Shown here piece by piece: positions 1 through 64,000 of a stretch of 64,000 nt of DNA; the stretch's first letter is position 1; each line of letters begins with the position of its first letter. A program made the position numbers and the translations under genes. The notes below the pieces were generated by a model, which was not told the origin of the DNA, did no database searches, and saw only the letters and a list, made by a program, of their open reading frames with translations. Source of the stretch: Ureibacillus sp. FSL W7-1570 (GTDB taxonomy: Bacteria; Bacillota; Bacilli; Bacillales_A; Planococcaceae); NCBI RefSeq assembly GCF_038593265.1, contig NZ_CP151979.1, positions 2,549,001 through 2,613,000 of the forward strand, written 5' to 3'.

Positions 1-1
1 A

Positions 2-634
2 AAGGCAAAAGAATTTATGCCTTTTTATCGTTTAGTGGATTTTGCAAAAAAGAAAAGTCCGTTAGTAAGAAAATACGAGGATGAATTGCGTTCTTTTGCG
101 GATTTGCGAAATGTAATTGTGCATTATCGGGTATCCGAAGATTTTGTGATTGCCGAGCCTCATACACAAGTGGTTGAACGCATCGAATACATAGACGAAC
201 TGTTAGCCCGCCCGGGTTTAGTGGGACAAGTTTTTCGAAAGAAGGTAGTGGCCTTTCAAACGTCAGATTCCCTAAAAGATGTTTTAGATATTATTCAGGA
301 ACGGAAATATACGCAATTTCCTGTTTACGAGGGGAGGGATTTTCAAGGGCTCATCACGACGGTGGGCATTACGAACTGGTTGGCGGATGTGGCGAACCAA
401 AAGATTTTGGTTTACGACATGCCAACGATCAAAGAAATTTTGAATTACGAAAAAAAGCGGGTCAATTATAAGTTTGTCAGCAGAAATCTAACGGTTTATC
501 ACGCAAAGGAACTTTATAAGGAAAGTGTCGAAAAGGGGAAGCGGTATGATGCGCTATTGATTACGGAACATGGCAAGCCGCATCAAAAGTTGATCGGAAT
601 CATCACCCCTCTCGATTTAATGAAAGTGCATTGA
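2..634 (+). CDS. CBS-domain protein with HEPN-like N-terminal motif (5' partial)
   Basis: The frame is open to the left edge, so the gene probably starts outside the window; the first ATG visible is at 17. Counting from that Met, residues about 70-125 form a CBS module (VFRKKVVAF... QFPVYEG... GLITTVGITNWLA) and residues about 140-204 a second, more diverged half ending in GIITPLDLM. CBS pairs usually bind adenine nucleotides and act as regulatory switches. The N-terminal part contains DLRNVIVHYR, an R-N-x3-H arrangement that matches the RX4-6H signature of HEPN domains. Whether it has RNase activity cannot be judged from the truncated domain. It converges on the DUF421 gene. Function is unknown; the CBS assignment is firm, the HEPN assignment is tentative. 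Confidence 0.8.
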   Translation, partial: KAKEFMPFYRLVDFAKKKSPLVRKYEDELRSFADLRNVIVHYRVSEDFVIAEPHTQVVERIEYIDELLARPGLVGQVFRKKVVAFQTSDSLKDVLDIIQERKYTQFPVYEGRDFQGLITTVGITNWLADVANQKILVYDMPTIKEILNYEKKRVNYKFVSRNLTVYHAKELYKESVEKGKRYDALLITEHGKPHQKLIGIITPLDLMKVH

Positions 635-651
635 TTATACATACATAAAAT

Positions 652-688
652 AAGGTTTGTCCTTACTTGCTTTTTTTGGACAAACCTT
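652..688. terminator. Inverted repeat between convergent genes
   Basis: AAGGTTTGTCC at 652-662 is perfectly complementary to GGACAAACCTT at 678-688, with a 15-base T-rich loop. It sits between the CBS gene and the DUF421 gene and overlaps the 3' end of the latter. It probably terminates one or both transcripts, although neither side has a long T tract outside the stem. Confidence 0.5.
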
Positions 689-1394
689 GTCTATTATTAA
701 AAAGGGAAACATAGAGGGAACCATCTTCAAGAACTTGTGCAAAAAACACATCCTCCACTTTTTTCACATTTTTCTTTTTAAGTTTGTTGAGCAGCCAATC
801 TTCCGTTAGGTTTAATTCTGAAAGATTTTTCTCCACAATCTTCCCATCAGAAATAACTTCGGTTGGAAAGAGGGGTGAGTTTGGATAATCCGCTTTGATA
901 TCTTTTTTGGTGGCAGGGTTATTTTCAGGCTTTTTCATTACGCTGAGTTCACCGTTTGTTTCAAATACGGCATAATGGACTTCATCAAAGGAAAAGACGC
1001 CTTGTTCGCGCAAAAGCATGGCCAATTCATCGACATGAAGCCTTGCTTTTTTTAGCCCATGTTGATTGATCATTCCATTTTGGATCAAAATCGTCGGGCG
1101 ATCATCGACAATGACACGGATTTTCGTTGATTTGATCGATATAAAACTCATGAGAAGGGTCAAAATGGTCCAACAGGATAAAGCGATGATACCGTCAAAA
1201 AAAGGGGTTTTTATTTGAGTGGTAATTTCACCGGCAATCGATCCGATTGTAATGCCTGTAATGTAATGGAAGAAGGTCAACTGACTCAATTGTTTTTTCC
1301 CAATGATTCTTGCCAATACTAGTATCACAATAAAGGTAATGACGCTTCGAAAAACGATGTCCAAAAAGTTTGCTTCCCAAAAGTTTTCCATCAT
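663..1394 (-). CDS. DUF421 membrane protein (YetF/YrbG type)
   Basis: A protein of 243 residues. The chosen start is the first of two adjacent ATGs, seven bases after AAAGGAGG; a longer reading frame starting at 1427 would place that ribosome site inside the gene. Three membrane segments occupy roughly the first 90 residues (VFRSVITFIVILVLARIIG, then two more), followed by a soluble C-terminal domain with IRVIVDDRPTILIQNG and ELAMLLREQGVFSFDEVHYAVFE, both characteristic of DUF421. B. subtilis has several such proteins (YetF, YrbG, YkjA); their role is not firmly established, though an envelope or sporulation role has been suggested. It lies downstream of the KdpD-like gene on the same strand but behind that gene's terminator. 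Confidence 0.88.
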   Translation of the reverse strand: MMENFWEANFLDIVFRSVITFIVILVLARIIGKKQLSQLTFFHYITGITIGSIAGEITTQIKTPFFDGIIALSCWTILTLLMSFISIKSTKIRVIVDDRPTILIQNGMINQHGLKKARLHVDELAMLLREQGVFSFDEVHYAVFETNGELSVMKKPENNPATKKDIKADYPNSPLFPTEVISDGKIVEKNLSELNLTEDWLLNKLKKKNVKKVEDVFFAQVLEDGSLYVSLFNNRQGLSKKSK

Positions 1395-1457
1395 CCAGAA
1401 GCCTCCTTTCGCCTCTCCCTTTAGCATGAGCGGAAGAGGAAGGAACTATACAAAAAA

Positions 1458-1479
1458 ACAGAAGCAATCATGCTTCTGT
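1458..1479 (-). terminator. Intrinsic terminator of the KdpD-like stress gene
   Basis: Read on the minus strand, ACAGAAGCA pairs with TGCTTCTGT around a four-base loop and runs into a T tract (1458 down to 1452). It lies five bases after the stop codon of the universal-stress gene. Confidence 0.85.
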
Positions 1480-1483
1480 CCAA

Positions 1484-2170
1484 TCACACCAAATAATGTT
1501 TATATTCTTCCGGAATCTTTTCGGGATTTGATACAAAATCTTCCTCAACTTTCAATTCACACATTTTATGGTTGTGGGAAAAACGGAAAATGCCATTATC
1601 GAAGTCGGTACCGATTTCTTTGAAGAAAATCCCTTCGATATAGCGGCCTTTCGGGCACGTAAATACGATTTTATATCGTTCCCCTGCCGGAACGATAAAA
1701 GCCCGGACTCCTTTTTCATACATGCCGATTTCTTCATCTTCTGTAGGAGGGTTTACGGCCACAATATGAAAATCAACAAAAGGAATTTCTTTCAACAAGA
1801 CATTCAATAAAGACCCTTTTGTAATTTCCTCCCATCGGCTTTGGGCGCTTTGCCCAACGATTATTTGAGATACGTTCAATTCCTTGGCCACTTCCGCAAT
1901 CACTTTTTGAATGGGCCGTTTTTCATTATCCCGAATGATAAATTTTTCAACCCCGAGTTCCTTCGCCAACTCGTTCCATCGTTCAATATAACCGGACTTT
2001 TCGGCATCGAACTTGTCGAGAGGTTTCGAATCGACGGTTAATATATATAATGGACAATTGAGCAAAGAAGCGAGTTTATGGCCTCTTCGAATCAGCCGTT
2101 CTCCGTTTAAACCATAATAGACGCAAACCAAAATGCTTTCATCCGTTTGCTTTTTGATATCATTCACCAT
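1484..2170 (-). CDS. Universal stress / KdpD-type nucleotide-binding protein
   Basis: A protein of 228 residues. The start is the ATG at 2170 with AGAGGTG upstream; an upstream in-frame ATG at 2221 lacks a ribosome site. Residues about 10-140 follow the USP domain found inside the sensor kinase KdpD: ILVCVYYGLNGERLIRRG, then LYILTVDS, SQIIVGQSAQSRWEEITKGS and FHIVAVNP. The VGQSxxSRWEE loop is the nucleotide-binding segment of this subfamily. The C-terminal 80 residues (FTCPKGRYIEGIFFKEIG) match nothing I recognise. No histidine-kinase or membrane region is present, so this is a free-standing KdpD sensor-like domain. The divergent mrp operon suggests a link to cation stress; that is inference. 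Confidence 0.75.
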   Translation of the reverse strand: MVNDIKKQTDESILVCVYYGLNGERLIRRGHKLASLLNCPLYILTVDSKPLDKFDAEKSGYIERWNELAKELGVEKFIIRDNEKRPIQKVIAEVAKELNVSQIIVGQSAQSRWEEITKGSLLNVLLKEIPFVDFHIVAVNPPTEDEEIGMYEKGVRAFIVPAGERYKIVFTCPKGRYIEGIFFKEIGTDFDNGIFRFSHNHKMCELKVEEDFVSNPEKIPEEYKHYLV

Positions 2171-2392
2171 TATTATCGCACCTCTTAAATTTATGTAATA
2201 CAAATTTTCAACATTCCGCAATCAAAATCCATGAAAACCATTTTGCTTTATTATATACTTAAAATTGTAGACTAAGGTTTATTTTTTCTAAAAAATACAT
2301 ATCAATTAAAATCATGTTGTTGACACAATATTATGCAATGCAGTTTTGTTTTCGTCAAGTGAATGGAATAAGTGAAGGGAGGAGAGAATTAA

Positions 2393-4804
2393 GTGACAAC
2401 GGATGTTGCCATCGTCCTCACCCCGTTTATTTTTGCCCTGATGATTCCCGTATTTCACAGGTACATTAGCAAGAGATACATTGGCTGGCTTGTAATGACT
2501 GTATCTTTCATTTTATTTTTTCTATTAGCTGCTTATATTCCCCGTATTTCTAACGGCGAAGTCATTACTTTCACTCATGAGTGGATCCCCTCGTTAGGTA
2601 TCAATTTCACCACTTATCTGGATGGACTAAGCTTAATTTTTAGTTTACTCATAACCGGAGTAGGAAGCTTAGTTGGTTTGTACTCCATTTTCTATTTATC
2701 TAGAAGTGAACAGCTATACCATTTTTATTGCTATCTACTCTTGTTTATGGGGGCAATGTTAGGGGTTGTTCTATCTGATAATTTATTAGTTTTATATGGA
2801 TTTTGGGAATTAACAAGTGTTTCATCATTTTTATTGATTGCTTTTTGGCATCATCGGAAAGCTTCCAGAGCCGGAGCAAGAAAATCCATGCTTATAACGG
2901 TTGCTGGCGGTATTTCTATGCTTGCCGGATTTTTGATGCTTTATGAGGTGTCCGGTACGTTGAGCATCCGGGAAATCATCGATAAAGTGGATCTGATTCG
3001 CGGCAGTGCCTTGTTTGTGCCGGCGCTTGTGTTGATTTTATTAGGAGCTTTTACAAAATCGGCCCAATTTCCGTTTTATATTTGGCTGCCGGATGCGATG
3101 GAGGCCCCGACACCCGTGAGTGCATATTTGCATTCCGCAACGATGGTAAAAGCGGGCATTTACTTGGTGGCTAGACTTACGCCTGTTTTTGGCGGAGAAG
3201 CGGTTTGGTTTTGGTTGGTAACGGGGGTTGGTTTATTTACGCTGTTTTGGGGCTCTTTCAACGCTGTGAAGCAAGTGGATTTGAAAGCGTTGCTCGCCTT
3301 TTCGACGGTCAGCCAACTGGGGCTCATCATGAGTTTATTGGGCATGGGTTCCGTGGCAATCTATCTGGGTTATTCCGCTGAAACGATAATCTACACGCAA
3401 GCGGCATTTGCTGCCATATTCCACTTAATTAATCATTCCACTTTTAAAGGTGCGCTGTTTATGATGGTCGGAATCATCGACCATGAATTGGGTACGCGCG
3501 ATATTCGGAGACTGGGCGGACTGATGTCTTTCATGCCGCTCACCTTTACGATTGCGTTGATTGGCAGTTTATCGATGGCAGGGCTTCCTCCATTCAACGG
3601 ATTTTTGAGCAAAGAAATGTTTTTCGCTGCGACTCTTCATATACAGGATTTGAGCATTTTTTCTCTCGACCATATCGGTTTCCTGATTCCAATCGTTGCA
3701 TGGATTGCGAGTGTATTCACGTTCGTGTACTGCTTGATTATTGTCGGGAAAACATTCTTTGGGAAAGTGAAATCCCATTGGCTGGACAAACATCCTCATG
3801 AAGCGCCAATTGGAATGTTGATTTCTCCTTATACGCTCATCATTTTTGTTGTTGGAATTTTCTTTTTCCCGAATTTGCTTGGCCAATATATTTTAAGACC
3901 TGCAATGGCAAGCATTTATCCTTCATTTCCATCCACACAAGAATTGACCCCGACCATCCATGCCTGGCATGGATTATTGAGTCCGGAGCTTTGGATGACG
4001 ATTTTTGTAATCATCGCAGGAATTATTCTGTATAGTATTTTGAAAAGCTGGAAACCGATTTATCGGGTACTTCCTCAAAAATTCTCATTGAATGAGATTT
4101 TTAATAACGGGATTTTATTGAGCGAATCATTATCGGCACGATTGACAAACCGGTACATGACAGGCAATTTGACAGATTATTTTGTTTATATATATCTTGC
4201 CTTTTTATTATTTGTCGGAGGATATTTTCTTCGCGCGGATCTTATGGTTTTAAGTCCAGTCCATCTTGAATCGCTGGAAGTGTTTGAAATCATTCTGGTG
4301 TTGATTATGATTGTGTCTTCCATCGGAATAGTGTTTGCGACATCCCGTATTACATCCGTATTTCTGAACGGGGTTTTAGGATATTCGACTGCCTTGTTTT
4401 TTATCGTGTTTCGGGCACCGGATTTGGCATTGACGCAGCTGGCGGTGGAATCTGTTTCAACGGTGCTGTATTTAATTTGTTTCAGACATTTGCCTGAAAT
4501 AAAAAAAGAGATGCTTCCAAAATGGAAAAAGATAAGAAATGTTTTGATTTCGGCTGCTGCCGGGGCAACGGTTACGCTGGTCGGTTTTGCGGCCATTCAC
4601 TACGAGAAATTTATGACGATTTCTTATTATTTTAATGATTCTTATGAATTGGCCGGAGGAAAAAATATCGTCAACACAATTTTGGGTGATTTCCGTGCTT
4701 TCGATACGATGCTTGAAGTGGTCGTGTTGTTTATTGCAGGTTTGGGAGTATACGCCATCATCAAGTTGAAAGCAAAAGGAGGGGGAACAAATGAGAATCA
4801 ATGA
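2393..4804 (+). CDS. mrpA: Na+/H+ antiporter Mrp subunit A
   Basis: A large polytopic subunit (803 residues) of the seven-protein Mrp cation/proton antiporter, homologous to NuoL of complex I. It starts at GTG 2393 behind GAAGGGAGGAG. The proton-path region has the expected Glu in LYGFWELTSVSSFLLIAFWHH and the Lys/His-rich stretch FTKSAQFPFYIWLPDAMEAP followed by VSAYLHSATMVKAG. Residues from about 620 onward form the MrpA C-terminal extension (FRAPDLALTQLAVESVSTVL), which resembles a NuoJ/MbhD-type domain. It is the first gene of mrpABCDEFG, overlapping mrpB by 14 bases. The complex exports Na+ in exchange for H+ in Bacillales and supports alkali and salt tolerance and, in B. subtilis, sporulation. 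Confidence 0.96.
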   Translation: MTTDVAIVLTPFIFALMIPVFHRYISKRYIGWLVMTVSFILFFLLAAYIPRISNGEVITFTHEWIPSLGINFTTYLDGLSLIFSLLITGVGSLVGLYSIFYLSRSEQLYHFYCYLLLFMGAMLGVVLSDNLLVLYGFWELTSVSSFLLIAFWHHRKASRAGARKSMLITVAGGISMLAGFLMLYEVSGTLSIREIIDKVDLIRGSALFVPALVLILLGAFTKSAQFPFYIWLPDAMEAPTPVSAYLHSATMVKAGIYLVARLTPVFGGEAVWFWLVTGVGLFTLFWGSFNAVKQVDLKALLAFSTVSQLGLIMSLLGMGSVAIYLGYSAETIIYTQAAFAAIFHLINHSTFKGALFMMVGIIDHELGTRDIRRLGGLMSFMPLTFTIALIGSLSMAGLPPFNGFLSKEMFFAATLHIQDLSIFSLDHIGFLIPIVAWIASVFTFVYCLIIVGKTFFGKVKSHWLDKHPHEAPIGMLISPYTLIIFVVGIFFFPNLLGQYILRPAMASIYPSFPSTQELTPTIHAWHGLLSPELWMTIFVIIAGIILYSILKSWKPIYRVLPQKFSLNEIFNNGILLSESLSARLTNRYMTGNLTDYFVYIYLAFLLFVGGYFLRADLMVLSPVHLESLEVFEIILVLIMIVSSIGIVFATSRITSVFLNGVLGYSTALFFIVFRAPDLALTQLAVESVSTVLYLICFRHLPEIKKEMLPKWKKIRNVLISAAAGATVTLVGFAAIHYEKFMTISYYFNDSYELAGGKNIVNTILGDFRAFDTMLEVVVLFIAGLGVYAIIKLKAKGGGTNENQ

Positions 4805-5213
4805 TGTGATTTTGCGGACGGTCGTAAAAGGGATCACTTTAATTATCCTGACGCTCGGTGTGTACTTGTTTTTCTCGGGCCACCATGCACCGGGGGGAGG
4901 CTTCATTGGCGGACTTGTTCTCGCCTCCGGGATCATTCTCCTTTATGTAACGTACGATATCGATACGATTCAAAAGAAAATCCCCTTTGATTTTAAGAAG
5001 GTGGCGGCCCTTGGCGTTTTGATTGCAACGGGAACAGGATTGGGGGCAATTTATTTTGATTTGCCATTTTTAACTCATACGGATGGACATTTTGCGTTTC
5101 CATTTATAGGTGATAAACATTTATCGACGGTGACTTTGTTTGAAGCGGGAGTGGCCTTAACGGTGATTGGCACGCTCGTTACAATGATTATAAGCATAAG
5201 TGAGGATGAGTAA
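4791..5213 (+). CDS. mrpB: Na+/H+ antiporter Mrp subunit B
   Basis: A 140-residue MnhB-family membrane subunit with the family hallmark FFSGHHAPGGGFIGGLV near residue 30 and four predicted membrane segments. Its ATG lies inside the end of mrpA, 12 bases after the AGGAGGGGG ribosome site, so translation is probably coupled. MrpB is needed for full activity of the hetero-oligomeric antiporter; it has no independent catalytic signature. Confidence 0.96.
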   Translation: MRINDVILRTVVKGITLIILTLGVYLFFSGHHAPGGGFIGGLVLASGIILLYVTYDIDTIQKKIPFDFKKVAALGVLIATGTGLGAIYFDLPFLTHTDGHFAFPFIGDKHLSTVTLFEAGVALTVIGTLVTMIISISEDE

Positions 5214-5217
5214 ATGT

Positions 5218-5556
5218 ATGGAACAGGTCATGTTGGTTTTGATTGGGATACTCGTTTCAGTGGCTACCTATTTGATCCTCTCGCGGAATATGATTCGCGT
5301 CATTCTTGGCACGGCTGTATTGTCCCATGCAGTGAATTTGCTGATTATGACGGTTGGTGGATTAAAAGCCGGAAATGTACCTTTGCTGGGCCACGGGGAA
5401 GAACCTTTTACCGATGCCTTGCCGCAGGCTTTGATTTTAACAGCGATTGTAATCAGCTTTGCCACGACCGCTTTTTTGCTCGTATTAGCCTACCGCACCT
5501 ATCAAACGAATGGGTCGGATGATTTTAACGAATTGAGAGGAATGTCCGATGAGTAA
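5218..5556 (+). CDS. mrpC: Na+/H+ antiporter Mrp subunit C
   Basis: A NuoK-like small subunit with three membrane segments. The conserved run PLPQALILTAIVISFATTAFL is typical for MrpC. The start is ambiguous: in-frame ATGs occur at 5200, 5206 and 5218. I chose 5218 because MEQVM aligns with the N-terminus of characterised MrpC proteins and gives the usual length (112 residues), although the GAGG upstream is about 12 bases away. Beginning at 5200 would overlap mrpB. Confidence 0.93.
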   Translation: MEQVMLVLIGILVSVATYLILSRNMIRVILGTAVLSHAVNLLIMTVGGLKAGNVPLLGHGEEPFTDALPQALILTAIVISFATTAFLLVLAYRTYQTNGSDDFNELRGMSDE

Positions 5557-7042
5557 CAACATCATTGTCTTGCCTCTGGTTATTCCCATATTTACAGCCG
5601 TTATTTTAATCTTTTTGCGAAAGCATGTGGTCGTGCAAAGGATCATCGCTTTTTTGACAATGCTTGCGGTTAGCATCATATCTTTCTTTTTGCTGGTGCT
5701 TGTGCAAAGAGAAGGGATTATAAGAATAGACTTTGGAGGATGGAAACCGCCATTCGGGATTTTGTTCGTTGCGGACGCTTTTTCGGTGTTGATGGTACTA
5801 ACAGCAAGCATTGTCACACTGATTTGTTTGCTATATGCCTTTTCGACGGTTGGCGAGCGGCATGAATACATGTTTTTTTATTCTTTTGTCTTGCTTCTGG
5901 TTGCCGGAGTCAACGGTTCCTTCTTAACAGGGGATATTTTCAACTTGTTCGTCTGTTTTGAAGTGATGTTAATGGCATCTTATGCATTAGTCGCATTGGG
6001 CGGTGAGAAGGTTCAACTCCGGGAATCGTTGAAATATGTATTAATTAATGTTGTAGGTTCTTCCGTTTTCTTAATTGCCCTTGCATATTTATATGGAACG
6101 GTGAAAACGTTGAATATGGCACACATTGCCGAGAGGGTTGCTGAAGCGGGGCAAGATCCGATGTTGACAACCGTTTCCCTTGTGCTGTTTATTGTCTTCA
6201 GTTTGAAGGCCGGTTTAGTGCTGTTTTTCTGGTTACCGGGTTCCTATGTGGTACCGCCCGCAGCGGTGCAGGCATTGTTTGCGGCATTGCTCACAAAGGT
6301 TGGAGTGTATGCGCTGATTCGCACATTCACATTGATGTTCCCGCATCGTCCGGAGGTAACCCATACCATCATTGGCGTTTTTGCGGGTTTAACAATCATC
6401 CTGGGATGTTTGGGCGCATTATCATCCCGGAATGTGTTAAGAATCGCCGCTTATAATATTGTGATTGCTGTGGGCTTTATTTTAATAGGGTTGGCGAGTG
6501 GTACGGAAAACGCACTGGCAGGGTCCGTGTTTTATTTAATCCATGACATGATTGCGAAAGCGTTGTTGTTCCTGTTGGTGGGCTTGATGGTCTTTTTGAC
6601 CGGCGAAAAGTTTATTGATAATATGAGCGGACTCATCCGAAACTACCCATTATTCGGATGGATCTATTTCCTGACGATGCTGGCTTTGGTCGGTATTCCG
6701 CCACTCAGCGGTTTTGTGGGAAAAATATTGATTGGCAAGGGGGCGATTGAAGCGGGTTCCTATGTATTGCTGTTCCTCGGGTTCGCATCCAGCCTTGTGG
6801 TGCTCTTTTCGTTGCTGAAAATATTCCTGAGTTCATTCTTTGGGGAAACGATTATTACCAATGAAGATAAAAAACCGCTTCCCATCGCTTCAATGGTTTC
6901 GCTTGTTGCTTTTGCCCTCTGCATTGTGGGGATGGGTTTAGGGGCGGAGCAGCTGATGGCCTATGTCAAAGATGCGGCAAAAATCCTCGTGAACCCATCC
7001 ATCTATATTGATGCCATATTAAGCGAAAGCGAGGGGGTGTGA
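5549..7042 (+). CDS. mrpD: Na+/H+ antiporter Mrp subunit D
   Basis: A NuoN/NuoM-like antiporter subunit of 497 residues with about 14 membrane segments. The essential acidic residue of the first channel is visible in IFNLFVCFEVMLMASYAL and the conserved Lys in VFSLKAGLVLFFWLPGSY, followed by VQALFAALLTKVGVYALIR. Its start overlaps the end of mrpC by eight bases. With MrpA it forms the proton-translocating core of the complex. Confidence 0.96.
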   Translation: MSNNIIVLPLVIPIFTAVILIFLRKHVVVQRIIAFLTMLAVSIISFFLLVLVQREGIIRIDFGGWKPPFGILFVADAFSVLMVLTASIVTLICLLYAFSTVGERHEYMFFYSFVLLLVAGVNGSFLTGDIFNLFVCFEVMLMASYALVALGGEKVQLRESLKYVLINVVGSSVFLIALAYLYGTVKTLNMAHIAERVAEAGQDPMLTTVSLVLFIVFSLKAGLVLFFWLPGSYVVPPAAVQALFAALLTKVGVYALIRTFTLMFPHRPEVTHTIIGVFAGLTIILGCLGALSSRNVLRIAAYNIVIAVGFILIGLASGTENALAGSVFYLIHDMIAKALLFLLVGLMVFLTGEKFIDNMSGLIRNYPLFGWIYFLTMLALVGIPPLSGFVGKILIGKGAIEAGSYVLLFLGFASSLVVLFSLLKIFLSSFFGETIITNEDKKPLPIASMVSLVAFALCIVGMGLGAEQLMAYVKDAAKILVNPSIYIDAILSESEGV

Positions 7043-7530
7043 AGGTGTTTTTTGCCCAATTCATTTTAAACTTATTTATTGCGCTGCTTTGGCTCTTGTT
7101 TAAAGACGAGCCGAAGCCGACCCTCTCCACTTTTAATACCGGATTTATCGTCGGTATTGGAATCCTTTATCTCATGCATCGGTTTTTTGGGACGAGGTTT
7201 TATTTGATCCGGCTTGTGAAAATTCTAAAGCTTGCGCTTGTTTTCTTCAGAGAATTGATCGTTTCCGGATTTGTCGTCATGAAGCAGGTGTTGACTCCAA
7301 ACTTGAATATCACACCAGGTATTTTTAAATATAAGACGATTTTGGAAAAAGATTGGGAAGTAACGGCCCTTGCCTTGTTATTGACATTGACACCCGGATC
7401 GGTGGTGATGGAAGTGTCGGAATCTGGCGATGAATTATATATTCACGCAATGGATATTGGACAGAAGGAAGATTTGATTCGATCGTTGGGGAGATTTGAG
7501 ACTGTCATATTGGAGGTGTCCCGGGATTGA
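7039..7530 (+). CDS. mrpE: Na+/H+ antiporter Mrp subunit E
   Basis: An MnhE-family subunit of 163 residues with two N-terminal membrane segments and a soluble domain containing TALALLLTLTPGSVVMEVS, the family signature. The start is a GTG overlapping the mrpD stop codon, with GAGGGGG just upstream; a second in-frame GTG lies two codons later. Confidence 0.94.
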   Translation: MKVFFAQFILNLFIALLWLLFKDEPKPTLSTFNTGFIVGIGILYLMHRFFGTRFYLIRLVKILKLALVFFRELIVSGFVVMKQVLTPNLNITPGIFKYKTILEKDWEVTALALLLTLTPGSVVMEVSESGDELYIHAMDIGQKEDLIRSLGRFETVILEVSRD

Positions 7531-7811
7531 TTGAAACGATGTTGCTGATTGCCTTGGCTTTGTTTATGATTGCCATTGCTTTACATGTCATTCGGATTAT
7601 TAAAGGTCCGACAATGCCTGATCGGGCCATTGCCCTCGATACGATCGGGGTTAATTTGATTTCGTCCATGGCGATTGTTTCCATTTTGTTTGAAACGACT
7701 GCCTTTTTGGAGGCTATATTAATATTGGGGATTTTAGCCTTTATTGGGACGATCGCTTTTTCCAAATTTATTGAAAGGGGTGTCATTATTGAACGCAAGT
7801 CAGATCATTGA
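7527..7811 (+). CDS. mrpF: Na+/H+ antiporter Mrp subunit F
   Basis: A 94-residue, three-helix subunit with the MrpF signature RIIKGPTMPDRAIALDTIG. It starts at TTG 7527 overlapping the mrpE stop, with TTGGAGGTG upstream. MrpF has been linked to Na+ and cholate efflux in B. subtilis. Confidence 0.94.
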   Translation: MIETMLLIALALFMIAIALHVIRIIKGPTMPDRAIALDTIGVNLISSMAIVSILFETTAFLEAILILGILAFIGTIAFSKFIERGVIIERKSDH

Positions 7812-8163
7812 GTGGATTTGCGCCATGATTATGTTGTTGGGGGCAATCATCAGTGTCATTAGTGCTGTTGGAATGCTCCGTTTTCCGGATGTTTATACCC
7901 GGTCCCATGCGGTGGCCAAAAGCGCCACATTAGGGGTTTTATCTTGTCTGATCGGGTCTTTTGTTTATATATGGGTTCAAGATGGGTATATCAGTATCCG
8001 CATATTGTTGGGCATTTTATTTGTATTTATCACTTCTCCGGTTGCCAGTCATCTTGTCATCCGGGCAGCCTACCGTTCAGGGGTGCCTTTGGCGGAAGGT
8101 TCAGGCGAGGATGAGTTGAAGTCGGTCTTATTTGGCGGAAAAGATGCGGAACAACTAAAATGA
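7789..8163 (+). CDS. mrpG: Na+/H+ antiporter Mrp subunit G
   Basis: A three-helix MnhG subunit; the segment MLRFPDVYTRSHAVAKSATLG is diagnostic. I place the start at TTG 7789, ahead of NASQIIEWI, because AAAGGGGTG lies just upstream and it gives the usual 124 residues. A longer frame from 7744 would overlap mrpF far more. It is the last gene of the operon; I see no terminator in the 34 bases before the next gene. Confidence 0.93.
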   Translation: MNASQIIEWICAMIMLLGAIISVISAVGMLRFPDVYTRSHAVAKSATLGVLSCLIGSFVYIWVQDGYISIRILLGILFVFITSPVASHLVIRAAYRSGVPLAEGSGEDELKSVLFGGKDAEQLK

Positions 8164-8197
8164 TGGCTTGAATCTCTCTATATAAACCCATAATATT

Positions 8198-9058
8198 ATG
8201 AATGGATATTCCGGAAAATTAAAAAGAATTGAGCGAAACAAATTGAAAAAGTTGCTGAAAATCATATTATTGATTGTCGGAGTATATGTGTTTTTGTACG
8301 TAAACAATCATTGGATCGTCATCACGGAAAGAACCTATGAATCCGAAAAAATCCCAAAATCCTTTGAAGGCTTTCGGATTACCCAAGTTTCTGACTTGCA
8401 TGATGCCCTGTTTGGAGAGAATCAGAAAAAATTAATCGAGAAAGTGCGGAACACCAAACCGGATGCCATTTTTATTACAGGCGATTTGATTGACAGCAAC
8501 CGGTATGACTTGGAACAAAGTTTAACGGCTGTCCGGGGATTTGTTGAAATTGCGGATGTGTATTATGTCATAGGAAATCATGAAGTGGCCATTAATCAAG
8601 TGGACGAAATTTATGATGCGCTTCAAAAATTGGGGGTACATATTTTGCCGAATGCTGCCATATGGCTGGAACGCGGCGGAGAAAAAATAGCCGTTGCCGG
8701 CATTGAAGATCCCCTCAATGGCGCTGATACGCAAATCATGTTAAATACTGCGATGGCCCATGTACCAAAAGAATTTTTTACCGCATTGCTTGCCCATCGT
8801 CCGGAAAAATTTGATATCTATACAAAAAATGAAATTGATTTGGTATTTGCGGGACATGCCCATGGTGGCCAAATCCGGATTCCTTTGGTAGGAGGACTCA
8901 TTGCGCCGGGACAAGGATTTTTCCCTGAATATACAGCGGGATTTTATGAAGAGAATCAAACGACAATGAACGTCAACAGAGGGTTGGGAAACAGCGGCGC
9001 GCCATTTCGCATTTTTAATTTTCCTGAAATTGTAGTGGTTGAGCTGAAGGCGAAATAA
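8198..9058 (+). CDS. Membrane-anchored metallophosphoesterase
   Basis: A 286-residue calcineurin-like phosphoesterase (YkuE/YaeI type). One N-terminal membrane segment (LKIILLIVGVYVFLYV, about 25-40) precedes the catalytic domain. The metal-binding motifs appear in order: SDLHD near 67, TGDLID near 95, GNHE near 127 and AGHAHGGQ near 225. Such enzymes may act on membrane lipids or nucleotides; YkuE is a Tat substrate, but no twin-arginine motif is seen here. The ATG at 8198 has no clear ribosome site. It is followed by its own terminator. Confidence 0.88.
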   Translation: MNGYSGKLKRIERNKLKKLLKIILLIVGVYVFLYVNNHWIVITERTYESEKIPKSFEGFRITQVSDLHDALFGENQKKLIEKVRNTKPDAIFITGDLIDSNRYDLEQSLTAVRGFVEIADVYYVIGNHEVAINQVDEIYDALQKLGVHILPNAAIWLERGGEKIAVAGIEDPLNGADTQIMLNTAMAHVPKEFFTALLAHRPEKFDIYTKNEIDLVFAGHAHGGQIRIPLVGGLIAPGQGFFPEYTAGFYEENQTTMNVNRGLGNSGAPFRIFNFPEIVVVELKAK

Positions 9059-9071
9059 CGTGCGATGAAAC

Positions 9072-9095
9072 CGTCTCAATCTGAGGCGTTTTTTT
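9072..9095 (+). terminator. Intrinsic terminator after the phosphoesterase
   Basis: CGTCTCA pairs with TGAGGCG (one G-U pair) around a three-base loop, followed directly by seven T residues. Confidence 0.85.
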
Positions 9096-9192
9096 GTTGC
9101 AATCTGACAGGAGAAGATATTTGACCAAAAGTTATTTTTCATTATGATTGTAATTAGATTTCTTATGGAATTAAGCAAAGGAGACTACACAG

Positions 9193-9483
9193 ATGGATAT
9201 CATTGAATACACAATGGAAGAATTGATTGATCCGACAGGGATTATTCAGGGAAAACGCTATGAGTTTTTGTTGGACGTGGAAGTGGAAGAAGATGATGAA
9301 CTTTATTCCGAAGCGGGAACACAGATCCGGCTATTGATTGGCAATGAAGGTGAAGGGCCGTTTATTATCAATTATTATATTATCGATAAAAAGGACGAGC
9401 GTTATATTGAACTTGCCTTGGAAGAAGAGGAGGAACAGGAACTTTTATCTTTCTGCAAAGAAAAGATTGAACTGGAAGGGTAA
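9193..9483 (+). CDS. Small acidic conserved protein (DUF6509-like)
   Basis: A 96-residue, strongly acidic protein. Its start has AAGGAG upstream. The sequence pattern YTxEELxDPTGIIQGKRYEF, then DDELYSE and a terminal ALEEEEEQELLSFCKEK, is what I recall of the DUF6509 family in Bacillaceae. No catalytic motif is visible and the function is unknown. It is a single-gene unit closed by a good terminator. Confidence 0.75.
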   Translation: MDIIEYTMEELIDPTGIIQGKRYEFLLDVEVEEDDELYSEAGTQIRLLIGNEGEGPFIINYYIIDKKDERYIELALEEEEEQELLSFCKEKIELEG

Positions 9484-9531
9484 AAGTGGGCTGTTAATAT
9501 CGAACGGAAAGAGGGTCCGTCCTGAAAAAAG

Positions 9532-9566
9532 TATCATCCAAACCGGTTTTTGGGTGATATTTTTTT
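9532..9566 (+). terminator. Intrinsic terminator after the small acidic protein
   Basis: TATCATCCAAA at 9532-9542 pairs with TTTGGGTGATA at 9549-9559 (one G-U pair), then a run of T. The rest of the gap to the next gene (9567-9841) is AT-rich with two TATAAT boxes near 9699 and 9743; I see no convincing -35 for either and no gene. Confidence 0.85.
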
Positions 9567-9841
9567 GCTTTTTTTCAAATTCAGGGAGGTCAAGATGTGA
9601 AATTTTATTAATAAATTAAAGGAATTTTGATAGGATGCAAGATCTTTATTACCAAAATCTTTAATTTAATAATTTCTTACCTTCTTGCAACATATATAGT
9701 ATAATAGGTTCACAAAATATTCAGATTATTTTAAAATATTAGTATAATAAAATTGTGGGGTAAGAAGATAGCGTTTTCAAAGGTAGCTGCTGAATGTTCA
9801 TTATATTGATATACGTCTGGTTCATAAAGGGGATGGGGAAA

Positions 9842-11026
9842 TTGACAATACTAAAAGACTTGAAAATACTTGATTTTTCATCAATGCTTCCGGGAGTTTT
9901 TGCAACGATGATGTTTGCGGATTTCGGCGCGGATGTCATTCATGTGGAGTCCACGAGAAGAGTGGATCTGATGCGCATTATGCCGCCATATGATGAAAAT
10001 AAAGAGTCCTATATTCATCAGCATCTAAATCGCTCCAAAAAATCAATCAAATTGAATTTAAAAACAAAGGAAGCCGTAGAAATCGTAAAAAAATTGATCC
10101 AAGAATATGACATTGTGATTGAAGGTTTCCGTCCGGGCGTGATGGAACGTTTGGGGCTGGATTATGAATCGCTGAAAAAAGTAAATCCAAGGCTCATTTA
10201 TTGTTCCATTACAGGTTATGGACAAACAGGGCCATATCGAAATCGTCCCGGGCATGATAATAACTACTTATCGATTTCAGGCATCCTGGATTATTCCCGC
10301 CATAAAGGAAAAAAACCTGTTTCCATGGGAATCCAGATTGCGGATATCGCCGGTGGAACATTGCATGCGGCGATTGGTGTGCTTGCTTGTGCATTGCATC
10401 GGGAAAAAACGGGTGAAGGAAAATATATTGATTTATCCATGACCGATGCGGTATTCACGATGAATGCATTATATGGAACGGCCTTTTTAGGCAGCGGGGA
10501 ATTGCCAAAGCCGGAAGAGGAAATTTTAAATGGCGGTACGTTTTATGATTACTATGAAACGAAAGATGGCCGTTATTTCTCTGTTGGCAGCCTGGAGCCG
10601 CATTTCCGCAAACTGCTTTGTGAAGCATTGGACATTCCCGAACTGATTCAAAGCACGTTTAATGATTCCACTTATACGCAAAAACGGTTTAAAGAGGCGG
10701 TGAAAGACGCTTTCTTGACAAAAACCTTCGATGAGTGGCTGGAAGTGTTCAATGAAGATTTCGAAGGTTGCGTGGAGCCGGTATTGAACTTTGAAGAAGC
10801 CTGCAATCATCCGCAAATCCGTGCAAGAAATATGATTGTGGAAGTGCCGAAAGAAGATGGCACAACGCAAAAGCAAATCGGCACAGCCCTTAAATTTGAA
10901 GGGGTGGAACCGACTTATCGATTTGTCGGGGCAAAGGTTGGAGAGCATACAGATGAAATTTTACAATCCCTCGGCTATTCCGATGAAGAAATCAAATCAT
11001 TGCATGACAATGGCGTACTTGAATAA
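9842..11026 (+). CDS. CaiB/BaiF family CoA-transferase
   Basis: A family III CoA-transferase of about 394 residues, which moves CoA between carboxylic acids through an aspartyl-CoA thioester. I prefer TTG 9842, eight bases after AAAGGGGA, because the family normally begins LKDLKILDFSSMLPGVFATMM; an ATG at 9794 would add 16 hydrophobic residues. Signatures are ADFGADVIHVE, GFRPGVMERLGL, ITGYGQTGPY, and the Asp nucleophile in DLSMTDAVFTMN. Substrates cannot be predicted from sequence. It stands alone with a strong terminator and no acyl-CoA dehydrogenase or ligase beside it. The large dehydratase-activator gene 4.7 kb away also concerns CoA esters, but no link is shown. Confidence 0.9.
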   Translation: MTILKDLKILDFSSMLPGVFATMMFADFGADVIHVESTRRVDLMRIMPPYDENKESYIHQHLNRSKKSIKLNLKTKEAVEIVKKLIQEYDIVIEGFRPGVMERLGLDYESLKKVNPRLIYCSITGYGQTGPYRNRPGHDNNYLSISGILDYSRHKGKKPVSMGIQIADIAGGTLHAAIGVLACALHREKTGEGKYIDLSMTDAVFTMNALYGTAFLGSGELPKPEEEILNGGTFYDYYETKDGRYFSVGSLEPHFRKLLCEALDIPELIQSTFNDSTYTQKRFKEAVKDAFLTKTFDEWLEVFNEDFEGCVEPVLNFEEACNHPQIRARNMIVEVPKEDGTTQKQIGTALKFEGVEPTYRFVGAKVGEHTDEILQSLGYSDEEIKSLHDNGVLE

Positions 11027-11031
11027 AAAAT

Positions 11032-11064
11032 CGTCCCAAAAGGATGGTCATTCCTTTTGGGACG
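11032..11064. terminator. Bidirectional terminator
   Basis: A perfect 13-base stem (CGTCCCAAAAGGA with TCCTTTTGGGACG, seven-base loop) followed on the plus strand by TCTCTTTTT. It serves the CoA-transferase and overlaps the last codons of the opposing gene. Confidence 0.9.
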
Positions 11065-12517
11065 TCTCTTTTTGCACAAAGCCTGCCACAAAATCCCGCA
11101 AATCCATGAAATCTTCCTGAAGGATCAAGTATTTCATAAAGATGCTCATCAATTGCTCAAACAAATCAAATTGTTCTGTGGCAAAAAGGGTTTTTAAGAG
11201 ATTGCACACATGTTTGGAAGTCATTTGGGCGATGGAATGAAAGGGGCTATCAACATGATGATATTCCTGCATCCACTTTTCAATCGACTGCTTTACGTGC
11301 TGATGGGATTGATCGACCACATAGGCGATATTCCGTTGAACAGCTGCCTCAATTTTCAACAATAAGTCCCGATCAAAATCCTTTGCGTTCAAAAATTCAT
11401 AAATGCTTGTACAAGAGGCGATTTCATATTCTTTCATCAATTGCAATACATCATAATATTGTTCGTTTTTCACAAGGGCATCAATGACAATATAAAAGAT
11501 TTGTTCCAAATAATTTTGATCGTACCGTTTCACCAAAGATTCAGGTTCCGGCTTTATGTTCGGCAAAATTTCCCCATAATCGATCAATAATTCAATCGAG
11601 TGATTGATCAAGCGGTCATTCGTAATTAAATATTTGCCGTGGGCAATCGTTTTTTCCGTATCGGAATGTTTGGCTCCGTCAATCGCCAAAATATAAGACA
11701 ACAGTGTTTGCTCTTTCTCTGTCAACGCCCATTCTCCAGCCTCCCACGTTCGGATCACTTCCGCTATCAATTTGTTGATTTTCTTATAATGCCGTTTCCC
11801 ACCCATAAAATGGAGGGAGATATTTAACAGATGAAATTCTTTCAACAAATGTGAACGAGGATTTTTATAATCAATTTTTTGAATGAAATGATTCATCGTT
11901 GTGATGAGTTGATTTTGGGTCATGAAAGATTGAATAAATTGCTTATACTGCTGGATCAAATCAATAGGGTTTTGAATGGTATGTAGGGGCGCTTGCAAGA
12001 AAACAGAATAAATCTTTTTTGCATATAAATAGCGCCAAAAATCGATTTTATGATTATAAAGAATATGTATAAAATATTTTTTCCCTATTTTATATAAATA
12101 GATTTCATTTAATTTAGTGATTGATTTTGAGTAATCGGTCTTTTTGCCAAAAACGATTTCGACAAAGTGGGAAAAGTTGAACACATTTTTTATCAGGGCG
12201 TGTTCAAAAACGGTTTTTTTGCTCGATGGGGAAGAGAAGAAGGCATCGAGTTTCTTTTGAACATTTTGCAGTTCAATGTTTGATGAACGGAACATTTCTT
12301 GCGTAAATAAATCCATTTTGCCCCAATGCTGTTTGATTTCCTGGAAAATGACATTGGAAGCATCGGTTTTATTGAGAAGGATCTGTTCAAGCGGGATGAG
12401 GCGGCCAAAGATTTTCTCCTCTTCTTCATATCCGCCGAGTTGTTGTATGCCTTCTTCAAAGAGTTCTCCGATTTGACCTTTCGTTTTTTGAAAAAGCTGT
12501 TCATCAAATTTGAGCAT
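11048..12517 (-). CDS. Uncharacterised 489-residue protein
   Basis: I do not recognise this protein. It starts at ATG 12517 with AGGGGG upstream. It has no signal peptide or membrane helix and appears largely alpha-helical. It is rich in Lys, His, Ile and aromatic residues, with segments such as YLYKIGKKYFIHILYNHKIDFWRYLYAKK. A Cys occurs in EIASCTSIYEF and another in MTSKHVCNLL. The helical pairs in the C-terminal half could be TPR/HEAT-like, but no consensus is clear. It is monocistronic, convergent with the CoA-transferase. Codon use looks ordinary for the window. Confidence 0.7.
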   Translation of the reverse strand: MLKFDEQLFQKTKGQIGELFEEGIQQLGGYEEEEKIFGRLIPLEQILLNKTDASNVIFQEIKQHWGKMDLFTQEMFRSSNIELQNVQKKLDAFFSSPSSKKTVFEHALIKNVFNFSHFVEIVFGKKTDYSKSITKLNEIYLYKIGKKYFIHILYNHKIDFWRYLYAKKIYSVFLQAPLHTIQNPIDLIQQYKQFIQSFMTQNQLITTMNHFIQKIDYKNPRSHLLKEFHLLNISLHFMGGKRHYKKINKLIAEVIRTWEAGEWALTEKEQTLLSYILAIDGAKHSDTEKTIAHGKYLITNDRLINHSIELLIDYGEILPNIKPEPESLVKRYDQNYLEQIFYIVIDALVKNEQYYDVLQLMKEYEIASCTSIYEFLNAKDFDRDLLLKIEAAVQRNIAYVVDQSHQHVKQSIEKWMQEYHHVDSPFHSIAQMTSKHVCNLLKTLFATEQFDLFEQLMSIFMKYLILQEDFMDLRDFVAGFVQKETSQKE

Positions 12518-12851
12518 TCTTACGATTCCCCCTAAAGCTACTTAAGAAGAATATACCAAAGAATGAAAAATAAAAAAACGTGGTGCTTGAAAAGGGGATA
12601 TCCCAACATCCTGTCAGTTTATTATTCTATTATTAATATAATAAACTGAATCATTCTATAAAAACTTCTTCACGATTCATATACTTGTTGCTATTCAAAC
12701 ATTCTTCCGCATTCATTCCCCGGACTTGCCGCACATGTCCAGTTGATTCATCCTGAATTTCCTTTCGGTTTATACACTATAGTTGTATAATGTAATATTA
12801 TGCATTCATACAAAAGGTTGAACTACAAATCAATTAAGTGAGGTCGCAAAC
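12518..12851. other. Intergenic region before the efflux-carrier gene
   Basis: No gene is seen. It contains a perfect 11-base inverted repeat (TCAGTTTATTA at 12614-12624 and TAATAAACTGA at 12639-12649) with an AT-rich loop and no T tract, and the palindromic element described at 12771-12789. Confidence 0.5.
12771..12789. promoter_or_regulatory. Palindrome overlapping a -10 box
   Basis: TATACA and TGTATA arms flank CTATAG; the right arm overlaps TATAAT at 12786-12791. The -35 region (TTTCGG) is poor. This layout fits a regulator-dependent promoter for the AEC carrier 60 bases downstream. The regulator is not identified. Confidence 0.35.
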
Positions 12852-13781
12852 ATGCACTACCTATCGATGATCTTTTTCCAAATCGTGGCACCGATTCTCG
12901 TATTGCTTGTAGTAGGTGCGTTGTTGCAAAAGAAATTCCGCTTTAACTTAAAAGCATTGTCTCAACTTGTTACATATTGTTTCATGCCGGCAGCGGTATT
13001 TGTCAACATATACGAAACGACCATCAGCATGTCGGCCCTCGGGGAAGTTGCGGTTTTTATCGTTTTATTTATCGGAAGCCAAATGATCATCAGCCATTAT
13101 GTGGCGAAAATACTTGGGCTTAACCGTTCGGAATCCGCTGTATTTAAAAATAGTATTGTTCTCATCAACTCCGGCAACTACGGAATTCCGGTGGCGCAAA
13201 TGGTTTTTGCAACCCAGCCCATTGGTGTCGCCATTCAGGTCATCCTTGTAATTTTTCAAAACATGACGACTTACACTTACGGATTGTACAATTTGATTTC
13301 AGCAACGAAATCCGGGCTTGACATCATCAAAGATTTCTTAAAAATGCCGATTCTCCATGCATTAATTGTCGGGGTCATTTTGAATGTGGCAAATTTTGAA
13401 ATCCCCCAAACCTTCCGCATTCCATTGGATCATGTGGCGGATGGGTTTGTCGCCGTTGCTTTGATTACCCTTGGTGCGCAACTATCACAGCTGGAAATGC
13501 GCACGATGATCAACAAAACGATCATTACCAGCTGCTTTATGAGGCTTTTTGTAGGTCCGGCTATTGCGCTTCTCATCATATATCTTCTCGGCATCAATGG
13601 CGTTGTCGCCAAATCTTTATTTATTGCAAGCTCATTTCCTACTTCCCGCAACAGCTCAAGCCTTGCTTTGGAGTATGATGTGGAATCCAACACAGCAGCT
13701 CAAACGGTTTTATTTTCAACCATTGTCAGCTGCATTACTGTGACGATTGTAATTTATTTATCCAACCTTCTTTTTGGGTAA
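12852..13781 (+). CDS. AEC (auxin efflux carrier) family transporter
   Basis: A 309-residue integral membrane protein of about ten helices with the AEC pattern: an N-terminal helix (QIVAPILVLLVVGALLQKK), YCFMPAAVFVNIYET, NSGNYGIPVAQMVF and, near the C-terminus, FIASSFPTSRNSSSLALEY. Bacterial members carry small carboxylates such as malate or malonate, but the substrate here is unknown. GTGAGGT precedes the ATG. It appears to be monocistronic; the next gene has its own spacing of 95 bases and no terminator is evident between them, so co-transcription with the protease gene is possible. Confidence 0.88.
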   Translation: MHYLSMIFFQIVAPILVLLVVGALLQKKFRFNLKALSQLVTYCFMPAAVFVNIYETTISMSALGEVAVFIVLFIGSQMIISHYVAKILGLNRSESAVFKNSIVLINSGNYGIPVAQMVFATQPIGVAIQVILVIFQNMTTYTYGLYNLISATKSGLDIIKDFLKMPILHALIVGVILNVANFEIPQTFRIPLDHVADGFVAVALITLGAQLSQLEMRTMINKTIITSCFMRLFVGPAIALLIIYLLGINGVVAKSLFIASSFPTSRNSSSLALEYDVESNTAAQTVLFSTIVSCITVTIVIYLSNLLFG

Positions 13782-13875
13782 AGGAATGTTAAATAAAAGT
13801 TCAAAAAAATGCTTCGCTACGGGGAGTAAACATTTGTAAACTAATAATATAGAAGATAAAAGGAAGTGTTGAGTT

Positions 13876-15696
13876 GTGAAAGAAAAGCAACCTCAAAATC
13901 GCTCTCTGACCTACTACTTTTTCATTTTAATGGCCATTGTGTTATTGAATGCGCTCATTTTTCCGGGCATTCAGAAGCAAAAAGTGGAAGAGGTGGACTA
14001 CGGCACTTTCCTTCAAATGGTTGAAGACGGGAAAGTGAAGAAAGTAACGATTCAAGATGATGCCATTACATTTACCGATAAAGACAATAAAGATGTCATT
14101 TACAAAACAGGTGTGGTGGAAGATGCTAAATTAGTGGACCGGCTATATGAAGCCAATGTCCCATTTACGAAAACCATCCCGAATGAATTTTCACCTTTAA
14201 TTCGATTCATATTATTGTGGATTGTTCCTTTTTTGATTATTTTGCTAATCGGAAGCTTTTTCACGCGGGGACTCCGCCAATCAAGAGCGGACGTATTAAC
14301 GTTTGGCAAAGCCAATGCCAAAATTTATGTTGAATCCGAAACCGGGAAAAGCTTTGACGATGTAGCCGGCCAGGATGAAGCGAAAGAAGCATTGAAAGAG
14401 ATTGTGGATTTTTTACATAATCCGGAAAAATACCGGAAAGTGGGGGCAAAACTCCCTAAAGGGGTGTTGTTGGTAGGGCCTCCAGGAACCGGGAAAACGT
14501 TGATTGCCAAAGCGGTGGCCGGGGAAGCGAAAGTGCCATTCTTTACGATTTCCGGTTCTGAATTTGTGGAAATGTTTGTCGGAATGGGTGCGGCCCGTGT
14601 GCGGGATTTGTTTAAGCAAGCCCAGGAAAAAGCGCCATGCATCGTCTTTATCGATGAGATTGATGCCATCGGGAAAAAGCGGGGCGTGAATTTGACCCAA
14701 GGAAACGACGAACGGGAACAAACATTAAACCAATTATTATATGAAATGGACGGTTTCGATCCCAGCAAGGGCGTTGTCATTCTGGCCGCTACAAATCGTC
14801 CGGAAGTGTTGGACCAAGCTCTTTTGCGTCCGGGAAGATTCGACCGCCGAATTCCGCTTGAACTTCCAGACTTAAAAGGAAGGGAAGCCATTCTGAATGT
14901 ATATTTGAAAAAGGTGGCGGCAGACGAGAATGTCGATGCGACTGCGATTGCAAAAGCAACGCCTGGTGCATCCGGGGCAGATCTCGCCAATATCGTCAAT
15001 GAAGCGGCTTTAAGAGCGGTGAGAATGAATCGGGACAAAGTGATTCAGGAGGACCTTGAAGAAGCGGTGGAAATTACGATTGCGGGATATAGAAGAAAAA
15101 GCAAAATCCTGTCACCGCAAGAGAAGAAAATCGTCGCTTATCATGAAATTGGACATGCCATTGTTGCGGCGAGACAGACCCATTCCGCGCCGGTGCAAAA
15201 AATCACCATTATTCCCCGTACTTCCGGAGCTTTAGGCTACACAATGCAAGTGGAAGAAGAGGAACGATACTTATTAACAAAAGAAGAGCTGTTTAATAAA
15301 ATTGTGACATTGACCGGCGGAAGAACGGCGGAAGAAATTGTTTTCCAATCCGTTACATCCGGTGCCGCCAATGATATTGAACAGGCGACGAAATTGGCGA
15401 GGGCGATGGTTACCCGCTACGGCATGAGCGAGCACTTTGGCATGATGGGCCTTGAAACGGTCTCCAACGTATATTTAGGAGGGGACAGTTCTCTCATCTG
15501 TTCCGATGAAACGGCAGCCAAAATCGATGAAGAAGTGCAAAACATTATTGAAAGCGCCCATGAAAAAGCGCGCCAAATTCTCACAGAGAACATCGACAAA
15601 CTCCATGAATTGGCAGAGTATTTGTTGGAGAAAGAGACGATCAGCGGGGAAGAATTCATGAGCATTTTGGAAAACGAACCCGTTGTAAGCCAATAA
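13876..15696 (+). CDS. FtsH-type membrane AAA+ zinc protease
   Basis: A 606-residue ATP-dependent metalloprotease. It starts at GTG 13876 with AAGGAAG upstream. Membrane segments at about 12-31 and 110-131 flank the external FtsH domain. The AAA module has Walker A GPPGTGKT at 201-208, Walker B IVFIDEIDA, and the second region of homology TNRPEVLDQALLRPGRFDRR. The protease domain has the zinc motif HEIGH at 423-427 and the third ligand Asp near 500 in GAANDIEQAT. All key residues are intact. It lacks the long acidic tail usual for the main Bacillus FtsH, and the usual neighbours (tilS, hpt, hslO) are absent, so it may be a second paralogue. A strong terminator follows. Confidence 0.92.
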   Translation: MKEKQPQNRSLTYYFFILMAIVLLNALIFPGIQKQKVEEVDYGTFLQMVEDGKVKKVTIQDDAITFTDKDNKDVIYKTGVVEDAKLVDRLYEANVPFTKTIPNEFSPLIRFILLWIVPFLIILLIGSFFTRGLRQSRADVLTFGKANAKIYVESETGKSFDDVAGQDEAKEALKEIVDFLHNPEKYRKVGAKLPKGVLLVGPPGTGKTLIAKAVAGEAKVPFFTISGSEFVEMFVGMGAARVRDLFKQAQEKAPCIVFIDEIDAIGKKRGVNLTQGNDEREQTLNQLLYEMDGFDPSKGVVILAATNRPEVLDQALLRPGRFDRRIPLELPDLKGREAILNVYLKKVAADENVDATAIAKATPGASGADLANIVNEAALRAVRMNRDKVIQEDLEEAVEITIAGYRRKSKILSPQEKKIVAYHEIGHAIVAARQTHSAPVQKITIIPRTSGALGYTMQVEEEERYLLTKEELFNKIVTLTGGRTAEEIVFQSVTSGAANDIEQATKLARAMVTRYGMSEHFGMMGLETVSNVYLGGDSSLICSDETAAKIDEEVQNIIESAHEKARQILTENIDKLHELAEYLLEKETISGEEFMSILENEPVVSQ

Positions 15697-15710
15697 ATTA
15701 TTGAAATAAA

Positions 15711-15757
15711 AACCAAGCGGCCTTGATAGTTCTACTTCAAGGCCGCTTGGTTTTTAT
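15711..15757. terminator. Strong bidirectional terminator
   Basis: A perfect 16-base stem, AACCAAGCGGCCTTGA (15711-15726) with its complement at 15737-15752, followed by T residues on the plus strand and, on the minus strand, by TTTTTATTTCAATAA. It separates the FtsH-type gene from the convergent activator gene. Confidence 0.93.
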
Positions 15758-18700
15758 ATTGTTTGTTGAATGTTTGTTTTTGCCACGCTCATCATCAACT
15801 TGATGCGGTTGACTTGGTTCACTTTGCTGATGCTGGCATCATAATCGATGGCAACGAGATTGGCATTTGGATATTCTTTTTTGATTGCATTGAACATGCC
15901 TTTGCCGACAATATGGTTTGGCAAACATCCGAATGGCTGCACACAAACGACATTTTGCACTCCGGCATCCATCAATTCCGCGATTTCCCCAGGCAATAGC
16001 CAACCTTCGCCCATTTGGTTGCCAAGACTTAAAAACTTCGAAGCTTTTTCGGCAATTTCATGGATTTCAAGCGGTGCTGAAAAAAGCCCGCTTTCTTGCA
16101 GCGCTTTCCGTATAGGCTTACGGTAAAACTCAATAAATTCAATGGAAATATTGCCGAAGATGGAATCCATTTTCGGGAATCCAAAATGTTGCGCTTTGTA
16201 TTTCCGGTTGTATAAACCGTATAAGAAGAAGTCGATAAAATCAGGAACGACCGCTTCGCCGCCTTCTTCTTCGATAATTTCCACCACTTGGTTATTGGCG
16301 AATGGATGGAATTTGACTAAAATTTCCCCCACGACTCCGACTTTCGGTTTCTGTTCATTCGTTACTTCAATGCGGCTAAAATCATCAATGATGTGTTGAA
16401 TTAATTTTCTATATTCTTTCATAGAGAAGTTGGGAAGAATATATTTCGATTGTTCCAGCCATTTATGATAGACGGCTTCGGTGGACCCTTTCACCACTTC
16501 ATAAGGTCTTACCGCCAGTTTCAAACGGAGCAGCAAGTCCCCAATATTGGCGGCAATGATCAGCTTTTTCGCAAGAGGCAAGGTGATTCTAAAACCTGTA
16601 TGTTTCTTGCCGCTGATGGATTTGGCGCTGAGGGAAAGTACAGGCACTTGTCCCATGCCGGCGTTTTTCAATGCTTTTTGGAGTAATGCAAAATAGTTGG
16701 TCGCGCGGCATCCACCACCAGTTTGAGACATGATCACGGCCGTGCGGTCCAAGTCGTAATGGCCTTTTTTCAAATTGGCAATTAATTGGCCGATGGTAAC
16801 GATGGCTGGATAGCAAGCATCGTTATTCACGTAACGCAATCCTTCTTCAACATCCTTTTCTGACACTTTCTCCAGCACCTTGATTTGATAGCCATGCTGA
16901 TTGAAGGCTTCTTCAAACAGCTTGAAGTGGGTTGGAACCATTTGAGGCGCCAAAATGGTGTAAATTTCTTTTGCTTTCTTATCAAAAATGGCTTCTTCTT
17001 TTTCTACTGCATTTTTTTGTGCGATTCCCAGATTTTTATTGTTTTTCCGTTCTTCAATCGCCGCCTTCATGGAGCGGAGCCGGATGCGGGCGGCGCCTAG
17101 ATTAGAAATTTCATCCATTTTAATCCAAGTGTAGAGTTGATTATCTTGTTCCAATATTTCTTGCACGGCATCCGTTGTAATGGCGTCAAGGCCGCAACCA
17201 AAGGATGTTACATGCAATAATTCCAAGTTCGGGTGTTCTTTCACGACTTCTGCCGCTTCATAAAGCCGTGAATGGAAAGTCCACTGGTTCACCACTTCAT
17301 CCCGGGATCGCAACGGTGCCAAATGGCTGACGGAGTCTTCTGTCAAAACGGCCATGCCAAGCCGGATGATTTCATCGGGCAAATCGTGGTTGATGGCAGG
17401 ATCGATATGATATGGATGTCCCGCCAAAACGATGCCGATTTGATCTTCCTCCTCCAATTGTTTAATGATTTCTTCTCCCCGTTGTCTTAGCCATGCGTTA
17501 AATTGGATGTCTTCCTGTCTCGCTTTTTGCAAGGCGTATTTAATTTCAACTTTTGAAATATCCGGGAAGACAGCGCATAATTCATTGAACAAGGCGTCCT
17601 CTTTATGGATTGATAAAAATGGATTTAAGAATTTCACGCCATTTTCCAAAAAGACTTGTTCCATATTGACGCGAATCACTTCAGGATAAGAAGCGACAAC
17701 CGGACAGTTATAATGGTTTTGCTGCGTTCTTCTCTCCAATTCTTCATAGACGATGGAAGGATAGAATATGATTTTGACACCTTTTTCGATCAAATTCATA
17801 ATATGGCCGTGGCTCAATTTGGCCGGATAACAAACCGATTCGGAAGGAATGGTTTCAATGCCTTTCTCAAACAGTTTTTTGCTCGATTTATTGGATAAGA
17901 CCACTTCAAAGCCAAGCTCTGTAAAGAATGTATGCCAGAATGGATAGTTTTCATATAAATTCAAAACGCGGGGGATGCCAATTTTCCCTCGAACCGCTTC
18001 TTCCTCCGGGAGGGATGGGCGGTCAAATAATTTTTCGTATTTTTCCTTTGCTAAGTTTGGCAAAGTGCTTTTCGGTTTTTGTATTCCGGCGCCGCGTTCG
18101 CAGCGGTTTCCAGTGATGAATGTCCGCTTGTCAGGGAAGCGGTTGATCGTGATCGGACAACGGTTTTCACAGAGACCGCAACGGCTGTGGGTGATTTTTA
18201 CTTGGAAATCATATAATTTTGTTTTTGGAATTAATGTCGTAGTTTCTTCCCCGTTCCAGTTTTTCTTTGCTACAAGGGCGCATCCATAGGCGCCCATGAG
18301 CCCGGCCAGGTCAGGACGGACCACTTCTTTGCCGGTCATTTTTTCAAAGGCTCTTAAAACCGAATCGTTTAAAAAAGTGCCGCCTTGAACGACGATTTTA
18401 TTCCCTAATTCTTCGACAGATTTCAATTTAATCACTTTATATAAAGCGTTTGTCACGATGGAGTAGGCGAGTCCTGCCGAAATGTTATCAATACTTGCTC
18501 CTTCTTTTTGCACTTGTTTGACTCGGGAGTTCATGAAAACGGTGCAACGGGAGCCCAAATCCACCGGCGATTTGGCAGTAAGGGCAAGTTTCGAAAACTC
18601 TTGCACACTTTGGCCCAATGTTTCCGCAAAACTTTCCAGGAAGGAGCCGCATCCTGCTGAACAAGCTTCATTTAAATGGATGCTGTCAATCACACCGTTT

Positions 18701-19992
18701 TTAATTCTGATGCACTTCATGTCTTGTCCGCCGATATCGATGATAAAGTCCACATCGGGCTGGAATTTCTTTGCCGCTTGATAATGGGCGATGGTTTCAA
18801 TAAGACCGTCATCCACTTGATAGGCGGTTTGAATTAATTTTTCACCATAGCCGGTAACAGCGGAGCGGCGGATCTTCACCTCTTTTGGCAGCTGTTCGTA
18901 TAATTTGGCCAATCCTTCCCGCACTGTTCCAATAGGGTTGCCTTTGTTTTTTTCGTAGAAGGTGTATAACACTTCATCTTCTCCGCCAATCAATACCATT
19001 TTCGTTGTGGTAGAACCGGCATCAATGCCCAAGTAGGCGTTTCCTTGATAGTCTTTTAGCGGGGCTTTTGGCACTTTCGCTTTGTCATGTCGTTGTTTAA
19101 AGGCGGCATAATCTTCTTCTGTTTCAAAGAGCATGCCGTTTTTATTAACATTGGAAACGCTTACAACCGGTTTTGAGTGGCTGAGGATACCAATGATTTC
19201 ATTGATGTTGATGGCGTTTTCCTGCTGGCATTCCAAAGCGGCGCCCAATGCCACGTAATAATGACCATTTTCATTATGCAAAACTTGTTCATCGGTCAAA
19301 CGGAGGGTTTCGATAAACCGTTTCCGGAGCTCTGTCAAAAATGTCAATGGACCGCCGAGGAAAGCGACATTACCGCGAATAGGACGTCCATTGGCAAGGC
19401 CTGCAATGGTTTGGTTGACCACCGCCTGGAAGACGCTTGCTGCAATATCTTCTTTGCGGGCTCCTTCATTTAATAATGGTTGTACATCCGTTTTGGCAAA
19501 CACGCCGCAGCGGGAAGCAATCGGGTAAATTTTTTCGGCACCTTTCGCCAGTTCATTTAATCCGGCGGCATCGGTATTGAGCAGGGCGGCAATCTGGTCG
19601 ATAAATGCACCTGTGCCCCCCGCACAGGCCGTATTCATTCGCTGTTCAAGCCCGTTTGTCAAATATATGATTTTGGCATCTTCTCCACCAAGTTCAATAA
19701 TGACATCGATATTCGGTTGAGTCGCCTTTACTGCTTCTGTACAAGCAATGACTTCTTGAATAAATGGAATACCTGTTTCTTCACAAATACCAAGTCCCGA
19801 GGAACCGCTGGCATTCATTTTCAATTTCGCATTCGGAAATTTTTCAGCCACCGTTTGAAGCAAAGATAAGGTTGTATTTTTGATATCGGAAAAGTGTCTT
19901 TGGTAAGCTTTATGTAAAATTTCTTTTTTGTTGTTCAGTACTACGAGTTTTGCTGTTGTCGATCCTACATCTAAACCGATTTGGAGTTCCAC
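15754..19992 (-). CDS. Giant 2-hydroxyacyl-CoA dehydratase activator-type protein (BcrAD/BadFG + DUF2229)
   Basis: A protein of 1412 residues. The start is GTG 19992, preceded by AGAAGGAG; a longer frame to 20031 would overlap the next gene. Two complete ASKHA ATPase modules come first: GLDVGSTTAKLVVLN near 6 with ACAGGTGAF and SRCGVFAKTDV, then GIDAGSTTTKMVLIG near 320 with ACSAGCGSFLESF and SRCTVFMNSRV. The ACxGGxG/AC..GCGSF cysteines are those that hold the bridging [4Fe-4S] cluster in activators such as HgdC. A Cys cluster (SRCGLCENRCPITINR) follows, then a DUF2229/HgdB-like half with GCGLDAITTDAV and TGGGCRATNYF. The activator fires single electrons into dehydratases using ATP. No HgdA/HgdB genes lie beside it; the partner is unknown. 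Confidence 0.9.
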   Translation of the reverse strand: MELQIGLDVGSTTAKLVVLNNKKEILHKAYQRHFSDIKNTTLSLLQTVAEKFPNAKLKMNASGSSGLGICEETGIPFIQEVIACTEAVKATQPNIDVIIELGGEDAKIIYLTNGLEQRMNTACAGGTGAFIDQIAALLNTDAAGLNELAKGAEKIYPIASRCGVFAKTDVQPLLNEGARKEDIAASVFQAVVNQTIAGLANGRPIRGNVAFLGGPLTFLTELRKRFIETLRLTDEQVLHNENGHYYVALGAALECQQENAININEIIGILSHSKPVVSVSNVNKNGMLFETEEDYAAFKQRHDKAKVPKAPLKDYQGNAYLGIDAGSTTTKMVLIGGEDEVLYTFYEKNKGNPIGTVREGLAKLYEQLPKEVKIRRSAVTGYGEKLIQTAYQVDDGLIETIAHYQAAKKFQPDVDFIIDIGGQDMKCIRIKNGVIDSIHLNEACSAGCGSFLESFAETLGQSVQEFSKLALTAKSPVDLGSRCTVFMNSRVKQVQKEGASIDNISAGLAYSIVTNALYKVIKLKSVEELGNKIVVQGGTFLNDSVLRAFEKMTGKEVVRPDLAGLMGAYGCALVAKKNWNGEETTTLIPKTKLYDFQVKITHSRCGLCENRCPITINRFPDKRTFITGNRCERGAGIQKPKSTLPNLAKEKYEKLFDRPSLPEEEAVRGKIGIPRVLNLYENYPFWHTFFTELGFEVVLSNKSSKKLFEKGIETIPSESVCYPAKLSHGHIMNLIEKGVKIIFYPSIVYEELERRTQQNHYNCPVVASYPEVIRVNMEQVFLENGVKFLNPFLSIHKEDALFNELCAVFPDISKVEIKYALQKARQEDIQFNAWLRQRGEEIIKQLEEEDQIGIVLAGHPYHIDPAINHDLPDEIIRLGMAVLTEDSVSHLAPLRSRDEVVNQWTFHSRLYEAAEVVKEHPNLELLHVTSFGCGLDAITTDAVQEILEQDNQLYTWIKMDEISNLGAARIRLRSMKAAIEERKNNKNLGIAQKNAVEKEEAIFDKKAKEIYTILAPQMVPTHFKLFEEAFNQHGYQIKVLEKVSEKDVEEGLRYVNNDACYPAIVTIGQLIANLKKGHYDLDRTAVIMSQTGGGCRATNYFALLQKALKNAGMGQVPVLSLSAKSISGKKHTGFRITLPLAKKLIIAANIGDLLLRLKLAVRPYEVVKGSTEAVYHKWLEQSKYILPNFSMKEYRKLIQHIIDDFSRIEVTNEQKPKVGVVGEILVKFHPFANNQVVEIIEEEGGEAVVPDFIDFFLYGLYNRKYKAQHFGFPKMDSIFGNISIEFIEFYRKPIRKALQESGLFSAPLEIHEIAEKASKFLSLGNQMGEGWLLPGEIAELMDAGVQNVVCVQPFGCLPNHIVGKGMFNAIKKEYPNANLVAIDYDASISKVNQVNRIKLMMSVAKTNIQQTI

Positions 19993-20024
19993 TGATATCA
20001 CTCCTTCTGCAAATTTTACTGGTA

Positions 20025-20618
20025 CTAACATGATTTAGAGAAATATTGCTGTATCAGAATATCCACCTGGGTTTCAATATTGTTTGAAAAGGGGTACCCC
20101 GTGACATATTCATAAATGGGGTCAATTAAATTTGGCAGCAAAGTAGCCCCTATCAAATGGGACATCATAATGGTCAACCTTTTTGGATCTTTTTCGCCAG
20201 AAGCTTCACTGATGGCGTTTTTAAATTTTTTCATTCCAATGGCATTGAGGAAATTGAAATATTCCATTTGGCTTTTAAAAATTAATGGATTCTCTTGCAT
20301 CACCATATGGGCGATGAAAGGGTATTGTTGAAAAATGCGCGCATATTGGAGCAAAAACCCTTTTATTTGTTCCGTTGATGTTAATGAAGGGTCATCGAAA
20401 ATGGTAAAGGTGTCTTTCAAAGAAGTAAGCAGGGATTGGATTGCTTCGCTTATTAAATTTTCCTTTGAGCCAAAGTAGTAATTGATTAATGCGACATTGA
20501 CGCCGGCGATCTTTGCGATTTTCCGAATGGTGACCCTTTTGATTCCTTCATCCTTCATCAAGTCCAACGCGGCATTTAATATGGCCTGTTTTGTGGTGTA
20601 ATCTTCTTTATTTTTCAT
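20025..20618 (-). CDS. TetR/AcrR family transcriptional regulator
   Basis: A 197-residue repressor. The N-terminal helix-turn-helix is clear (AILNAALDLMKDEGIKRVTI, then KIAKIAGVNVALINYYFGSK). The C-terminal ligand domain is unassigned. It is the first gene of a two-gene operon with the giant activator, 32 bases upstream of it. A 29-base palindrome 24 bases upstream of its start is a likely operator, so autoregulation and control of the activator gene are inferred. Confidence 0.88.
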   Translation of the reverse strand: MKNKEDYTTKQAILNAALDLMKDEGIKRVTIRKIAKIAGVNVALINYYFGSKENLISEAIQSLLTSLKDTFTIFDDPSLTSTEQIKGFLLQYARIFQQYPFIAHMVMQENPLIFKSQMEYFNFLNAIGMKKFKNAISEASGEKDPKRLTIMMSHLIGATLLPNLIDPIYEYVTGYPFSNNIETQVDILIQQYFSKSC

Positions 20619-20642
20619 TGCTTCCCCCCCCGCCTCAAAAAA

Positions 20643-20671
20643 GTTAATCAGTGTTTTAAACGTTGTTTAAC
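20643..20671. promoter_or_regulatory. Candidate TetR operator palindrome
   Basis: GTTAATCAGTGTTT at 20643-20656 and AAACGTTGTTTAAC at 20658-20671 are complementary at 11 of 14 positions around a single central base. It lies directly upstream of the TetR gene. Size and position fit a TetR-family operator. Confidence 0.6.
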
Positions 20672-20756
20672 TAAAATATAACAAAATTTGACACGTATAG
20701 CTGTTAAACTTGTATGAAATTTCTGAATATTTAATATAATAAATGTAAAAACTATG

Positions 20757-20800
20757 AAAAAAATAATAACCTGCTTTGCATTTGACAGGCAAAGCAGGTT
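20757..20800 (-). terminator. Intrinsic terminator of the catalase gene
   Basis: On the minus strand AACCTGCTTTGC pairs with GCAAAGCAGGTT (12 bases, nine-base loop) and runs into ATTATTTTTTT. It is 67 bases past the catalase stop codon. Confidence 0.88.
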
Positions 20801-20866
20801 ATGAGTATCAGTGATTAGAAGATTATTTTTTGTAAGCGATTATTAATAGGTTTCAGTCAGGCATGT

Positions 20867-22357
20867 TTATTTCTTGTATGGGTTGGATAGATCCATACCG
20901 TCCAAAGATAATCCAAGGGCTTTTGCGACACCTTCGCCATAAGCAGGATCTGCCAAGTAGCAGTGTAAGATATGACGGCGTTTAATGAATTCTTCGACAC
21001 CTTCCATATTACGGGCAGTGTTTTCAAATAGGCGTTGTTGTTCATCGGCAGACATCAAGCGGAACAATTTTCCCGGTTGTTCGAAGTAGTTGTCATCGTC
21101 TTCACGGAAATCGTAGATGTCTGCATCGCCTTCAAGGGCTAATGGCGGCTCTTTTAAGTCCGGGTTATGTTGCCATTCGCCATAGCTGTTTGGTTCATAG
21201 CTTAATGTGCTTCCCAGGTTGCCATCGAAACGCATTGCACCATCGCGGTGGAATGAGCGGAATGGACATTTAGGTGCGTTGATTGGCAACAAATAGTGGT
21301 TTACACCCAAGCGATAGCGTTGTGCGTCAGCGTATGCAAAAATACGGGCTTGCAACATACGGTCCGGTGAATAGCCGATGCCAGGCACGATGTTGGATGG
21401 TGAGAATGCCGCTTGTTCTACTTCGGCAAAGTAGTTCTCTGGGTTTTTATTAAGTTCGATTTCACCAACTTCAATAAGTGGGAAGTCCTTTTTATACCAT
21501 ACTTTTGTCAAGTCGAATGGGTTGTAAGGCATTTCTTTTGCCTGTTCTTCTGTCATCACTTGGATGTACATTTTCCATTTCGGATAATCGCCGTTTTCAA
21601 TGGCGTTGTAAAGGTCGCGTTGGTGTGAATCCGGGTCTTTTCCTCTTACTTCAGCTGCTTCTTCATCTGTCAAGTTTTTGATGCCCTGTTGCGTAATGAA
21701 GTGGAATTTCACCCAAACACGTTCGTTATCTTCGTTGATGAAGCTGTAAGTATGCGAACCAAAACCGTGCATATGACGGTAGCTTGCAGGGATACCGCGG
21801 TCAGACATGGTGATGGTGATTTGGTGTAATGCTTCAGGAAGCAATGTCCAGAAATCCCAGTTGCTGTTTGGATTATGCATATTTGTACGTGGATCGCGTT
21901 TTACCACGTGGTTCAAGTCAGTGAAGTGCAATGGATCGCGGAAGAAGAAAACAGGTGTGTTGTTGCCGACCAAGTCCCAGTTACCTTCTTCGGTATAGAA
22001 TTTAATGGCAAAACCGCGGATATCACGGACTGCATCCGCATATCCCCGTTCACCGGCCACAGTAGAAAAGCGGATGAATAGCGGAGTCTTTTTCCCGACT
22101 TCTGAGAACATTTTTGCTTTCGTATATTTTGTAATGTCATTTGTCACTGTGAATACACCGTGCGCTCCTGAACCTTTGGCGTGCATGCGTCGTTCAGGAA
22201 TCACTTCGCGGTTGAAGTTTGCAAGTTTTTCGATTAACCATACGTCTTGTAATAATACCGGACCTCTTTTTCCGGCAGTCATTGAATCGTGGTTACTGAT
22301 GACCGGAGCACCGTTCGCTTTTGTAAATTGTTGGCGTTTATTAAGATTGTTCGTCAT
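20867..22357 (-). CDS. katA: Haem catalase (small-subunit clade)
   Basis: A 496-residue mono-functional catalase that dismutates hydrogen peroxide. I start at ATG 22357, spaced eight bases from GAGGAGGGG; an ATG six codons upstream overlaps that site. The distal His is His59 in [14 protein letters not shown], the haem-pocket region [17 protein letters not shown] follows, and the proximal Tyr lies in [17 protein letters not shown]. The length is normal for clade 3 catalases. It is transcribed alone from a good sigma-A promoter with a PerR-like box, consistent with peroxide induction. Confidence 0.96.
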
Positions 22358-22395
22358 AATATAGCCCCTCCTCATTTGTTCTTTGCTTGATTCTT

Positions 22396-22444
22396 AATAT
22401 AGCATAGGTAAATTAAAGTGTCTACTAAATTAGAATTATTATTT
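22396..22444 (-). promoter_or_regulatory. Catalase promoter with PerR-like box
   Basis: On the minus strand TAGACA (22424-22419) and TATATT (22401-22396) are 17 bases apart, a good sigma-A promoter. Immediately upstream, 22430-22444 reads TTAGAATTATTATTT on the plus strand, matching the PerR consensus TTATAATNATTATAA at 12 of 15 positions. PerR control of katA is established in B. subtilis; the site here is a prediction. Confidence 0.6.
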
Positions 22445-22612
22445 TTAAGAATTATTTACAAAAATATTAATATATTTTTAAGATTGATGAATTCTTCATT
22501 TTTTCTTCTGAAGTATGTAAAATCAAACGATAATTACAAATGTTCCAACAGTGATAATATTGATTGGAGGAGGGATAATTGAAAATGTAAAAAATTAAAT
22601 GATAATAAAAGA

Positions 22613-22638
22613 GGGTGTCATCAATACGATGAACACCC
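22613..22638 (-). terminator. Terminator of the Mrr-like gene
   Basis: GGGTGT and ACACCC pair outside an imperfect CATC/GATG stem; the minus strand continues into CTCTTTTATT. It directly follows the stop codon at 22640. Confidence 0.65.
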
Positions 22639-22639
22639 A

Positions 22640-23194
22640 TTATTTGGAATCTAAAATGATTTCAATTAATTCATCCCGGTCAATCAAGTAAACATCATTG
22701 GATTCCGCCAATTTTTGAGCCTGTTTTGTAAAATAGCTGTTAGTAATCACCCAGGCTTCCGTCGCATCATACATTTTTAAAGCGCCGATCACTTCTTGGA
22801 CCGCTTTTACACCCACCGTACCGGAATATCTTTTTGCCTGGACGGCAATCGTACTTTCCCGATCTTGCAAAATAAGATCGGCGCCATAATCTCCTGAACT
22901 TTTTGTATAGGCCACTTTAAATCCACGCTTTTTAAAGAGCATCCCCAAATACTCTTCAAACTCTTCGCCGGACATTTCATCTATTTGTTTTATACCCGCT
23001 TTTCGAAGACGCAAAACCCGTCTTGTTTTCCACCATATTTTTATAAGAAAAAAGGTGAGCAGAAATACCCCTAAGGTAATCAGCGTGCCTTTCAAAGATT
23101 TTGTATAGTACCAACCGATGCAGGCAACACCGATCAGTAAAAGCCGAAACAAAGTCTTTCTGAATTTATTTTTCCTTTTCGTTCTTTTTGCCAA
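22640..23194 (-). CDS. Membrane-anchored Mrr-like restriction-endonuclease-fold protein
   Basis: A 184-residue protein with a basic N-terminus, two membrane helices (LFRLLLIGVACIGWYYT and TLITLGVFLLTFFLIKIWW, within residues 14-57) and a C-terminal Mrr_cat domain. The nuclease core is visible: MSGEEFEEYLGMLFKKRGFKV, then GDYGADLIL, IAVQAKRYSGTVG, VQEVIGA, and WVITNSYFTKQAQKLA. The D...QAK triad is intact. Mrr domains belong to type IV restriction, but membrane-tethered forms like this are common in Firmicutes and their role is unclear. No partner gene is adjacent. Confidence 0.88.
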   Translation of the reverse strand: MAKRTKRKNKFRKTLFRLLLIGVACIGWYYTKSLKGTLITLGVFLLTFFLIKIWWKTRRVLRLRKAGIKQIDEMSGEEFEEYLGMLFKKRGFKVAYTKSSGDYGADLILQDRESTIAVQAKRYSGTVGVKAVQEVIGALKMYDATEAWVITNSYFTKQAQKLAESNDVYLIDRDELIEIILDSK

Positions 23195-23264
23195 CAGTCT
23201 TTACCCCTTACTACCATACTTATCATATATAGTACCATAAAAAGGGTACGTATGTTTGCGTTTG

Positions 23265-24464
23265 TTAAATATACCGTTCTTTTGCACTGATGAAGGAAAA
23301 AACAAATAAAATAAGGGATGTTGCCATAAAGATGATGTTTGGCACAGTCCAGCTTCCCGTGATTTCCTGAATGAACCCGAACAACACGGGACCGACCGCT
23401 GCGATCAAATAGCCAAAAGACTGGGCAAACCCGGAAATTTCGGAAGCTTCATACGCATTTCTGGTGCGCAAAGTAAAGAGCATCAATACAAGGCCGAAAG
23501 AGGCGCCTGCCGCAAATCCCAACAAAATCATCCAAAGAACTGCACCTTTTGTCCATTGAAAGAGCAGTCCGCTGAAACCGATAAGGTAACAAATTGTGAA
23601 GAAATAGACAATTGGCCGCTGGGATGACAGTTTTTCCGCTAATATAGGAATGAAAAACGTCATCGGCATTTGGGAAAGTTGAAATATCGAAGTCATTAAA
23701 CCGGCCTTTTCCAGACTGAATCCTTGTGATACCAAGATTTCCGGAATCCAGGCAGTGGAGCAGTAAAACAATAAAGATTGCATGCCCATGGCAATCGCAA
23801 TCGCCCAAGCGAGAGGGGATTGCCAAATTTTCTTTCCGCCTTTTTGACTTTGCCCGGATTCGCTTTTGCCGATTCGTTCGCCTCTAAGAATCGGAATCCA
23901 AGCGATCATTGTGAGCAAACCGAACAGAACGGTACAACCGAGAGCCCCTTGCCATCCGGTGAGCTCCGCAACCGGTTGGCTGAAGGCGAGGGATGCAGCT
24001 GCCGATATATTCATTGCCACCGTATAAATGCCTGTCAATAAGCCCACTTGATACGGATATTTTGCTTTGAAAAAGCTTGGGAATAAAACATTTCCGAAAG
24101 AAATGGCGACGCCGACCAAAACCGTGCCCACAATCAATAAGCTGATGGTTCCGATGGATCGTATCAGGATCCCGATGGACAAAAGAATTAAAGAATAAAA
24201 CAGTGTATACTCCATGCCCAATTTGCGCGCAATCTTTGGCGCAAAGGGAGAAACGGTGGCAAAGGCGAGAAGCGGAATGGTTGTCAAAAAACCTGCCAAC
24301 GTATTTGAAATGCCCAAATCTTCACGAATATATGAAATGATGGTGCCTACACCTGTGATCGGAGTCCTTACGGTTGTTGCGAAAAAGATGATGGCAATGA
24401 AAAAAAGAAAAGTCGCAAAAGTAAAGTGAATTTTTTTAGTGGGGTATTCCCGTTCAATCTTCAT
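23265..24464 (-). CDS. MFS transporter, CynX/NimT (cyanate permease) family
   Basis: A 399-residue, 12-helix major facilitator protein. The start is ATG 24464 behind TTGGAGGT; an ATG seven codons upstream has no ribosome site. Features are VRTPITGVGTIISYIREDLGIS, LAGFLTTIPLLAFATVSPFAPKIARKLGME (motif A-like), and the central basic linker GERIGKSESGQSQKGGKK. This family includes CynX and 2-nitroimidazole exporters; in Bacillus the substrates are mostly unknown. It is transcribed alone. Confidence 0.85.
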   Translation of the reverse strand: MKIEREYPTKKIHFTFATFLFFIAIIFFATTVRTPITGVGTIISYIREDLGISNTLAGFLTTIPLLAFATVSPFAPKIARKLGMEYTLFYSLILLSIGILIRSIGTISLLIVGTVLVGVAISFGNVLFPSFFKAKYPYQVGLLTGIYTVAMNISAAASLAFSQPVAELTGWQGALGCTVLFGLLTMIAWIPILRGERIGKSESGQSQKGGKKIWQSPLAWAIAIAMGMQSLLFYCSTAWIPEILVSQGFSLEKAGLMTSIFQLSQMPMTFFIPILAEKLSSQRPIVYFFTICYLIGFSGLLFQWTKGAVLWMILLGFAAGASFGLVLMLFTLRTRNAYEASEISGFAQSFGYLIAAVGPVLFGFIQEITGSWTVPNIIFMATSLILFVFSFISAKERYI

Positions 24465-24640
24465 AATAAACCTCCAAAAATTCAAAATAACAAAAATAAT
24501 GTTATATTAATAAAGTGCCTTTATGAATGGATACAAAAATAATAATAACTTCCAATTGTAAATTTTTATAGAGGAATGCTTGGAAAATAAATTAGGTAAG
24601 AAAATATGGAATGAATTAACTGACTCAAAGGAGATTCATC

Positions 24641-26089
24641 ATGAAGAAAGAGACAGATAATCAAAAACAACTGAAACGGGGCTTAAAAGGCCGGCACATA
24701 ACCATGATCAGCTTAGGAGGAACGATTGGGACGGGCCTTTTTCTCGCAAGCGGCGCTTCCGTTGCGCAAGCGGGACCGGGTGGAGCATTGGTGGCCTATG
24801 CTCTCATCGGAGTGATGGTGTTCTTTTTAATGACCAGTTTGGGAGAAATGGCGGCTTACATGCCTTCCTCCGGTTCATTCAGTACATATGCGTCAAATTT
24901 CGTGGATCCCGCCTTTGGATTTGCGATGGGATGGAACTACTGGTATAACTGGGCCATTACCATTGCCGCGGAAATTTCAGCGGTCAATTTAATTATGAAA
25001 TATTGGTTTCCGGACAGTTCATCCTTTCTTTGGACCATTCTTTTTATTGCGGTCGTGTTAACTTTCAACATTCTATCCGTCAATGTGTACGGCGAAAGTG
25101 AATATTGGTTTGCCATGATTAAAGTGGCAACGGTCATCATCTTTATTATCACTTCCTATTCAATGGTTTTTGGGATCATTGGGGAAGAACAAGTGGGTTT
25201 GTCCAATTTCTTCATTGGCGACGGCCCGTTTAACGGCGGGTTTCTAGCGGTAGTGGGGATTTTCTTGGCAGCGGGATTTTCCTTCCAAGGGACGGAATTA
25301 TTGGGGATTACAGCCGGTGAAACGGAAGAACCCGGGAAAAATATTCCGAAAGCTGTAAAATCCGTTTTTTGGCGCATATTATTGTTCTATATTTTGGCCA
25401 TCCTTGCAATCGGCTTATTGATCCCTTATACAGATTCACGCCTATTATCCGAAGATGTGGCCGTTTCCCCATTTACGCTAGTGTTCGATAAATTGGGAAT
25501 CGCTTTTGCCGCATCGGTGATGAACGCCATCATTTTAACCGCCATGCTATCGGCGGGGAATTCCGGTTTATATGCCTCTTCCCGCATGTTGTGGCAATTG
25601 GCGGTTGATGGAAAGGCGCCAAGACTTTTTGCCAAAATCAATGGACGTGGAGTGCCGATTTATGCGTTGCTTGCCACTCTGGCGGTAGGATGTTTGGCTT
25701 TTTTATCTTCCTTTTTTGGAGATGGAGTTGTATATATATGGTTATTAAACGCTTCCGGATTATCCGGTTTCATTGCATGGGTAGGGATCGCCATCAGCCA
25801 TTACCGTTTCCGGAAAGCCTATATAAAACAGGGGAGAGACTTGAAAGATTTGCCTTATAAATCGCCGGTATATCCATTCGGGTCATTGTTTGCGTTAATT
25901 TTATGTTTAATTGTCATCATCGGACAAAATTATCGCGCCTTTATCGGGACAATCGACTGGCATGGCATTGCCGTTTCATATATTGGGCTTCCGCTGTTTA
26001 TCATCCTATGGTTGGGGTATAAGATAAAACATAAAACCAAAATCATCCCCCTTGAGGAATGCAAATTGGATGTTGAAAAACATGAGTAG
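24641..26089 (+). CDS. Amino acid permease (APC superfamily, LysP/GabP-like)
   Basis: A 482-residue, 12-helix amino acid/proton symporter. It starts at ATG 24641 behind AAAGGAG. The family signature is present: RHITMISLGGTIGTGLFLASG at the first helix, SLGEMAAYMPSSGSF, GFAMGWNYWYNWAI, and FQGTELLGITAGETEEPGKNIP. It resembles the LysP/AroP/GabP amino acid transporter group; lysine is possible but the substrate cannot be read out. The next gene is 89 bases downstream with no terminator between. Confidence 0.9.
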   Translation: MKKETDNQKQLKRGLKGRHITMISLGGTIGTGLFLASGASVAQAGPGGALVAYALIGVMVFFLMTSLGEMAAYMPSSGSFSTYASNFVDPAFGFAMGWNYWYNWAITIAAEISAVNLIMKYWFPDSSSFLWTILFIAVVLTFNILSVNVYGESEYWFAMIKVATVIIFIITSYSMVFGIIGEEQVGLSNFFIGDGPFNGGFLAVVGIFLAAGFSFQGTELLGITAGETEEPGKNIPKAVKSVFWRILLFYILAILAIGLLIPYTDSRLLSEDVAVSPFTLVFDKLGIAFAASVMNAIILTAMLSAGNSGLYASSRMLWQLAVDGKAPRLFAKINGRGVPIYALLATLAVGCLAFLSSFFGDGVVYIWLLNASGLSGFIAWVGIAISHYRFRKAYIKQGRDLKDLPYKSPVYPFGSLFALILCLIVIIGQNYRAFIGTIDWHGIAVSYIGLPLFIILWLGYKIKHKTKIIPLEECKLDVEKHE

Positions 26090-26178
26090 ACAGTACTCAT
26101 CCATATAAACCGGGTAGTTGGAACGGGAGAACGTGAAGAAGTCAAAAGGATGAAAAGATTGGTAAAGGATGGGAAAAA

Positions 26179-26868
26179 ATGACGGTCTCAGTGGGTTTTT
26201 TTAGAAAAATTAACGAGTGGATTGCAGACGGGCTCTCAGAAGAAATAAAGTATCGGCCATTTCAAGTGGACGGGAACCCCTATAAGTCGAAAGTGTTTTT
26301 AGTTGGACTATATCCGGAATCCCTTGCTTATTTTGATTTGGAAGATGCAAAAATATACGCCGATTCATTGGTGGATGGGGAGCTGTTTGAACAATTAAAT
26401 GGGCTTGAAATCCTCAACGCTTCAAGGGAATATAAGGGAAGTTTGAATTTTGCCCAATGGATGAAAAAAATATTCAATGAAAACGTCGTGCTGACGAACG
26501 TGAATGGTTTTATGGCGGAAGATTATAAGCAATTTAAACAAATGAAAAAAGAAAATCATTTTCGCTATCTTGCAGGGAAAAAATTGTTTGAACAAGTGCT
26601 TTATGAATTCTCGCCGGAAATCCTTATCATTGAGGGTTCAAAGGCTTTCGATGAATTCAGGGAAAACTTTCATGACCGTTTGATTCATAAAGCGGATGTC
26701 TTTGATACAGGCAATGTGCAGGAACTGGAGCAATCAGGGGTTGTTGCGGAATTGCCCCTTCAAGAAGGGGAAAATGTGAAAATACTTGTGTGCCGCAATA
26801 TGTCTTACTTCGGGAAAGAAGGGGCGGCTTTTGGTACGTTGAAAGAAACCATTGGCCGTCTATTGTGA
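26179..26868 (+). CDS. Uncharacterised 229-residue protein, possibly UDG-fold
   Basis: It starts at ATG 26179 with AAGGATGGG upstream. Near residue 37, VFLVGLYPESLAYF resembles the first motif (hydrophobic strand, G-x-x-P) of the uracil-DNA glycosylase-like superfamily, and ILIIEGSKAFDEF near 150 could be the matching second strand. The usual catalytic and DNA-reading residues are not obvious, so I regard the assignment as weak. The rest is soluble, acidic and without a membrane segment. It may be co-transcribed with the permease. Confidence 0.6.
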   Translation: MTVSVGFFRKINEWIADGLSEEIKYRPFQVDGNPYKSKVFLVGLYPESLAYFDLEDAKIYADSLVDGELFEQLNGLEILNASREYKGSLNFAQWMKKIFNENVVLTNVNGFMAEDYKQFKQMKKENHFRYLAGKKLFEQVLYEFSPEILIIEGSKAFDEFRENFHDRLIHKADVFDTGNVQELEQSGVVAELPLQEGENVKILVCRNMSYFGKEGAAFGTLKETIGRLL

Positions 26869-26966
26869 ACCTTTTGAAAAAACAGAAAATACGAACAATT
26901 TGATTGCCTGTTGGCTAAATTTGCAGTAATTTCCGAATAATAAGGGTGTTTTTTCATAGAAATATC

Positions 26967-26995
26967 TTGCATTCGACAATTGACGTGTTTATAAT
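26967..26995 (+). promoter_or_regulatory. xpt-pbuX promoter
   Basis: TTGCAT (26967-26972) and TATAAT (26990-26995) are exactly 17 bases apart, about 22 bases upstream of the riboswitch. Confidence 0.8.
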
Positions 26996-27023
26996 TATAA
27001 ACATTCAAAAATAAATAATATCG

Positions 27024-27094
27024 CACTCATATAATCGCGGGAATATGGCTCGCAAGTTTCTACCGACTTACCGTAAATAAGTCGACTATGAGGG
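27024..27094 (+). ncRNA. Purine riboswitch aptamer, guanine type
   Basis: The classical purine aptamer is almost letter for letter the B. subtilis xpt element: CACTCATATAATCGCGGG at the 5' side, ATGGCTCGCAAGTTTCTACC, a P3 stem with loop CCGTAAAT, and GTCGACTATGAGG at the 3' side. The specificity position (base 74 of xpt) is C at about 27086, which selects guanine or hypoxanthine over adenine. It lies ahead of xpt-pbuX and feeds the terminator at 27156, so ligand binding should switch transcription off. Confidence 0.97.
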
Positions 27095-27155
27095 GATAGT
27101 ATTAGATTTGTCGGATGCAGTACATATGCACAAGTCTATGTGCTTTCGATCGGCT

Positions 27156-27197
27156 CGAAAGGCTTATTCCTCATAGGAAAGGTCTTTCGGGTTTTTT
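27156..27197 (+). terminator. Riboswitch-controlled terminator
   Basis: CGAAAGGC pairs with GTCTTTCG, with an inner TTCCT/AGGAA stem, followed by GGTTTTTT. It lies between the aptamer and xpt, as expected for a transcriptional OFF switch. Confidence 0.9.
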
Positions 27198-27212
27198 ATT
27201 ATCAAGGAATGA

Positions 27213-27803
<591 letters not shown>

Positions 27804-27840
27804 TCGATTGTTGAATGATTTTGAGGAGGAACATCATTTC

Positions 27841-29139
27841 ATGACAAATGGAAAAGCTATAACTCTAGGAATACAGCATTTACTGGCCATGTATGCAGGT
27901 GCGATATTGGTGCCGTTGATTATTGGTGGTTCATTAGGTTTTGATGAGCAGCAAATGACATACTTAGTCGCAATCGACATTATGATGTGCGGGATTGCTA
28001 CATTGCTGCAAGTGATGAGAGGGAAAGTTTTTGGGATTGGATTGCCTGTTGTATTAGGATGTACTTTTACAGCCGTATTCCCGATTATATCAATTGGCCA
28101 AAGTAAAGGAATCGGCGCCATTTACGGCTCCATCATTGCTTCAGGGCTGATTGTCATCCTCATATCAAGAGTATTCGGAAAGTTGGTAAAATTTTTCCCT
28201 CCAGTCGTAACGGGTTCTGTTGTAACGATTATTGCGATTTCCTTAGTTCCCGTGGCTATGAATAATATGGGCGGCGGACAAGGGGCTGAAGATTTTGCCT
28301 CAGCGTCCAACATTGCTTTAGCGATGATAACACTATTCATCATTTTATTGATTTATCGTTTTGCCACAGGTTTTATCCGTTCTATCTCCATATTATTAGG
28401 ATTAGTATTTGGAACAATTGTAGGTATGTTTATGGGGAAAGTGGATTTTTCACCTGTCAAAGAAGCAGGATGGTTTCATATGGTTCAGCCCTTTTATTTT
28501 GGCACACCAACCTTTGATTTGGCTTCCATCATTACAATGACCCTTGTTGCGATGGTGTCATTGGTGGAATCCAGCGGCGTCTATTTCGCATTAGGCGATA
28601 TTGAGAAAAAGCGGATTTCGGCGGAAGATTTGGCCCGCGGGTATCGTTCGGAAGGGTTGGCATCCATCATCGGAGGAATTTTTAATGCTTTCCCATATAC
28701 AACTTTCTCCCAAAATGTGGGCCTCATCAAAATGACAGGGGTGAAGGAAAGAAAAATCATCGTCATTACTGGTGTGATGTTGGTGGCATTAGGCTTTTTG
28801 CCAAAAATTGCGGCGCTCACAACCATTATTCCAACATCTGTTTTAGGCGGGGCCATGCTTGCCATGTTTGGAATGGTGTTGACGCAAGGGATTACGATGC
28901 TGGCTCCTGAGATATTAAAATCACCGGAAAATACAATGATTGTTGCGATTTCGGTTGCCCTTGGAGCAGGGGTTGCCTTTGTTCCGAATATTTTCGAAGT
29001 ATTGCCAGAGAGCCTGTCCATTTTAACATCCAATGGAATTGTGTGCGGTTCTTTATCTGCCATCGTGTTAAACATTTTATTTAATATGGTTGGTCCGAAA
29101 AAAGCGAAAACAGTGGCCGCAACAACTGTGGAAGAATAA
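27841..29139 (+). CDS. pbuX: Xanthine permease
   Basis: A NAT/NCS2 family carrier of 432 residues with about 14 membrane segments. I start at ATG 27841, after GAGGAGG; a frame from 27787 would overlap xpt and add a charged extension. The NAT signature lies in TLVAMVSLVESSGVYFALGD and FPYTTFSQNVGLIKMTGVKER (QNVGLIxxT being the family core). It follows xpt directly and supplies its substrate. Confidence 0.96.
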   Translation: MTNGKAITLGIQHLLAMYAGAILVPLIIGGSLGFDEQQMTYLVAIDIMMCGIATLLQVMRGKVFGIGLPVVLGCTFTAVFPIISIGQSKGIGAIYGSIIASGLIVILISRVFGKLVKFFPPVVTGSVVTIIAISLVPVAMNNMGGGQGAEDFASASNIALAMITLFIILLIYRFATGFIRSISILLGLVFGTIVGMFMGKVDFSPVKEAGWFHMVQPFYFGTPTFDLASIITMTLVAMVSLVESSGVYFALGDIEKKRISAEDLARGYRSEGLASIIGGIFNAFPYTTFSQNVGLIKMTGVKERKIIVITGVMLVALGFLPKIAALTTIIPTSVLGGAMLAMFGMVLTQGITMLAPEILKSPENTMIVAISVALGAGVAFVPNIFEVLPESLSILTSNGIVCGSLSAIVLNILFNMVGPKKAKTVAATTVEE

Positions 29140-29147
29140 AGAAATAT

Positions 29148-29178
29148 GCCGGCGGAAAAAGTTCCGCCGGCTTTTTTT
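29148..29178 (+). terminator. Terminator of xpt-pbuX
   Basis: GCCGGCGGAA and TTCCGCCGGC form a perfect ten-base stem with a four-base loop, followed by seven T. Confidence 0.95.
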
Positions 29179-29203
29179 ATGGGTTATGTCAAGGGATGGG
29201 GGA

Positions 29204-30592
29204 TTAAGCATTTGGATAAATCATTTTCTTTGGATCCACATATTGGTCGAATTGTTCTTCGGTTAATAAACCTAGGGCAAGAGCTGCTTCTTTTAACGTT
29301 GTTCCTTCCGCATGGGCTTTTTTCGCAATTTTTGCCGCATTTTCATAGCCGATATAAGGGTTCAAGGCCGTTACAAGCATCAAAGAGTTTTCCAAGTTGC
29401 GTTTAAGCACTTCATGGTTAGGTTCAATGCCGACTGCACATTTGTCGTTAAAGGATTTCATGGCATCTGCAAGCAATCGCGCTGATTGCAGGAAGTTATA
29501 AATAATGACCGGTTTAAATACGTTCAGTTCAAAGTTGCCTTGGCTGGCTGCAAAGGCGATTGTTGCATCGTTACCCACCACTTGGGTAACTACCATTGTC
29601 AATGCTTCGGATTGTGTAGGGTTTACTTTGCCAGGCATGATGGAGCTTCCCGGTTCGTTGGCAGGGATCGTAATTTCGCCGATGCCGCTGCGAGGACCGC
29701 TGGCAAGCCATCTTACATCGTTGGCAATTTTCATTAAATCCACTGCCAATGCTTTCAATGCGCCATGAGCTGCAACGATTTCATCATGGCTTGTCAACGC
29801 ATGGAATTTATTTGGAGAAGAAACGAATTTTTTGCCGGTGAGATTACTGATTTCTTCCGCCACCATGTCGCCGAATTTCGGATGGGCGTTGATGCCTGTA
29901 CCAACGGCTGTACCACCGATGGCCAAGCTTTTTAAGTACTCCGTATTTTGTTTAATCATTTCTTCGGAACGTTCAAGCATGTAGTGCCAGCCGCTGATTT
30001 CTTGCCCAAGCGTTAAAGGTGTTGCATCTTGCAAGTGGGTGCGGCCGATTTTGATAATATCTTTGAAAGCCTCAGATTTGTCTTTTAATGTATTTTTCAA
30101 TAGTTCTAACCGAGGAAGTAAATAGTCTTCCACCATTTGAACAGCGGCGATATGCAATGCGGTCGGGAATGTGTCGTTGGAACTTTGGCTCATATTGACA
30201 TCATCATTTGGATGCACTTTTTCAGAAGAGCCTTGTTCCTCCAATAGCTGATTTGCGCGGTGGGCAATGACTTCATTCACATTCATGTTGGATTGGGTAC
30301 CGCTTCCTGTTTGCCAAACCACAAGCGGGAATTGGTCATCCCATTTGCCTTCAAGAATTTCATCAGCTGCTGTAATGATGGCATCTGCTTTGGCAGGTGA
30401 CAGTTTATTTAATTTTTTATTGGCGAGTGCTGCGGATTTTTTTAAAATGGCAAAGGCACGGATCACTTCTTTCGGCATTTTTTCTGTGCCGATTTGGAAG
30501 TTTTCTTTACTGCGTTGGGTTTGTGCACCCCAAATTTTATCAGCCGGAACACGTACTTCTCCAAGCGTATCTCTTTCAATACGGTATTCCAT
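29204..30592 (-). CDS. fumC: Class II fumarase
   Basis: A 462-residue, iron-independent fumarate hydratase of the TCA cycle. It starts at ATG 30592, 11 bases after AAAGGAG; 30 upstream in-frame codons are non-coding in character. The start [23 protein letters not shown] and the superfamily signature [13 protein letters not shown] are present, as is the catalytic His region [16 protein letters not shown]. The upstream region carries a perfect Fur box and a structured transcript (separate entries), so iron-linked expression is possible. Confidence 0.96.
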
Positions 30593-30671
30593 CTTTGATA
30601 CAACTCCTTTATCAATATAATTGGTTGGTATCTGTATTTTAACCCAAAAAGAGAATCCATAATAGAAATTT

Positions 30672-30807
30672 GGCTGCAACATGCCAGTCAGTTGCAGCCT
30701 AGAAATGTCTATTCATATAGGGGGATATAGACATAGTTGGAGAAAATAATTTGGAAAATACTTTTCCGAGATATTTTTTGGGGGTACAGCTCGGAATTTT
30801 TTTCTTT
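30672..30807 (-). ncRNA. Putative Fur-controlled structured RNA with C-rich loops
   Basis: A minus-strand transcript from the Fur-box promoter would begin near 30807. It would form three hairpins: TTCCGAG/CTCGGAA enclosing a loop with CCCCC (30764-30796); ATGTCTAT/ATAGACAT enclosing TCCCCCT (30705-30734); and a perfect GGCTGCAAC/GTTGCAGCC stem (30672-30699). Unpaired C-runs presented on hairpins are how FsrA- and RsaE-type small RNAs attack G-rich ribosome sites. No T tract follows the last stem, so this could instead be the first part of a 215-base fumC leader. Confidence 0.45.
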
Positions 30808-30809
30808 AC

Positions 30810-30828
30810 GATAATGATAATCATTATC
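30810..30828. promoter_or_regulatory. Fur box, perfect consensus
   Basis: GATAATGATAATCATTATC matches the 19-base Fur consensus at every position. It overlaps the -10 region of a minus-strand promoter, so iron-loaded Fur would block that transcript. Confidence 0.92.
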
Positions 30829-30842
30829 AATTAAAAAGTCAA
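30814..30842 (-). promoter_or_regulatory. Promoter under the Fur box
   Basis: Minus-strand TTGACT (30842-30837) and TATCAT (30819-30814) with a 17-base spacer. The predicted start is near 30807, reading toward fumC. Confidence 0.65.
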
Positions 30843-30870
30843 CAGGGAATTCAAAATAAATGATGAAAAT

Positions 30871-31425
30871 TTACCACTCCGCTCTTTGCATTTCTTCGGC
30901 AATGGTTTGCAAATCGTAAGAAGTGATGGTCAAGAGCTCATATTCATTCCGCTCCATATATTTTTCCACAAGCCTTTTCAAATATTTCGGGGATCCTTCA
31001 TGTTCTTCATCGTAGACAAGCAATAAAGCATCGGTGTTTTGGATGATGAATTTATCTTTCTCAACAAATTGCCAAGGGGCTTCATACGGCCTTTTTGTAA
31101 CACTCGTCACAAAATCGGCTTTGCCCAGAATATAAGCGTATTCGGCTTGCTTTTCTTCATTCCAGTTTTTCTCCATTTCCAAAAAAGGAGTGATGACGGC
31201 ATATTTTAAATGGGGAAATGCTTTTTTTAATTCAATCACGACTTCCGCAGTCCATGTTTCCACACCTGGTTGTCCGCTGATGATGACCCATTCCAGTCCT
31301 TCATCAATCAAAGTTCTCAATTCATGTTCGATTGCTTTTTTAATCACTTGAATGCCCGGATGTTTTTTGGTGAAAATGCCCAGCTCATGGGGTCTGTATC
31401 CGGAAACGTAAAGCGATTTAATCAT
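30871..31425 (-). CDS. YpsA/DUF1273 SLOG-family protein
   Basis: A 184-residue Rossmann-like protein. I choose ATG 31425, six bases after AGTGAGGG, rather than the ATG at 31431, which touches that ribosome site. SLYVSGYRPHELGIF and WVIISGQPGVETWTAEVVIELK match the YpsA signature; the SGQ(P)G and GxE positions belong to the SLOG nucleotide-binding fold. B. subtilis YpsA affects cell division and is proposed to sense a nucleotide-like ligand. It ends only 29 bases before the Fur-controlled promoter. Confidence 0.9.
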   Translation of the reverse strand: MIKSLYVSGYRPHELGIFTKKHPGIQVIKKAIEHELRTLIDEGLEWVIISGQPGVETWTAEVVIELKKAFPHLKYAVITPFLEMEKNWNEEKQAEYAYILGKADFVTSVTKRPYEAPWQFVEKDKFIIQNTDALLLVYDEEHEGSPKYLKRLVEKYMERNEYELLTITSYDLQTIAEEMQRAEW

Positions 31426-31571
31426 CTTCATCCCTCACTTTTGTACCTTTACTATATCGAATGATCAATGGAAATTCAAAATTGGGCGCGCTGATTTTTG
31501 ATCTTATATGTACCAATGGTCAGTTACGGGCAGTTTCAACAATGGCGATTTGGAAAAAAGGATTAATAAGA

Positions 31572-31614
31572 AAGGATAGATGCAAACGGGTATTCCTCCT
31601 GTGCATCTATCCTT
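31572..31614 (-). terminator. Terminator of rocD
   Basis: A 13-base perfect stem, AAGGATAGATGCA with TGCATCTATCCTT, 17-base loop, followed on the minus strand by TCTTATTAATC. Confidence 0.8.
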
Positions 31615-31652
31615 TTCTTAATGCCGCATGAAGTTTCGGGTTGTTTTCCTGC

Positions 31653-32846
31653 TTACTCAAGAATTTCTTTAATCCGTTCCAACGCCCAATCCAGTTGTTC
31701 TTTTGTGATAATTAGTGGGGGAGCAAAGCGAATGACGAAATCATGGGTTTCCTTGCATAACAATCTTTTCTCCATCAGCTGTTCACAATATTTACGTGCA
31801 GGTTCATGAAGTTCAACACCGATAAACAATCCTTTCCCTCGCACTTCTTTAATGACAGGGGATTTGATTTTCAATAGTTCCCCTTTGAAATATTGCCCCA
31901 GCTCCAGCGAACGTTCCACCAACTTTTCTTCCTCGATCACTTCAAGTGATGCGATGGAAACTGCGCATGCCAACGGGTTTCCTCCAAATGTGGAACCATG
32001 GGAACCTGGATTTAATACGCCTAAAATATCGTCGTTTGCCACCACTGCCGAAATTGGCAAAACCCCTCCGCCGAGCGCTTTTCCCAGAATGTAAACATCC
32101 GGCACAACTTCTTCCCACTCGCAGGCGAACATTTTTCCGGTGCGTCCGAGGCCGGTTTGAATTTCATCTGCGATCAATAGCACATGATGCTGTTTACAAA
32201 GCTCCGCCGCTGCTTTTAAAAATCCTTCAGGCGGAACGACAATCCCCGCTTCTCCTTGGATCGGTTCCACGATAAAAGCCGCTGTGTTTGGCGTGATGGC
32301 ATTTTTGAGCGATTCTATATCCCCGTATGGGATCAGTTTGATTCCGGGAATTAATGGGCCGAAACCCCGTTGGTATTCCTTCTCTGAAGAAAGGGAAACC
32401 GGAAGTATTGTGCGCCCATGGAAATTGCCTGTGCAGCCAATGATTTCGGCCTTGTTTTCTTCCACGCCTTTCACATCATAAGCCCAGCGGCGGGCCACTT
32501 TAATGGCTGATTCGACGGCTTCAGCACCGGTGTTCATCGGCAAAACCATATTTTTTCCCGTTATTTTGCATAACTTCTCATACCAAGGTCCAAGTTGGTC
32601 GTTGTGGAAGGCCCGGGAAGTCAATGTCACCCGATCTGCTTGCGTTTTTAATGCTTGAATAATTTTTGGATGACGGTGGCCCTGGTTCAAGGCGGAATAA
32701 GCGGAAAGCATATCCATGTACTCATTGCCTTCAGGGTCTTTTACCCAAACTCCTTCCGCTTCACTGATGACAACCGGCAGCGGCTTATAATTCCGGGCGC
32801 CATATTTTTCAGTGATTTCAATTATTTCTTTTGATGTCTTACTCAT
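31653..32846 (-). CDS. rocD: Ornithine aminotransferase
   Basis: A PLP-dependent class III aminotransferase (397 residues) converting ornithine and 2-oxoglutarate to glutamate semialdehyde and glutamate. It starts at ATG 32846 behind AAGGGGGGA; a longer frame to 32915 places this site inside the gene. The N-terminal [16 protein letters not shown] is typical of RocD. Further marks are the PLP Asp in [19 protein letters not shown], the Schiff-base Lys in [18 protein letters not shown], and [14 protein letters not shown]. No other roc gene is adjacent. The very G-rich ribosome site is fully complementary to the TCCCCCT loop of the putative RNA 2 kb away. Confidence 0.95.
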
Positions 32847-32968
32847 AGAAAATCCCCCCTTAAAGAGTGTACTGAAGCGCGAGAACGAACATTCCCCTGG
32901 TTTAGCAGGCTTCATCTACTTCATTATATATGATGGATTATATTTTTTGTCGAAAAGTATTATTTATT

Positions 32969-33544
32969 CTACAATACGGGTTTTATTTGTTTTTTTGCCG
33001 CAATTCTTTGCTCCGCCCCCCGCAGTTGGTCTTGGATGAATAAATCGATCATTGCTATGAGTTCCTCTGGGGTCTGTTCCAGCTCTCCATTCAGCCAGCT
33101 TTCAACAACGGCACCCAGAGCCAATGTAAAGAAATGGGACAGAAAAGATACATATTCTTCTTGGGCATGGAGTTTCATTCCGAATTCATGAACCACCCGA
33201 TGAATGATGTTATGAATATCCGAATAGAAAAATCGTTTAATATGTTTACGGCCCAACGATTGCAGTGCACACAAGCAAATATCGCGGTTCTCATCCAAAT
33301 AATGGAACAGTTGCAGCAATCCTTCCTGCCACACTTTTGCGCTTTCATGGGCATCAATCAGAACGAGAGCTTCCTGTTGGAAAGTCCACCTCATCAGATC
33401 GTAAATATCTTCAAAATGATAATAAAAGGTTTGTCTATTCAGCCCGGCCGATTCCGCAATTTCGCGGATGGAAATTTGTTCGACAGGCTTTTTCTTCATT
33501 AATTCTTTTAAGGAATTGGAAAGAAGTTTTTTCGAATTTTTCAT
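32969..33544 (-). CDS. TetR family regulator (DhaS-like)
   Basis: A 191-residue regulator with an N-terminal helix-turn-helix (EQISIREIAESAGLNRQTFYYHF) and a C-terminal domain of the TetR_C type seen in DhaS-like proteins (RHIKRFF, FLSHFFTLALGAVVESWLNGE). It is divergent from the MMPL transporter, with 137 bases between starts; control of the transporter is the natural inference. Confidence 0.88.
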   Translation of the reverse strand: MKNSKKLLSNSLKELMKKKPVEQISIREIAESAGLNRQTFYYHFEDIYDLMRWTFQQEALVLIDAHESAKVWQEGLLQLFHYLDENRDICLCALQSLGRKHIKRFFYSDIHNIIHRVVHEFGMKLHAQEEYVSFLSHFFTLALGAVVESWLNGELEQTPEELIAMIDLFIQDQLRGAEQRIAAKKQIKPVL

Positions 33545-33560
33545 ATCATTGCCCTCCGGA

Positions 33561-33581
33561 ATTTGCTTATTTTAAACAAAT
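33561..33581. promoter_or_regulatory. Candidate operator between TetR and MMPL genes
   Basis: ATTTGCTTA and AAACAAAT arms form an imperfect 21-base palindrome just upstream of the TetR start and about 100 bases upstream of the transporter start. Confidence 0.4.
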
Positions 33582-33681
33582 GGCAGATTATTGTCTATGT
33601 TCGGTTCCGCTGTTTCATGATAGTTTTATTATTAGAAATTTAATGATTTTCAAAAAACGATTGGGAAAGGAGTTTGATAGT

Positions 33682-36600
33682 TTGAAATTGAGGGAGTGGC
33701 TCAATGTTCGAACTGCATCCTTTATTTTTTGGCTCGTTATTTCTATTATTATGCTAATAACCATGCCAAATTTAGATATATTGGTTCGGGAAAAAGGACA
33801 GGTTGAAATGCCTGCCTATGTTCAGAGCACCATCGCAAAGAATTTGCAAACCGGGATGGAGACGGACGGCAAGGAAAACTATCAATTTATTGCCGTATTT
33901 AATAGCAAAGAAAAATTGACGGATGAGCAGAAAAAAGAAATAGATAAAATCATCGAGGATTTCAAAGAACAGCGGGATGAACTTGGTATTACTAGTATTT
34001 TAGCTTATAACGACAGTGAAGAAACAGAAAAACAGCTTGTTTCGGAAGATGGCACGACGATTTTAACGCAAATTGCTGTGGATCAGAATGCCGGGACGGT
34101 GGAAGAAGTTGCGCAGCAATTAAGGAAACTGGCGGATACAAAAACAGTCGATGCTTACTTTACAGGTACGGATATCGTATTGGATGATTTTGCGAAGTCG
34201 TCCCAGGATGGAATTAAAAAGACGGAGATTATTGCTGTTGTTTTCATCCTGATTGTATTGGTCCTTGTATTCCGCTCCCCGATTGTGCCGTTCATTTCGC
34301 TCATTACAGTGGGGGTCGCCTATATCGTTTCCCTTGGTATTGTGACACAGTTGGTGGAACACTTTGATTTTCCGTTTTCAAACTTTACGCAAGTATTCAT
34401 CGTTGTCATTTTGTTTGGTATCGGTACGGATTACAATATTCTTCTTTACAATCGGTTCAAAGAAGAGGTCAGCAAAGGCGGCCATATATTAAAAGCGATT
34501 ACCGAAACTTACCGCACTGCGGGAAAGACGGTCATTTACAGCGGCATTGCCGTGTTTATCGGGTTTATGGCTTTATATTTGGCGGAGTTCCAATTGTATC
34601 GGGCGACTTCCGCTGTGGCCATCGGGGTGGCCGTGCTTTTGCTGGTGCTCATTACTTTGAATCCATTTTTCATGGCAGTGCTCGGTTTCAAAATGTTCTG
34701 GCCAGCCAAACAGGTAAATGGCCATCCAGAGAACAAACTATGGAAAGTTTTATCGAAATTCTCATTGTACAGACCGCTTTCCGCTATTGCAATTATTGCG
34801 GTAATCTGCATACCGTTCATTATCTCCAATTCTGGGGAGCTGAACTATAACGATTTAGTGGAAATTAATGATAAATATGAATCGAAGCAAGCAATTAAAG
34901 TCATAGAGGACCATTTCCCAGCCGGTTTTTCGGCTCCCTCCTATTTGATGATTCATTCCGATGAACCTCTTGCGACACAAAAAGCTTTGCAGGATATTGA
35001 TGAATTGACAGAAGCCATTTCCAAGGTGGAAGGGGTATCGGAAGTATATTCGGTCACACGCCCTGCCGGAGAAAAAATTAAAGAATTATATGTACGGGAT
35101 CAAGTGAATACATTAACAGAGGGACTTGGTACAGCAGAAGAAGGGATTTCTAAAATTCACGGAGGATTATCCGAAGCGGACCAGGAATTAGGCAAAGTGG
35201 ACAAAGGCAAATTTGACAGCGTGCAACAGCTGATCGACGGCACGGAAGAAATGGAACAAGGCGTCGGCCAGCTGAATATCGCCTTGAGCCGGGTTTCCCA
35301 AGGATTGAAGGATGGGGCGCAAGGAGCGGAGGAAATCAGCAATGGTTTATCCGCTTTAATAGATAATATTCGGGAGTTGCGCCAAGGGGCAACGATGCTA
35401 AAAAATAGCTATGAAGAATTGGAGAAAGGATTCGGTTCCTTTGCGGACGTAATTTCAACGATTTCAAAGGCCGTTGAACAAAGTTATAGCAGCTTTTCTG
35501 CCATCCAACAATCACTGAAGGCGGCGGTGGCAACAAATCCCGGGCTGAATTCAGACGAAAATATCAAGCAGGCCATCACAATGGCAGAACAAGGAAAAGC
35601 CCAGACAGAAGCGTTGTTGGGCCAGCTTAAATCCATTACCCCGAAATATGATCAAGCATTGAAATCTTTCCAGGCAGCCAATGCTTCCATGGCTCAAATT
35701 ACAAACGGGTTGAAAAAAATGGAAGAAGGCGTTGCGCAATTGCAATCCGGCGCTTCTACCCTTGCCGATGGATTACAATCCGGCGCAAAAGGGACATCCG
35801 CGATTGTTGAGAACACAAATCAACTGCAATCCGGCTTGAAGGCTGTAAACGAAGGACAGCGGCAATTGCAGCAAGGATTGACGGCATTACAGGATAAAAT
35901 GGGCGATTTGCAATCCGGTTTATCCCAAAGTGCGGAAGGTTTATCACAAATCAAAAATGGCCTTGTGGATGCCCAGGATTATTTATCAGAATTGACATCC
36001 GCATCCGATGAAGTCTTCTATATCCCTCAAGAAGTGTTGGAGGGGGAAGAATTCCAGCAAAGCTTGGATCTGTATATGTCGGATGATCGCCAAACAACAA
36101 AAATCAATATTATTTTGGATGTCAATCCGTACTCAAAAGAAGCGATGTCCATTTTGAAAGATATTGACGAACAAGTAAAAGCGACTGTCAAAGGGTTGAG
36201 TTTCAGTGATGCGAAAGTGGCGTTGGGCGGAAAATCCGCTCAAAACGTGGATTTGCAAAATGTCTCAACAGGAGACTTTGCGAGAACCATCACCATCATG
36301 TTAATCGGTATTGCTTTTGTATTATTAATCATCACAAGATCTTTCTGGCAGACATTATTGATTATCGCATCCCTTGTCATTGCATATTTCACCGCTTTGG
36401 GAGCATCCGAATTCATCAGTGAACATGTGATAGGACAAGACACTTTCAGCTGGAATGTGCCGTTCTTCAGCTTTATCATGATTGTTACCCTTGGGGTCGA
36501 CTACAGTATTTTCTTGATGATGCGATACTTTGAAAATGCGGATAAAGGTTATGAAGCGATAATTGACGCAGAGAAACAAATTGGAGGGGTTGTCCTATCG

Positions 36601-36789
36601 GCAGCCATCATTTTAGGCGGCACATTTGCGGCATTGCTTCCTTCAGGCATCGTCACGTTAATCCAAGTGGCAGTCATTGTGATTGTTGGATTGGTAATGT
36701 TAAGTTTGGTGATGCTTCCATCATTTATGCCGGCTGTCATGGGATTGACCCATAAAGTGAAGACATTGGCCGTACGGAAAAGGGAGTAA
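33682..36789 (+). CDS. MMPL/RND-superfamily membrane transporter (YdgH/YdfJ-like)
   Basis: A 1035-residue exporter. I start at TTG 33682, nine bases after AAAGGAG; the frame is open further left but that part overlaps the divergent regulator and does not look coding. The protein has two six-helix bundles (first around 170-345, second in the last 200 residues). The expected proton-relay motif GIGTDYNILLYNRFKEE is in the first half and GVDYSIFLMMRYFE in the second. Between them lies a long external helical region (about 445-770) of repeated GxxQLQSG / GLxxxxxG heptad-like units, as in YhgE/Pip-type proteins. Substrate is unknown; related proteins export lipids or antimicrobials. Confidence 0.9.
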   Translation: MKLREWLNVRTASFIFWLVISIIMLITMPNLDILVREKGQVEMPAYVQSTIAKNLQTGMETDGKENYQFIAVFNSKEKLTDEQKKEIDKIIEDFKEQRDELGITSILAYNDSEETEKQLVSEDGTTILTQIAVDQNAGTVEEVAQQLRKLADTKTVDAYFTGTDIVLDDFAKSSQDGIKKTEIIAVVFILIVLVLVFRSPIVPFISLITVGVAYIVSLGIVTQLVEHFDFPFSNFTQVFIVVILFGIGTDYNILLYNRFKEEVSKGGHILKAITETYRTAGKTVIYSGIAVFIGFMALYLAEFQLYRATSAVAIGVAVLLLVLITLNPFFMAVLGFKMFWPAKQVNGHPENKLWKVLSKFSLYRPLSAIAIIAVICIPFIISNSGELNYNDLVEINDKYESKQAIKVIEDHFPAGFSAPSYLMIHSDEPLATQKALQDIDELTEAISKVEGVSEVYSVTRPAGEKIKELYVRDQVNTLTEGLGTAEEGISKIHGGLSEADQELGKVDKGKFDSVQQLIDGTEEMEQGVGQLNIALSRVSQGLKDGAQGAEEISNGLSALIDNIRELRQGATMLKNSYEELEKGFGSFADVISTISKAVEQSYSSFSAIQQSLKAAVATNPGLNSDENIKQAITMAEQGKAQTEALLGQLKSITPKYDQALKSFQAANASMAQITNGLKKMEEGVAQLQSGASTLADGLQSGAKGTSAIVENTNQLQSGLKAVNEGQRQLQQGLTALQDKMGDLQSGLSQSAEGLSQIKNGLVDAQDYLSELTSASDEVFYIPQEVLEGEEFQQSLDLYMSDDRQTTKINIILDVNPYSKEAMSILKDIDEQVKATVKGLSFSDAKVALGGKSAQNVDLQNVSTGDFARTITIMLIGIAFVLLIITRSFWQTLLIIASLVIAYFTALGASEFISEHVIGQDTFSWNVPFFSFIMIVTLGVDYSIFLMMRYFENADKGYEAIIDAEKQIGGVVLSAAIILGGTFAALLPSGIVTLIQVAVIVIVGLVMLSLVMLPSFMPAVMGLTHKVKTLAVRKRE

Positions 36790-36793
36790 AAAT

Positions 36794-36837
36794 AAAAGGT
36801 TATCCAGTTCAAAGGTTGAATCTGGATAACCTTTTTT
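36794..36837. terminator. Bidirectional terminator
   Basis: AAAAGGTTATCCAG (36794-36807) pairs with CTGGATAACCTTTT (36822-36835) and continues into T residues on the plus strand; the opposing gene ends at 36836. Confidence 0.9.
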
Positions 36838-38005
36838 ATTCGGTCGATGGGGTTTGCTTTTTCCAAAATATTGCAATGGTGATGCTGACAACCAGGATAA
36901 TGGTTGCAAAATAGAAAGGGAAATTAAAATTCATATCAAATAAAATACCGCCGATAATCGGCCCGAAAATATTTCCGATGCTTGTAAACATGGAGTTCAT
37001 GCCGCCAACAAACCCTTGTTCATCTCCCGCAATTTTTGAAAGGTATGATGTAATTCCGGGACGAATCAAATCAAATCCGACGAAAACAATCCAGCAGGTT
37101 AACATGACAGACCAGTAAGAATCGACGATGGTCATCACAAAAACGAGTAATGCGGACAATATTAAGCTTAGACGGACGACCATGATTTCCCCCAATCGTC
37201 TCGTCAATTTATCAAACAAAAGAATTTGTGCAACTGCTCCCACTATTCCGCCCCCTGTCACGATGATGGCGATATCCCGAGGGGTAAATCCAAATTTGTG
37301 ATCGACAAAGAGACTGAATAATGATTCAAAGGAAGACAAACTGAAAGTCGAAAGGAAAATGATGATGAAAGAGATGAAATACACTGGCATGAAAACACGT
37401 TTCCAGCCGACCTTTTGCCCTTTCATAATGTCCGGTTGCTCCCTGCGTTCCGGTTCTTTCAACAGGAAGATGGAAGCAATGGCGACAACCGCTCCTAAAA
37501 CACCGGCGGCAAAGAATGGAACACGAATGCCGAATTCCGCCAAAAATCCCCCGATACCGGGTCCTATGATAAATCCTGTATTAATGGCGGCAGACATAAA
37601 ACCAAGGGCTTTTGGGCGTTCGTTCTCTGAAGTGATGTCCGCAATAAATGCCGTAATGGCAGGCATGATGCAAGCGCCGCTGATTCCTCCCAATATCCGA
37701 GAAAGGAAAAGGATTTCAAGGGTCTTCCCGATACCAAATAAAAACTCGGAAAAACTAAATAAAAAAAGACCGACTATTATCATGATCTTCCGTCCATACT
37801 TATCGGTCCATTTGCCTGTTATAGGAGAGGCTATCAATTGTGCCAACGCAAAGGCGGCAACCATATTTCCCACCACGGTACCGCTTATGGATAATTCGTT
37901 CATCAGTGATGGCAGGACAGGGATGACGAGGCCGATGCCGACAAAGGTGATGAATATATTGCTGAGGACCAATGCCAATGCTATTTTTTGTGATTTCGAA
38001 TTCAT
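36836..38005 (-). CDS. MFS multidrug efflux transporter (Bmr/NorA-like)
   Basis: A 389-residue DHA1-type drug/proton antiporter with 12 helices. Motif A is GKWTDKYGRKIMIIVGL, and motif C-like GFMSAAINTGFIIGPGIGGFLAE marks it as an exporter. The early segment VGIGLVIPVLPSLM contains motif D1. It starts at ATG 38005 with AAAGGGGATA upstream. About 100 bases upstream CCTTGTTAAGG forms a short palindrome, which could be an activator or repressor site. Substrates are likely hydrophobic cations, but this is not readable. Confidence 0.88.
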   Translation of the reverse strand: MNSKSQKIALALVLSNIFITFVGIGLVIPVLPSLMNELSISGTVVGNMVAAFALAQLIASPITGKWTDKYGRKIMIIVGLFLFSFSEFLFGIGKTLEILFLSRILGGISGACIMPAITAFIADITSENERPKALGFMSAAINTGFIIGPGIGGFLAEFGIRVPFFAAGVLGAVVAIASIFLLKEPERREQPDIMKGQKVGWKRVFMPVYFISFIIIFLSTFSLSSFESLFSLFVDHKFGFTPRDIAIIVTGGGIVGAVAQILLFDKLTRRLGEIMVVRLSLILSALLVFVMTIVDSYWSVMLTCWIVFVGFDLIRPGITSYLSKIAGDEQGFVGGMNSMFTSIGNIFGPIIGGILFDMNFNFPFYFATIILVVSITIAIFWKKQTPSTE

Positions 38006-38174
38006 AAATATCCCCTTTAGAGTAAATTCTATCGATTTCTTGCAAGATGCTTATATATCAAGGTTTGGCGAAGAGAGTTGAAAAAGGTCTATTCCTATTT
38101 AAACCTTAACAAGGGGAAACAGTCAAGAAATTATAAATTCTTTGCATAAAATAGAACTTTCAATAAAAAAACTC

Positions 38175-38206
38175 AAAAAAAAAAAAGGATGGCGGTTCAC
38201 CATCCT
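38175..38206 (-). terminator. Orphan minus-strand terminator
   Basis: On the minus strand AGGATGG pairs with CCATCCT and is followed by 12 T residues. No intact minus-strand gene ends here: the sortase operon already has its own terminator 570 bases upstream. Confidence 0.85.
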
Positions 38207-38214
38207 GACATGAT

Positions 38215-38700
38215 ATGGAGTTTGTGGAAGAAAATTTTTCATACGGACCATTCGTCGTCGAAAGGGGTGTTTCAATATTATGGGAATGCGAATTCGGAGA
38301 GACTATCCTATTTACAATGGAGGAAACAACATTGAATTTCAAAAAATCCACCATCAGCCAACGATAAGAAGTAACAGTTGAGGATACATTCGCGTCCAGA
38401 CCATTCCGATTGTGAGGGGGCAGATATGAAACAAATACAGGCTCTTTCAATTGCATGATGAAAAGTGATGTTGACTTATTATCAAAGGCTGTATTTGCTC
38501 ATATTCACAATGTCGGAAATGGGTATCCTTCTTTGATATTTAAAAGATGTTATTCATATCTGATTTTTTCTGAGAGATTACCGTACAATCTTATACTGAT
38601 ATTTTGTTTTCACCTCCTTTCATTTACATCATATTCACTTAATAGTTTTTTGAAGGGGCAATCAGCCAGATTTTTAATAATTAAAGAAAATTTTTACTAG
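38215..38700 (+). pseudogene. Possible degenerate coding region
   Basis: One plus-strand frame is open from ATG 38215 (MEFVEENFSYGPFVVERG...) to TAA at 38365, then resumes in the same frame with a TGA near 38415, and continues through ATG 38455 to a stop at 38698-38700. This totals about 160 codons with two in-frame stops. None of the pieces has a good ribosome site and I recognise no family. The opposite strand carries a 98-codon frame (38456 to 38160) that ends inside the orphan terminator, plus an AAAGGAGGTG at about 38619 not followed by a usable start. The direction of the original gene is uncertain; I read the region as a decayed gene. Confidence 0.35.
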
Positions 38701-38775
38701 ATTGTTGAGAGATAAAAGTCTATAATTACTAAAATATGAGGGGGAAATGAAAGTGCTAAAGTTACATAAAAAAAT

Positions 38776-38802
38776 ACCATTTTTCTAAAATAGAAAAATG
38801 GT
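38776..38802 (-). terminator. Terminator of the sortase operon
   Basis: ACCATTTTTCTA and TAGAAAAATGGT pair perfectly with a three-base loop; the minus strand continues with ATTTTTTT. Confidence 0.92.
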
Positions 38803-38805
38803 CGT

Positions 38806-39408
38806 TTACATTTTATCCGTCACTTCTTTAAATTCGCCTGTGATAATGAGCCTGTATTTATTTGAGTAAATTGGGTGACAAGTAATGAGTGTTACTAAAG
38901 ATTGATCTTCCACTGGCAATATGACTTCAACGGCTGTAGGTTTCACAATTTGGCTGTTGATGACGTTAAAGGTATATTTTTTTGTTTTAGTCTCAATAAT
39001 GAATTCATCACCTTTTTCAAGTTCGTCCAAACGGTTGAAGAACTTTCCAAATGTGGCGGTACGATGTCCGGCAATTGCGAAGTTGCTGTTTTTATCTCCC
39101 AATGAAGATAACGGGCTGCTATTAGTCAAATGACCGACAGCACTCTCCATATTTTTTTGGCTGGCTCCTTCGACGATGGGGGTTGTCAAGTCGATTTTTG
39201 GAATCGTAAGCTTTCCAATCATATCCCCATCATTGAAAGAAGTTGGCTCCGTATTGCCCAAATCATCTTCGGAAGTGGCGAACTCGATCGATGAGAATTC
39301 TTTCTCGAGCTTGTGCTGTTCATAATATATTTTTATTTTCGTAAAAGCGACAAATGCAAGAATGGCAAGACCAATCAATAACAATAGGTTTCCGATTTTT
39401 CTTTTCAT
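38806..39408 (-). CDS. Class D sortase
   Basis: A 200-residue transpeptidase with an N-terminal membrane anchor (GNLLLLIGLAILAFVAF). The catalytic set is complete: His115 in AIAGHRTATFG, Cys177 in TLITCHP and Arg186 in NKYRLIITGEF. The TLITC context and small size indicate class D. It is the third gene of a minus-strand operon behind two secreted repeat proteins, the nearer of which carries LPVTG. That protein is therefore the likely dedicated substrate. Confidence 0.93.
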   Translation of the reverse strand: MKRKIGNLLLLIGLAILAFVAFTKIKIYYEQHKLEKEFSSIEFATSEDDLGNTEPTSFNDGDMIGKLTIPKIDLTTPIVEGASQKNMESAVGHLTNSSPLSSLGDKNSNFAIAGHRTATFGKFFNRLDELEKGDEFIIETKTKKYTFNVINSQIVKPTAVEVILPVEDQSLVTLITCHPIYSNKYRLIITGEFKEVTDKM

Positions 39409-39461
39409 GTTCTCATTCCTTTTTAATTGTAAAAAAGAAGAGGGCGGGGCACCCTCTCAAA

Positions 39462-40760
39462 TTAGATTATTTCGTTGAAACGTTTTCTTAAAGCCAACCC
39501 CGATAAGATTAATAGCATTGAAGCGAATAGTAATACTGTTGAGTCAATAGCTGAACCAGTTACTGGTAATGTAGCTGTGTTGTTTGTACCGCCTTTTCCA
39601 GAAGGTGTGTTGCCGCCAGTTTTTCCGTTGCCAGATGGAGTAGTTTGGTTTTTATCGTTATTAGATCCACCGCCGTTGTTTCCGCCGTTATTATTGTTGC
39701 CGCCGTTGTTATTATTGTTGTTATTGTTGTTGTTATTGTTGTTATTGTTGTCTCCGCCGTTGTTATTGTTGTTGTTATTGTTGTTGTTATTGTTGTTATT
39801 GTTGTTATTGTTGTCTCCGCCGTTGTTATTGTTGTTGTTATTATTGTTGTTACCTTGTTGGTTTTTACTTACGTATTTTTCATCTTCTGCAACGCCTAAA
39901 TGAACGTCTCCAAGAAGCGGAGTGTTTTTAGTGTCAACAATAACTAAACCGCTGTGAGTATAAATGTATTTATCTGTTTCAACTTCTTCTTTTTCAATTA
40001 CACCAACGTGTGCATCGCCAAGAGGCGTATTTTTTAGGTTTACATTGGCAACGCCGTTGTAATTGTATTTGTAATCTTTATCAGTTACTTGTTTTGATTG
40101 AAGTACGCCGGCATCAATATTTCCAAGGATTGGATTGGAAACTTCGGCTAACACTAATCCGGAATTTTGAGTAGTATTAGTTCCTGATTTAGTTGTTGTG
40201 GATTCACCAACTCCAACGTGTGCATTACCTAATAATTTGGAATCTTTAATATCCACTTTTGCAATGCCAGAACTTGTGTAAGATCCGTCTTTGCTTTGCT
40301 CGGAACCTAGCACGTCAACTTTCACTTCACCTAACAATCCACCTAACAGATTTCCGCCAAGTCTAACTTTTACAAGCGCATTACTGTCGTCTGTGTCTTG
40401 AAGTTTTGTAGGATCTTTTGTCACTGTAGGTGGTAAGTTAGTGTTATTACCTCCTGTGCTGTTATTGTCGCCTTGTTGATTATTTTGTGTTGTATTTGTA
40501 GTTGTGTTTGTGTTTGCAGCTGTGTTTGTGTTGGATTTTGTATCTGTATTATTTGCTGTAAGAGAATTAGTTAAAGTTTTAACTAAATCTGTAGCAGTAT
40601 TTGTAAGAGATCCAACTAAATCATTATTTTTTGTTGCTGTTTGATCTCCCGCTGTTGTTTCTTCAGCGTGAACATTATCAGAGAAAACTACGAAACTTAA
40701 AGTCAACACTAAGGCAAACAATGCAGCTCTTAGCGATTTAACAACGATATTTTTTTCCAT
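39462..40760 (-). CDS. LPXTG-anchored repeat protein with poly-Asn stalk
   Basis: A 432-residue secreted protein. A signal peptide (residues 1-32, ending VHAEE) is followed by a Thr/Asn-rich linker. Five degenerate repeats of about 35 residues span roughly 125-300, with cores such as KLLGNAHVGVGE, TPLGDAHVGVIE and PLLGDVHLGVAE preceded by SG(L/I)xxVD. A low-complexity stalk of Asn runs interrupted by GGD/GGN covers about 305-375. The C-terminus is a textbook sorting signal: LPVTG at 398-402, a hydrophobic segment and RKRF. It starts at ATG 40760 behind AGAAGGAG. It shares its repeat with the gene upstream and is presumably anchored by the class D sortase. Confidence 0.9.
   Translation of the reverse strand: MEKNIVVKSLRAALFALVLTLSFVVFSDNVHAEETTAGDQTATKNNDLVGSLTNTATDLVKTLTNSLTANNTDTKSNTNTAANTNTTTNTTQNNQQGDNNSTGGNNTNLPPTVTKDPTKLQDTDDSNALVKVRLGGNLLGGLLGEVKVDVLGSEQSKDGSYTSSGIAKVDIKDSKLLGNAHVGVGESTTTKSGTNTTQNSGLVLAEVSNPILGNIDAGVLQSKQVTDKDYKYNYNGVANVNLKNTPLGDAHVGVIEKEEVETDKYIYTHSGLVIVDTKNTPLLGDVHLGVAEDEKYVSKNQQGNNNNNNNNNNGGDNNNNNNNNNNNNNNNNNNGGDNNNNNNNNNNNNNNNGGNNNNGGNNGGGSNNDKNQTTPSGNGKTGGNTPSGKGGTNNTATLPVTGSAIDSTVLLFASMLLILSGLALRKRFNEII
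39675..39865. repeat. Trinucleotide tract encoding the Asn stalk
   Basis: On the plus strand a nearly pure GTT/ATT/GTC triplet run, broken by CCGCC units; on the coding strand AAC/AAT codons with GGCGG. Such tracts change length by slippage, in steps of whole codons here, so stalk length may vary between strains. Confidence 0.9.
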
Positions 40761-40787
40761 TCATCATTCTCCTTCTTTTTTATTTTT

Positions 40788-42761
40788 TTAGATTGAAAAG
40801 AAGGAGATTTGAATTGGAGGTTTATCTAACGGTGGTTTCAGCCATTGATCCGATAAGGCTATTTCAAGAGATTTTAATCTTGATCTATCAGCTATTGACT
40901 TTAATATATCTTGTGAGATATATCCAACAATTTGAGATTGGCCATCAAATCCATTGGAAGATGAACCGGAGGAATTGCTATTGGAATTCGAATGACTTTG
41001 AGTTGGTGCAATTTCTTTTGGTGATGAAAGATTTCCTATTCTCTCTCTTACTTCTCTTTGTGTTTCTGTTGCTCTTTCAATCGCTTGAATGAAATTGCTT
41101 GCACCACTAATGATCATTTGTTTTCCGTTATTTAACAACTCATTCAATAGTTGACCAACTGTAGGGTTTGAATTGTCTACAATTTTGTTGTCAACATTAG
41201 CGGATGGTTCATTTGCTGTTACGCCATCTTTGTTTGTTGAATCGTTTCCAGGCGTATTTGCAGAACCGTTTCCATCATTAGGGTTCGGAATGTTTCCTGT
41301 AGAGTTGCCGGAATCTTTTCCGGAATTTCCTCCAGAATTATTGTTTCCTGGATTGTTAGAAGAATCGTTGTTCCCTCCGTTGGATTGTCCGTCTTTTCCA
41401 CCTTTTCCATCCTTGCCGGAAGGCGGTTGGATTGTTTTTTGATATTCTCCGATACCAATGTGGGTTTCATCTAATAAGTCGATGCTGACAATCCCACCTG
41501 ATATGGATTTTGAGTTTTCTGTTTCGGTAATTGTTGTTCCTAGAACATCGAGACGGTTGTTTCCGAGTAATGAGTGAGTGAGATTAGCCGTAACAAGTAC
41601 GGATTCGGTTTTTGTGAGAGTAGGTGATTGATACTGATTTACTTCCCCAACGCCAAGATGAAGGTCTCCCACGACATTGGATGAATGGTCGACTGCAACA
41701 ATCCCGGATTGGGAAACCGTTACGTCTCCTTTTGTTTGTTTATTCGTTTCAAGGAGACCAACGTGATTGCTACCTAAAAGATTATTGTTCAAGTCTAATT
41801 GAAGAACACCTTTAGATAGCGACGATTCTCCTACCTTCTCTTCACTCTTACTAGAAACAACTCCTACACCTAAATCACCAAGCAGCATAGAGTCTTTCAA
41901 GCCTAAACTTAATAATCCTTGGCTGGATTTTTTCGTTTCTCCCTCTTGACTCTCGCTACCTGAAAGAAGACCTAAATTAACGTCTCCGGTGATCGGTTTC
42001 AATAACATGGAGTTTTGAATACCGACATTAAGAACGCCACCGGACTTCTGTTGTGCGTCGTTTTTTGCTGAAAGCAGCTTGACGTTTGCATTTCCTAATA
42101 ATTTTGTATTTAATCCGAGGTCTAATACGCTTCCATCAGTCAATTTTCCTTCTGGTGTCGACTGGCCAGAAAGAAGACCGACTTCCAATAAATCGGATAC
42201 TCCCAAGGAAAGCAAACCGCTTTTGCCACCCTCAGTCGAAATGCTGATTAGTGAGTTACTGTTCCCGATACTAATGTTTATACCTAACAGATTGACACTA
42301 AGCAGCGGTTTATTTGATTTCACTTTCACAACAGAATCGACGCTGTTTTGGTCAGCTTTTATTTGGCTATCAGCTTGGATGCTCGCTTCTTTTTGGCTTG
42401 TGGCACTTAAGTTTTCTTTTTCAACGGCAACGGCATTATTTGCATCTACTGTATTTTCGGCGGTTTTAATTTGTTCTTCAACTTTAGTGCCTAAGTCATT
42501 TAGAAGCCCTGCATCAGCAGCTGTTTTTTCCTGAGTTGATTCCAGTCCTGAATGGGTATTTACCGAATTATCACTGTTCCCCACATCAGTGTAGGCATAT
42601 TCAGCAAGTCCTCCGTCAACATTCACTTCGTTTGACGAAACGCTCAATGTATTTGATCCCGCACTCTCATTGTCGGAAATCTCAAGATCTTTTGCAAATG
42701 AAATAGAAGGCGATCCTAACACGAGAACAACGGCTGCTATGATTACCGATATTCTTTTCAT
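40788..42761 (-). CDS. Secreted repeat protein without sorting signal
   Basis: A 657-residue protein. It starts at ATG 42761 behind AAAGGAGGTG. The signal peptide (IIAAVVLVLGSPSISFAKD) is followed by a 130-residue acidic linker and about nine repeats (about 150-440) with cores like KLLGNANVKLLS, NLLGSNHVGLLE and NVVGDLHLGVGE, the same family as in the LPXTG protein. A Gly/Asn/Ser-rich region (about 450-540) leads to a C-terminal domain with GQLLNELLNNGKQMI and ATETQREVRERIG. No LPXTG and no membrane anchor are present. Two-gene spacing is 27 bases, so it is co-transcribed with the anchored protein and the sortase. Regular LLG/GxxE turns suggest a beta-solenoid-like fold; that is inference. 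Confidence 0.85.
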   Translation of the reverse strand: MKRISVIIAAVVLVLGSPSISFAKDLEISDNESAGSNTLSVSSNEVNVDGGLAEYAYTDVGNSDNSVNTHSGLESTQEKTAADAGLLNDLGTKVEEQIKTAENTVDANNAVAVEKENLSATSQKEASIQADSQIKADQNSVDSVVKVKSNKPLLSVNLLGINISIGNSNSLISISTEGGKSGLLSLGVSDLLEVGLLSGQSTPEGKLTDGSVLDLGLNTKLLGNANVKLLSAKNDAQQKSGGVLNVGIQNSMLLKPITGDVNLGLLSGSESQEGETKKSSQGLLSLGLKDSMLLGDLGVGVVSSKSEEKVGESSLSKGVLQLDLNNNLLGSNHVGLLETNKQTKGDVTVSQSGIVAVDHSSNVVGDLHLGVGEVNQYQSPTLTKTESVLVTANLTHSLLGNNRLDVLGTTITETENSKSISGGIVSIDLLDETHIGIGEYQKTIQPPSGKDGKGGKDGQSNGGNNDSSNNPGNNNSGGNSGKDSGNSTGNIPNPNDGNGSANTPGNDSTNKDGVTANEPSANVDNKIVDNSNPTVGQLLNELLNNGKQMIISGASNFIQAIERATETQREVRERIGNLSSPKEIAPTQSHSNSNSNSSGSSSNGFDGQSQIVGYISQDILKSIADRSRLKSLEIALSDQWLKPPLDKPPIQISFFSI

Positions 42762-42786
42762 TTTCTCACCTCCTTTCATAACACAA

Positions 42787-42814
42787 GTATTACCATAAAA
42801 AATCATAATTTCAA
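42787..42814 (-). promoter_or_regulatory. Likely promoter of the sortase/repeat-protein operon
   Basis: Minus-strand TTGAAA (42814-42809) and TAATAC (42792-42787) with a 16-base spacer, 26 bases before the start codon. The rest of the gap up to 43115 is AT-rich and shows no gene; AAGGGGC at about 43100 is the ribosome site of the divergent gene. Confidence 0.5.
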
Positions 42815-43115
42815 TACAAAATTTACAAGTTCATAATTTAGAAAAAATTACATTAGTATAGTCCGAAGGGTGTTGTTGGACATTTTTCTTATTTTTATAG
42901 TAAAAAATACCCTTTACAACGATATATAAACAATAATTAAAAATGATATATAATATTTTTTAATTGTAAGTGGAAAAACAGAGAAATGTAATTAGGAATA
43001 TTGGAGTTTTTTTAAATTGGCCGTTTTATGATAAATGTAGTATAAAGCGGGTATTTCATTTCAACGAATTTATAACGATAGAAACATATGTTTATAAAAA
43101 AGGGGCAAAACAACG

Positions 43116-44228
43116 ATGAAAATTAATAAAATTATTGTTCGTCATTTGAAAATGCCGATGAAACATCCATTTACAACAAGTTTTGGCACAATCAATGATA
43201 AATCATTTTTGTTATTGGAGGTCCATACGGAAGAAGGAATCGTCGGTTTTGGGGAATGCGTCGCTTTTGAGGCGCCCTGGTATACAGAGGAAACCGTAAA
43301 AACCTGCTGGCATATGCTGGAGGACTTCCTTATTCCAATTATTTTGCAGAAGGACATCAGCCATCCCAACGATGTAACAAAACTGTTTGAAAGCATCCGG
43401 AAAAACAAAATGGCGAAAGCATCAATCGAGGGGGCGGTGTGGGACATTTATGCGATCGCATCCAATCAACCCCTTGCAAAAGTTCTTGGCGGAACCAAAG
43501 AAAAAATAGATGTGGGCATCAGCCTGGGGATTCAACCGACGATTGAAAAGCAAATAGAAGTCGTTGGTAAATATATTGCCGAAGGATATAAAAGAATAAA
43601 AGTGAAAATAAAACCGGGGTGGGATGTGGAAGTCATCAAAAAACTCCGTGAAACATTTCCGGATGTTCCGATGATGGCAGACGCCAATTCCGCATATACT
43701 TTAAAGGACATTGATATATTAAAACAATTGGATGAATTCAATTTAATGATGATTGAACAGCCGTTAGCCTATGATGATATCGTCGATCATGCGACATTGC
43801 AAAAACAGTTGCAAACACCCATTTGTTTGGATGAAAGTATATTATCTTTGGAAGATGCACGGAAAGCTATTGAACTGGGCAGCTGTGGCATCATAAACAT
43901 CAAAATCGGACGGGTTGGGGGGATCTCGGAAGCAATCAAAATCCATGACTATTGCAAATCCAAGGGCATACCGGTATGGTGCGGGGGGATGCTGGAGGCT
44001 GGGATCGGCCGGGCACACAACATCGCTTTAACCTCCCTGTCCAACTTTGTTTTGCCCGGAGATACTGCCGGGTCAAGCCACTATTTTGAAGAGGATATCA
44101 TCCAGCCGGAAGTGGTTGTCGAGGATGGGACAATTCGGGTGCCCCAAACAGTTGGCATCGGTTATGAGCCAAATCGAAAAGCGATTGAAAAATATACGGT
44201 CTCTTCAAAAACCTATAATTATATATGA
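43116..44228 (+). CDS. Enolase-superfamily enzyme, OSBS/N-acylamino acid racemase type
   Basis: A 370-residue MenC/NSAR-like enzyme. The N-terminal capping domain ([26 protein letters not shown]) is followed by the barrel with the KxK acid-base pair in RIKVKIKPG, metal ligands Asp in [10 protein letters not shown], Glu in [11 protein letters not shown] and Asp in CLDESI, and the opposing Lys in [11 protein letters not shown]. This constellation is shared by o-succinylbenzoate synthase and N-succinylamino acid racemase, which often coexist in one protein. No men genes are adjacent, so a racemase role is as likely as menaquinone synthesis. It begins at ATG 43116 behind AAGGGGC. Confidence 0.88.
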
Positions 44229-44253
44229 AAGTTTTCCATCTGTTTGAAAAGAA

Positions 44254-45315
44254 ATGGGGGAAATGGTGAGAAATAGTATAAAAATTGGGGGAGCCTTTGT
44301 CGGATTAATGATAGGGGGAGGGTTTGCCTCAGGACAAGAAATCATGTATTATTTTCTCTCCCATGGTTGGCACGGACTTTTCGGTGTTGCTGTTGCGAGC
44401 GCATTATTTGCATTTTTGGGGATGAGCATTGCAATGCTGGGCCATTCTTTAAAAACCGCATCCCATAAAGAAGTTGTACTTTTTATCGCTGGTCCAACGA
44501 TTGGATCCATCATCGATTGCCTCATCACAGTGTTTTCGTTTTGCATCACTGTTGCCATGTTTGCGGGGGCGGCAAGCGCTTTTGACGTGCTGTTTGGAAT
44601 GAATGGTGTCATTGGCGGTCTGCTGATGATGGGGTTTTCAGTAATTACGCTGATGTTCAACGTGGAAAAAATTATTGCTATCCTCGCAATTACTGTACCG
44701 TATTTAATCGTCATTATCGCCATCATTGCAATTGCGTCCATTGGTTCCATGGACAGCGGTTTTACAGAACAGATGCAAATGGCGCAATCACCGTCCACAG
44801 GGCATTGGTTGATTGGAGCTTTGTTATACGTTTCATACAATTTGGCGGTCGGGCTGCCCATGCTTGCGGTAATGGGCAGCACGGTAAAAAGCAAGAGAGA
44901 GGCGGGGATGGGCGGAATCATTGGAGGCTTTTTGCTTGGTGTCCTCATTCTATTAGTTTTTGTTGCATTGCTTTCAAAAATGGATGCAATGATAGGGAAG
45001 CCGATGCCGATGCTATGGATTGCGATGGATGTTCATCCCGTCTTTGGCATATTGATGGCCATCACTTTAATAGTAATGATTTATAGCACAGCAGTGGGGG
45101 TACTTTATTCTTTTGTTGTGCGCTTTGTGTCTCCAAAATCCAAAAACTATAAACTGTTCGTCATTTTTTCCGCATTGGCCGCATATTTTGCGAGCTTTAT
45201 AGGATTTACAACCATTGTAGGAACGGTATATTCCATCATGGGCTATTTGGGATTGATCATCATAGCGGTTATTTTATGGACATGGGTGAAAAGAAAAGGG
45301 ATGTTGCCTGAGTGA
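44254..45315 (+). CDS. YkvI-family membrane protein
   Basis: A 353-residue, roughly ten-helix protein with the YkvI pattern IKIGGAFVGLMIGGGFASGQEIMYYF at the first helix and the related LeuT-like fold. The start may be ATG 44254, or ATG 44263 / GTG 44266, for which GGGGG is a ribosome site. Function is unknown; amino acid or compatible-solute transport is plausible. It follows the racemase-type gene by 25 bases, so the pair may share a transcript and perhaps a substrate. Confidence 0.85.
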   Translation: MGEMVRNSIKIGGAFVGLMIGGGFASGQEIMYYFLSHGWHGLFGVAVASALFAFLGMSIAMLGHSLKTASHKEVVLFIAGPTIGSIIDCLITVFSFCITVAMFAGAASAFDVLFGMNGVIGGLLMMGFSVITLMFNVEKIIAILAITVPYLIVIIAIIAIASIGSMDSGFTEQMQMAQSPSTGHWLIGALLYVSYNLAVGLPMLAVMGSTVKSKREAGMGGIIGGFLLGVLILLVFVALLSKMDAMIGKPMPMLWIAMDVHPVFGILMAITLIVMIYSTAVGVLYSFVVRFVSPKSKNYKLFVIFSALAAYFASFIGFTTIVGTVYSIMGYLGLIIIAVILWTWVKRKGMLPE

Positions 45316-45404
45316 AAACTCAAGCTTTTTTCAATAGAAGAACCAATTTGCCGGTATGTACATAACAATAAGTAATGGCATTTTACCTTTTAGGAGGAAC
45401 AACT

Positions 45405-46169
45405 ATGTTTCCATATCGGCAATATCAGTGGGAAAGCGGCATGTTACAACCTATTCCGCCCGCCTCCCAAACAAATGGCCCCTTTGTTGTCGCTTATCAA
45501 TTCAGTGATGTAACAGGTGATGGAATTGCTGATGGGATTTTTTTGATAGCCACCAAACTGAATGACAGCCCTTTACTGAACAACATGAGCCTTGTTGTGC
45601 AAAATGGTTTTACCCATGAAATATCAGTCTATCATTTAAAAGAAGTGGCGGGTTATAATCCGACTATTTGGACGGGTGATTTGACAGGCGATCGGGTGGA
45701 CGATATTTTGGTGACCGTTCAATCGGGAGGAAGCGGAGCGATTGTCTATGCTTATGTATTTTCATTTATCAGCGGTAAGTTAGGGAAAATTTTTGATTCA
45801 ATAAAATTTCATGAAGATTGCCAATATGAAGTGAAGTATGGAAACTTTGCCGAAGTCGTTGTGACAAGCAGAAACCCAAATATGCGGTATATATTAAATA
45901 TTCAATATAAAGGAAAAGAATATTTAGATGAAATTTACAACGGGAATGGAAAGCTGAAAGAACCGATTGAAGGGTGGGTAGATCCGATCAGCGGAATTTA
46001 TCCGATTGATTTGGCCGGCGACGGGAAATATTCATTGTTGACGATGGAACAGATTGCAGGAAGATACCATGCGGACAGTTTAGGATTTGTTGAAAATGTA
46101 TTGAATTGGAACGGTTTGGCATTTGAATCGGTGAGACAACAGGTTGCAATAAACGGAGCAAGTTTTTAA
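45405..46169 (+). CDS. VCBS/FG-GAP repeat-like protein
   Basis: A 254-residue protein beginning MFPYRQYQWESGML, with TAGGAGGAAC seven bases upstream; an in-frame ATG at 45375 is less likely. Three calcium-loop-type repeats can be seen: SDVTGDGIADGIFLIAT, GDLTGDRVDDILVTV and DLAGDGKYSLLTM, each a D-x-x-G-D pattern of FG-GAP/VCBS blades. No signal peptide is visible, which is unusual for this fold, but similar leaderless proteins occur in spore formers. The function is unknown. It is closed by a terminator. Confidence 0.75.
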   Translation: MFPYRQYQWESGMLQPIPPASQTNGPFVVAYQFSDVTGDGIADGIFLIATKLNDSPLLNNMSLVVQNGFTHEISVYHLKEVAGYNPTIWTGDLTGDRVDDILVTVQSGGSGAIVYAYVFSFISGKLGKIFDSIKFHEDCQYEVKYGNFAEVVVTSRNPNMRYILNIQYKGKEYLDEIYNGNGKLKEPIEGWVDPISGIYPIDLAGDGKYSLLTMEQIAGRYHADSLGFVENVLNWNGLAFESVRQQVAINGASF

Positions 46170-46221
46170 GGTATTTTTGGTTAATCAGTACTTAGGGATA
46201 TAGTCAATAAAATGATAAAAG

Positions 46222-46250
46222 GCCGCTTCTCAATGGAGACGGCTTTTTTT
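46222..46250 (+). terminator. Terminator after the VCBS-like gene
   Basis: GCCG-CT-TCTC pairs with GAGACGGC (two-base bulge), followed by seven T. Confidence 0.75.
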
Positions 46251-46395
46251 GTGTTAAATAAAGTACTGCCAGGTAATCTGTTTTATTTTAAAATGGTAGT
46301 AAGCAAAGAATCATTCCTTATAATAACGGCGATAAAGAATAGCTTCTCCCCTGGTTGCAGCCCGGATGAAGAATCAAAGGTTAGGAAGTGGCGCT

Positions 46396-47064
46396 ATGGA
46401 ACAATTGAAGAGTTACAAAGAACTATTTCCTTTTTTTGAGGGTATCAGTGCAAATGAAATGAAAATAAATTATGTGAAGAAAAAGTTTCCGAAGGGCGAA
46501 ACGATTTTTCATGAAGGGGACAGTTGTGCAGGTGTCCCATTTGTAACGAAAGGTTGCATAAGGGTTTCGAAGTTTGGAAAAAACGGGAAAGAAATGAGCG
46601 TTTATCGGGTAAATGCAGGAGAAACTTGTATTTTAACGGTCTCAAGCATTCTTTCCAATGAACCCTATCCTTTGACAGCCACTGTGGAGAAAGATGCGGA
46701 AGCCATCATCCTTCCCTATCAGGATTTCAAATTATTAATGGAAGTAAACCCGCATTTTCAAGAATATATCTATAAAACGATAAGCCTCAGGTTCCTGGAA
46801 GTGATAAAAATAATAGATGAAGTGATTTTTCAAAGCATTGATGAGCGACTGGTAAAGCATTTATTAAGATATACAAAAAATGACGGCGATTTGATTGAAA
46901 CGACCCATGATAAAATTGCGACGGAGATCGGTACAGTGCGGGAAGTGGTCAGCCGTCTATTAAAAGAAATGGAGAGAAAAGGGTGGATCCAACTCTCAAG
47001 GGGGAAAGTGACCGTTGTTGAAAGAAGTAAACTGGAAGAGTTGATGAAAGATAAAAAATTGTAA
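46396..47064 (+). CDS. Crp/Fnr family transcriptional regulator
   Basis: A 222-residue regulator. The start is ATG 46396 behind TTAGGAAG; 46366 is less likely. The N-terminal cNMP-binding barrel (FPKGETIFHEGDSCAGVPFVTKG) is followed by the dimer helix and a winged helix (THDKIATEIGTVREVVSRLLKEME). The four N-terminal cysteines of Fnr are missing; three scattered Cys (SCAG, GCIR, ETCI) lie in the sensor barrel and might be redox-active. It precedes a DUF2892 gene by 83 bases containing a small palindrome, so regulation of that gene is likely. Confidence 0.9.
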   Translation: MEQLKSYKELFPFFEGISANEMKINYVKKKFPKGETIFHEGDSCAGVPFVTKGCIRVSKFGKNGKEMSVYRVNAGETCILTVSSILSNEPYPLTATVEKDAEAIILPYQDFKLLMEVNPHFQEYIYKTISLRFLEVIKIIDEVIFQSIDERLVKHLLRYTKNDGDLIETTHDKIATEIGTVREVVSRLLKEMERKGWIQLSRGKVTVVERSKLEELMKDKKL

Positions 47065-47077
47065 ATTTCGTGAAATC

Positions 47078-47090
47078 GTGATTTTGTCAC
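47078..47090. promoter_or_regulatory. Crp-like half-site palindrome
   Basis: GTGATTTTGTCAC has the GTGA/TCAC arms of Crp-family sites, with a five-base rather than six-base centre. It lies between the Crp-type gene and the DUF2892 gene. Confidence 0.4.
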
Positions 47091-47147
47091 TGAGAAATCG
47101 GCCCCTGTTATTTACTATGAATAAAAATGGAAAAAGGGGGCTATCAC

Positions 47148-47342
47148 ATGGGTTCAAATGTTGGTACTGCCGATCGGGTCATCCGTATTATTCTTGGCCT
47201 GGCCATCCTGTCGTTACTGTTTATATTGGAGGGAAATCTTAAATATCTCGGATTAATCGGATTGATTCCTCTGATTACGGGACTGGTGAAGTATTGTCCG
47301 TTATATTCGCTATTTAAAATTAATACGTGTCAAAAAAAATAA
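47148..47342 (+). CDS. DUF2892 (YgaP-type) small membrane protein
   Basis: A 64-residue protein with two membrane segments. The start is ATG 47148 behind AAGGGGGC. The sequence GTADRVIRIILGLAILS is the DUF2892 hallmark, and KYCPLYSLFKINTC carries the C-terminal cysteines typical of this family. In other bacteria the domain is fused to rhodaneses and linked to sulfide or redox stress. The Crp-type regulator immediately upstream is a recurrent partner. Confidence 0.88.
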   Translation: MGSNVGTADRVIRIILGLAILSLLFILEGNLKYLGLIGLIPLITGLVKYCPLYSLFKINTCQKK

Positions 47343-47367
47343 AAGTGGCTGTGAAAGGCCACTTTTT
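47341..47367. terminator. Terminator after the DUF2892 gene
   Basis: AAAAGTGGC and GCCACTTTT pair around an eight-base loop. Confidence 0.8.
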
Positions 47368-47373
47368 GTATGG

Positions 47374-48144
47374 CTAAACAACAGGAAGGGAGCGCAATGC
47401 TTCCTCTGCACTTGGAAATGAAGGCTTCATCAAAAGCAAACGTTCAATATAGTTTTTCACTTCTTCAGGCAATTGCAATTCTTCTTGCCAGCATCTTTCT
47501 CTGCTTTCTGTCGGAGTATAGTCGGAGTATAGTAAAAAGAGCAGGAAATGGCCGAGGAGATATAGGTCACTGCAATGGTTTTCCGCCTTTTTCGGATTCT
47601 TGACCATATCGATGGTTTCATTCGGATTCAGATAAGTGGCCAACCCAAAATCAATGATGGAGAGTTTTCCTTGGTGTATTAAGACATTGGGAATCCTTAA
47701 ATCACGGTGTACGATTCCTTTATTGTGAATTTGGACAACCATTTGAAGAAGCAGTTTTAATATGTGTATGGATTCAGGAAGGGAGTAGACATTGCCTTCC
47801 TCGAAAATCGTTTGTTCAAAGGTGCGGCCTTCCATATAATCCATCACGAAGAAAGGGATATTTTCAAGTTCACCAACCACAATCACGGAGGGGACAAAGG
47901 GCAAATCCAATTCTTTAAGAATTTGAATTTCCTTTTGAAATCGATGGCGCATTTTTTTGGAATTGCGATGTTTTGTTTTTAAACGTTTCAGGACATATTT
48001 TTTTCCGGTATGTTCTTCGATTAATAGATAGGTTATTCCGTAAGCGCCACAACCGAGTACCTTTGAAAAAGAATAATTTGTGTGGTCACTTATATATGTT
48101 TGGAACAAACGGTGGTACTTGTTTTCAAGAAAATCCCGAATCAT
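47374..48144 (-). CDS. Hanks-type protein kinase (YbdM-like)
   Basis: A 256-residue soluble Ser/Thr-type kinase. Glycine loop GCGAYG 31-36, Lys53 in VLKRLK, helix-C Glu72, HRD at 146-148, Asn153 and DFG at 165-167 are all present. The catalytic-loop Lys is replaced by Arg (HRDLRIPN), as in the YbdM-type branch. There is no PASTA or membrane domain. It lies three bases after a tiny basic protein gene on the same strand, so both are made together; the small protein may be a substrate or adaptor. Confidence 0.88.
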   Translation of the reverse strand: MIRDFLENKYHRLFQTYISDHTNYSFSKVLGCGAYGITYLLIEEHTGKKYVLKRLKTKHRNSKKMRHRFQKEIQILKELDLPFVPSVIVVGELENIPFFVMDYMEGRTFEQTIFEEGNVYSLPESIHILKLLLQMVVQIHNKGIVHRDLRIPNVLIHQGKLSIIDFGLATYLNPNETIDMVKNPKKAENHCSDLYLLGHFLLFLLYSDYTPTESRERCWQEELQLPEEVKNYIERLLLMKPSFPSAEEALRSLPVV

Positions 48145-48147
48145 CGT

Positions 48148-48324
48148 TTAACTGCTGAAGAAACCTCTTGAACTGAAGAAGCTACCGGAACGGAAAAAAC
48201 CGCTGCTTTTATGTCCCCGTTTATAATAATGATGTCCATAATAATTATGCTTTTTTGTGTATCTTCTATAGTTGGAAGAGGAGTTGCGTTTTTCACTGAA
48301 GGATTTGAAAAATTTTTCGATCAT
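48148..48324 (-). CDS. Tiny basic Ser/Tyr/Phe-rich protein upstream of the kinase
   Basis: A 58-residue protein beginning MIEKFFKSFSEKRNSSSNYRR, with TTAAGGAGGAAG upstream of ATG 48324. It is rich in Lys, His, Tyr, Ser and Phe and ends in a FxSGSFFSSRGFFSS pattern. There is no predicted membrane helix and no known family. The abundance of Ser/Tyr and the three-base gap to the kinase gene suggest a phosphorylation target or a spore-associated protein. It is a real gene by ribosome site and operon position. Confidence 0.65.
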   Translation of the reverse strand: MIEKFFKSFSEKRNSSSNYRRYTKKHNYYGHHYYKRGHKSSGFFRSGSFFSSRGFFSS

Positions 48325-48705
48325 GCTCGGCTTCCTCCTTAACACGAACCTTTTATTAATATGTACGAATTAATTGAAAATAAGTTTCGCCATAAGTATG
48401 GATTCAAATAAGTTTCAACAATTTTCAAAATGGTTTGCAAAACGCCGAAAAAGCAACCTTTATAAACGGGTATTTTTTTGATATAATACCAATTAAACAT
48501 ATTAATAAACTAGGTATAAACGGTCGGTGTAGGAAATAGGTAATTTTGCATATTTTACAAGATCCATCTTTAAGCAAAATGTGATTTCGAAAAAAGGTTT
48601 TTAAAACGGAAAAGCCCCCAATTTTCCATGGACCAGCATAGTTGCCCATGCAGTGATGGTTGTATGGCATACATTGAAAATAGTTTGAAGTAGAGGGGGA
48701 AAAAA
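48325..48705. other. Intergenic region between kinase operon and collagen-like gene
   Basis: No gene seen. It holds the divergent promoters: TATAAT near 48480 with no clear -35, two copies of an ATAAGTTTC motif near 48381 and 48409, and CATACATT at 48668-48675, which equals the sigma-E -10 consensus and stands about 30 bases before the collagen-like gene; a -35 for it is not evident. Confidence 0.4.
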
Positions 48706-49305
48706 ATGTATCCATACAACAATGATGACTATAATGGGAATTTTTTTAATCAATTTCAAGATGACAATGTAAGTCGTCGAGGTTTTCAGGGAGGGCGACC
48801 AGGTGCTCCTGGAGGATCAGGCGGTTTCCCAGGCACACCCGGTGGGTTTCCTGGAATACCAGGCGGATTTCCAGGGGGGCCAGGCGGATTTCCGGGGACA
48901 CCTGGTGGCTTCCCAGGGACACCAGGAGGGTTTCCGGGAGGTCCAGGCGGATTTCCAGGCACACCCGGTGGATTCCCGGGAACACCAGGCGGATTTCCAG
49001 GTTCACCAGGTATGCCGCCTTTTGGAGGTCAAATGACTCCTCCAACAGCCCCGCCACCAAGTTTTACACCTCAATTAAGCTCTTTCCAAGGAACTGCGGA
49101 ATTTAGTCGCCGAAGCGGTGGCAGAGGAATAGGAAGATGCTTTTTCCGCAATACATTTATTTGGTTGACGAATGGCAATAGTTTCTGGTTTTATCCGGTG
49201 TTTGCTTTAGGAAACTCCATTTTCGGTTTCCGTTGGAGAGGAAACCGGGGCTGGGTATACGATGTTCTAAATCGCCAACGCATCGCATTCTTCCAATGCT
49301 ATTAA
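48706..49305 (+). CDS. Collagen-like protein with GGFPGxP heptads
   Basis: A 199-residue protein. Residues 39-101 are nine tandem heptapeptides GGFPGxP (x = T, I, G, S). The seven-residue period breaks the strict Gly-X-Y register of collagen, so a normal triple helix would be interrupted at every repeat. After a Pro-rich linker the last 55 residues form a compact aromatic domain with [21 protein letters not shown] and [15 protein letters not shown] ending in FFQCY. This domain occurs on many small Bacillaceae proteins and is uncharacterised. There is no signal peptide. GAGGGGGA precedes the ATG, and a sigma-E-like -10 suggests a sporulation role. Confidence 0.8.
48820..49008 (+). repeat. 21-base tandem repeats coding GGFPGxP
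   Basis: Nine in-frame copies of a 21-base unit such as GGCGGATTTCCAGGGACACC(T), with scattered synonymous changes. Confidence 0.9.
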
Positions 49306-49469
49306 TCCATAAAAAGGAACCTATGTTTAAAGGGGAAGATTTTATGAATCCCTTTAAACATAGGGAACCCTTCATCATTATTCTACATAGTTCATTTTTT
49401 TGACGAATTAATGGGTTCTTTTTTTTATTCTCAAAGAATAATCATTAAAAAGAATGGAGGAGGGAAGAC

Positions 49470-49970
49470 ATGATTGAAAAAATACAGAAAGCCCGTGAAA
49501 AAGTTTTGAATAGTGTTCGCCACTTGTCTGACGAGCAGTTAAATGAGAAGCCCGGAAAAGGGAAATGGTCCATTGCCCAAGTTTTGGAACATCTGTATCT
49601 AATGGAAATGAATACAGTGGACGGAATCATGGAAACGCTATCAAAAAATGAATATAATCCTACCGAAGAAAAACCCATTCATCAAATGCTGGATCGCACA
49701 ATAAAACGGGTGGCACCGGATGATTTGACGCCTTCTGACAAGTTTCAAACGTTGGATGAACTGGAACGAAAATTAAACAATTCAAGGGAAGCGTTGATAA
49801 AGAGCATTGAAGGGGTCAGCGAAGAAGATTTGGAGAATAAGTCCTTTATCCATAGAAGATATGGATTATTGTCCATACGTCAATGGGTTTTGTTAATCGG
49901 TTATCATGAAGAGCGGCATTTGCAGCAAATTGAAGAAATTAAAGAAAAATTATTAAAAAAGGTAAATTAA
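49470..49970 (+). CDS. DinB-family protein
   Basis: A 166-residue four-helix-bundle protein. The metal-binding triad is visible: His41 in QVLEHLYL and His146/His150 in GYHEERHLQQ. The start has GGAGGAGGG upstream. DinB-like proteins include bacillithiol transferases (BstA) and maleylpyruvate isomerase relatives, so thiol-dependent detoxification is a reasonable guess. Confidence 0.88.
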   Translation: MIEKIQKAREKVLNSVRHLSDEQLNEKPGKGKWSIAQVLEHLYLMEMNTVDGIMETLSKNEYNPTEEKPIHQMLDRTIKRVAPDDLTPSDKFQTLDELERKLNNSREALIKSIEGVSEEDLENKSFIHRRYGLLSIRQWVLLIGYHEERHLQQIEEIKEKLLKKVN

Positions 49971-49973
49971 AAT

Positions 49974-50011
49974 AACACCTTCGATTATCACAAGGAATAA
50001 TCGAAGGTGTT
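49974..50011. terminator. Bidirectional terminator
   Basis: A 15-base perfect stem, AACACCTTCGATTAT with ATAATCGAAGGTGTT, shared by the DinB gene and the small minus-strand peptide gene. Confidence 0.92.
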
Positions 50012-50025
50012 TTGTTGGGCGGTTC

Positions 50026-50130
50026 TCACATACCGGCAAGGAATTCTCTGATAAGTTCAATAATCCCTGCAGCTTTTCCTTCATTAAGGTATAAGAGAAG
50101 ATCTTGAACAAATTGCAAAATGTTATCCAT
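50026..50130 (-). CDS. 34-residue acidic amphipathic peptide
   Basis: A short gene: ATG 50130 preceded by GGGGGGT seven bases upstream, 34 codons, TGA, then a strong terminator. The product starts MDNILQFVQDLLLYLNEG and ends IIELIREFLAGM. Two leucine-rich amphipathic helices are joined by NEGKAAG. Net charge is about -3, with no Cys and no long membrane helix. A sigma-A promoter stands about 20 bases upstream of the ribosome site. I do not recognise the family; size and amphipathicity recall phenol-soluble-modulin-like or signalling peptides, but this is only a resemblance. Confidence 0.7.
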   Translation of the reverse strand: MDNILQFVQDLLLYLNEGKAAGIIELIREFLAGM

Positions 50131-50708
50131 CTTTAGACCCCCCATTTCCGAAATATAGTGTCTATTAATTTTTCTACAAGACTAAATTGCTACTACTTTC
50201 GGATGGAAGTCAAAAGTTATTTTAGTAAAATTTTTGTGAACAAATAAAGTAACTAATAAAAGAAGATGAAATTCGCTTTTTGATCTGTAGAGAAAAAAGG
50301 CAGATTCCCCATCTGCGGCATTCATTTCCTCCGCTGTTTGACGTCCTTTTTCCCATGGTAGTCAGCAACAGCCGCTTTTGCCATTGCGAGCAAAAGGTTT
50401 TGCTGTTGCCCCCCTGTTATAACCATAATTCTCTAAATTGCGATGGTAAACCAACTCGTTTCAAGTTGATCCTTTCATTGATAGAAAATGAAACTATAGA
50501 AGATAGTGTAAATTGATTACATGAACTATTTTTAGCCCAATCCGCCTGAATAGCGATTCTTAAATTCGACTTCCTAAAACGAATCTCACAAACTTGCAAA
50601 ATTTCGAATAATTTTTCATTGAATTCAATATATATACTATAAAGTTGTGTCTATTTTGTTGCGAAGCAGGTAATTTTTTTTTACAGAACGAATAAGGGGG
50701 GGATTGGG
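50131..50708. other. Intergenic region upstream of the peptide gene
   Basis: The left part holds the peptide-gene promoter. The remainder (50200-50690) has only short frames without ribosome sites on either strand, and a G-rich AAGGGGGG ribosome site for the next gene at its right end. I see no RNA structure. Confidence 0.5.
50152..50179 (-). promoter_or_regulatory. Promoter of the 34-residue peptide gene
   Basis: Minus-strand TTGTAG (50179-50174) and TATATT (50157-50152), 16-base spacer; the start of transcription would be just ahead of the GGGGGGT ribosome site. Confidence 0.55.
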
Positions 50709-51458
50709 GTGGCCATGGCTGCCATTGCTTTGACCGTTTTTGTTATGTTCATTCTCTCGCAGATGGTTTTATATATTCAAATAAAGAGAATGGAGAAAGC
50801 AAAAGAATATAAAGAAATAACCCAAGACTATATATTGCCTTATTTAAATGAAATTTTTTTATTTCTGGAGCTGAAATTGGATGTGCGGAAAGAAACGGGT
50901 GTCCCGATGATCGATATCAATCCGGAAGAAATTGTAACGAAATTGCAGGAAAAGATCCGTTACGGAAATGCCAGGATTTTGAATGCGCTTTACCGCTATT
51001 TCAATTCGGCGGCGTATTTTGAAGGGCGGGGAGAGGCGAAAAACCTGGCAACCTATGATGTGTTTTATCATTTTTTGGATCACGCTTATCACATCATTGA
51101 AAAAAGCGGATTCAAAGATGAAGAATTATTGGGTAATATAGAAAAATGGCAAAAAATCTATGGCATGGCATTTGTTTTAACTTCGATATTGGGCAACGAT
51201 GAAGCGATAAAAATCCTTTCCTTTCGATGGCTATGGAGTCCTGATTTTTTAAATAAAATCCCCTTCCATTTACTGGATGACTTAATCGATAATTATAACC
51301 ATTCCACTATGGAAGAACATAAGCTGTTGGAGTTTTTGGCAATCCTTAAGAAAGATTTTCAAAAGTCGCCTGAAATTGATCGATTCCAAGAATTGAAGAA
51401 TTATTTGGAAGAAGCGTTCATGATTGTGGAAAAAAGATGGCTGAATTATAGTAGCTGA
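50709..51458 (+). CDS. Uncharacterised membrane-anchored protein
   Basis: A 249-residue protein starting at GTG 50709 (or ATG 50715) after AAGGGGGG. One N-terminal membrane helix (AAIALTVFVMFILSQMVLYIQ) is followed by a soluble helical domain of about 220 residues with RYGNARILNALYRYFNSAAYFEGRG and WQKIYGMAFVLTSILG. No known motif is recognised. It is monocistronic and about 110 bases ahead of the next gene. Confidence 0.7.
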   Translation: MAMAAIALTVFVMFILSQMVLYIQIKRMEKAKEYKEITQDYILPYLNEIFLFLELKLDVRKETGVPMIDINPEEIVTKLQEKIRYGNARILNALYRYFNSAAYFEGRGEAKNLATYDVFYHFLDHAYHIIEKSGFKDEELLGNIEKWQKIYGMAFVLTSILGNDEAIKILSFRWLWSPDFLNKIPFHLLDDLIDNYNHSTMEEHKLLEFLAILKKDFQKSPEIDRFQELKNYLEEAFMIVEKRWLNYSS

Positions 51459-51568
51459 CTTTGGCTGCTTTTTTATTGTTGAAACTTCTATTTTTGAGAG
51501 GTTATTTATATATAATATTATAGGAAATTTTCGGACCAGTATTATTTAGTAGAAAGTAAGGTGAAACG

Positions 51569-52924
51569 ATGAAAGCTTATATCTTAAAACTATCGTTTGA
51601 AGGGATAACACCAGAAGTTTGGCGACGGATTATCATACCCGCTGGAGCTACATTCAATCGACTGCATGAAACAATCCAATATGTAACGAATTTTAAAAGC
51701 CGCATGGAACCTTACCATGATTTTAGTTTTCCTATGGAGGACGTCATCATCACAAATAATGCGGAACTTATTGAACAGAAAGAAACGGATGGAAAGAAGG
51801 TCAAGCAGCCAACTCGCATTAAAATTGATCCATATATTGAGAAATACGGAAAACTGCTTTATCAATACGATTTCGGAGACCAATGGGAAATTTCGGTTAT
51901 TTTGGAGGACACAGTGGACGATTATTACTTTGGCTACCCGACTTTGTTGGATGGGGGAGGCATGGCGCCGCCTGAAGACGTCGGGGGAGCGGCTGGATAT
52001 ATGGAATTTCTGAAAATTATTCATGATCCCACTCATCCAAGATATACAATAAGCCGTGAATGGGCGGAGAGGGTCGGATATAAGCCGTTAAATATAGAAA
52101 GTATCAATCATTCCTTAAAACACGTGAAATTTAAAAAGACCGAATGGGAACAGATTCATCATGAAAATTACGTGGTGTTATCCGATAAATATCGTGGTTC
52201 GGAAGTGGTCGATGCGGAAAAAGTGGCAAATAAAGACTTGATTTTAGATTACATTGTCAGTTGCACGAATCTGTATGGCATTATTCCAAATTATAAAGTG
52301 ATACACATTTACAATTTGCACAACAAGCCGAAAATTACAAGCAAAGATTTGCAAGCCATTACAACAGATGCACATTATAAAAAACTGCTCGAGGAATCCA
52401 ATGTCGTTGTAAAAATGGATCGGTTTATCCATAAAATCCTTGAAGAAAATAATATTACGGAAAAATTGGAGCAGGTTGTAGTTGGCAAGCCTTATTACAT
52501 TCCGGATAAGGAGGAATTGCTTTGCTATAAAAATGAACTCTATTATGAAGAAACAAAATATCACCGGGAATTGGGAAATTGGCTTGAAAGGGCGGAAAGC
52601 CGGGAAAGAAAATCCGTTCAGGAAATTTTGCGTGAACTCAGTTGGAAAATGAAAGCCATGAATTATAAATTCAACATCACCATGAGGGAATTTTTAAATC
52701 AATTTGTGTTTGCAAATATCAATGAAGTGAACGAAGTGACAAGAATGTTATTTTCCGTGGCGAATGTAACAAGAACTTGGGACAATCGGGGATTTACCCC
52801 AAAAGAATTGTCGGAGCTTTCCAAACCTAAACCAACAAAAGTGGCAGTGGGCGCGAAAATCGGCCGGAATGATCCTTGCCATTGCGGAAGCGGGAAAAAG
52901 TATAAAAAGTGTTGCGGACGATAA
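51569..52924 (+). CDS. pRiA4b ORF-3-like protein with C-terminal SEC-C zinc motif
   Basis: A 451-residue protein. Residues 1-175 are the pRiA4b ORF-3 (PF07929) domain: MKAYILKLSFEGITPEVWRRI, FSFPMEDV, LLYQYDFGDQWEISVILED and GYPTLLDGGGMAPPEDVGG. The middle 230 residues are unassigned and helical. The last 20 (IGRNDPCHCGSGKKYKKCCG) are a perfect SEC-C zinc-binding motif as at the SecA C-terminus. It starts at ATG 51569 behind AGTAAGGTG. The ORF-3 domain is widespread on mobile DNA and in chromosomes, with no established function. Confidence 0.92.
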   Translation: MKAYILKLSFEGITPEVWRRIIIPAGATFNRLHETIQYVTNFKSRMEPYHDFSFPMEDVIITNNAELIEQKETDGKKVKQPTRIKIDPYIEKYGKLLYQYDFGDQWEISVILEDTVDDYYFGYPTLLDGGGMAPPEDVGGAAGYMEFLKIIHDPTHPRYTISREWAERVGYKPLNIESINHSLKHVKFKKTEWEQIHHENYVVLSDKYRGSEVVDAEKVANKDLILDYIVSCTNLYGIIPNYKVIHIYNLHNKPKITSKDLQAITTDAHYKKLLEESNVVVKMDRFIHKILEENNITEKLEQVVVGKPYYIPDKEELLCYKNELYYEETKYHRELGNWLERAESRERKSVQEILRELSWKMKAMNYKFNITMREFLNQFVFANINEVNEVTRMLFSVANVTRTWDNRGFTPKELSELSKPKPTKVAVGAKIGRNDPCHCGSGKKYKKCCGR

Positions 52925-52927
52925 TAG

Positions 52928-52987
52928 AAAACCAAGGTGGCCTTACAAGTTCAAGTCTTCCTATGGACTTGCAGGCACCTTGGTTTT
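52928..52987. terminator. Bidirectional terminator
   Basis: AAAACCAAGGTG (52928-52939) pairs with CACCTTGGTTTT (52976-52987), with a second inner CAAGT.../ACTTG stem; T residues follow on the plus strand. Confidence 0.88.
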
Positions 52988-52993
52988 TTGATG

Positions 52994-53773
52994 TCATTTT
53001 ATTTCGATGGTACCGCTGGATACATCCAAATCGATCCGGTATTTACCGGAACCGTATGTTCCCCGCAAACGGTTATTTCCGCTTTCCTCATTTTTCAGAG
53101 GGAAACGATTTTTGATTGTACCGCTTGATATTTCACCATTTAACGTAAAATCGCTATCTTCCGGTAAATCGAGGACGATGCGTCCCGAACTTACTTCCGT
53201 TTCGATATTACCGACCAACTTATCCATTTGGACGGATACATTTCCGGATGCGACATCAATATCCAGTTCTCCGGTAAAATGTTTCATATCTATATTCCCT
53301 GAAGCCACTTCCAACGAGGCGTTTCCCGCTTTTAATGATTCGATGTCAATATTTCCGGAACCGACTTCCAATTCCAATGATTGCAGTACAGTATCATCCG
53401 ACAACTTAAAATCAATGTTTCCGGATCCCACTTCCACTTTTAAATCACGGTCGTAGTTTTCAGGAATCGTAACCGTCAATTTTGTTTTTCTTCCAAAATT
53501 CAGCAATGAAAACCACTGGCGATGATATTCTATTTCAATTGTATCACCTTTTTTGTTAAGGTTGACATTCCCTTTTCCTTTTAATTCCGCCTCCACATAG
53601 TCCTGATTTTTGGAAATGATGGTTGTATCCACACCTTTGATATCCAGCTCGATGGAATCGATTTTGTTTGTTACTTCCGCCCGGTGTTCCTGGGATAAGA
53701 ACCAATTAGGGACATTGAAAGCCAAACTGATGAGCAGCAATAAAATGACGATGGCTAAAATGATTTTCTTCAC
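52994..53773 (-). CDS. DUF4097 beta-strand repeat protein (LiaG/YvlB-like)
   Basis: A 259-residue protein. I start at GTG 53773 behind AGGAGGGAG; the longer frame to 53839 lacks a ribosome site. One N-terminal membrane anchor (ILAIVILLLLISLAFNV) leads to a repeated beta domain: VEVGSGNIDFKL, LEVGSGNIDIESL, LEVASGNIDMKHF, DVASGNVSVQM, VSSGRIVLDL and ISSGTIKNRF, about one strand turn every 20 residues. This is the DUF4097 adhesin-like fold found in LiaG and other envelope stress proteins. It is monocistronic. Confidence 0.88.
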   Translation of the reverse strand: MKKIILAIVILLLLISLAFNVPNWFLSQEHRAEVTNKIDSIELDIKGVDTTIISKNQDYVEAELKGKGNVNLNKKGDTIEIEYHRQWFSLLNFGRKTKLTVTIPENYDRDLKVEVGSGNIDFKLSDDTVLQSLELEVGSGNIDIESLKAGNASLEVASGNIDMKHFTGELDIDVASGNVSVQMDKLVGNIETEVSSGRIVLDLPEDSDFTLNGEISSGTIKNRFPLKNEESGNNRLRGTYGSGKYRIDLDVSSGTIEIK

Positions 53774-53926
53774 AGGAGTTCTCCCTCCTAAATATTGGTT
53801 TATGTTTATATTAGACAAAAAAGGGAGGGACAACAACACCCTGCGGCTTTATTTCGCTCTAGGTCTTGAGATGTAGTTTTGTTAAGAGGGGGAACCAAAT
53901 TTTGAAACTATTGAATAAGAAAAGGA

Positions 53927-55522
53927 TCAGTCATGTTGCTGAACCGGGTGTGTATCTTCTATGACTTTGATCGGGCGCATCATGTCGTGGTCTTCATGTT
54001 CAAGCAAGTGACAGTGCCAAATATAGTTGCCTGTATGTTCTTTCCAATGCATGATGACTCTTGTCACCATGCCGCTGGGAGCTTTTACTGTATCTTTCCA
54101 GCCTTTTTCAAAATCTCGTGGCGGCTCCGGGTCACCGGTAAACTCCAGAATTTTTCCATTGCTTTCTTGGTATAGTTCCAAATTAAATGGCTGACGATCG
54201 AGAATCTTGAATTGAACCAAATGAATATGCATTGGATGGGCAATAGGCGTCGCATTAATAAATTCCCAAATTTCGATGCTGTCCATGGACGGTTTTTCTG
54301 TACATGGATCGTGGTACATTTTGTTATCCAGCATCATCATGATTCGGCCGTATTTGTCACTGCCGACAGATAGGGGCAATTTTCGGATGACATGGGCATG
54401 ATGATCATGTAATTCCATCATTTCTGCAAGTTTCGCCGGAATTTCACTCGTATCCTTTCCTTTTAATGGCTTCGTCACACGGAATTGCATAATATCTCTT
54501 TTCGGTTGGTCTTCATCAAATAAAGTATTGATCAATTTGATTTTTTCCCCTTTGAATCGGGAGAAATCGACAATGACATCGACCCGTTCTGCCGGCATCA
54601 ATTCGATGAATGTGACTTCAACCGGCGTTTCCAAGAATCCTCCATCCGTACCGATAAGATACAAAGGCGCCTCGTTTTCGAGCTGAATATTATAAGTGGA
54701 GCTGTTGGAGCCATTCAAAATACGGAATCGATATTTTCGGGGTTCCACATCCAAATAAGGCCAAACTTTTCCGTTTACAACCATCAAGTCTCCGTTGAAA
54801 AATGGCACTATGGTTGGGATAAATGGAGTCGGAATAGGGAAGGGTGCATCTTCCGGCGGTCTGTCTGGATAAAACAGCGAACCATCTTCATTGAAAGACT
54901 TGTCTTGGAGAAGAAGGGGGTATTCATAATCACCCTTTGGCAAATTTAAACGGTCTTCCAATGAATCACGGATGATATAAAAACCGGTCAAACCCGCATA
55001 TACATTCAATCTTGTCATGGCCATTGTGTGATCGTGATACCAAAGGGTGGTTGCCGGCTGGTGGTTTGTATATTCATGAACTTTTCTTTTGAACTTCGGT
55101 CCGGTATATTCATAATTTTGTGTATACCAAGCTTCCGGATGGCCGTCGCTTTCCCAATTAACATTGGCTCCATGGAGATGGACAACGGAACGGACTTCCG
55201 GAGAGTCTCCCACGCCGTGCAGTGAGCGGTCGACAGGAAGGAAATGCTTTTTTGGAAGTTTGTTCAAATACTTCACGTAAAGTTTTTTGTCTTTTCTTGC
55301 CTCGATTGTGGGGCCTGGGTAGAGCCCGTTATATCCCCAGACTTTTGTTAAAGGGAAATCCCGATGAAATCGATGATATGCTTCCCTCATTGTGATCTCA
55401 ACATAGGAATTGGCCGGATAGTCAGGATGAGGTGTTGGTTTGGCGACAGGCGGTTTGTGCAAAGGTGTCACAAATTTTGGAACCGTTGCAGGATCTTTCG
55501 GATTTACTTTCCTTTTTGACAA
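53927..55522 (-). CDS. cotA: CotA-like multicopper oxidase (laccase)
   Basis: About 531 residues. The preferred start is TTG 55522 with AAAGGA nine bases upstream; ATG 55543 lacks a ribosome site. Copper ligands appear in order: VVHLHGANVN, LWYHDHTMA, HPMHIHLVQF and IWHCHLLEHEDHDMM (type 1 axial Met included). Alignment by eye with B. subtilis CotA is good throughout (WGYNGLYPGPTIE, RLNVYAGLTGFYII, NGKVWPYLDVEPRKYRFRILN). CotA is an outer spore-coat laccase/bilirubin oxidase that forms brown pigment. There is no signal peptide, as expected for a coat protein assembled from the mother cell. Confidence 0.93.
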   Translation of the reverse strand: MSKRKVNPKDPATVPKFVTPLHKPPVAKPTPHPDYPANSYVEITMREAYHRFHRDFPLTKVWGYNGLYPGPTIEARKDKKLYVKYLNKLPKKHFLPVDRSLHGVGDSPEVRSVVHLHGANVNWESDGHPEAWYTQNYEYTGPKFKRKVHEYTNHQPATTLWYHDHTMAMTRLNVYAGLTGFYIIRDSLEDRLNLPKGDYEYPLLLQDKSFNEDGSLFYPDRPPEDAPFPIPTPFIPTIVPFFNGDLMVVNGKVWPYLDVEPRKYRFRILNGSNSSTYNIQLENEAPLYLIGTDGGFLETPVEVTFIELMPAERVDVIVDFSRFKGEKIKLINTLFDEDQPKRDIMQFRVTKPLKGKDTSEIPAKLAEMMELHDHHAHVIRKLPLSVGSDKYGRIMMMLDNKMYHDPCTEKPSMDSIEIWEFINATPIAHPMHIHLVQFKILDRQPFNLELYQESNGKILEFTGDPEPPRDFEKGWKDTVKAPSGMVTRVIMHWKEHTGNYIWHCHLLEHEDHDMMRPIKVIEDTHPVQQHD

Positions 55523-55664
55523 TTTTCCACATCCTTTAGTCATATTTTATTAACTATCGTATTCATAGGCGGGAGTGAATGTTTCTGGGAAAATCAAAGA
55601 CGGGTAAGAAAAATCATCAAAAGTTTATAATTCCAATTAATTTTATAGAAATATAAAAATATAG

Positions 55665-55693
55665 TTGACAATGTGAAGCCTTTTATTTATGAT
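55665..55693 (+). promoter_or_regulatory. Strong sigma-A promoter
   Basis: TTGACA (55665-55670), exact 17-base spacer, TATGAT (55688-55693). Transcription would start near 55700 and meet a terminator after about 50 bases. Confidence 0.8.
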
Positions 55694-55706
55694 AAATATC
55701 AAATTC

Positions 55707-55726
55707 AATAATAATAATAATAATAA
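55707..55726 (+). repeat. (AAT)6 triplet run in the leader
   Basis: Six AAT triplets plus AA at the 5' end of the predicted transcript. It could be a protein-binding single-stranded stretch or simple slippage. Confidence 0.6.
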
Positions 55727-55746
55727 GCCAACTAAACCAATTAGAG

Positions 55747-55781
55747 GCTCCTTTATCAATGTGTTGATAAGGGAGCTTTTT
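55747..55781 (+). terminator. First leader terminator
   Basis: GCTCCTTTATCAA pairs with TTGATAAGGGAGC (one G-U pair, four-base loop), followed by TTTTTGTTTT. It lies only about 50 bases into the transcript, so it is either an attenuator or the end of a short RNA. Confidence 0.88.
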
Positions 55782-55805
55782 GTTTTGATTCGGAGGTGGG
55801 GATCA

Positions 55806-55844
55806 TTGAGTGATCAATGCAGTATGGAGTGTTTCATGATCTAG
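55806..55844 (+). CDS. Candidate sulfur-rich leader peptide
   Basis: TTG 55806 stands nine bases after GGAGG and opens 12 codons, (M)SDQCSMECFMI, then TAG. Five of the 12 residues are Cys or Met. The start lies in a small inverted repeat (CATTGA/TCAATG), and a terminator follows about 100 bases later, before a sulfur-type monooxygenase gene. This is the layout of a translated attenuator. The TTG start and very short length keep the call tentative. Confidence 0.35.
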   Translation: MSDQCSMECFMI

Positions 55845-55939
55845 ACGAAGATGAAAAGTGAATTACTGGAAATTTTGAATTATAAACAGAGTAAATTGAT
55901 TGGGGTAATTTGTTTTTGGTGGTTGTAAAACGGAAAAGT

Positions 55940-56005
55940 GCCAACACTTGTCCTTATAAAGTTATTATTCTATTTTGGCAAGTCTACTGTTGGGGCTTTT
56001 TCTTC
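55940..56005 (+). terminator. Second leader terminator
   Basis: GCCAAC pairs with GTTGGGGC (two-base bulge) outside ACTTGTC/GGCAAGT, followed by TTTTTCTTC. It ends about 95 bases before the monooxygenase start codon. Confidence 0.6.
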
Positions 56006-56099
56006 AAAAGGAAAATAGCCGGGGATTGGTATACAAATGGATACAATCCTCATAAAAATATCGCATTAAATACAACTAAATTAATAGGAGTGATTAGAT

Positions 56100-57440
56100 A
56101 TGACAAAAAGACAATTGGCATTAGGCGCATTCGTTAATTTGCCAGGCCATCATGTGGCAAGTTGGAGAGATCCGAAAACAGAGGTAAGAAAAATCACAGA
56201 TTTATCCTATTTGACGGAAATTGCCCAAATTGCTGAACAAGGCAAGTTTGATAACTTATTTTTTGCGGATGTTTTTGGGCAACCGATTTTGGAGAATGCC
56301 CACTCCGGTTTAAAGTTGGACCCCGTTGTGATCATTTCTGCGTTGGCGGCGGTGACGAAACATATCGGTTTAACGGCCACATTGACAACGTCTTATAATG
56401 ATCCATTCCACGTAGCCCGTAAATTTGCGGCGATTGATCATTTATCAAACGGTCGTGCGGCTTGGAATGTGGTGACATCCGCAAATGAACGGGAAGCATT
56501 GTTATTTGGCCGCGATGAGCATTATGCCCATGCAGAGCGTTATGAACGGGCCAATGAATTTGTGGAAGTGGTGAAAAAGCTATGGTTCTCCATTGATCAA
56601 GAGGCACTCATTATCGATAAGGAAAGTGGCCGCTATTATGACTTGGATAAAGTGACGGAAGTGAACCATGAAGGAAAATTCTTTAAAGTGAAAGGTACAT
56701 TGGATGCACCTTCTACACCGCAAGGACATCCGGTCATTGTGCAAGCAGGTTCGTCGGAGGCGGGAAAAGAATTGGCCGCAAAAACGGCGGAAGTAATTTT
56801 CACCGCATGGCAGACACTGGAGGATGCGCAAAAGTTTTATCGTGATGTCAAAGGCCGGTTGGCAAAATACGGCCGCGATCCGGAAGACTTAAAAATTATG
56901 CCGGGTGCTTTTATTATAGTAGCGAAAACAGAAGAAGAAGCGAAAGCAAAACATGAACAATTGAACAACTATATTACGCCGGATGTAGGATTAGCATATT
57001 TATCCAATTATGTTGGATTTGATTTATCGGATTATGACTTTGATGGACCAATTCCGGATTTCGAAGGTCAACAACGTGATCGTACAAATCCAAACATTCG
57101 GACGAATATCGTCAAGGGCATTGTCGAAAGAAAAGGGCTAAAAACGTTGCGTGAATTATATAACAATATTGCAGGCGCCCGCGGTCATCGTGAAATTGTG
57201 GGGACACCGGAGCAAGTGGCGGATCAATTGCAAGAATGGTTTGAAAACGAAGCGGCGGACGGCTTTAATATCATGCCGCCAACATTCCCGGAAGGCTTTA
57301 AAGATATCGTTGAGCTTGTCATTCCGGAATTGCAGCGCCGGGGCATCTTCAAAACGGAATATAAAGGCACAACATTGCGAGAAAATCTTGGCTTGAAACG
57401 ACCTGTCAATCCGTTTATCCGATCAAAAATTACACAATAG
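56100..57440 (+). CDS. NtaA/DmoA family FMN-dependent monooxygenase (first copy)
   Basis: A 446-residue bacterial-luciferase-like oxygenase that uses FMNH2 from a partner reductase. The start has AGGAGTGA upstream. Family segments are GAFVNLPGHHVASWRDP, QGKFDNLFFADVFG, AAWNVVTSANEREALLFG, HPVIVQAGSSEAGKELAA and GARGHREIVGTPEQVADQL. Relatives include nitrilotriacetate, dimethyl sulfide and dibenzothiophene-sulfone monooxygenases. The ABC importer downstream favours an organosulfur substrate. No flavin reductase gene is in the window. By eye it is about two-thirds identical to the copy at 61975. Confidence 0.93.
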   Translation: MTKRQLALGAFVNLPGHHVASWRDPKTEVRKITDLSYLTEIAQIAEQGKFDNLFFADVFGQPILENAHSGLKLDPVVIISALAAVTKHIGLTATLTTSYNDPFHVARKFAAIDHLSNGRAAWNVVTSANEREALLFGRDEHYAHAERYERANEFVEVVKKLWFSIDQEALIIDKESGRYYDLDKVTEVNHEGKFFKVKGTLDAPSTPQGHPVIVQAGSSEAGKELAAKTAEVIFTAWQTLEDAQKFYRDVKGRLAKYGRDPEDLKIMPGAFIIVAKTEEEAKAKHEQLNNYITPDVGLAYLSNYVGFDLSDYDFDGPIPDFEGQQRDRTNPNIRTNIVKGIVERKGLKTLRELYNNIAGARGHREIVGTPEQVADQLQEWFENEAADGFNIMPPTFPEGFKDIVELVIPELQRRGIFKTEYKGTTLRENLGLKRPVNPFIRSKITQ

Positions 57441-57460
57441 TAACCCCCTCTGAATTCATT

Positions 57461-57500
57461 GGAGGCTCCTTTATCTTAGGTGATGGGTAGTGGAGCCTTC
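57461..57500 (+). terminator. Hairpin after the first monooxygenase
   Basis: GGAGGCTCC pairs with GGAGCCTTC (two G-U pairs) around 22 bases; the T tract is short, so termination may be partial. It shares GAGGCTCCTTTATC with the leader terminator at 55744. Confidence 0.55.
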
Positions 57501-57650
57501 GGTTTAAAAAAATGTTTATCCTAAATGGTCCAGGTTGCCTTTCGTTGAGGGCATCATTCAACTGCAAATTAATTTGCTGGAAGAACCAAGTAGTCCCTCT
57601 TAAGAAACATACAGATCAGTCGATTATGGAGGGACGACCCAGCATTATGC

Positions 57651-57666
57651 ACTATAAATATAGTGA
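57651..57666. promoter_or_regulatory. Perfect palindrome before the ABC operon
   Basis: CACTATA-AA-TATAGTG is a perfect inverted repeat 35 bases upstream of the ATPase start, overlapping TATAAA. It is a candidate operator. Confidence 0.5.
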
Positions 57667-57700
57667 ATATATTGATAAATGTTTTTTAAGGAGGTAAGCA

Positions 57701-58501
57701 ATGGATAAAATCAGATTCGAAAAGGTCACGAAAACCTTTTTAATTCGGGATGAAAAGAAAAAAGGCGCACAACGGGAATTTACCGCCATTCGGGATATCG
57801 ACTTTTCCGTAAAAGAAGGGGAGTTCATAACATTAGTGGGTCCGAGCGGATGCGGGAAGTCCACGTTGCTTGATTTGTTGACTGGTTTAACCCGGCCTAC
57901 GAAAGGGCGCCTTTTGATTGATGGCCGTGAAATCACGGGTCCAGGGTTGGATAGAGGAATTGTGTTTCAACAATATGCGTTGTTTCCTTGGAAAACCGCG
58001 CGGGGCAATATAGAGTTCGGGTTGGAGGCAAAAGGGATTCCAAGAAGTGAATGGAAAGAGCGGTCGGAATATTATTTGGATTTGGTAGGATTAAAAAAGT
58101 TTGCCGACCGATATCCCCATGAACTCTCCGGTGGGATGAAACAGCGGATAGCCATTGCACGGAGTTTGGCATTTGACCCGGATGTGCTTTTAATGGATGA
58201 ACCGTTTGCCGCACTGGATGCCCAAACCCGGGAAACATTGCAAAGTGAGTTGCTGCGGATTTGGCAAAAAACAGGAAAAACAATTATATTTGTTACCCAT
58301 GGAATTGATGAAGCGGTTTATTTAGGGGAAAGGGTGGTTGTACTGACAGCGAACCCGGGCACGGTGAAAAAGATCGTGGATATTCCGCTAAAACATCGTT
58401 TGGAGGATGCGGATATTAAGTCGAATCCGGTATTTGTGGAGAAACGGCATGAGGTATGGAATCTGTTGCATGAGCCGGAATTTATAGGGGCACATATTTA
58501 A
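57701..58501 (+). CDS. ABC transporter ATPase (SsuB/TauB type)
   Basis: A 266-residue ATPase with Walker A VGPSGCGKST, Q-loop FQQYALFPWKT, signature LSGGMKQR, Walker B VLLMDEPFAALD and switch His in FVTHGIDEAVYL. The PWKT and the AALDAQTRE context belong to the nitrate/sulfonate/taurine group. AAGGAGGT gives a strong start. First gene of ATPase-permease-binding protein. Confidence 0.93.
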   Translation: MDKIRFEKVTKTFLIRDEKKKGAQREFTAIRDIDFSVKEGEFITLVGPSGCGKSTLLDLLTGLTRPTKGRLLIDGREITGPGLDRGIVFQQYALFPWKTARGNIEFGLEAKGIPRSEWKERSEYYLDLVGLKKFADRYPHELSGGMKQRIAIARSLAFDPDVLLMDEPFAALDAQTRETLQSELLRIWQKTGKTIIFVTHGIDEAVYLGERVVVLTANPGTVKKIVDIPLKHRLEDADIKSNPVFVEKRHEVWNLLHEPEFIGAHI

Positions 58502-58519
58502 AAGAAAGGGGTTATGTAA

Positions 58520-59341
58520 ATGGTATCATTTGACAAACCGGTGCAACTGGATGGGAAAGGGAAAATACAAAAGGCGTCAGCCCATTCAACATCATTTTTG
58601 GGAAAAGCCTTTAAAAAATCCATTGTACTCATATTATTTGTCTTGTTATGGGAAATTGCGCCGCAGTACGGACTTGTCGAAAAAACATTTTTACCGCCAT
58701 TTTCGGAGGTGGTACGTGCCTGGTGGGACTTGCTGGTGACGGGAGAATTGTGGAGACACTTTGAAGCAAGCATTTTGCGTTCATTATTCGGTTTTATCCT
58801 GGCATTAGCAGTGGCCATTCCTTTGGGATTATTGATCGGTTGGTATCCGTTGGCGCGGGATTTATTCACACCGATTTTGGAATTGTTCCGCAATACAGCG
58901 GCATTGGCATTACTGCCGGTATTTATTTTAATTTTAGGAATCGGTGAAGTGTCCAAAATTGCCATTGTCTTATTTGCTTGTACATGGCCGGTATTATTAA
59001 ATACGATTTCTGCCGTGAAAAATGTGGATCCATTATTAATTAAATCAGCACGTTCGATGAATATCTCATCTTTTAAATTGTTTTATAAGGTGATTTTACC
59101 CGCATCTGTACCGACAATTTTTACAGGAATCCGCATGGCGGGTACAGGAGCGATTTTAGTGTTGATTGCGGCCGAAATGGTGGGTGCAAAAGCTGGACTG
59201 GGTTATTTTATTACGTATGCCCAGTACAACTTCCTAATCGCGGAAATGTATGCCGGTATTTTGACAATCTCCTTGTTGGGATTATTAATTAACTATGGAC
59301 TTTCAAGTGCGGAGCGATATTTTTCCAGTTGGAAACAATAA
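58520..59341 (+). CDS. ABC transporter permease (SsuC/TauC type)
   Basis: A 273-residue membrane protein with six helices and the BPD inner-membrane motif (EAA loop) around SARSMNISSFKLFYKVILPASVP. It starts at ATG 58520 behind AAAGGGG, 18 bases after the ATPase. With the neighbouring genes it forms an importer for a sulfonate-like solute. Confidence 0.92.
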   Translation: MVSFDKPVQLDGKGKIQKASAHSTSFLGKAFKKSIVLILFVLLWEIAPQYGLVEKTFLPPFSEVVRAWWDLLVTGELWRHFEASILRSLFGFILALAVAIPLGLLIGWYPLARDLFTPILELFRNTAALALLPVFILILGIGEVSKIAIVLFACTWPVLLNTISAVKNVDPLLIKSARSMNISSFKLFYKVILPASVPTIFTGIRMAGTGAILVLIAAEMVGAKAGLGYFITYAQYNFLIAEMYAGILTISLLGLLINYGLSSAERYFSSWKQ

Positions 59342-59414
59342 ATTTAATACCAATTAAATTTGTAAATTTAGTTGTGAATAGCGCCATAACTGGAATAGAA
59401 AGGTGAGTAAAAGA

Positions 59415-60449
59415 ATGAAAAAGCTTTTGTTATTATTACTGGCTTTAGGATTATCATTAACGATTTTAACAGCATGTGGCAGTGATTCGGAAAAAACAGC
59501 GGGAGCAAGCGGTGATGATAAAGGATCAAACGGCCAAGATAAAGTCTTGCAATATACGGGATCACCTGGCACTGTATCATATCCGGAATTGGCGGAAGCA
59601 TTAGGATATTTAGGGGATCTTAAATTAGACAGGGTCAGTGACTCGACAGGAGGCCCTGAAAACATTCAGTTAACTGCAACGGGTGAAATCGACTTTGGTT
59701 CAGCATTTAACGGAGCGATCATTAAGTCTTATGCCCAAGGTGTAAAAATTAAATCTGTCATTGGTTCGTACGGAAGTGATGAAAATACCTTCATGGGTTT
59801 TTATACTTTGGAAGATAGTGACATTAAAACAGCAAAAGATTTAATTGGAAAAAAGATTGGCGTTAATACGTTAGGGGCCCATGCGGAATTTGCAATCAAA
59901 CAGTTTTTGCGTGATAACGGATTAACGGAAGATGAAATCAAAAAAGTTGAATTGGTTGTTGTCCCAATGGCAAGTGCGGAACAAATTTTACGGGCTGGCC
60001 AAATTGACGTTGTGCAACTTAGTGGCATTTCAAAAGATAAGGCGATGGAAAATGGCGGTATTCGCCCTGTTTTAAAAGATATTGATCTATTTGGCGAATT
60101 TACAGCAGGAGCTTATTTCTTTACAGAAAAATATATTGAAGAAAATCCGGACACAGTGAAAACTTTTGTGGAAGGTGTGGCAAAGGCGATTGAATGGGCA
60201 AGAACAACTCCACAGGAGGAAGTCGTTGCGAAATTGGAAGAAATCGTTTCATCCCGTGAAGGCAATGAACCGACAGAAAATCTGAAATATTGGAAAAGCA
60301 CAGGGATAGCGGAAAAAGGCGGAGTAATTGCGGAGAAAGAATTCCAAATTTGGATTGATTGGTTAGTGCAAAACGGAGAGTTGAAAGAAGGGCAAGTGAA
60401 ATTAGAGGATTTATACACAAATGAGTTCAATCCTTTTGCGAAACAATAG
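59415..60449 (+). CDS. ABC substrate-binding lipoprotein (SsuA/NMT1 type)
   Basis: A 344-residue lipoprotein. I start at ATG 59415 behind AAAGGTGAG; GTG 59403 overlaps that site. The lipobox is LTAC with the Cys near residue 20. The mature part follows the NMT1/SsuA pattern: TGGPENIQLTATGEIDFGSAFNGAIIKSYAQG, GKKIGVNTLGAHAEFAIKQFL, ASAEQILRAGQIDVVQL and AYFFTEKYIEENPDTVKTF. It lies 73 bases after the permease gene. Confidence 0.92.
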   Translation: MKKLLLLLLALGLSLTILTACGSDSEKTAGASGDDKGSNGQDKVLQYTGSPGTVSYPELAEALGYLGDLKLDRVSDSTGGPENIQLTATGEIDFGSAFNGAIIKSYAQGVKIKSVIGSYGSDENTFMGFYTLEDSDIKTAKDLIGKKIGVNTLGAHAEFAIKQFLRDNGLTEDEIKKVELVVVPMASAEQILRAGQIDVVQLSGISKDKAMENGGIRPVLKDIDLFGEFTAGAYFFTEKYIEENPDTVKTFVEGVAKAIEWARTTPQEEVVAKLEEIVSSREGNEPTENLKYWKSTGIAEKGGVIAEKEFQIWIDWLVQNGELKEGQVKLEDLYTNEFNPFAKQ

Positions 60450-60532
60450 AATGAAATATGTACCGGAAAAGAAGAACATGAGAAGTTCGCGATAATCTTT
60501 TATCTTTACACTAGATATGAATTTTTCCGATA

Positions 60533-60556
60533 AACCCCCATTCCAATGTGGGGGTT
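60533..60556 (+). terminator. GC-rich hairpin before the MFS gene
   Basis: AACCCCCA pairs with TGGGGGTT around an eight-base loop, without a T tract. It may slow or partly stop transcripts between the ABC operon and the MFS gene, or protect the RNA. Confidence 0.4.
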
Positions 60557-60579
60557 ATTGGAAAAGGGAGTGCGGAAAG

Positions 60580-61773
60580 TTGGATCAAAAGCTTTGGACA
60601 AAGGAATTTATCATTATTTCCTTAGTCAATTTTCTATTGACCATGATGTATTTTTTATTGATGGTCACAATGTCAAATTACGCAGTCGAAACATACGGTG
60701 CAAAGGTCAGCACCGCTGGACTGGTAGCAAGTATTTTTGTCCTTGGGTGTCTGGTAGGAAGGTTGGCATTGGGAAAGCTGGTAGAGCGGTTCGGCTTGCT
60801 GCAAGTACTCATTTTCGGGTTGCTTGGAATCGTGTTAGTATCGTTGGGCTACTTTCTTGCGTATAGTGTTGCGACATTATTGCTTATCCGTATTTTGCAT
60901 GGTTTTACAGTGGGAGTTGTCAGTACAACGGCAAGCACCATTTGCGTTCGGATTGTACCTGCCGCCAGGAAGGGAGAAGGAATCAGCTACTTTAGCTTAA
61001 GCCATGTTCTCAGTTCAGCGATCGGTCCATTTGTTGGGATGATGTTAAACCATTTAAATAATGGATTTCAATGGATGTTTGCTTTAAATATAGTGACCGT
61101 ATTGATTTGCATGTTCATTATCAAACTGGCGGGATTACAAGTGCCAAATATGGAGAAAGCGGCAGTGGACGGAAAGCCGAAAATCTGGAATATCTCCAAT
61201 TATATCGATAAACAGGCAATTCCAATTTCTTTGTTGATTATGTTGTTCGGTTTTTGTTTTTCCAGCGTGACTTCCTATTTAATGTTATACGGAAAAGAAA
61301 CGGGATTGATTAAGGCAGCCAGTTATTTCTTCCTCATCCATTCCTTATGTATCCTTTGTTCAAGACCATTTACAGGAAAAATCATGGACGCACGGGGAAC
61401 GAATATTGTTGTATACCCCTGTATGTTACTGTTTGCGACCGGGATGTTTATTTACAGCCAATCAACAGCCGATTGGATGATTCTAATAGCGGCTGCTTGT
61501 ATGGGATTAGGTTTTGGCAACATCAATTCGGCCGCGCAGTTGATTGCAGTGAAAAATGCGGATCCTGACCGTTTGGGTCTGGCGACAGCAACGTACTTTA
61601 TATTTATGGATTTAGGTTTCGGTTTAGGCCCCTATCTTTTAGGCCATATAATAGAAGGCATCGGCTTCCGGATGTTATATACCATGGCGTCCTGCATTGG
61701 ACTAATTTGTATACCGATTTACTATAAGATTTATGGAAACAAAGAAATCATTCCTATATTGGAAGATAAATAA
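60580..61773 (+). CDS. MFS transporter of the sulfur island
   Basis: A 397-residue, 12-helix carrier starting at TTG 60580 behind GGGAG; an ATG at 60517 lies upstream of the hairpin and has no ribosome site. Motif A-like LGCLVGRLALGKLVERFGL and IVPAARKGEGISYFSLSHVLSSAIGPFVG are visible. It could import an organosulfur compound or export the product of the monooxygenases. The gene position between importer and second monooxygenase supports a shared pathway. Confidence 0.86.
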   Translation: MDQKLWTKEFIIISLVNFLLTMMYFLLMVTMSNYAVETYGAKVSTAGLVASIFVLGCLVGRLALGKLVERFGLLQVLIFGLLGIVLVSLGYFLAYSVATLLLIRILHGFTVGVVSTTASTICVRIVPAARKGEGISYFSLSHVLSSAIGPFVGMMLNHLNNGFQWMFALNIVTVLICMFIIKLAGLQVPNMEKAAVDGKPKIWNISNYIDKQAIPISLLIMLFGFCFSSVTSYLMLYGKETGLIKAASYFFLIHSLCILCSRPFTGKIMDARGTNIVVYPCMLLFATGMFIYSQSTADWMILIAAACMGLGFGNINSAAQLIAVKNADPDRLGLATATYFIFMDLGFGLGPYLLGHIIEGIGFRMLYTMASCIGLICIPIYYKIYGNKEIIPILEDK

Positions 61774-61894
61774 AAAAGGTAAAAATAGCCGCATTCAAAG
61801 GAGCAGATGCGGTTACATCCCGTGTAAACGGTATGTCACATCAATTAAGGTGTTTTCACCGCCTTAGTTATTGCTTTCATTTTACACGAGCTTA

Positions 61895-61946
61895 CTAGTT
61901 AACTAGAGGCTACTATTCCTTCGTAAAAAAGGAATGGTAGCCTTTT
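61895..61946 (+). terminator. Palindrome and terminator-like hairpin before the second monooxygenase
   Basis: CTAGTTAACTAG (61895-61906) is a perfect palindrome; next to it AGGCTACTATTCCTT pairs with AAGGAATGGTAGCCT (15 bases, one G-U) and four T follow. The hairpin ends 29 bases before the start codon of the next gene, so it is either the MFS terminator or a leader attenuator of the monooxygenase gene. Confidence 0.6.
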
Positions 61947-61974
61947 AAAATAAATAAAAAAAGGAGAGATTGGA

Positions 61975-63309
61975 ATGAGCAAAAGACAATTAAAATTAGG
62001 AGCATTCTTTAATGTACCAGGCCATCATTTCGCAAGCTGGCGTCATCCTTCAACGCAGCCGGAACGTACACTGGATTTGGATTATTTCGTGGAACTGGCG
62101 AAAATCGCTGAGCGTGGCAAGTTTGACACCATTTTCTTTGCGGACGGTTTTGGTCAGGAGTTGGAGGAATATTCACCATCAGGCATTAAATTGGATCCAA
62201 TTATCATCCAATCCGCCTTGGCTGCTGTGACAAAGAAAATCGGTTTAGTGGCGACGGTCACAACATCGTATAATGAGCCATTCCAATTAGCGCGGAAATT
62301 TATCGGCTTGGATCATTTGTCAAAAGGGCGCGCTGCATGGAATGTGGTTACATCTAACAGTGAAAGGGAAGCCCCACTTTTCGGAAGAGATAAACATTTG
62401 GCTCATGCAGAGCGTTATGAACGTGCGGAAGAGTTTGTAGATGTGGTGAAAAAGCTGTGGTTATCCATTGATAAAGATGCACTTGTCATTGACAAGGAAT
62501 CAGGAAGATATCTTGATTTATCGAAAGTTCAACCTGTAAATCACGAAGGCAAGTGGTTCAAAGTGCGGGGAACGCTGGATGCACCGACATCTCCACAAGG
62601 GCACCCGGTCATCGTCCAGGCGGGTTCCTCCGAAGCGGGGAAAGAGTTGGCAGCCCGTACAGCGGATGTCGTTTTTACAGCGTGGCAAACGTTAGAAGAA
62701 GCACAGGCTTTTTACCGTGATCTGAAAGGACGTTTGGCAAAATACGGACGAAATCCGGAAGACTTGCTAATTATGCCGGGTGTCTATATTACGGTAGCAA
62801 AAACGGAAGAAGAAGCGGTTGCAAAACGGAAAGAATTGGATCAATATATTCATCCAAAGGCCGGGTTAAAGTATTTATCCCATTTCTTCGGAGCGGATTT
62901 AACACGTTATCATATCGATGATCCACTTCCGGAACATTTCGATGGGGAAGATAAGACAAATCCGCGCATCCGTGCGAACATTGTGCGAAATATCGCCAAA
63001 CGCGAAAATTTAAAAACCATTCGTGAGCTATACGAATTTATCGCAGGGGCCCGCGGACATCGTGAAATTGTTGGTACACCGGAGCAAATTGCCGATCAAT
63101 TGCAAGAATGGTTTGAGCAGGGAGCCGCAGATGGATTCAATGTGATGGCGCCGACTTTCCCGGATGGACTTAACGATATTGTTGACTTGGTTATTCCGGA
63201 ATTGCAACGCAGAGGCTTATTCCGGACTGAATATGAAGGAACAACTTTACGCGAGAATTTAGGATTAAAAAATCCTGCACGTACGGTAATTGAAAACGTG
63301 AAAGGTTAA
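61975..63309 (+). CDS. NtaA/DmoA family FMN-dependent monooxygenase (second copy)
   Basis: A 444-residue paralogue of the gene at 56100 with the same motifs (GAFFNVPGHHFASWRHP, AAWNVVTSNSEREAPLFG, HPVIVQAGSSEAGKELAA, GARGHREIVGTPEQIADQL). The differences cluster near residues 50-60 (FGQELEEYSPSG versus FGQPILENAHSG) and 290-330, which in this fold line the active-site entrance, so the two may differ in substrate. AAAGGAGAG precedes the ATG. Confidence 0.93.
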   Translation: MSKRQLKLGAFFNVPGHHFASWRHPSTQPERTLDLDYFVELAKIAERGKFDTIFFADGFGQELEEYSPSGIKLDPIIIQSALAAVTKKIGLVATVTTSYNEPFQLARKFIGLDHLSKGRAAWNVVTSNSEREAPLFGRDKHLAHAERYERAEEFVDVVKKLWLSIDKDALVIDKESGRYLDLSKVQPVNHEGKWFKVRGTLDAPTSPQGHPVIVQAGSSEAGKELAARTADVVFTAWQTLEEAQAFYRDLKGRLAKYGRNPEDLLIMPGVYITVAKTEEEAVAKRKELDQYIHPKAGLKYLSHFFGADLTRYHIDDPLPEHFDGEDKTNPRIRANIVRNIAKRENLKTIRELYEFIAGARGHREIVGTPEQIADQLQEWFEQGAADGFNVMAPTFPDGLNDIVDLVIPELQRRGLFRTEYEGTTLRENLGLKNPARTVIENVKG

Positions 63310-63327
63310 TGGATGATTTTCCCTACT

Positions 63328-63362
63328 AAATGGCTCACTAGGAAACTGGAGGCCATTTTTTT
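63328..63362 (+). terminator. Terminator of the second monooxygenase
   Basis: AAATGGCTC pairs with GAGGCCATTT (one bulged G), followed by T residues. Confidence 0.85.
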
Positions 63363-63490
63363 ATTGAATGGGGTTTTCTTATTGTTGAAAAATGGGAAGG
63401 GAATTTCCTGATTGCCGGATTTGCGGTTTGCATAGTGGATGTGCAATAACAATAATGAATGAGGTTCAGTGACGCTTATGGTATATAAGA

Positions 63491-63534
63491 AAAAAATATC
63501 CCACAGAAAGCCATATATTGCTATTCCGTGGGAT
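63491..63534 (-). terminator. Terminator of the thioredoxin-like gene
   Basis: On the minus strand ATCCCAC pairs with GTGGGAT, followed by ATTTTTTTC; it is 16 bases after the stop codon at 63550. Confidence 0.75.
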
Positions 63535-63549
63535 TGGTTATGTAAAACC

Positions 63550-63867
63550 TTAAAGAGGTAACCCATCAATAAAGTTTTCAATTTCCTCTTGCGTTTTTCT
63601 GTCCCGGCTAACGAAACGGCCAATTTCTTCCCCTTTATTGTAGGCAATGAAACTTGGAATTCCAAAAACGTCCAGTTCACCGCATAAATCAATAAATTCA
63701 TCCCGATCTACTTTTACAAAAGTATATTGAGCATATTTTTCTTCGATGGCAGGAAGAAACGGTTTAATAAATACGCAGTCTTTGCACCAATCTGCAGAAA
63801 ACACAAATATGATGCGCTCTTCGTTTTTCAGTTCATGAAATTGTTCTACGGATTGCAATGATTGCAT
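63550..63867 (-). CDS. Thioredoxin-family protein (WCKDC)
   Basis: A 105-residue thioredoxin-like protein. The active site is WCKDC (Cys28, Cys31), with the cis-Pro in FGIPSFIAY. GGGGGAG precedes the ATG. The redox motif differs from the WCGPC of true thioredoxin, so it is probably an auxiliary reductant. It converges on the sulfur island; a functional link is possible but not shown. The remaining bases to 64000 are AT-rich promoter-like sequence without a gene. Confidence 0.88.
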   Translation of the reverse strand: MQSLQSVEQFHELKNEERIIFVFSADWCKDCVFIKPFLPAIEEKYAQYTFVKVDRDEFIDLCGELDVFGIPSFIAYNKGEEIGRFVSRDRKTQEEIENFIDGLPL

Positions 63868-64000
63868 TTATGACTCCCCCAAATATAAATAGTATGATAA
63901 ATGGTATCATATCATAATATTTACTACAAAACAAACAGATTTACTCTGAATATATAGGTGGGGAATTCCATTATGAGGCTGGGACAAAACCCCCTCTAAA

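Follow-up and report, generated by a model that had tools for sequence, protein, structure and literature searches.

Iron-sparing repression of Fe-S enzymes in Escherichia coli is exerted by RyhB, an Hfq-dependent small RNA encoded by a separate gene. Iron-sparing small RNAs are reported to be non-orthologous across lineages, and the excerpt of the IsrR report used here presents RyhB as a sequence-unrelated, non-orthologous analogue of IsrR (PMC9410917). As described in the portions of two papers on which we draw, IsrR of Staphylococcus is Fur controlled, has two Fur boxes, is a separate gene conserved in that genus, and counts aconitase and SDH among its targets (PMC9410917, PMC11257911). In Bacillus subtilis, excerpted accounts give FsrA (RF02273) as an 84-nt RNA helped by FbpABC (PMC12871923) that pairs with the ribosome sites of the iron-enzyme mRNAs citB and sdhCAB (PMC11257911). 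The consulted part of a Pseudomonas fluorescens study reports that, under iron limitation, FumC rises behind a putative Fur motif and class I fumarase protein falls (PMC3377617).

The locus analyzed here lies in a window of 64,000 nt from Ureibacillus sp. FSL W7-1570 (NZ_CP151979.1, 2,549,001-2,613,000; genus code g1, family Caryophanaceae per NCBI). Its own genome is coded G000; the genera of relatives carry codes (g1, g13, g14, and so on), as do genomes (G) and loci (L). Same-genus genome G090 contains the U. massiliensis leader without a single change, and G029 matches U. thermosphaericus DSM 10633 over the available part of the leader. The regulatory logic would be that of FsrA, IsrR, and RyhB, with predicted iron-sparing repression of Fe-S enzymes. 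Likeness to FsrA, as excerpted, lies in Fur control (here a box recognized by sequence only), C-rich regions, and pairing with ribosome sites (here predicted). The layout resembles that described for IsrR, which in the excerpts has two stem-loops whose loops expose C-rich, single-stranded sequence, a further hairpin, and a terminator (PMC9410917, PMC11257911). C-rich loops in two successive hairpins occur here in H1 and H2, in the window's clade only, and the window has one Fur box (up to 3 mismatches) where IsrR is described with two. Those IsrR excerpts describe neither a fumC leader nor a loop against an Fe-S fumarase (PMC9410917, PMC11257911). The Pseudomonas fumC operon likewise places iron-free FumC behind a Fur motif, but its PrrF1/2 small RNAs are separate genes, and the part of that paper used here describes no regulatory RNA in the fumC leader (PMC3377617). 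What sets the Ureibacillus RNA apart from the known systems is its place in the fumC leader and a loop predicted to act in antisense on the Fe-S fumarase.

The Fur box, promoter, and hairpins ahead of fumC

The features of the locus are as follows.

30810..30828, palindromic, no strand assigned: Fur box, 19/19, overlapping the promoter spacer and -10
30814..30842, minus strand: promoter TTGACT-17-TATCAT, 10/12, a consensus match only
30764..30796, minus strand: hairpin H1, loop CUGUACCCCCAAAAAAUAU, with CCCCC at 30780-30784
30774..30784, minus strand: CCCCCAAAAAA in H1, 11 nt complementary to the Shine-Dalgarno (SD) region of the class I Fe-S fumarase gene
30739..30746, minus strand: UUUUCUCC, conserved also in standalone RNAs
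30706..30733, minus strand: hairpin H2, with CCCCC at 30720-30724
30715..30726, minus strand: AUCCCCCUAUAU in H2, 12 nt complementary to the acnA SD region
30672..30699, minus strand: hairpin H3, a perfect 9-bp stem, terminator-like without a U tract
29204..30592, minus strand: fumC, class II (iron-free) fumarase, 462 aa (TIGR00979, 791 bits, cut-off 665)
30871..31431, minus strand: upstream same-strand gene, NF010181/PRK13660

The original prediction of a perfect Fur box overlapping a minus-strand promoter is borne out: the box has no mismatches to GATAATGATWATCATTATC, with a mean of 0.04 matches expected in shuffles, and is the sole match in the window with up to 3 mismatches. The promoter-like site lies 28 nt past the end of the minus-strand PRK13660-family gene, presumably YpsA-like, and transcription would be expected to start near 30807. 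As first claimed, fumC follows on the same strand about 215 nt from this promoter, with its ATG at 30592-30590. An in-frame ATG at 30682 was rejected as the fumC start, being without an SD and absent in G010. In fumC leaders of g1 and g13 (L044 and L075, for example), a conserved GGGTATA...TACATATA-like stretch lies between terminator and fumC ribosome-binding site and may belong to a promoter for fumC. Another Fur box of the genome that is also perfect (L002 near 1501, G000:C1:2095302-2095337) stands directly 5' of a lipoprotein-like reading frame.

The predicted fold of three hairpins, two with CCCCC and the third a perfect 9-bp stem, was recovered. Taken singly, H1, H2, and H3 fold with z of -3.5, -2.3, and -4.2 (7/200 shuffles are as stable as H2), and the 150-nt leader piece reaches z -5.2, with 0/200 shuffles equally stable. 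The minimum free energy fold of the whole leader contains alternative pairings: the H2 C-run is partly paired, and sequence 5' of H2 pairs with sequence 3' of H3. H1 to H3 are predicted to be stable, yet other folds of the leader are possible.

The fumC-proximal RNA set matches no family in Rfam 15, FsrA included. The RF02273 model recovered the B. subtilis control and found nothing in the Ureibacillus genome, and FsrA does not appear when the interval is searched down to E ≤ 10 or 18 related loci down to E ≤ 3. By this model the RNA is not FsrA, and the suggestion that it replaces FsrA in this lineage fits. Sub-threshold matches in the interval and the 18 related loci (miRNAs, PrrF at 14.6 bits, sok, and others) were taken as chance. 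At gathering score, the only Rfam match in the whole window is a purine riboswitch (RF00167, 27007-27108, plus strand, 93 bits), 5' of same-strand genes at 27231-27803 and 27787-29139, which we take to be phosphoribosyltransferase-like and purine permease-like.

Conservation, terminators, and a standalone relative

We took the 701 nt 5' of fumC from 80 of 151 searched genomes and scored a Fur box of at least 16/19 with TTGA upstream, no more than 450 nt from fumC, together with a C-run of four or more. Box and TTGA occur in 53/80 regions and are joined by a C-run in 50/80 (g1 15/17, g13 16/16, g14 15/15, g15 1/1, g19 3/3), and five genera thus retain the RNA next to the gene for the iron-free fumarase. 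The three g16 regions have the Fur box in 3/3 and no C-run. The test fails in 25 regions from 13 other genera, among them G075 with an 18/19 box lacking TTGA. Three g7 genomes (L096, L097, and L098) have a Fur-like box (14/19) some 30 nt 5' of fumC with no RNA between, raising the question of direct Fur control of fumC without a leader RNA.

When C-runs were held unpaired, 52/54 lay within a hairpin of five or more pairs (mean z -2.68), the weakest being the H1 of G046 (z +0.9), where H1 has broken down; many g13 C-runs do pair when the full leader is folded without constraint. H1 covaries: across 31 aligned hairpins, both-sided changes fall at 6/9 pairs, a count reached by 7/500 shuffles, and both-sided cells number 19 versus 7.9 in shuffles (0/500). 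The number of H1 pair types is not raised (400/500 shuffles), and sliding the register by -1 leaves 67% of cells paired versus 82% in register. RNAalifold gave no pairs on MAFFT alignments A1 and A3, because the stems shift by a base. H2 was seen in the window's clade only (G000, G010, G029, G046, and G156), and covariation over these five sequences is minimal, with one compensatory (both-sided) change and an unfavourable covariation term. Two C-loops are found in that clade only, and the remaining fumC-proximal RNAs have one. The fumC-proximal RNAs of L074 and L077 (G132 and G108) are 180-235 nt longer than those of close relatives; the added sequence separates UUUUCUCC from the C-loop hairpin and resembles a small insertion element. 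With this conservation and covariation and the leader z of -5.2, a Fur box near fumC accompanied by chance hairpins and no functional RNA is very improbable.

Terminators were scored as a stem then at least 6 T of 8, between C-run and fumC. They are present in 16/16 leaders of g13, 13/15 of g14, 1/1 of g15, 1/3 of g19, and 3/15 of g1. Because those of g13 and g14 are strong, the RNA there looks like a small RNA gene 5' of fumC. The absence of a T tract after the last hairpin, noted from the start, stands: 4 T occur among the 8 nt 3' of H3 in the window and 3-5 T of 8 in its clade, and 12/15 Ureibacillus leaders lack the tail of 6 or more. The terminator in the window's clade therefore looks leaky, and no intrinsic terminator that would end a discrete transcript is seen there.

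A related RNA was found via Fur-box matches elsewhere. One of its loops presents UUUUCUCC and a second CCCCC(C); it ends in a terminator and has no Rfam match in the loci tested (standalone loci: L008, L009, L011, L013-L024, L026, L028-L031, L118-L126, L129-L137, L140-L149, and L151-L155). In 24 sequences both-sided changes occur at 11/17 pairs (38/500 shuffles reach that), with 51 both-sided cells versus 21.1 shuffled (0/500); the structure used for this alignment (A3) was derived by folding single sequences under constraint, so the pair count leans towards that structure. A model of this RNA, R1, matches at E ≤ 1e-4 in 77/151 genomes of 13 genera, 24 of the 77 having supplied training sequences. 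Three g16 genomes (G016:C34, G034:C3, and G050:C23) each have two matches separated by about 240 nt, which are tandem copies, and three strong matches in G145:C1 are dispersed copies.

In the window's clade, R1 finds nothing at E ≤ 1 in either G000 or G046, and gives weak matches in G010 (0.084, not at fumC) and G029 (0.96). R1 performs poorly on seven Ureibacillus copies (17.6-25.4 bits for four, none for three), and loss of the standalone RNA in the window's clade is therefore provisional. Within the window R1 matches the fumC leader and nothing else (17.0 bits, E 0.053), which hints weakly that leader and standalone RNA are related.

These observations bear on a simpler account, in which the locus makes only a discrete Fur-controlled small RNA that ends with H3, a separate promoter serves fumC, and their neighbourhood is inherited synteny. 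The strong terminators between RNA and fumC in g13, g14, and g15 would suit it, as would the related RNA standing alone elsewhere and further weak promoter-like sites ahead of fumC in a consensus scan. It sits poorly with the T-poor sequence after H3 in the window's clade and with the five-genus pairing of RNA and iron-free fumarase gene, and we regard it as rather unlikely.

Start sites as predicted targets

The target genes and the fumarase swap were absent from the original prediction and are added here. Targets were scored by ungapped complementarity of the C-run ±10 nt, a choice made because the duplexes that RNAduplex returned for the whole RNA sprawled too widely to be useful. On this measure acnA scores 13.5 against the loops, the Fe-S fumarase 11.5, and sdhC 10.0, and 49 roughly called window gene starts reach at most 9.0 against the same loops (mean 5.9, sd 1.4).

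The aconitase AcnA (TIGR01341, 1427 bits) has an SD region, AATATAGGGGGATTACATATG, complementary to AUCCCCCUAUAU of H2 over 12-13 nt in 4/4 clade genomes. The 12-mer occurs 3, 3, 2, and 2 times in G000, G010, G029, and G046, with one RNA gene and one acnA SD in each; the reversed 12-mer, as a control, occurs 2, 1, 1, and 2 times. The extra G000 12-mer, ATATAGGGGGAT (L174 near 1501, G000:C1:1419110-1419121), lies just 5' of the start codon of an ABC-type ATPase, presumably CysA-like, a possible further target, and the extra G010 12-mer is at no evident start. Shuffling the loop flanks around the C-run equalled the acnA match in 47, 150, 70, and 71 of 5000 trials in the four genomes, uncorrected.

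Fe-S fumarase complementarity involves H1. In addition to FumC, G000 has a gene for a protein of 516 aa that combines both FumA/TtdA-type halves (TIGR00722, 220 bits; TIGR00723, 177 bits; above cut-off). E. coli-type FumA and tartrate dehydratase models fall below their cut-offs on it, so the protein may be a fumarase or a tartrate dehydratase. Its SD region, ATTTTTTTTGGGGGGAAAATAATATG, matches CCCCCAAAAAA over 11 nt in G000 and 12 nt in both G010 and G029, that is, in 3/3 genomes read; in G029 the H1 loop and the fumarase start have both changed and a 12-nt match is kept. Swapped H1/fumarase pairs still match over 9-12 nt, an own-partner advantage of only 0-2 nt, and loop-flank shuffles gave 112, 268, and 107 of 5000 in the three genomes, uncorrected. 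One shorter-type Fe-S hydrolyase-family protein, read in G113 (L260, 299 aa), has no matching start. These single-target complementarities are modest predictions (p about 0.01-0.05 before correction).

Two other genes were considered. sdhC matches H1 over 7 nt (UACCCCC), with an own-partner preference that is weak with all loops (445/20,000) and absent with standalone loops (6600/20,000). The fetched sdhC starts (L220-L244 and L254-L259) have 5-7 G then TA in 31/31, 5' of the presumed TTG start. leuC was rejected as a target, having no G-run at its start.

Beyond the clade, 40 further acnA starts include 31 with GGGGG and 9 without. The g13 loop GUUCCCCCCAGUU is complementary to acnA start AACTAGGGGGAAC, and the g19 loop UGUCCCCCCAGA to TCTAGGGGGACA, each with one mismatch; standalone loops align with acnA starts as CCCCCUAUUUA with TAAATAGGGGG in G113, G119, and G137 and as CCCCCUAAUUA with TAATTAGGGGG in G081. 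For an own-partner test we hand-picked 21 genomes, one per loop/start type, from those with data (the mis-called acnA start of G012 was left out). Own pairs score 8.86 versus 7.63 (sd 0.25) when permuted, with 0/20,000 permutations as high and kinship left in; shared ancestry inflates this test. Permutations as high number 60/20,000 for fumC-proximal loops alone (15 genomes) and 442/20,000 for standalone loops alone (16 genomes). In 6/21 genomes (G149, G074, G063, G014, G018, and G004) the genome's own acnA does not outscore the average of the other genomes' acnA. Two patterns count against a simple loop-to-acnA rule: g2, g5, and g11 have the standalone RNA yet AGGAGG at acnA, and g6, g7, g10, g17, and g18 have GGGGG at acnA without a fumC-proximal RNA. 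Loop flanks and aconitase start sites appear to change together across the family.

Chance pairing between a C-run and purine-rich SD regions is the premise of another account, a Fur-controlled 5' leader of fumC whose hairpins are only stabilizing or cis-acting. The modest single-target shuffles and GGGGG at 8/49 window gene starts lend it some weight, and there is precedent in Pseudomonas for fumC being controlled by Fur, as the excerpt cited shows (PMC3377617). We judge it improbable, given that C-run and loop position are conserved across genera while stems change, that own acnA partners are preferred across 21 genomes, and that terminators stand in related genera.

Proposed mechanism and its meaning

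Small RNA and fumC leader had been offered as alternatives; both fit, and the evidence favours both together. Conserved C-loops with stem covariation, terminators in related genera, the standalone relative, and acnA/Fe-S fumarase complementarity argue for the small RNA, and the same-strand Fur promoter and the weakness of the U tract that follows H3 in the window's clade for the leader. On balance we lean towards a single Fur-repressed unit in which the first 150 nt or so would be an iron-sparing regulatory RNA against acnA and the Fe-S fumarase, and read-through would yield the fumC mRNA.

With iron present, Fur would sit on the promoter; when iron is scarce, Fur would be lifted and the RNA made. 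The H2 C-loop may then pair with the acnA SD region, and the H1 C-loop with that of the class I Fe-S fumarase, each blocking translation. H3 would resemble a terminator whose U tract has eroded and which polymerase may pass, so that FumC would rise when the Fe-S fumarase falls. Elsewhere, in the related genera, the RNA would mostly end at a strong terminator, and a second, standalone Fur-box RNA exists; in the window's clade, where no standalone copy was detected, the leader carries two C-loops. Because FumC rises and class I fumarase falls in P. fluorescens, as far as the excerpt describes it (PMC3377617), such a physiological swap is plausible.

The Fur-box RNAs conserved across Ureibacillus and its relatives, which match nothing in Rfam 15, appear to be new, as do the complementarities of the H2 loop to the acnA SD and of the H1 loop to the Fe-S fumarase SD; the searched listings of open-licence PMC papers showed none on such an RNA in the Ureibacillus family. 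More tentatively, and with somewhat more doubt than conviction, we propose that one transcript is an isozyme switch, with antisense loops against the Fe-S fumarase and aconitase starts on the same RNA that encodes the iron-free fumarase. If the fumarase link is true, trans control and the replacement enzyme would be fused in one RNA, and the messenger of the substitute enzyme would silence the enzyme it replaces.
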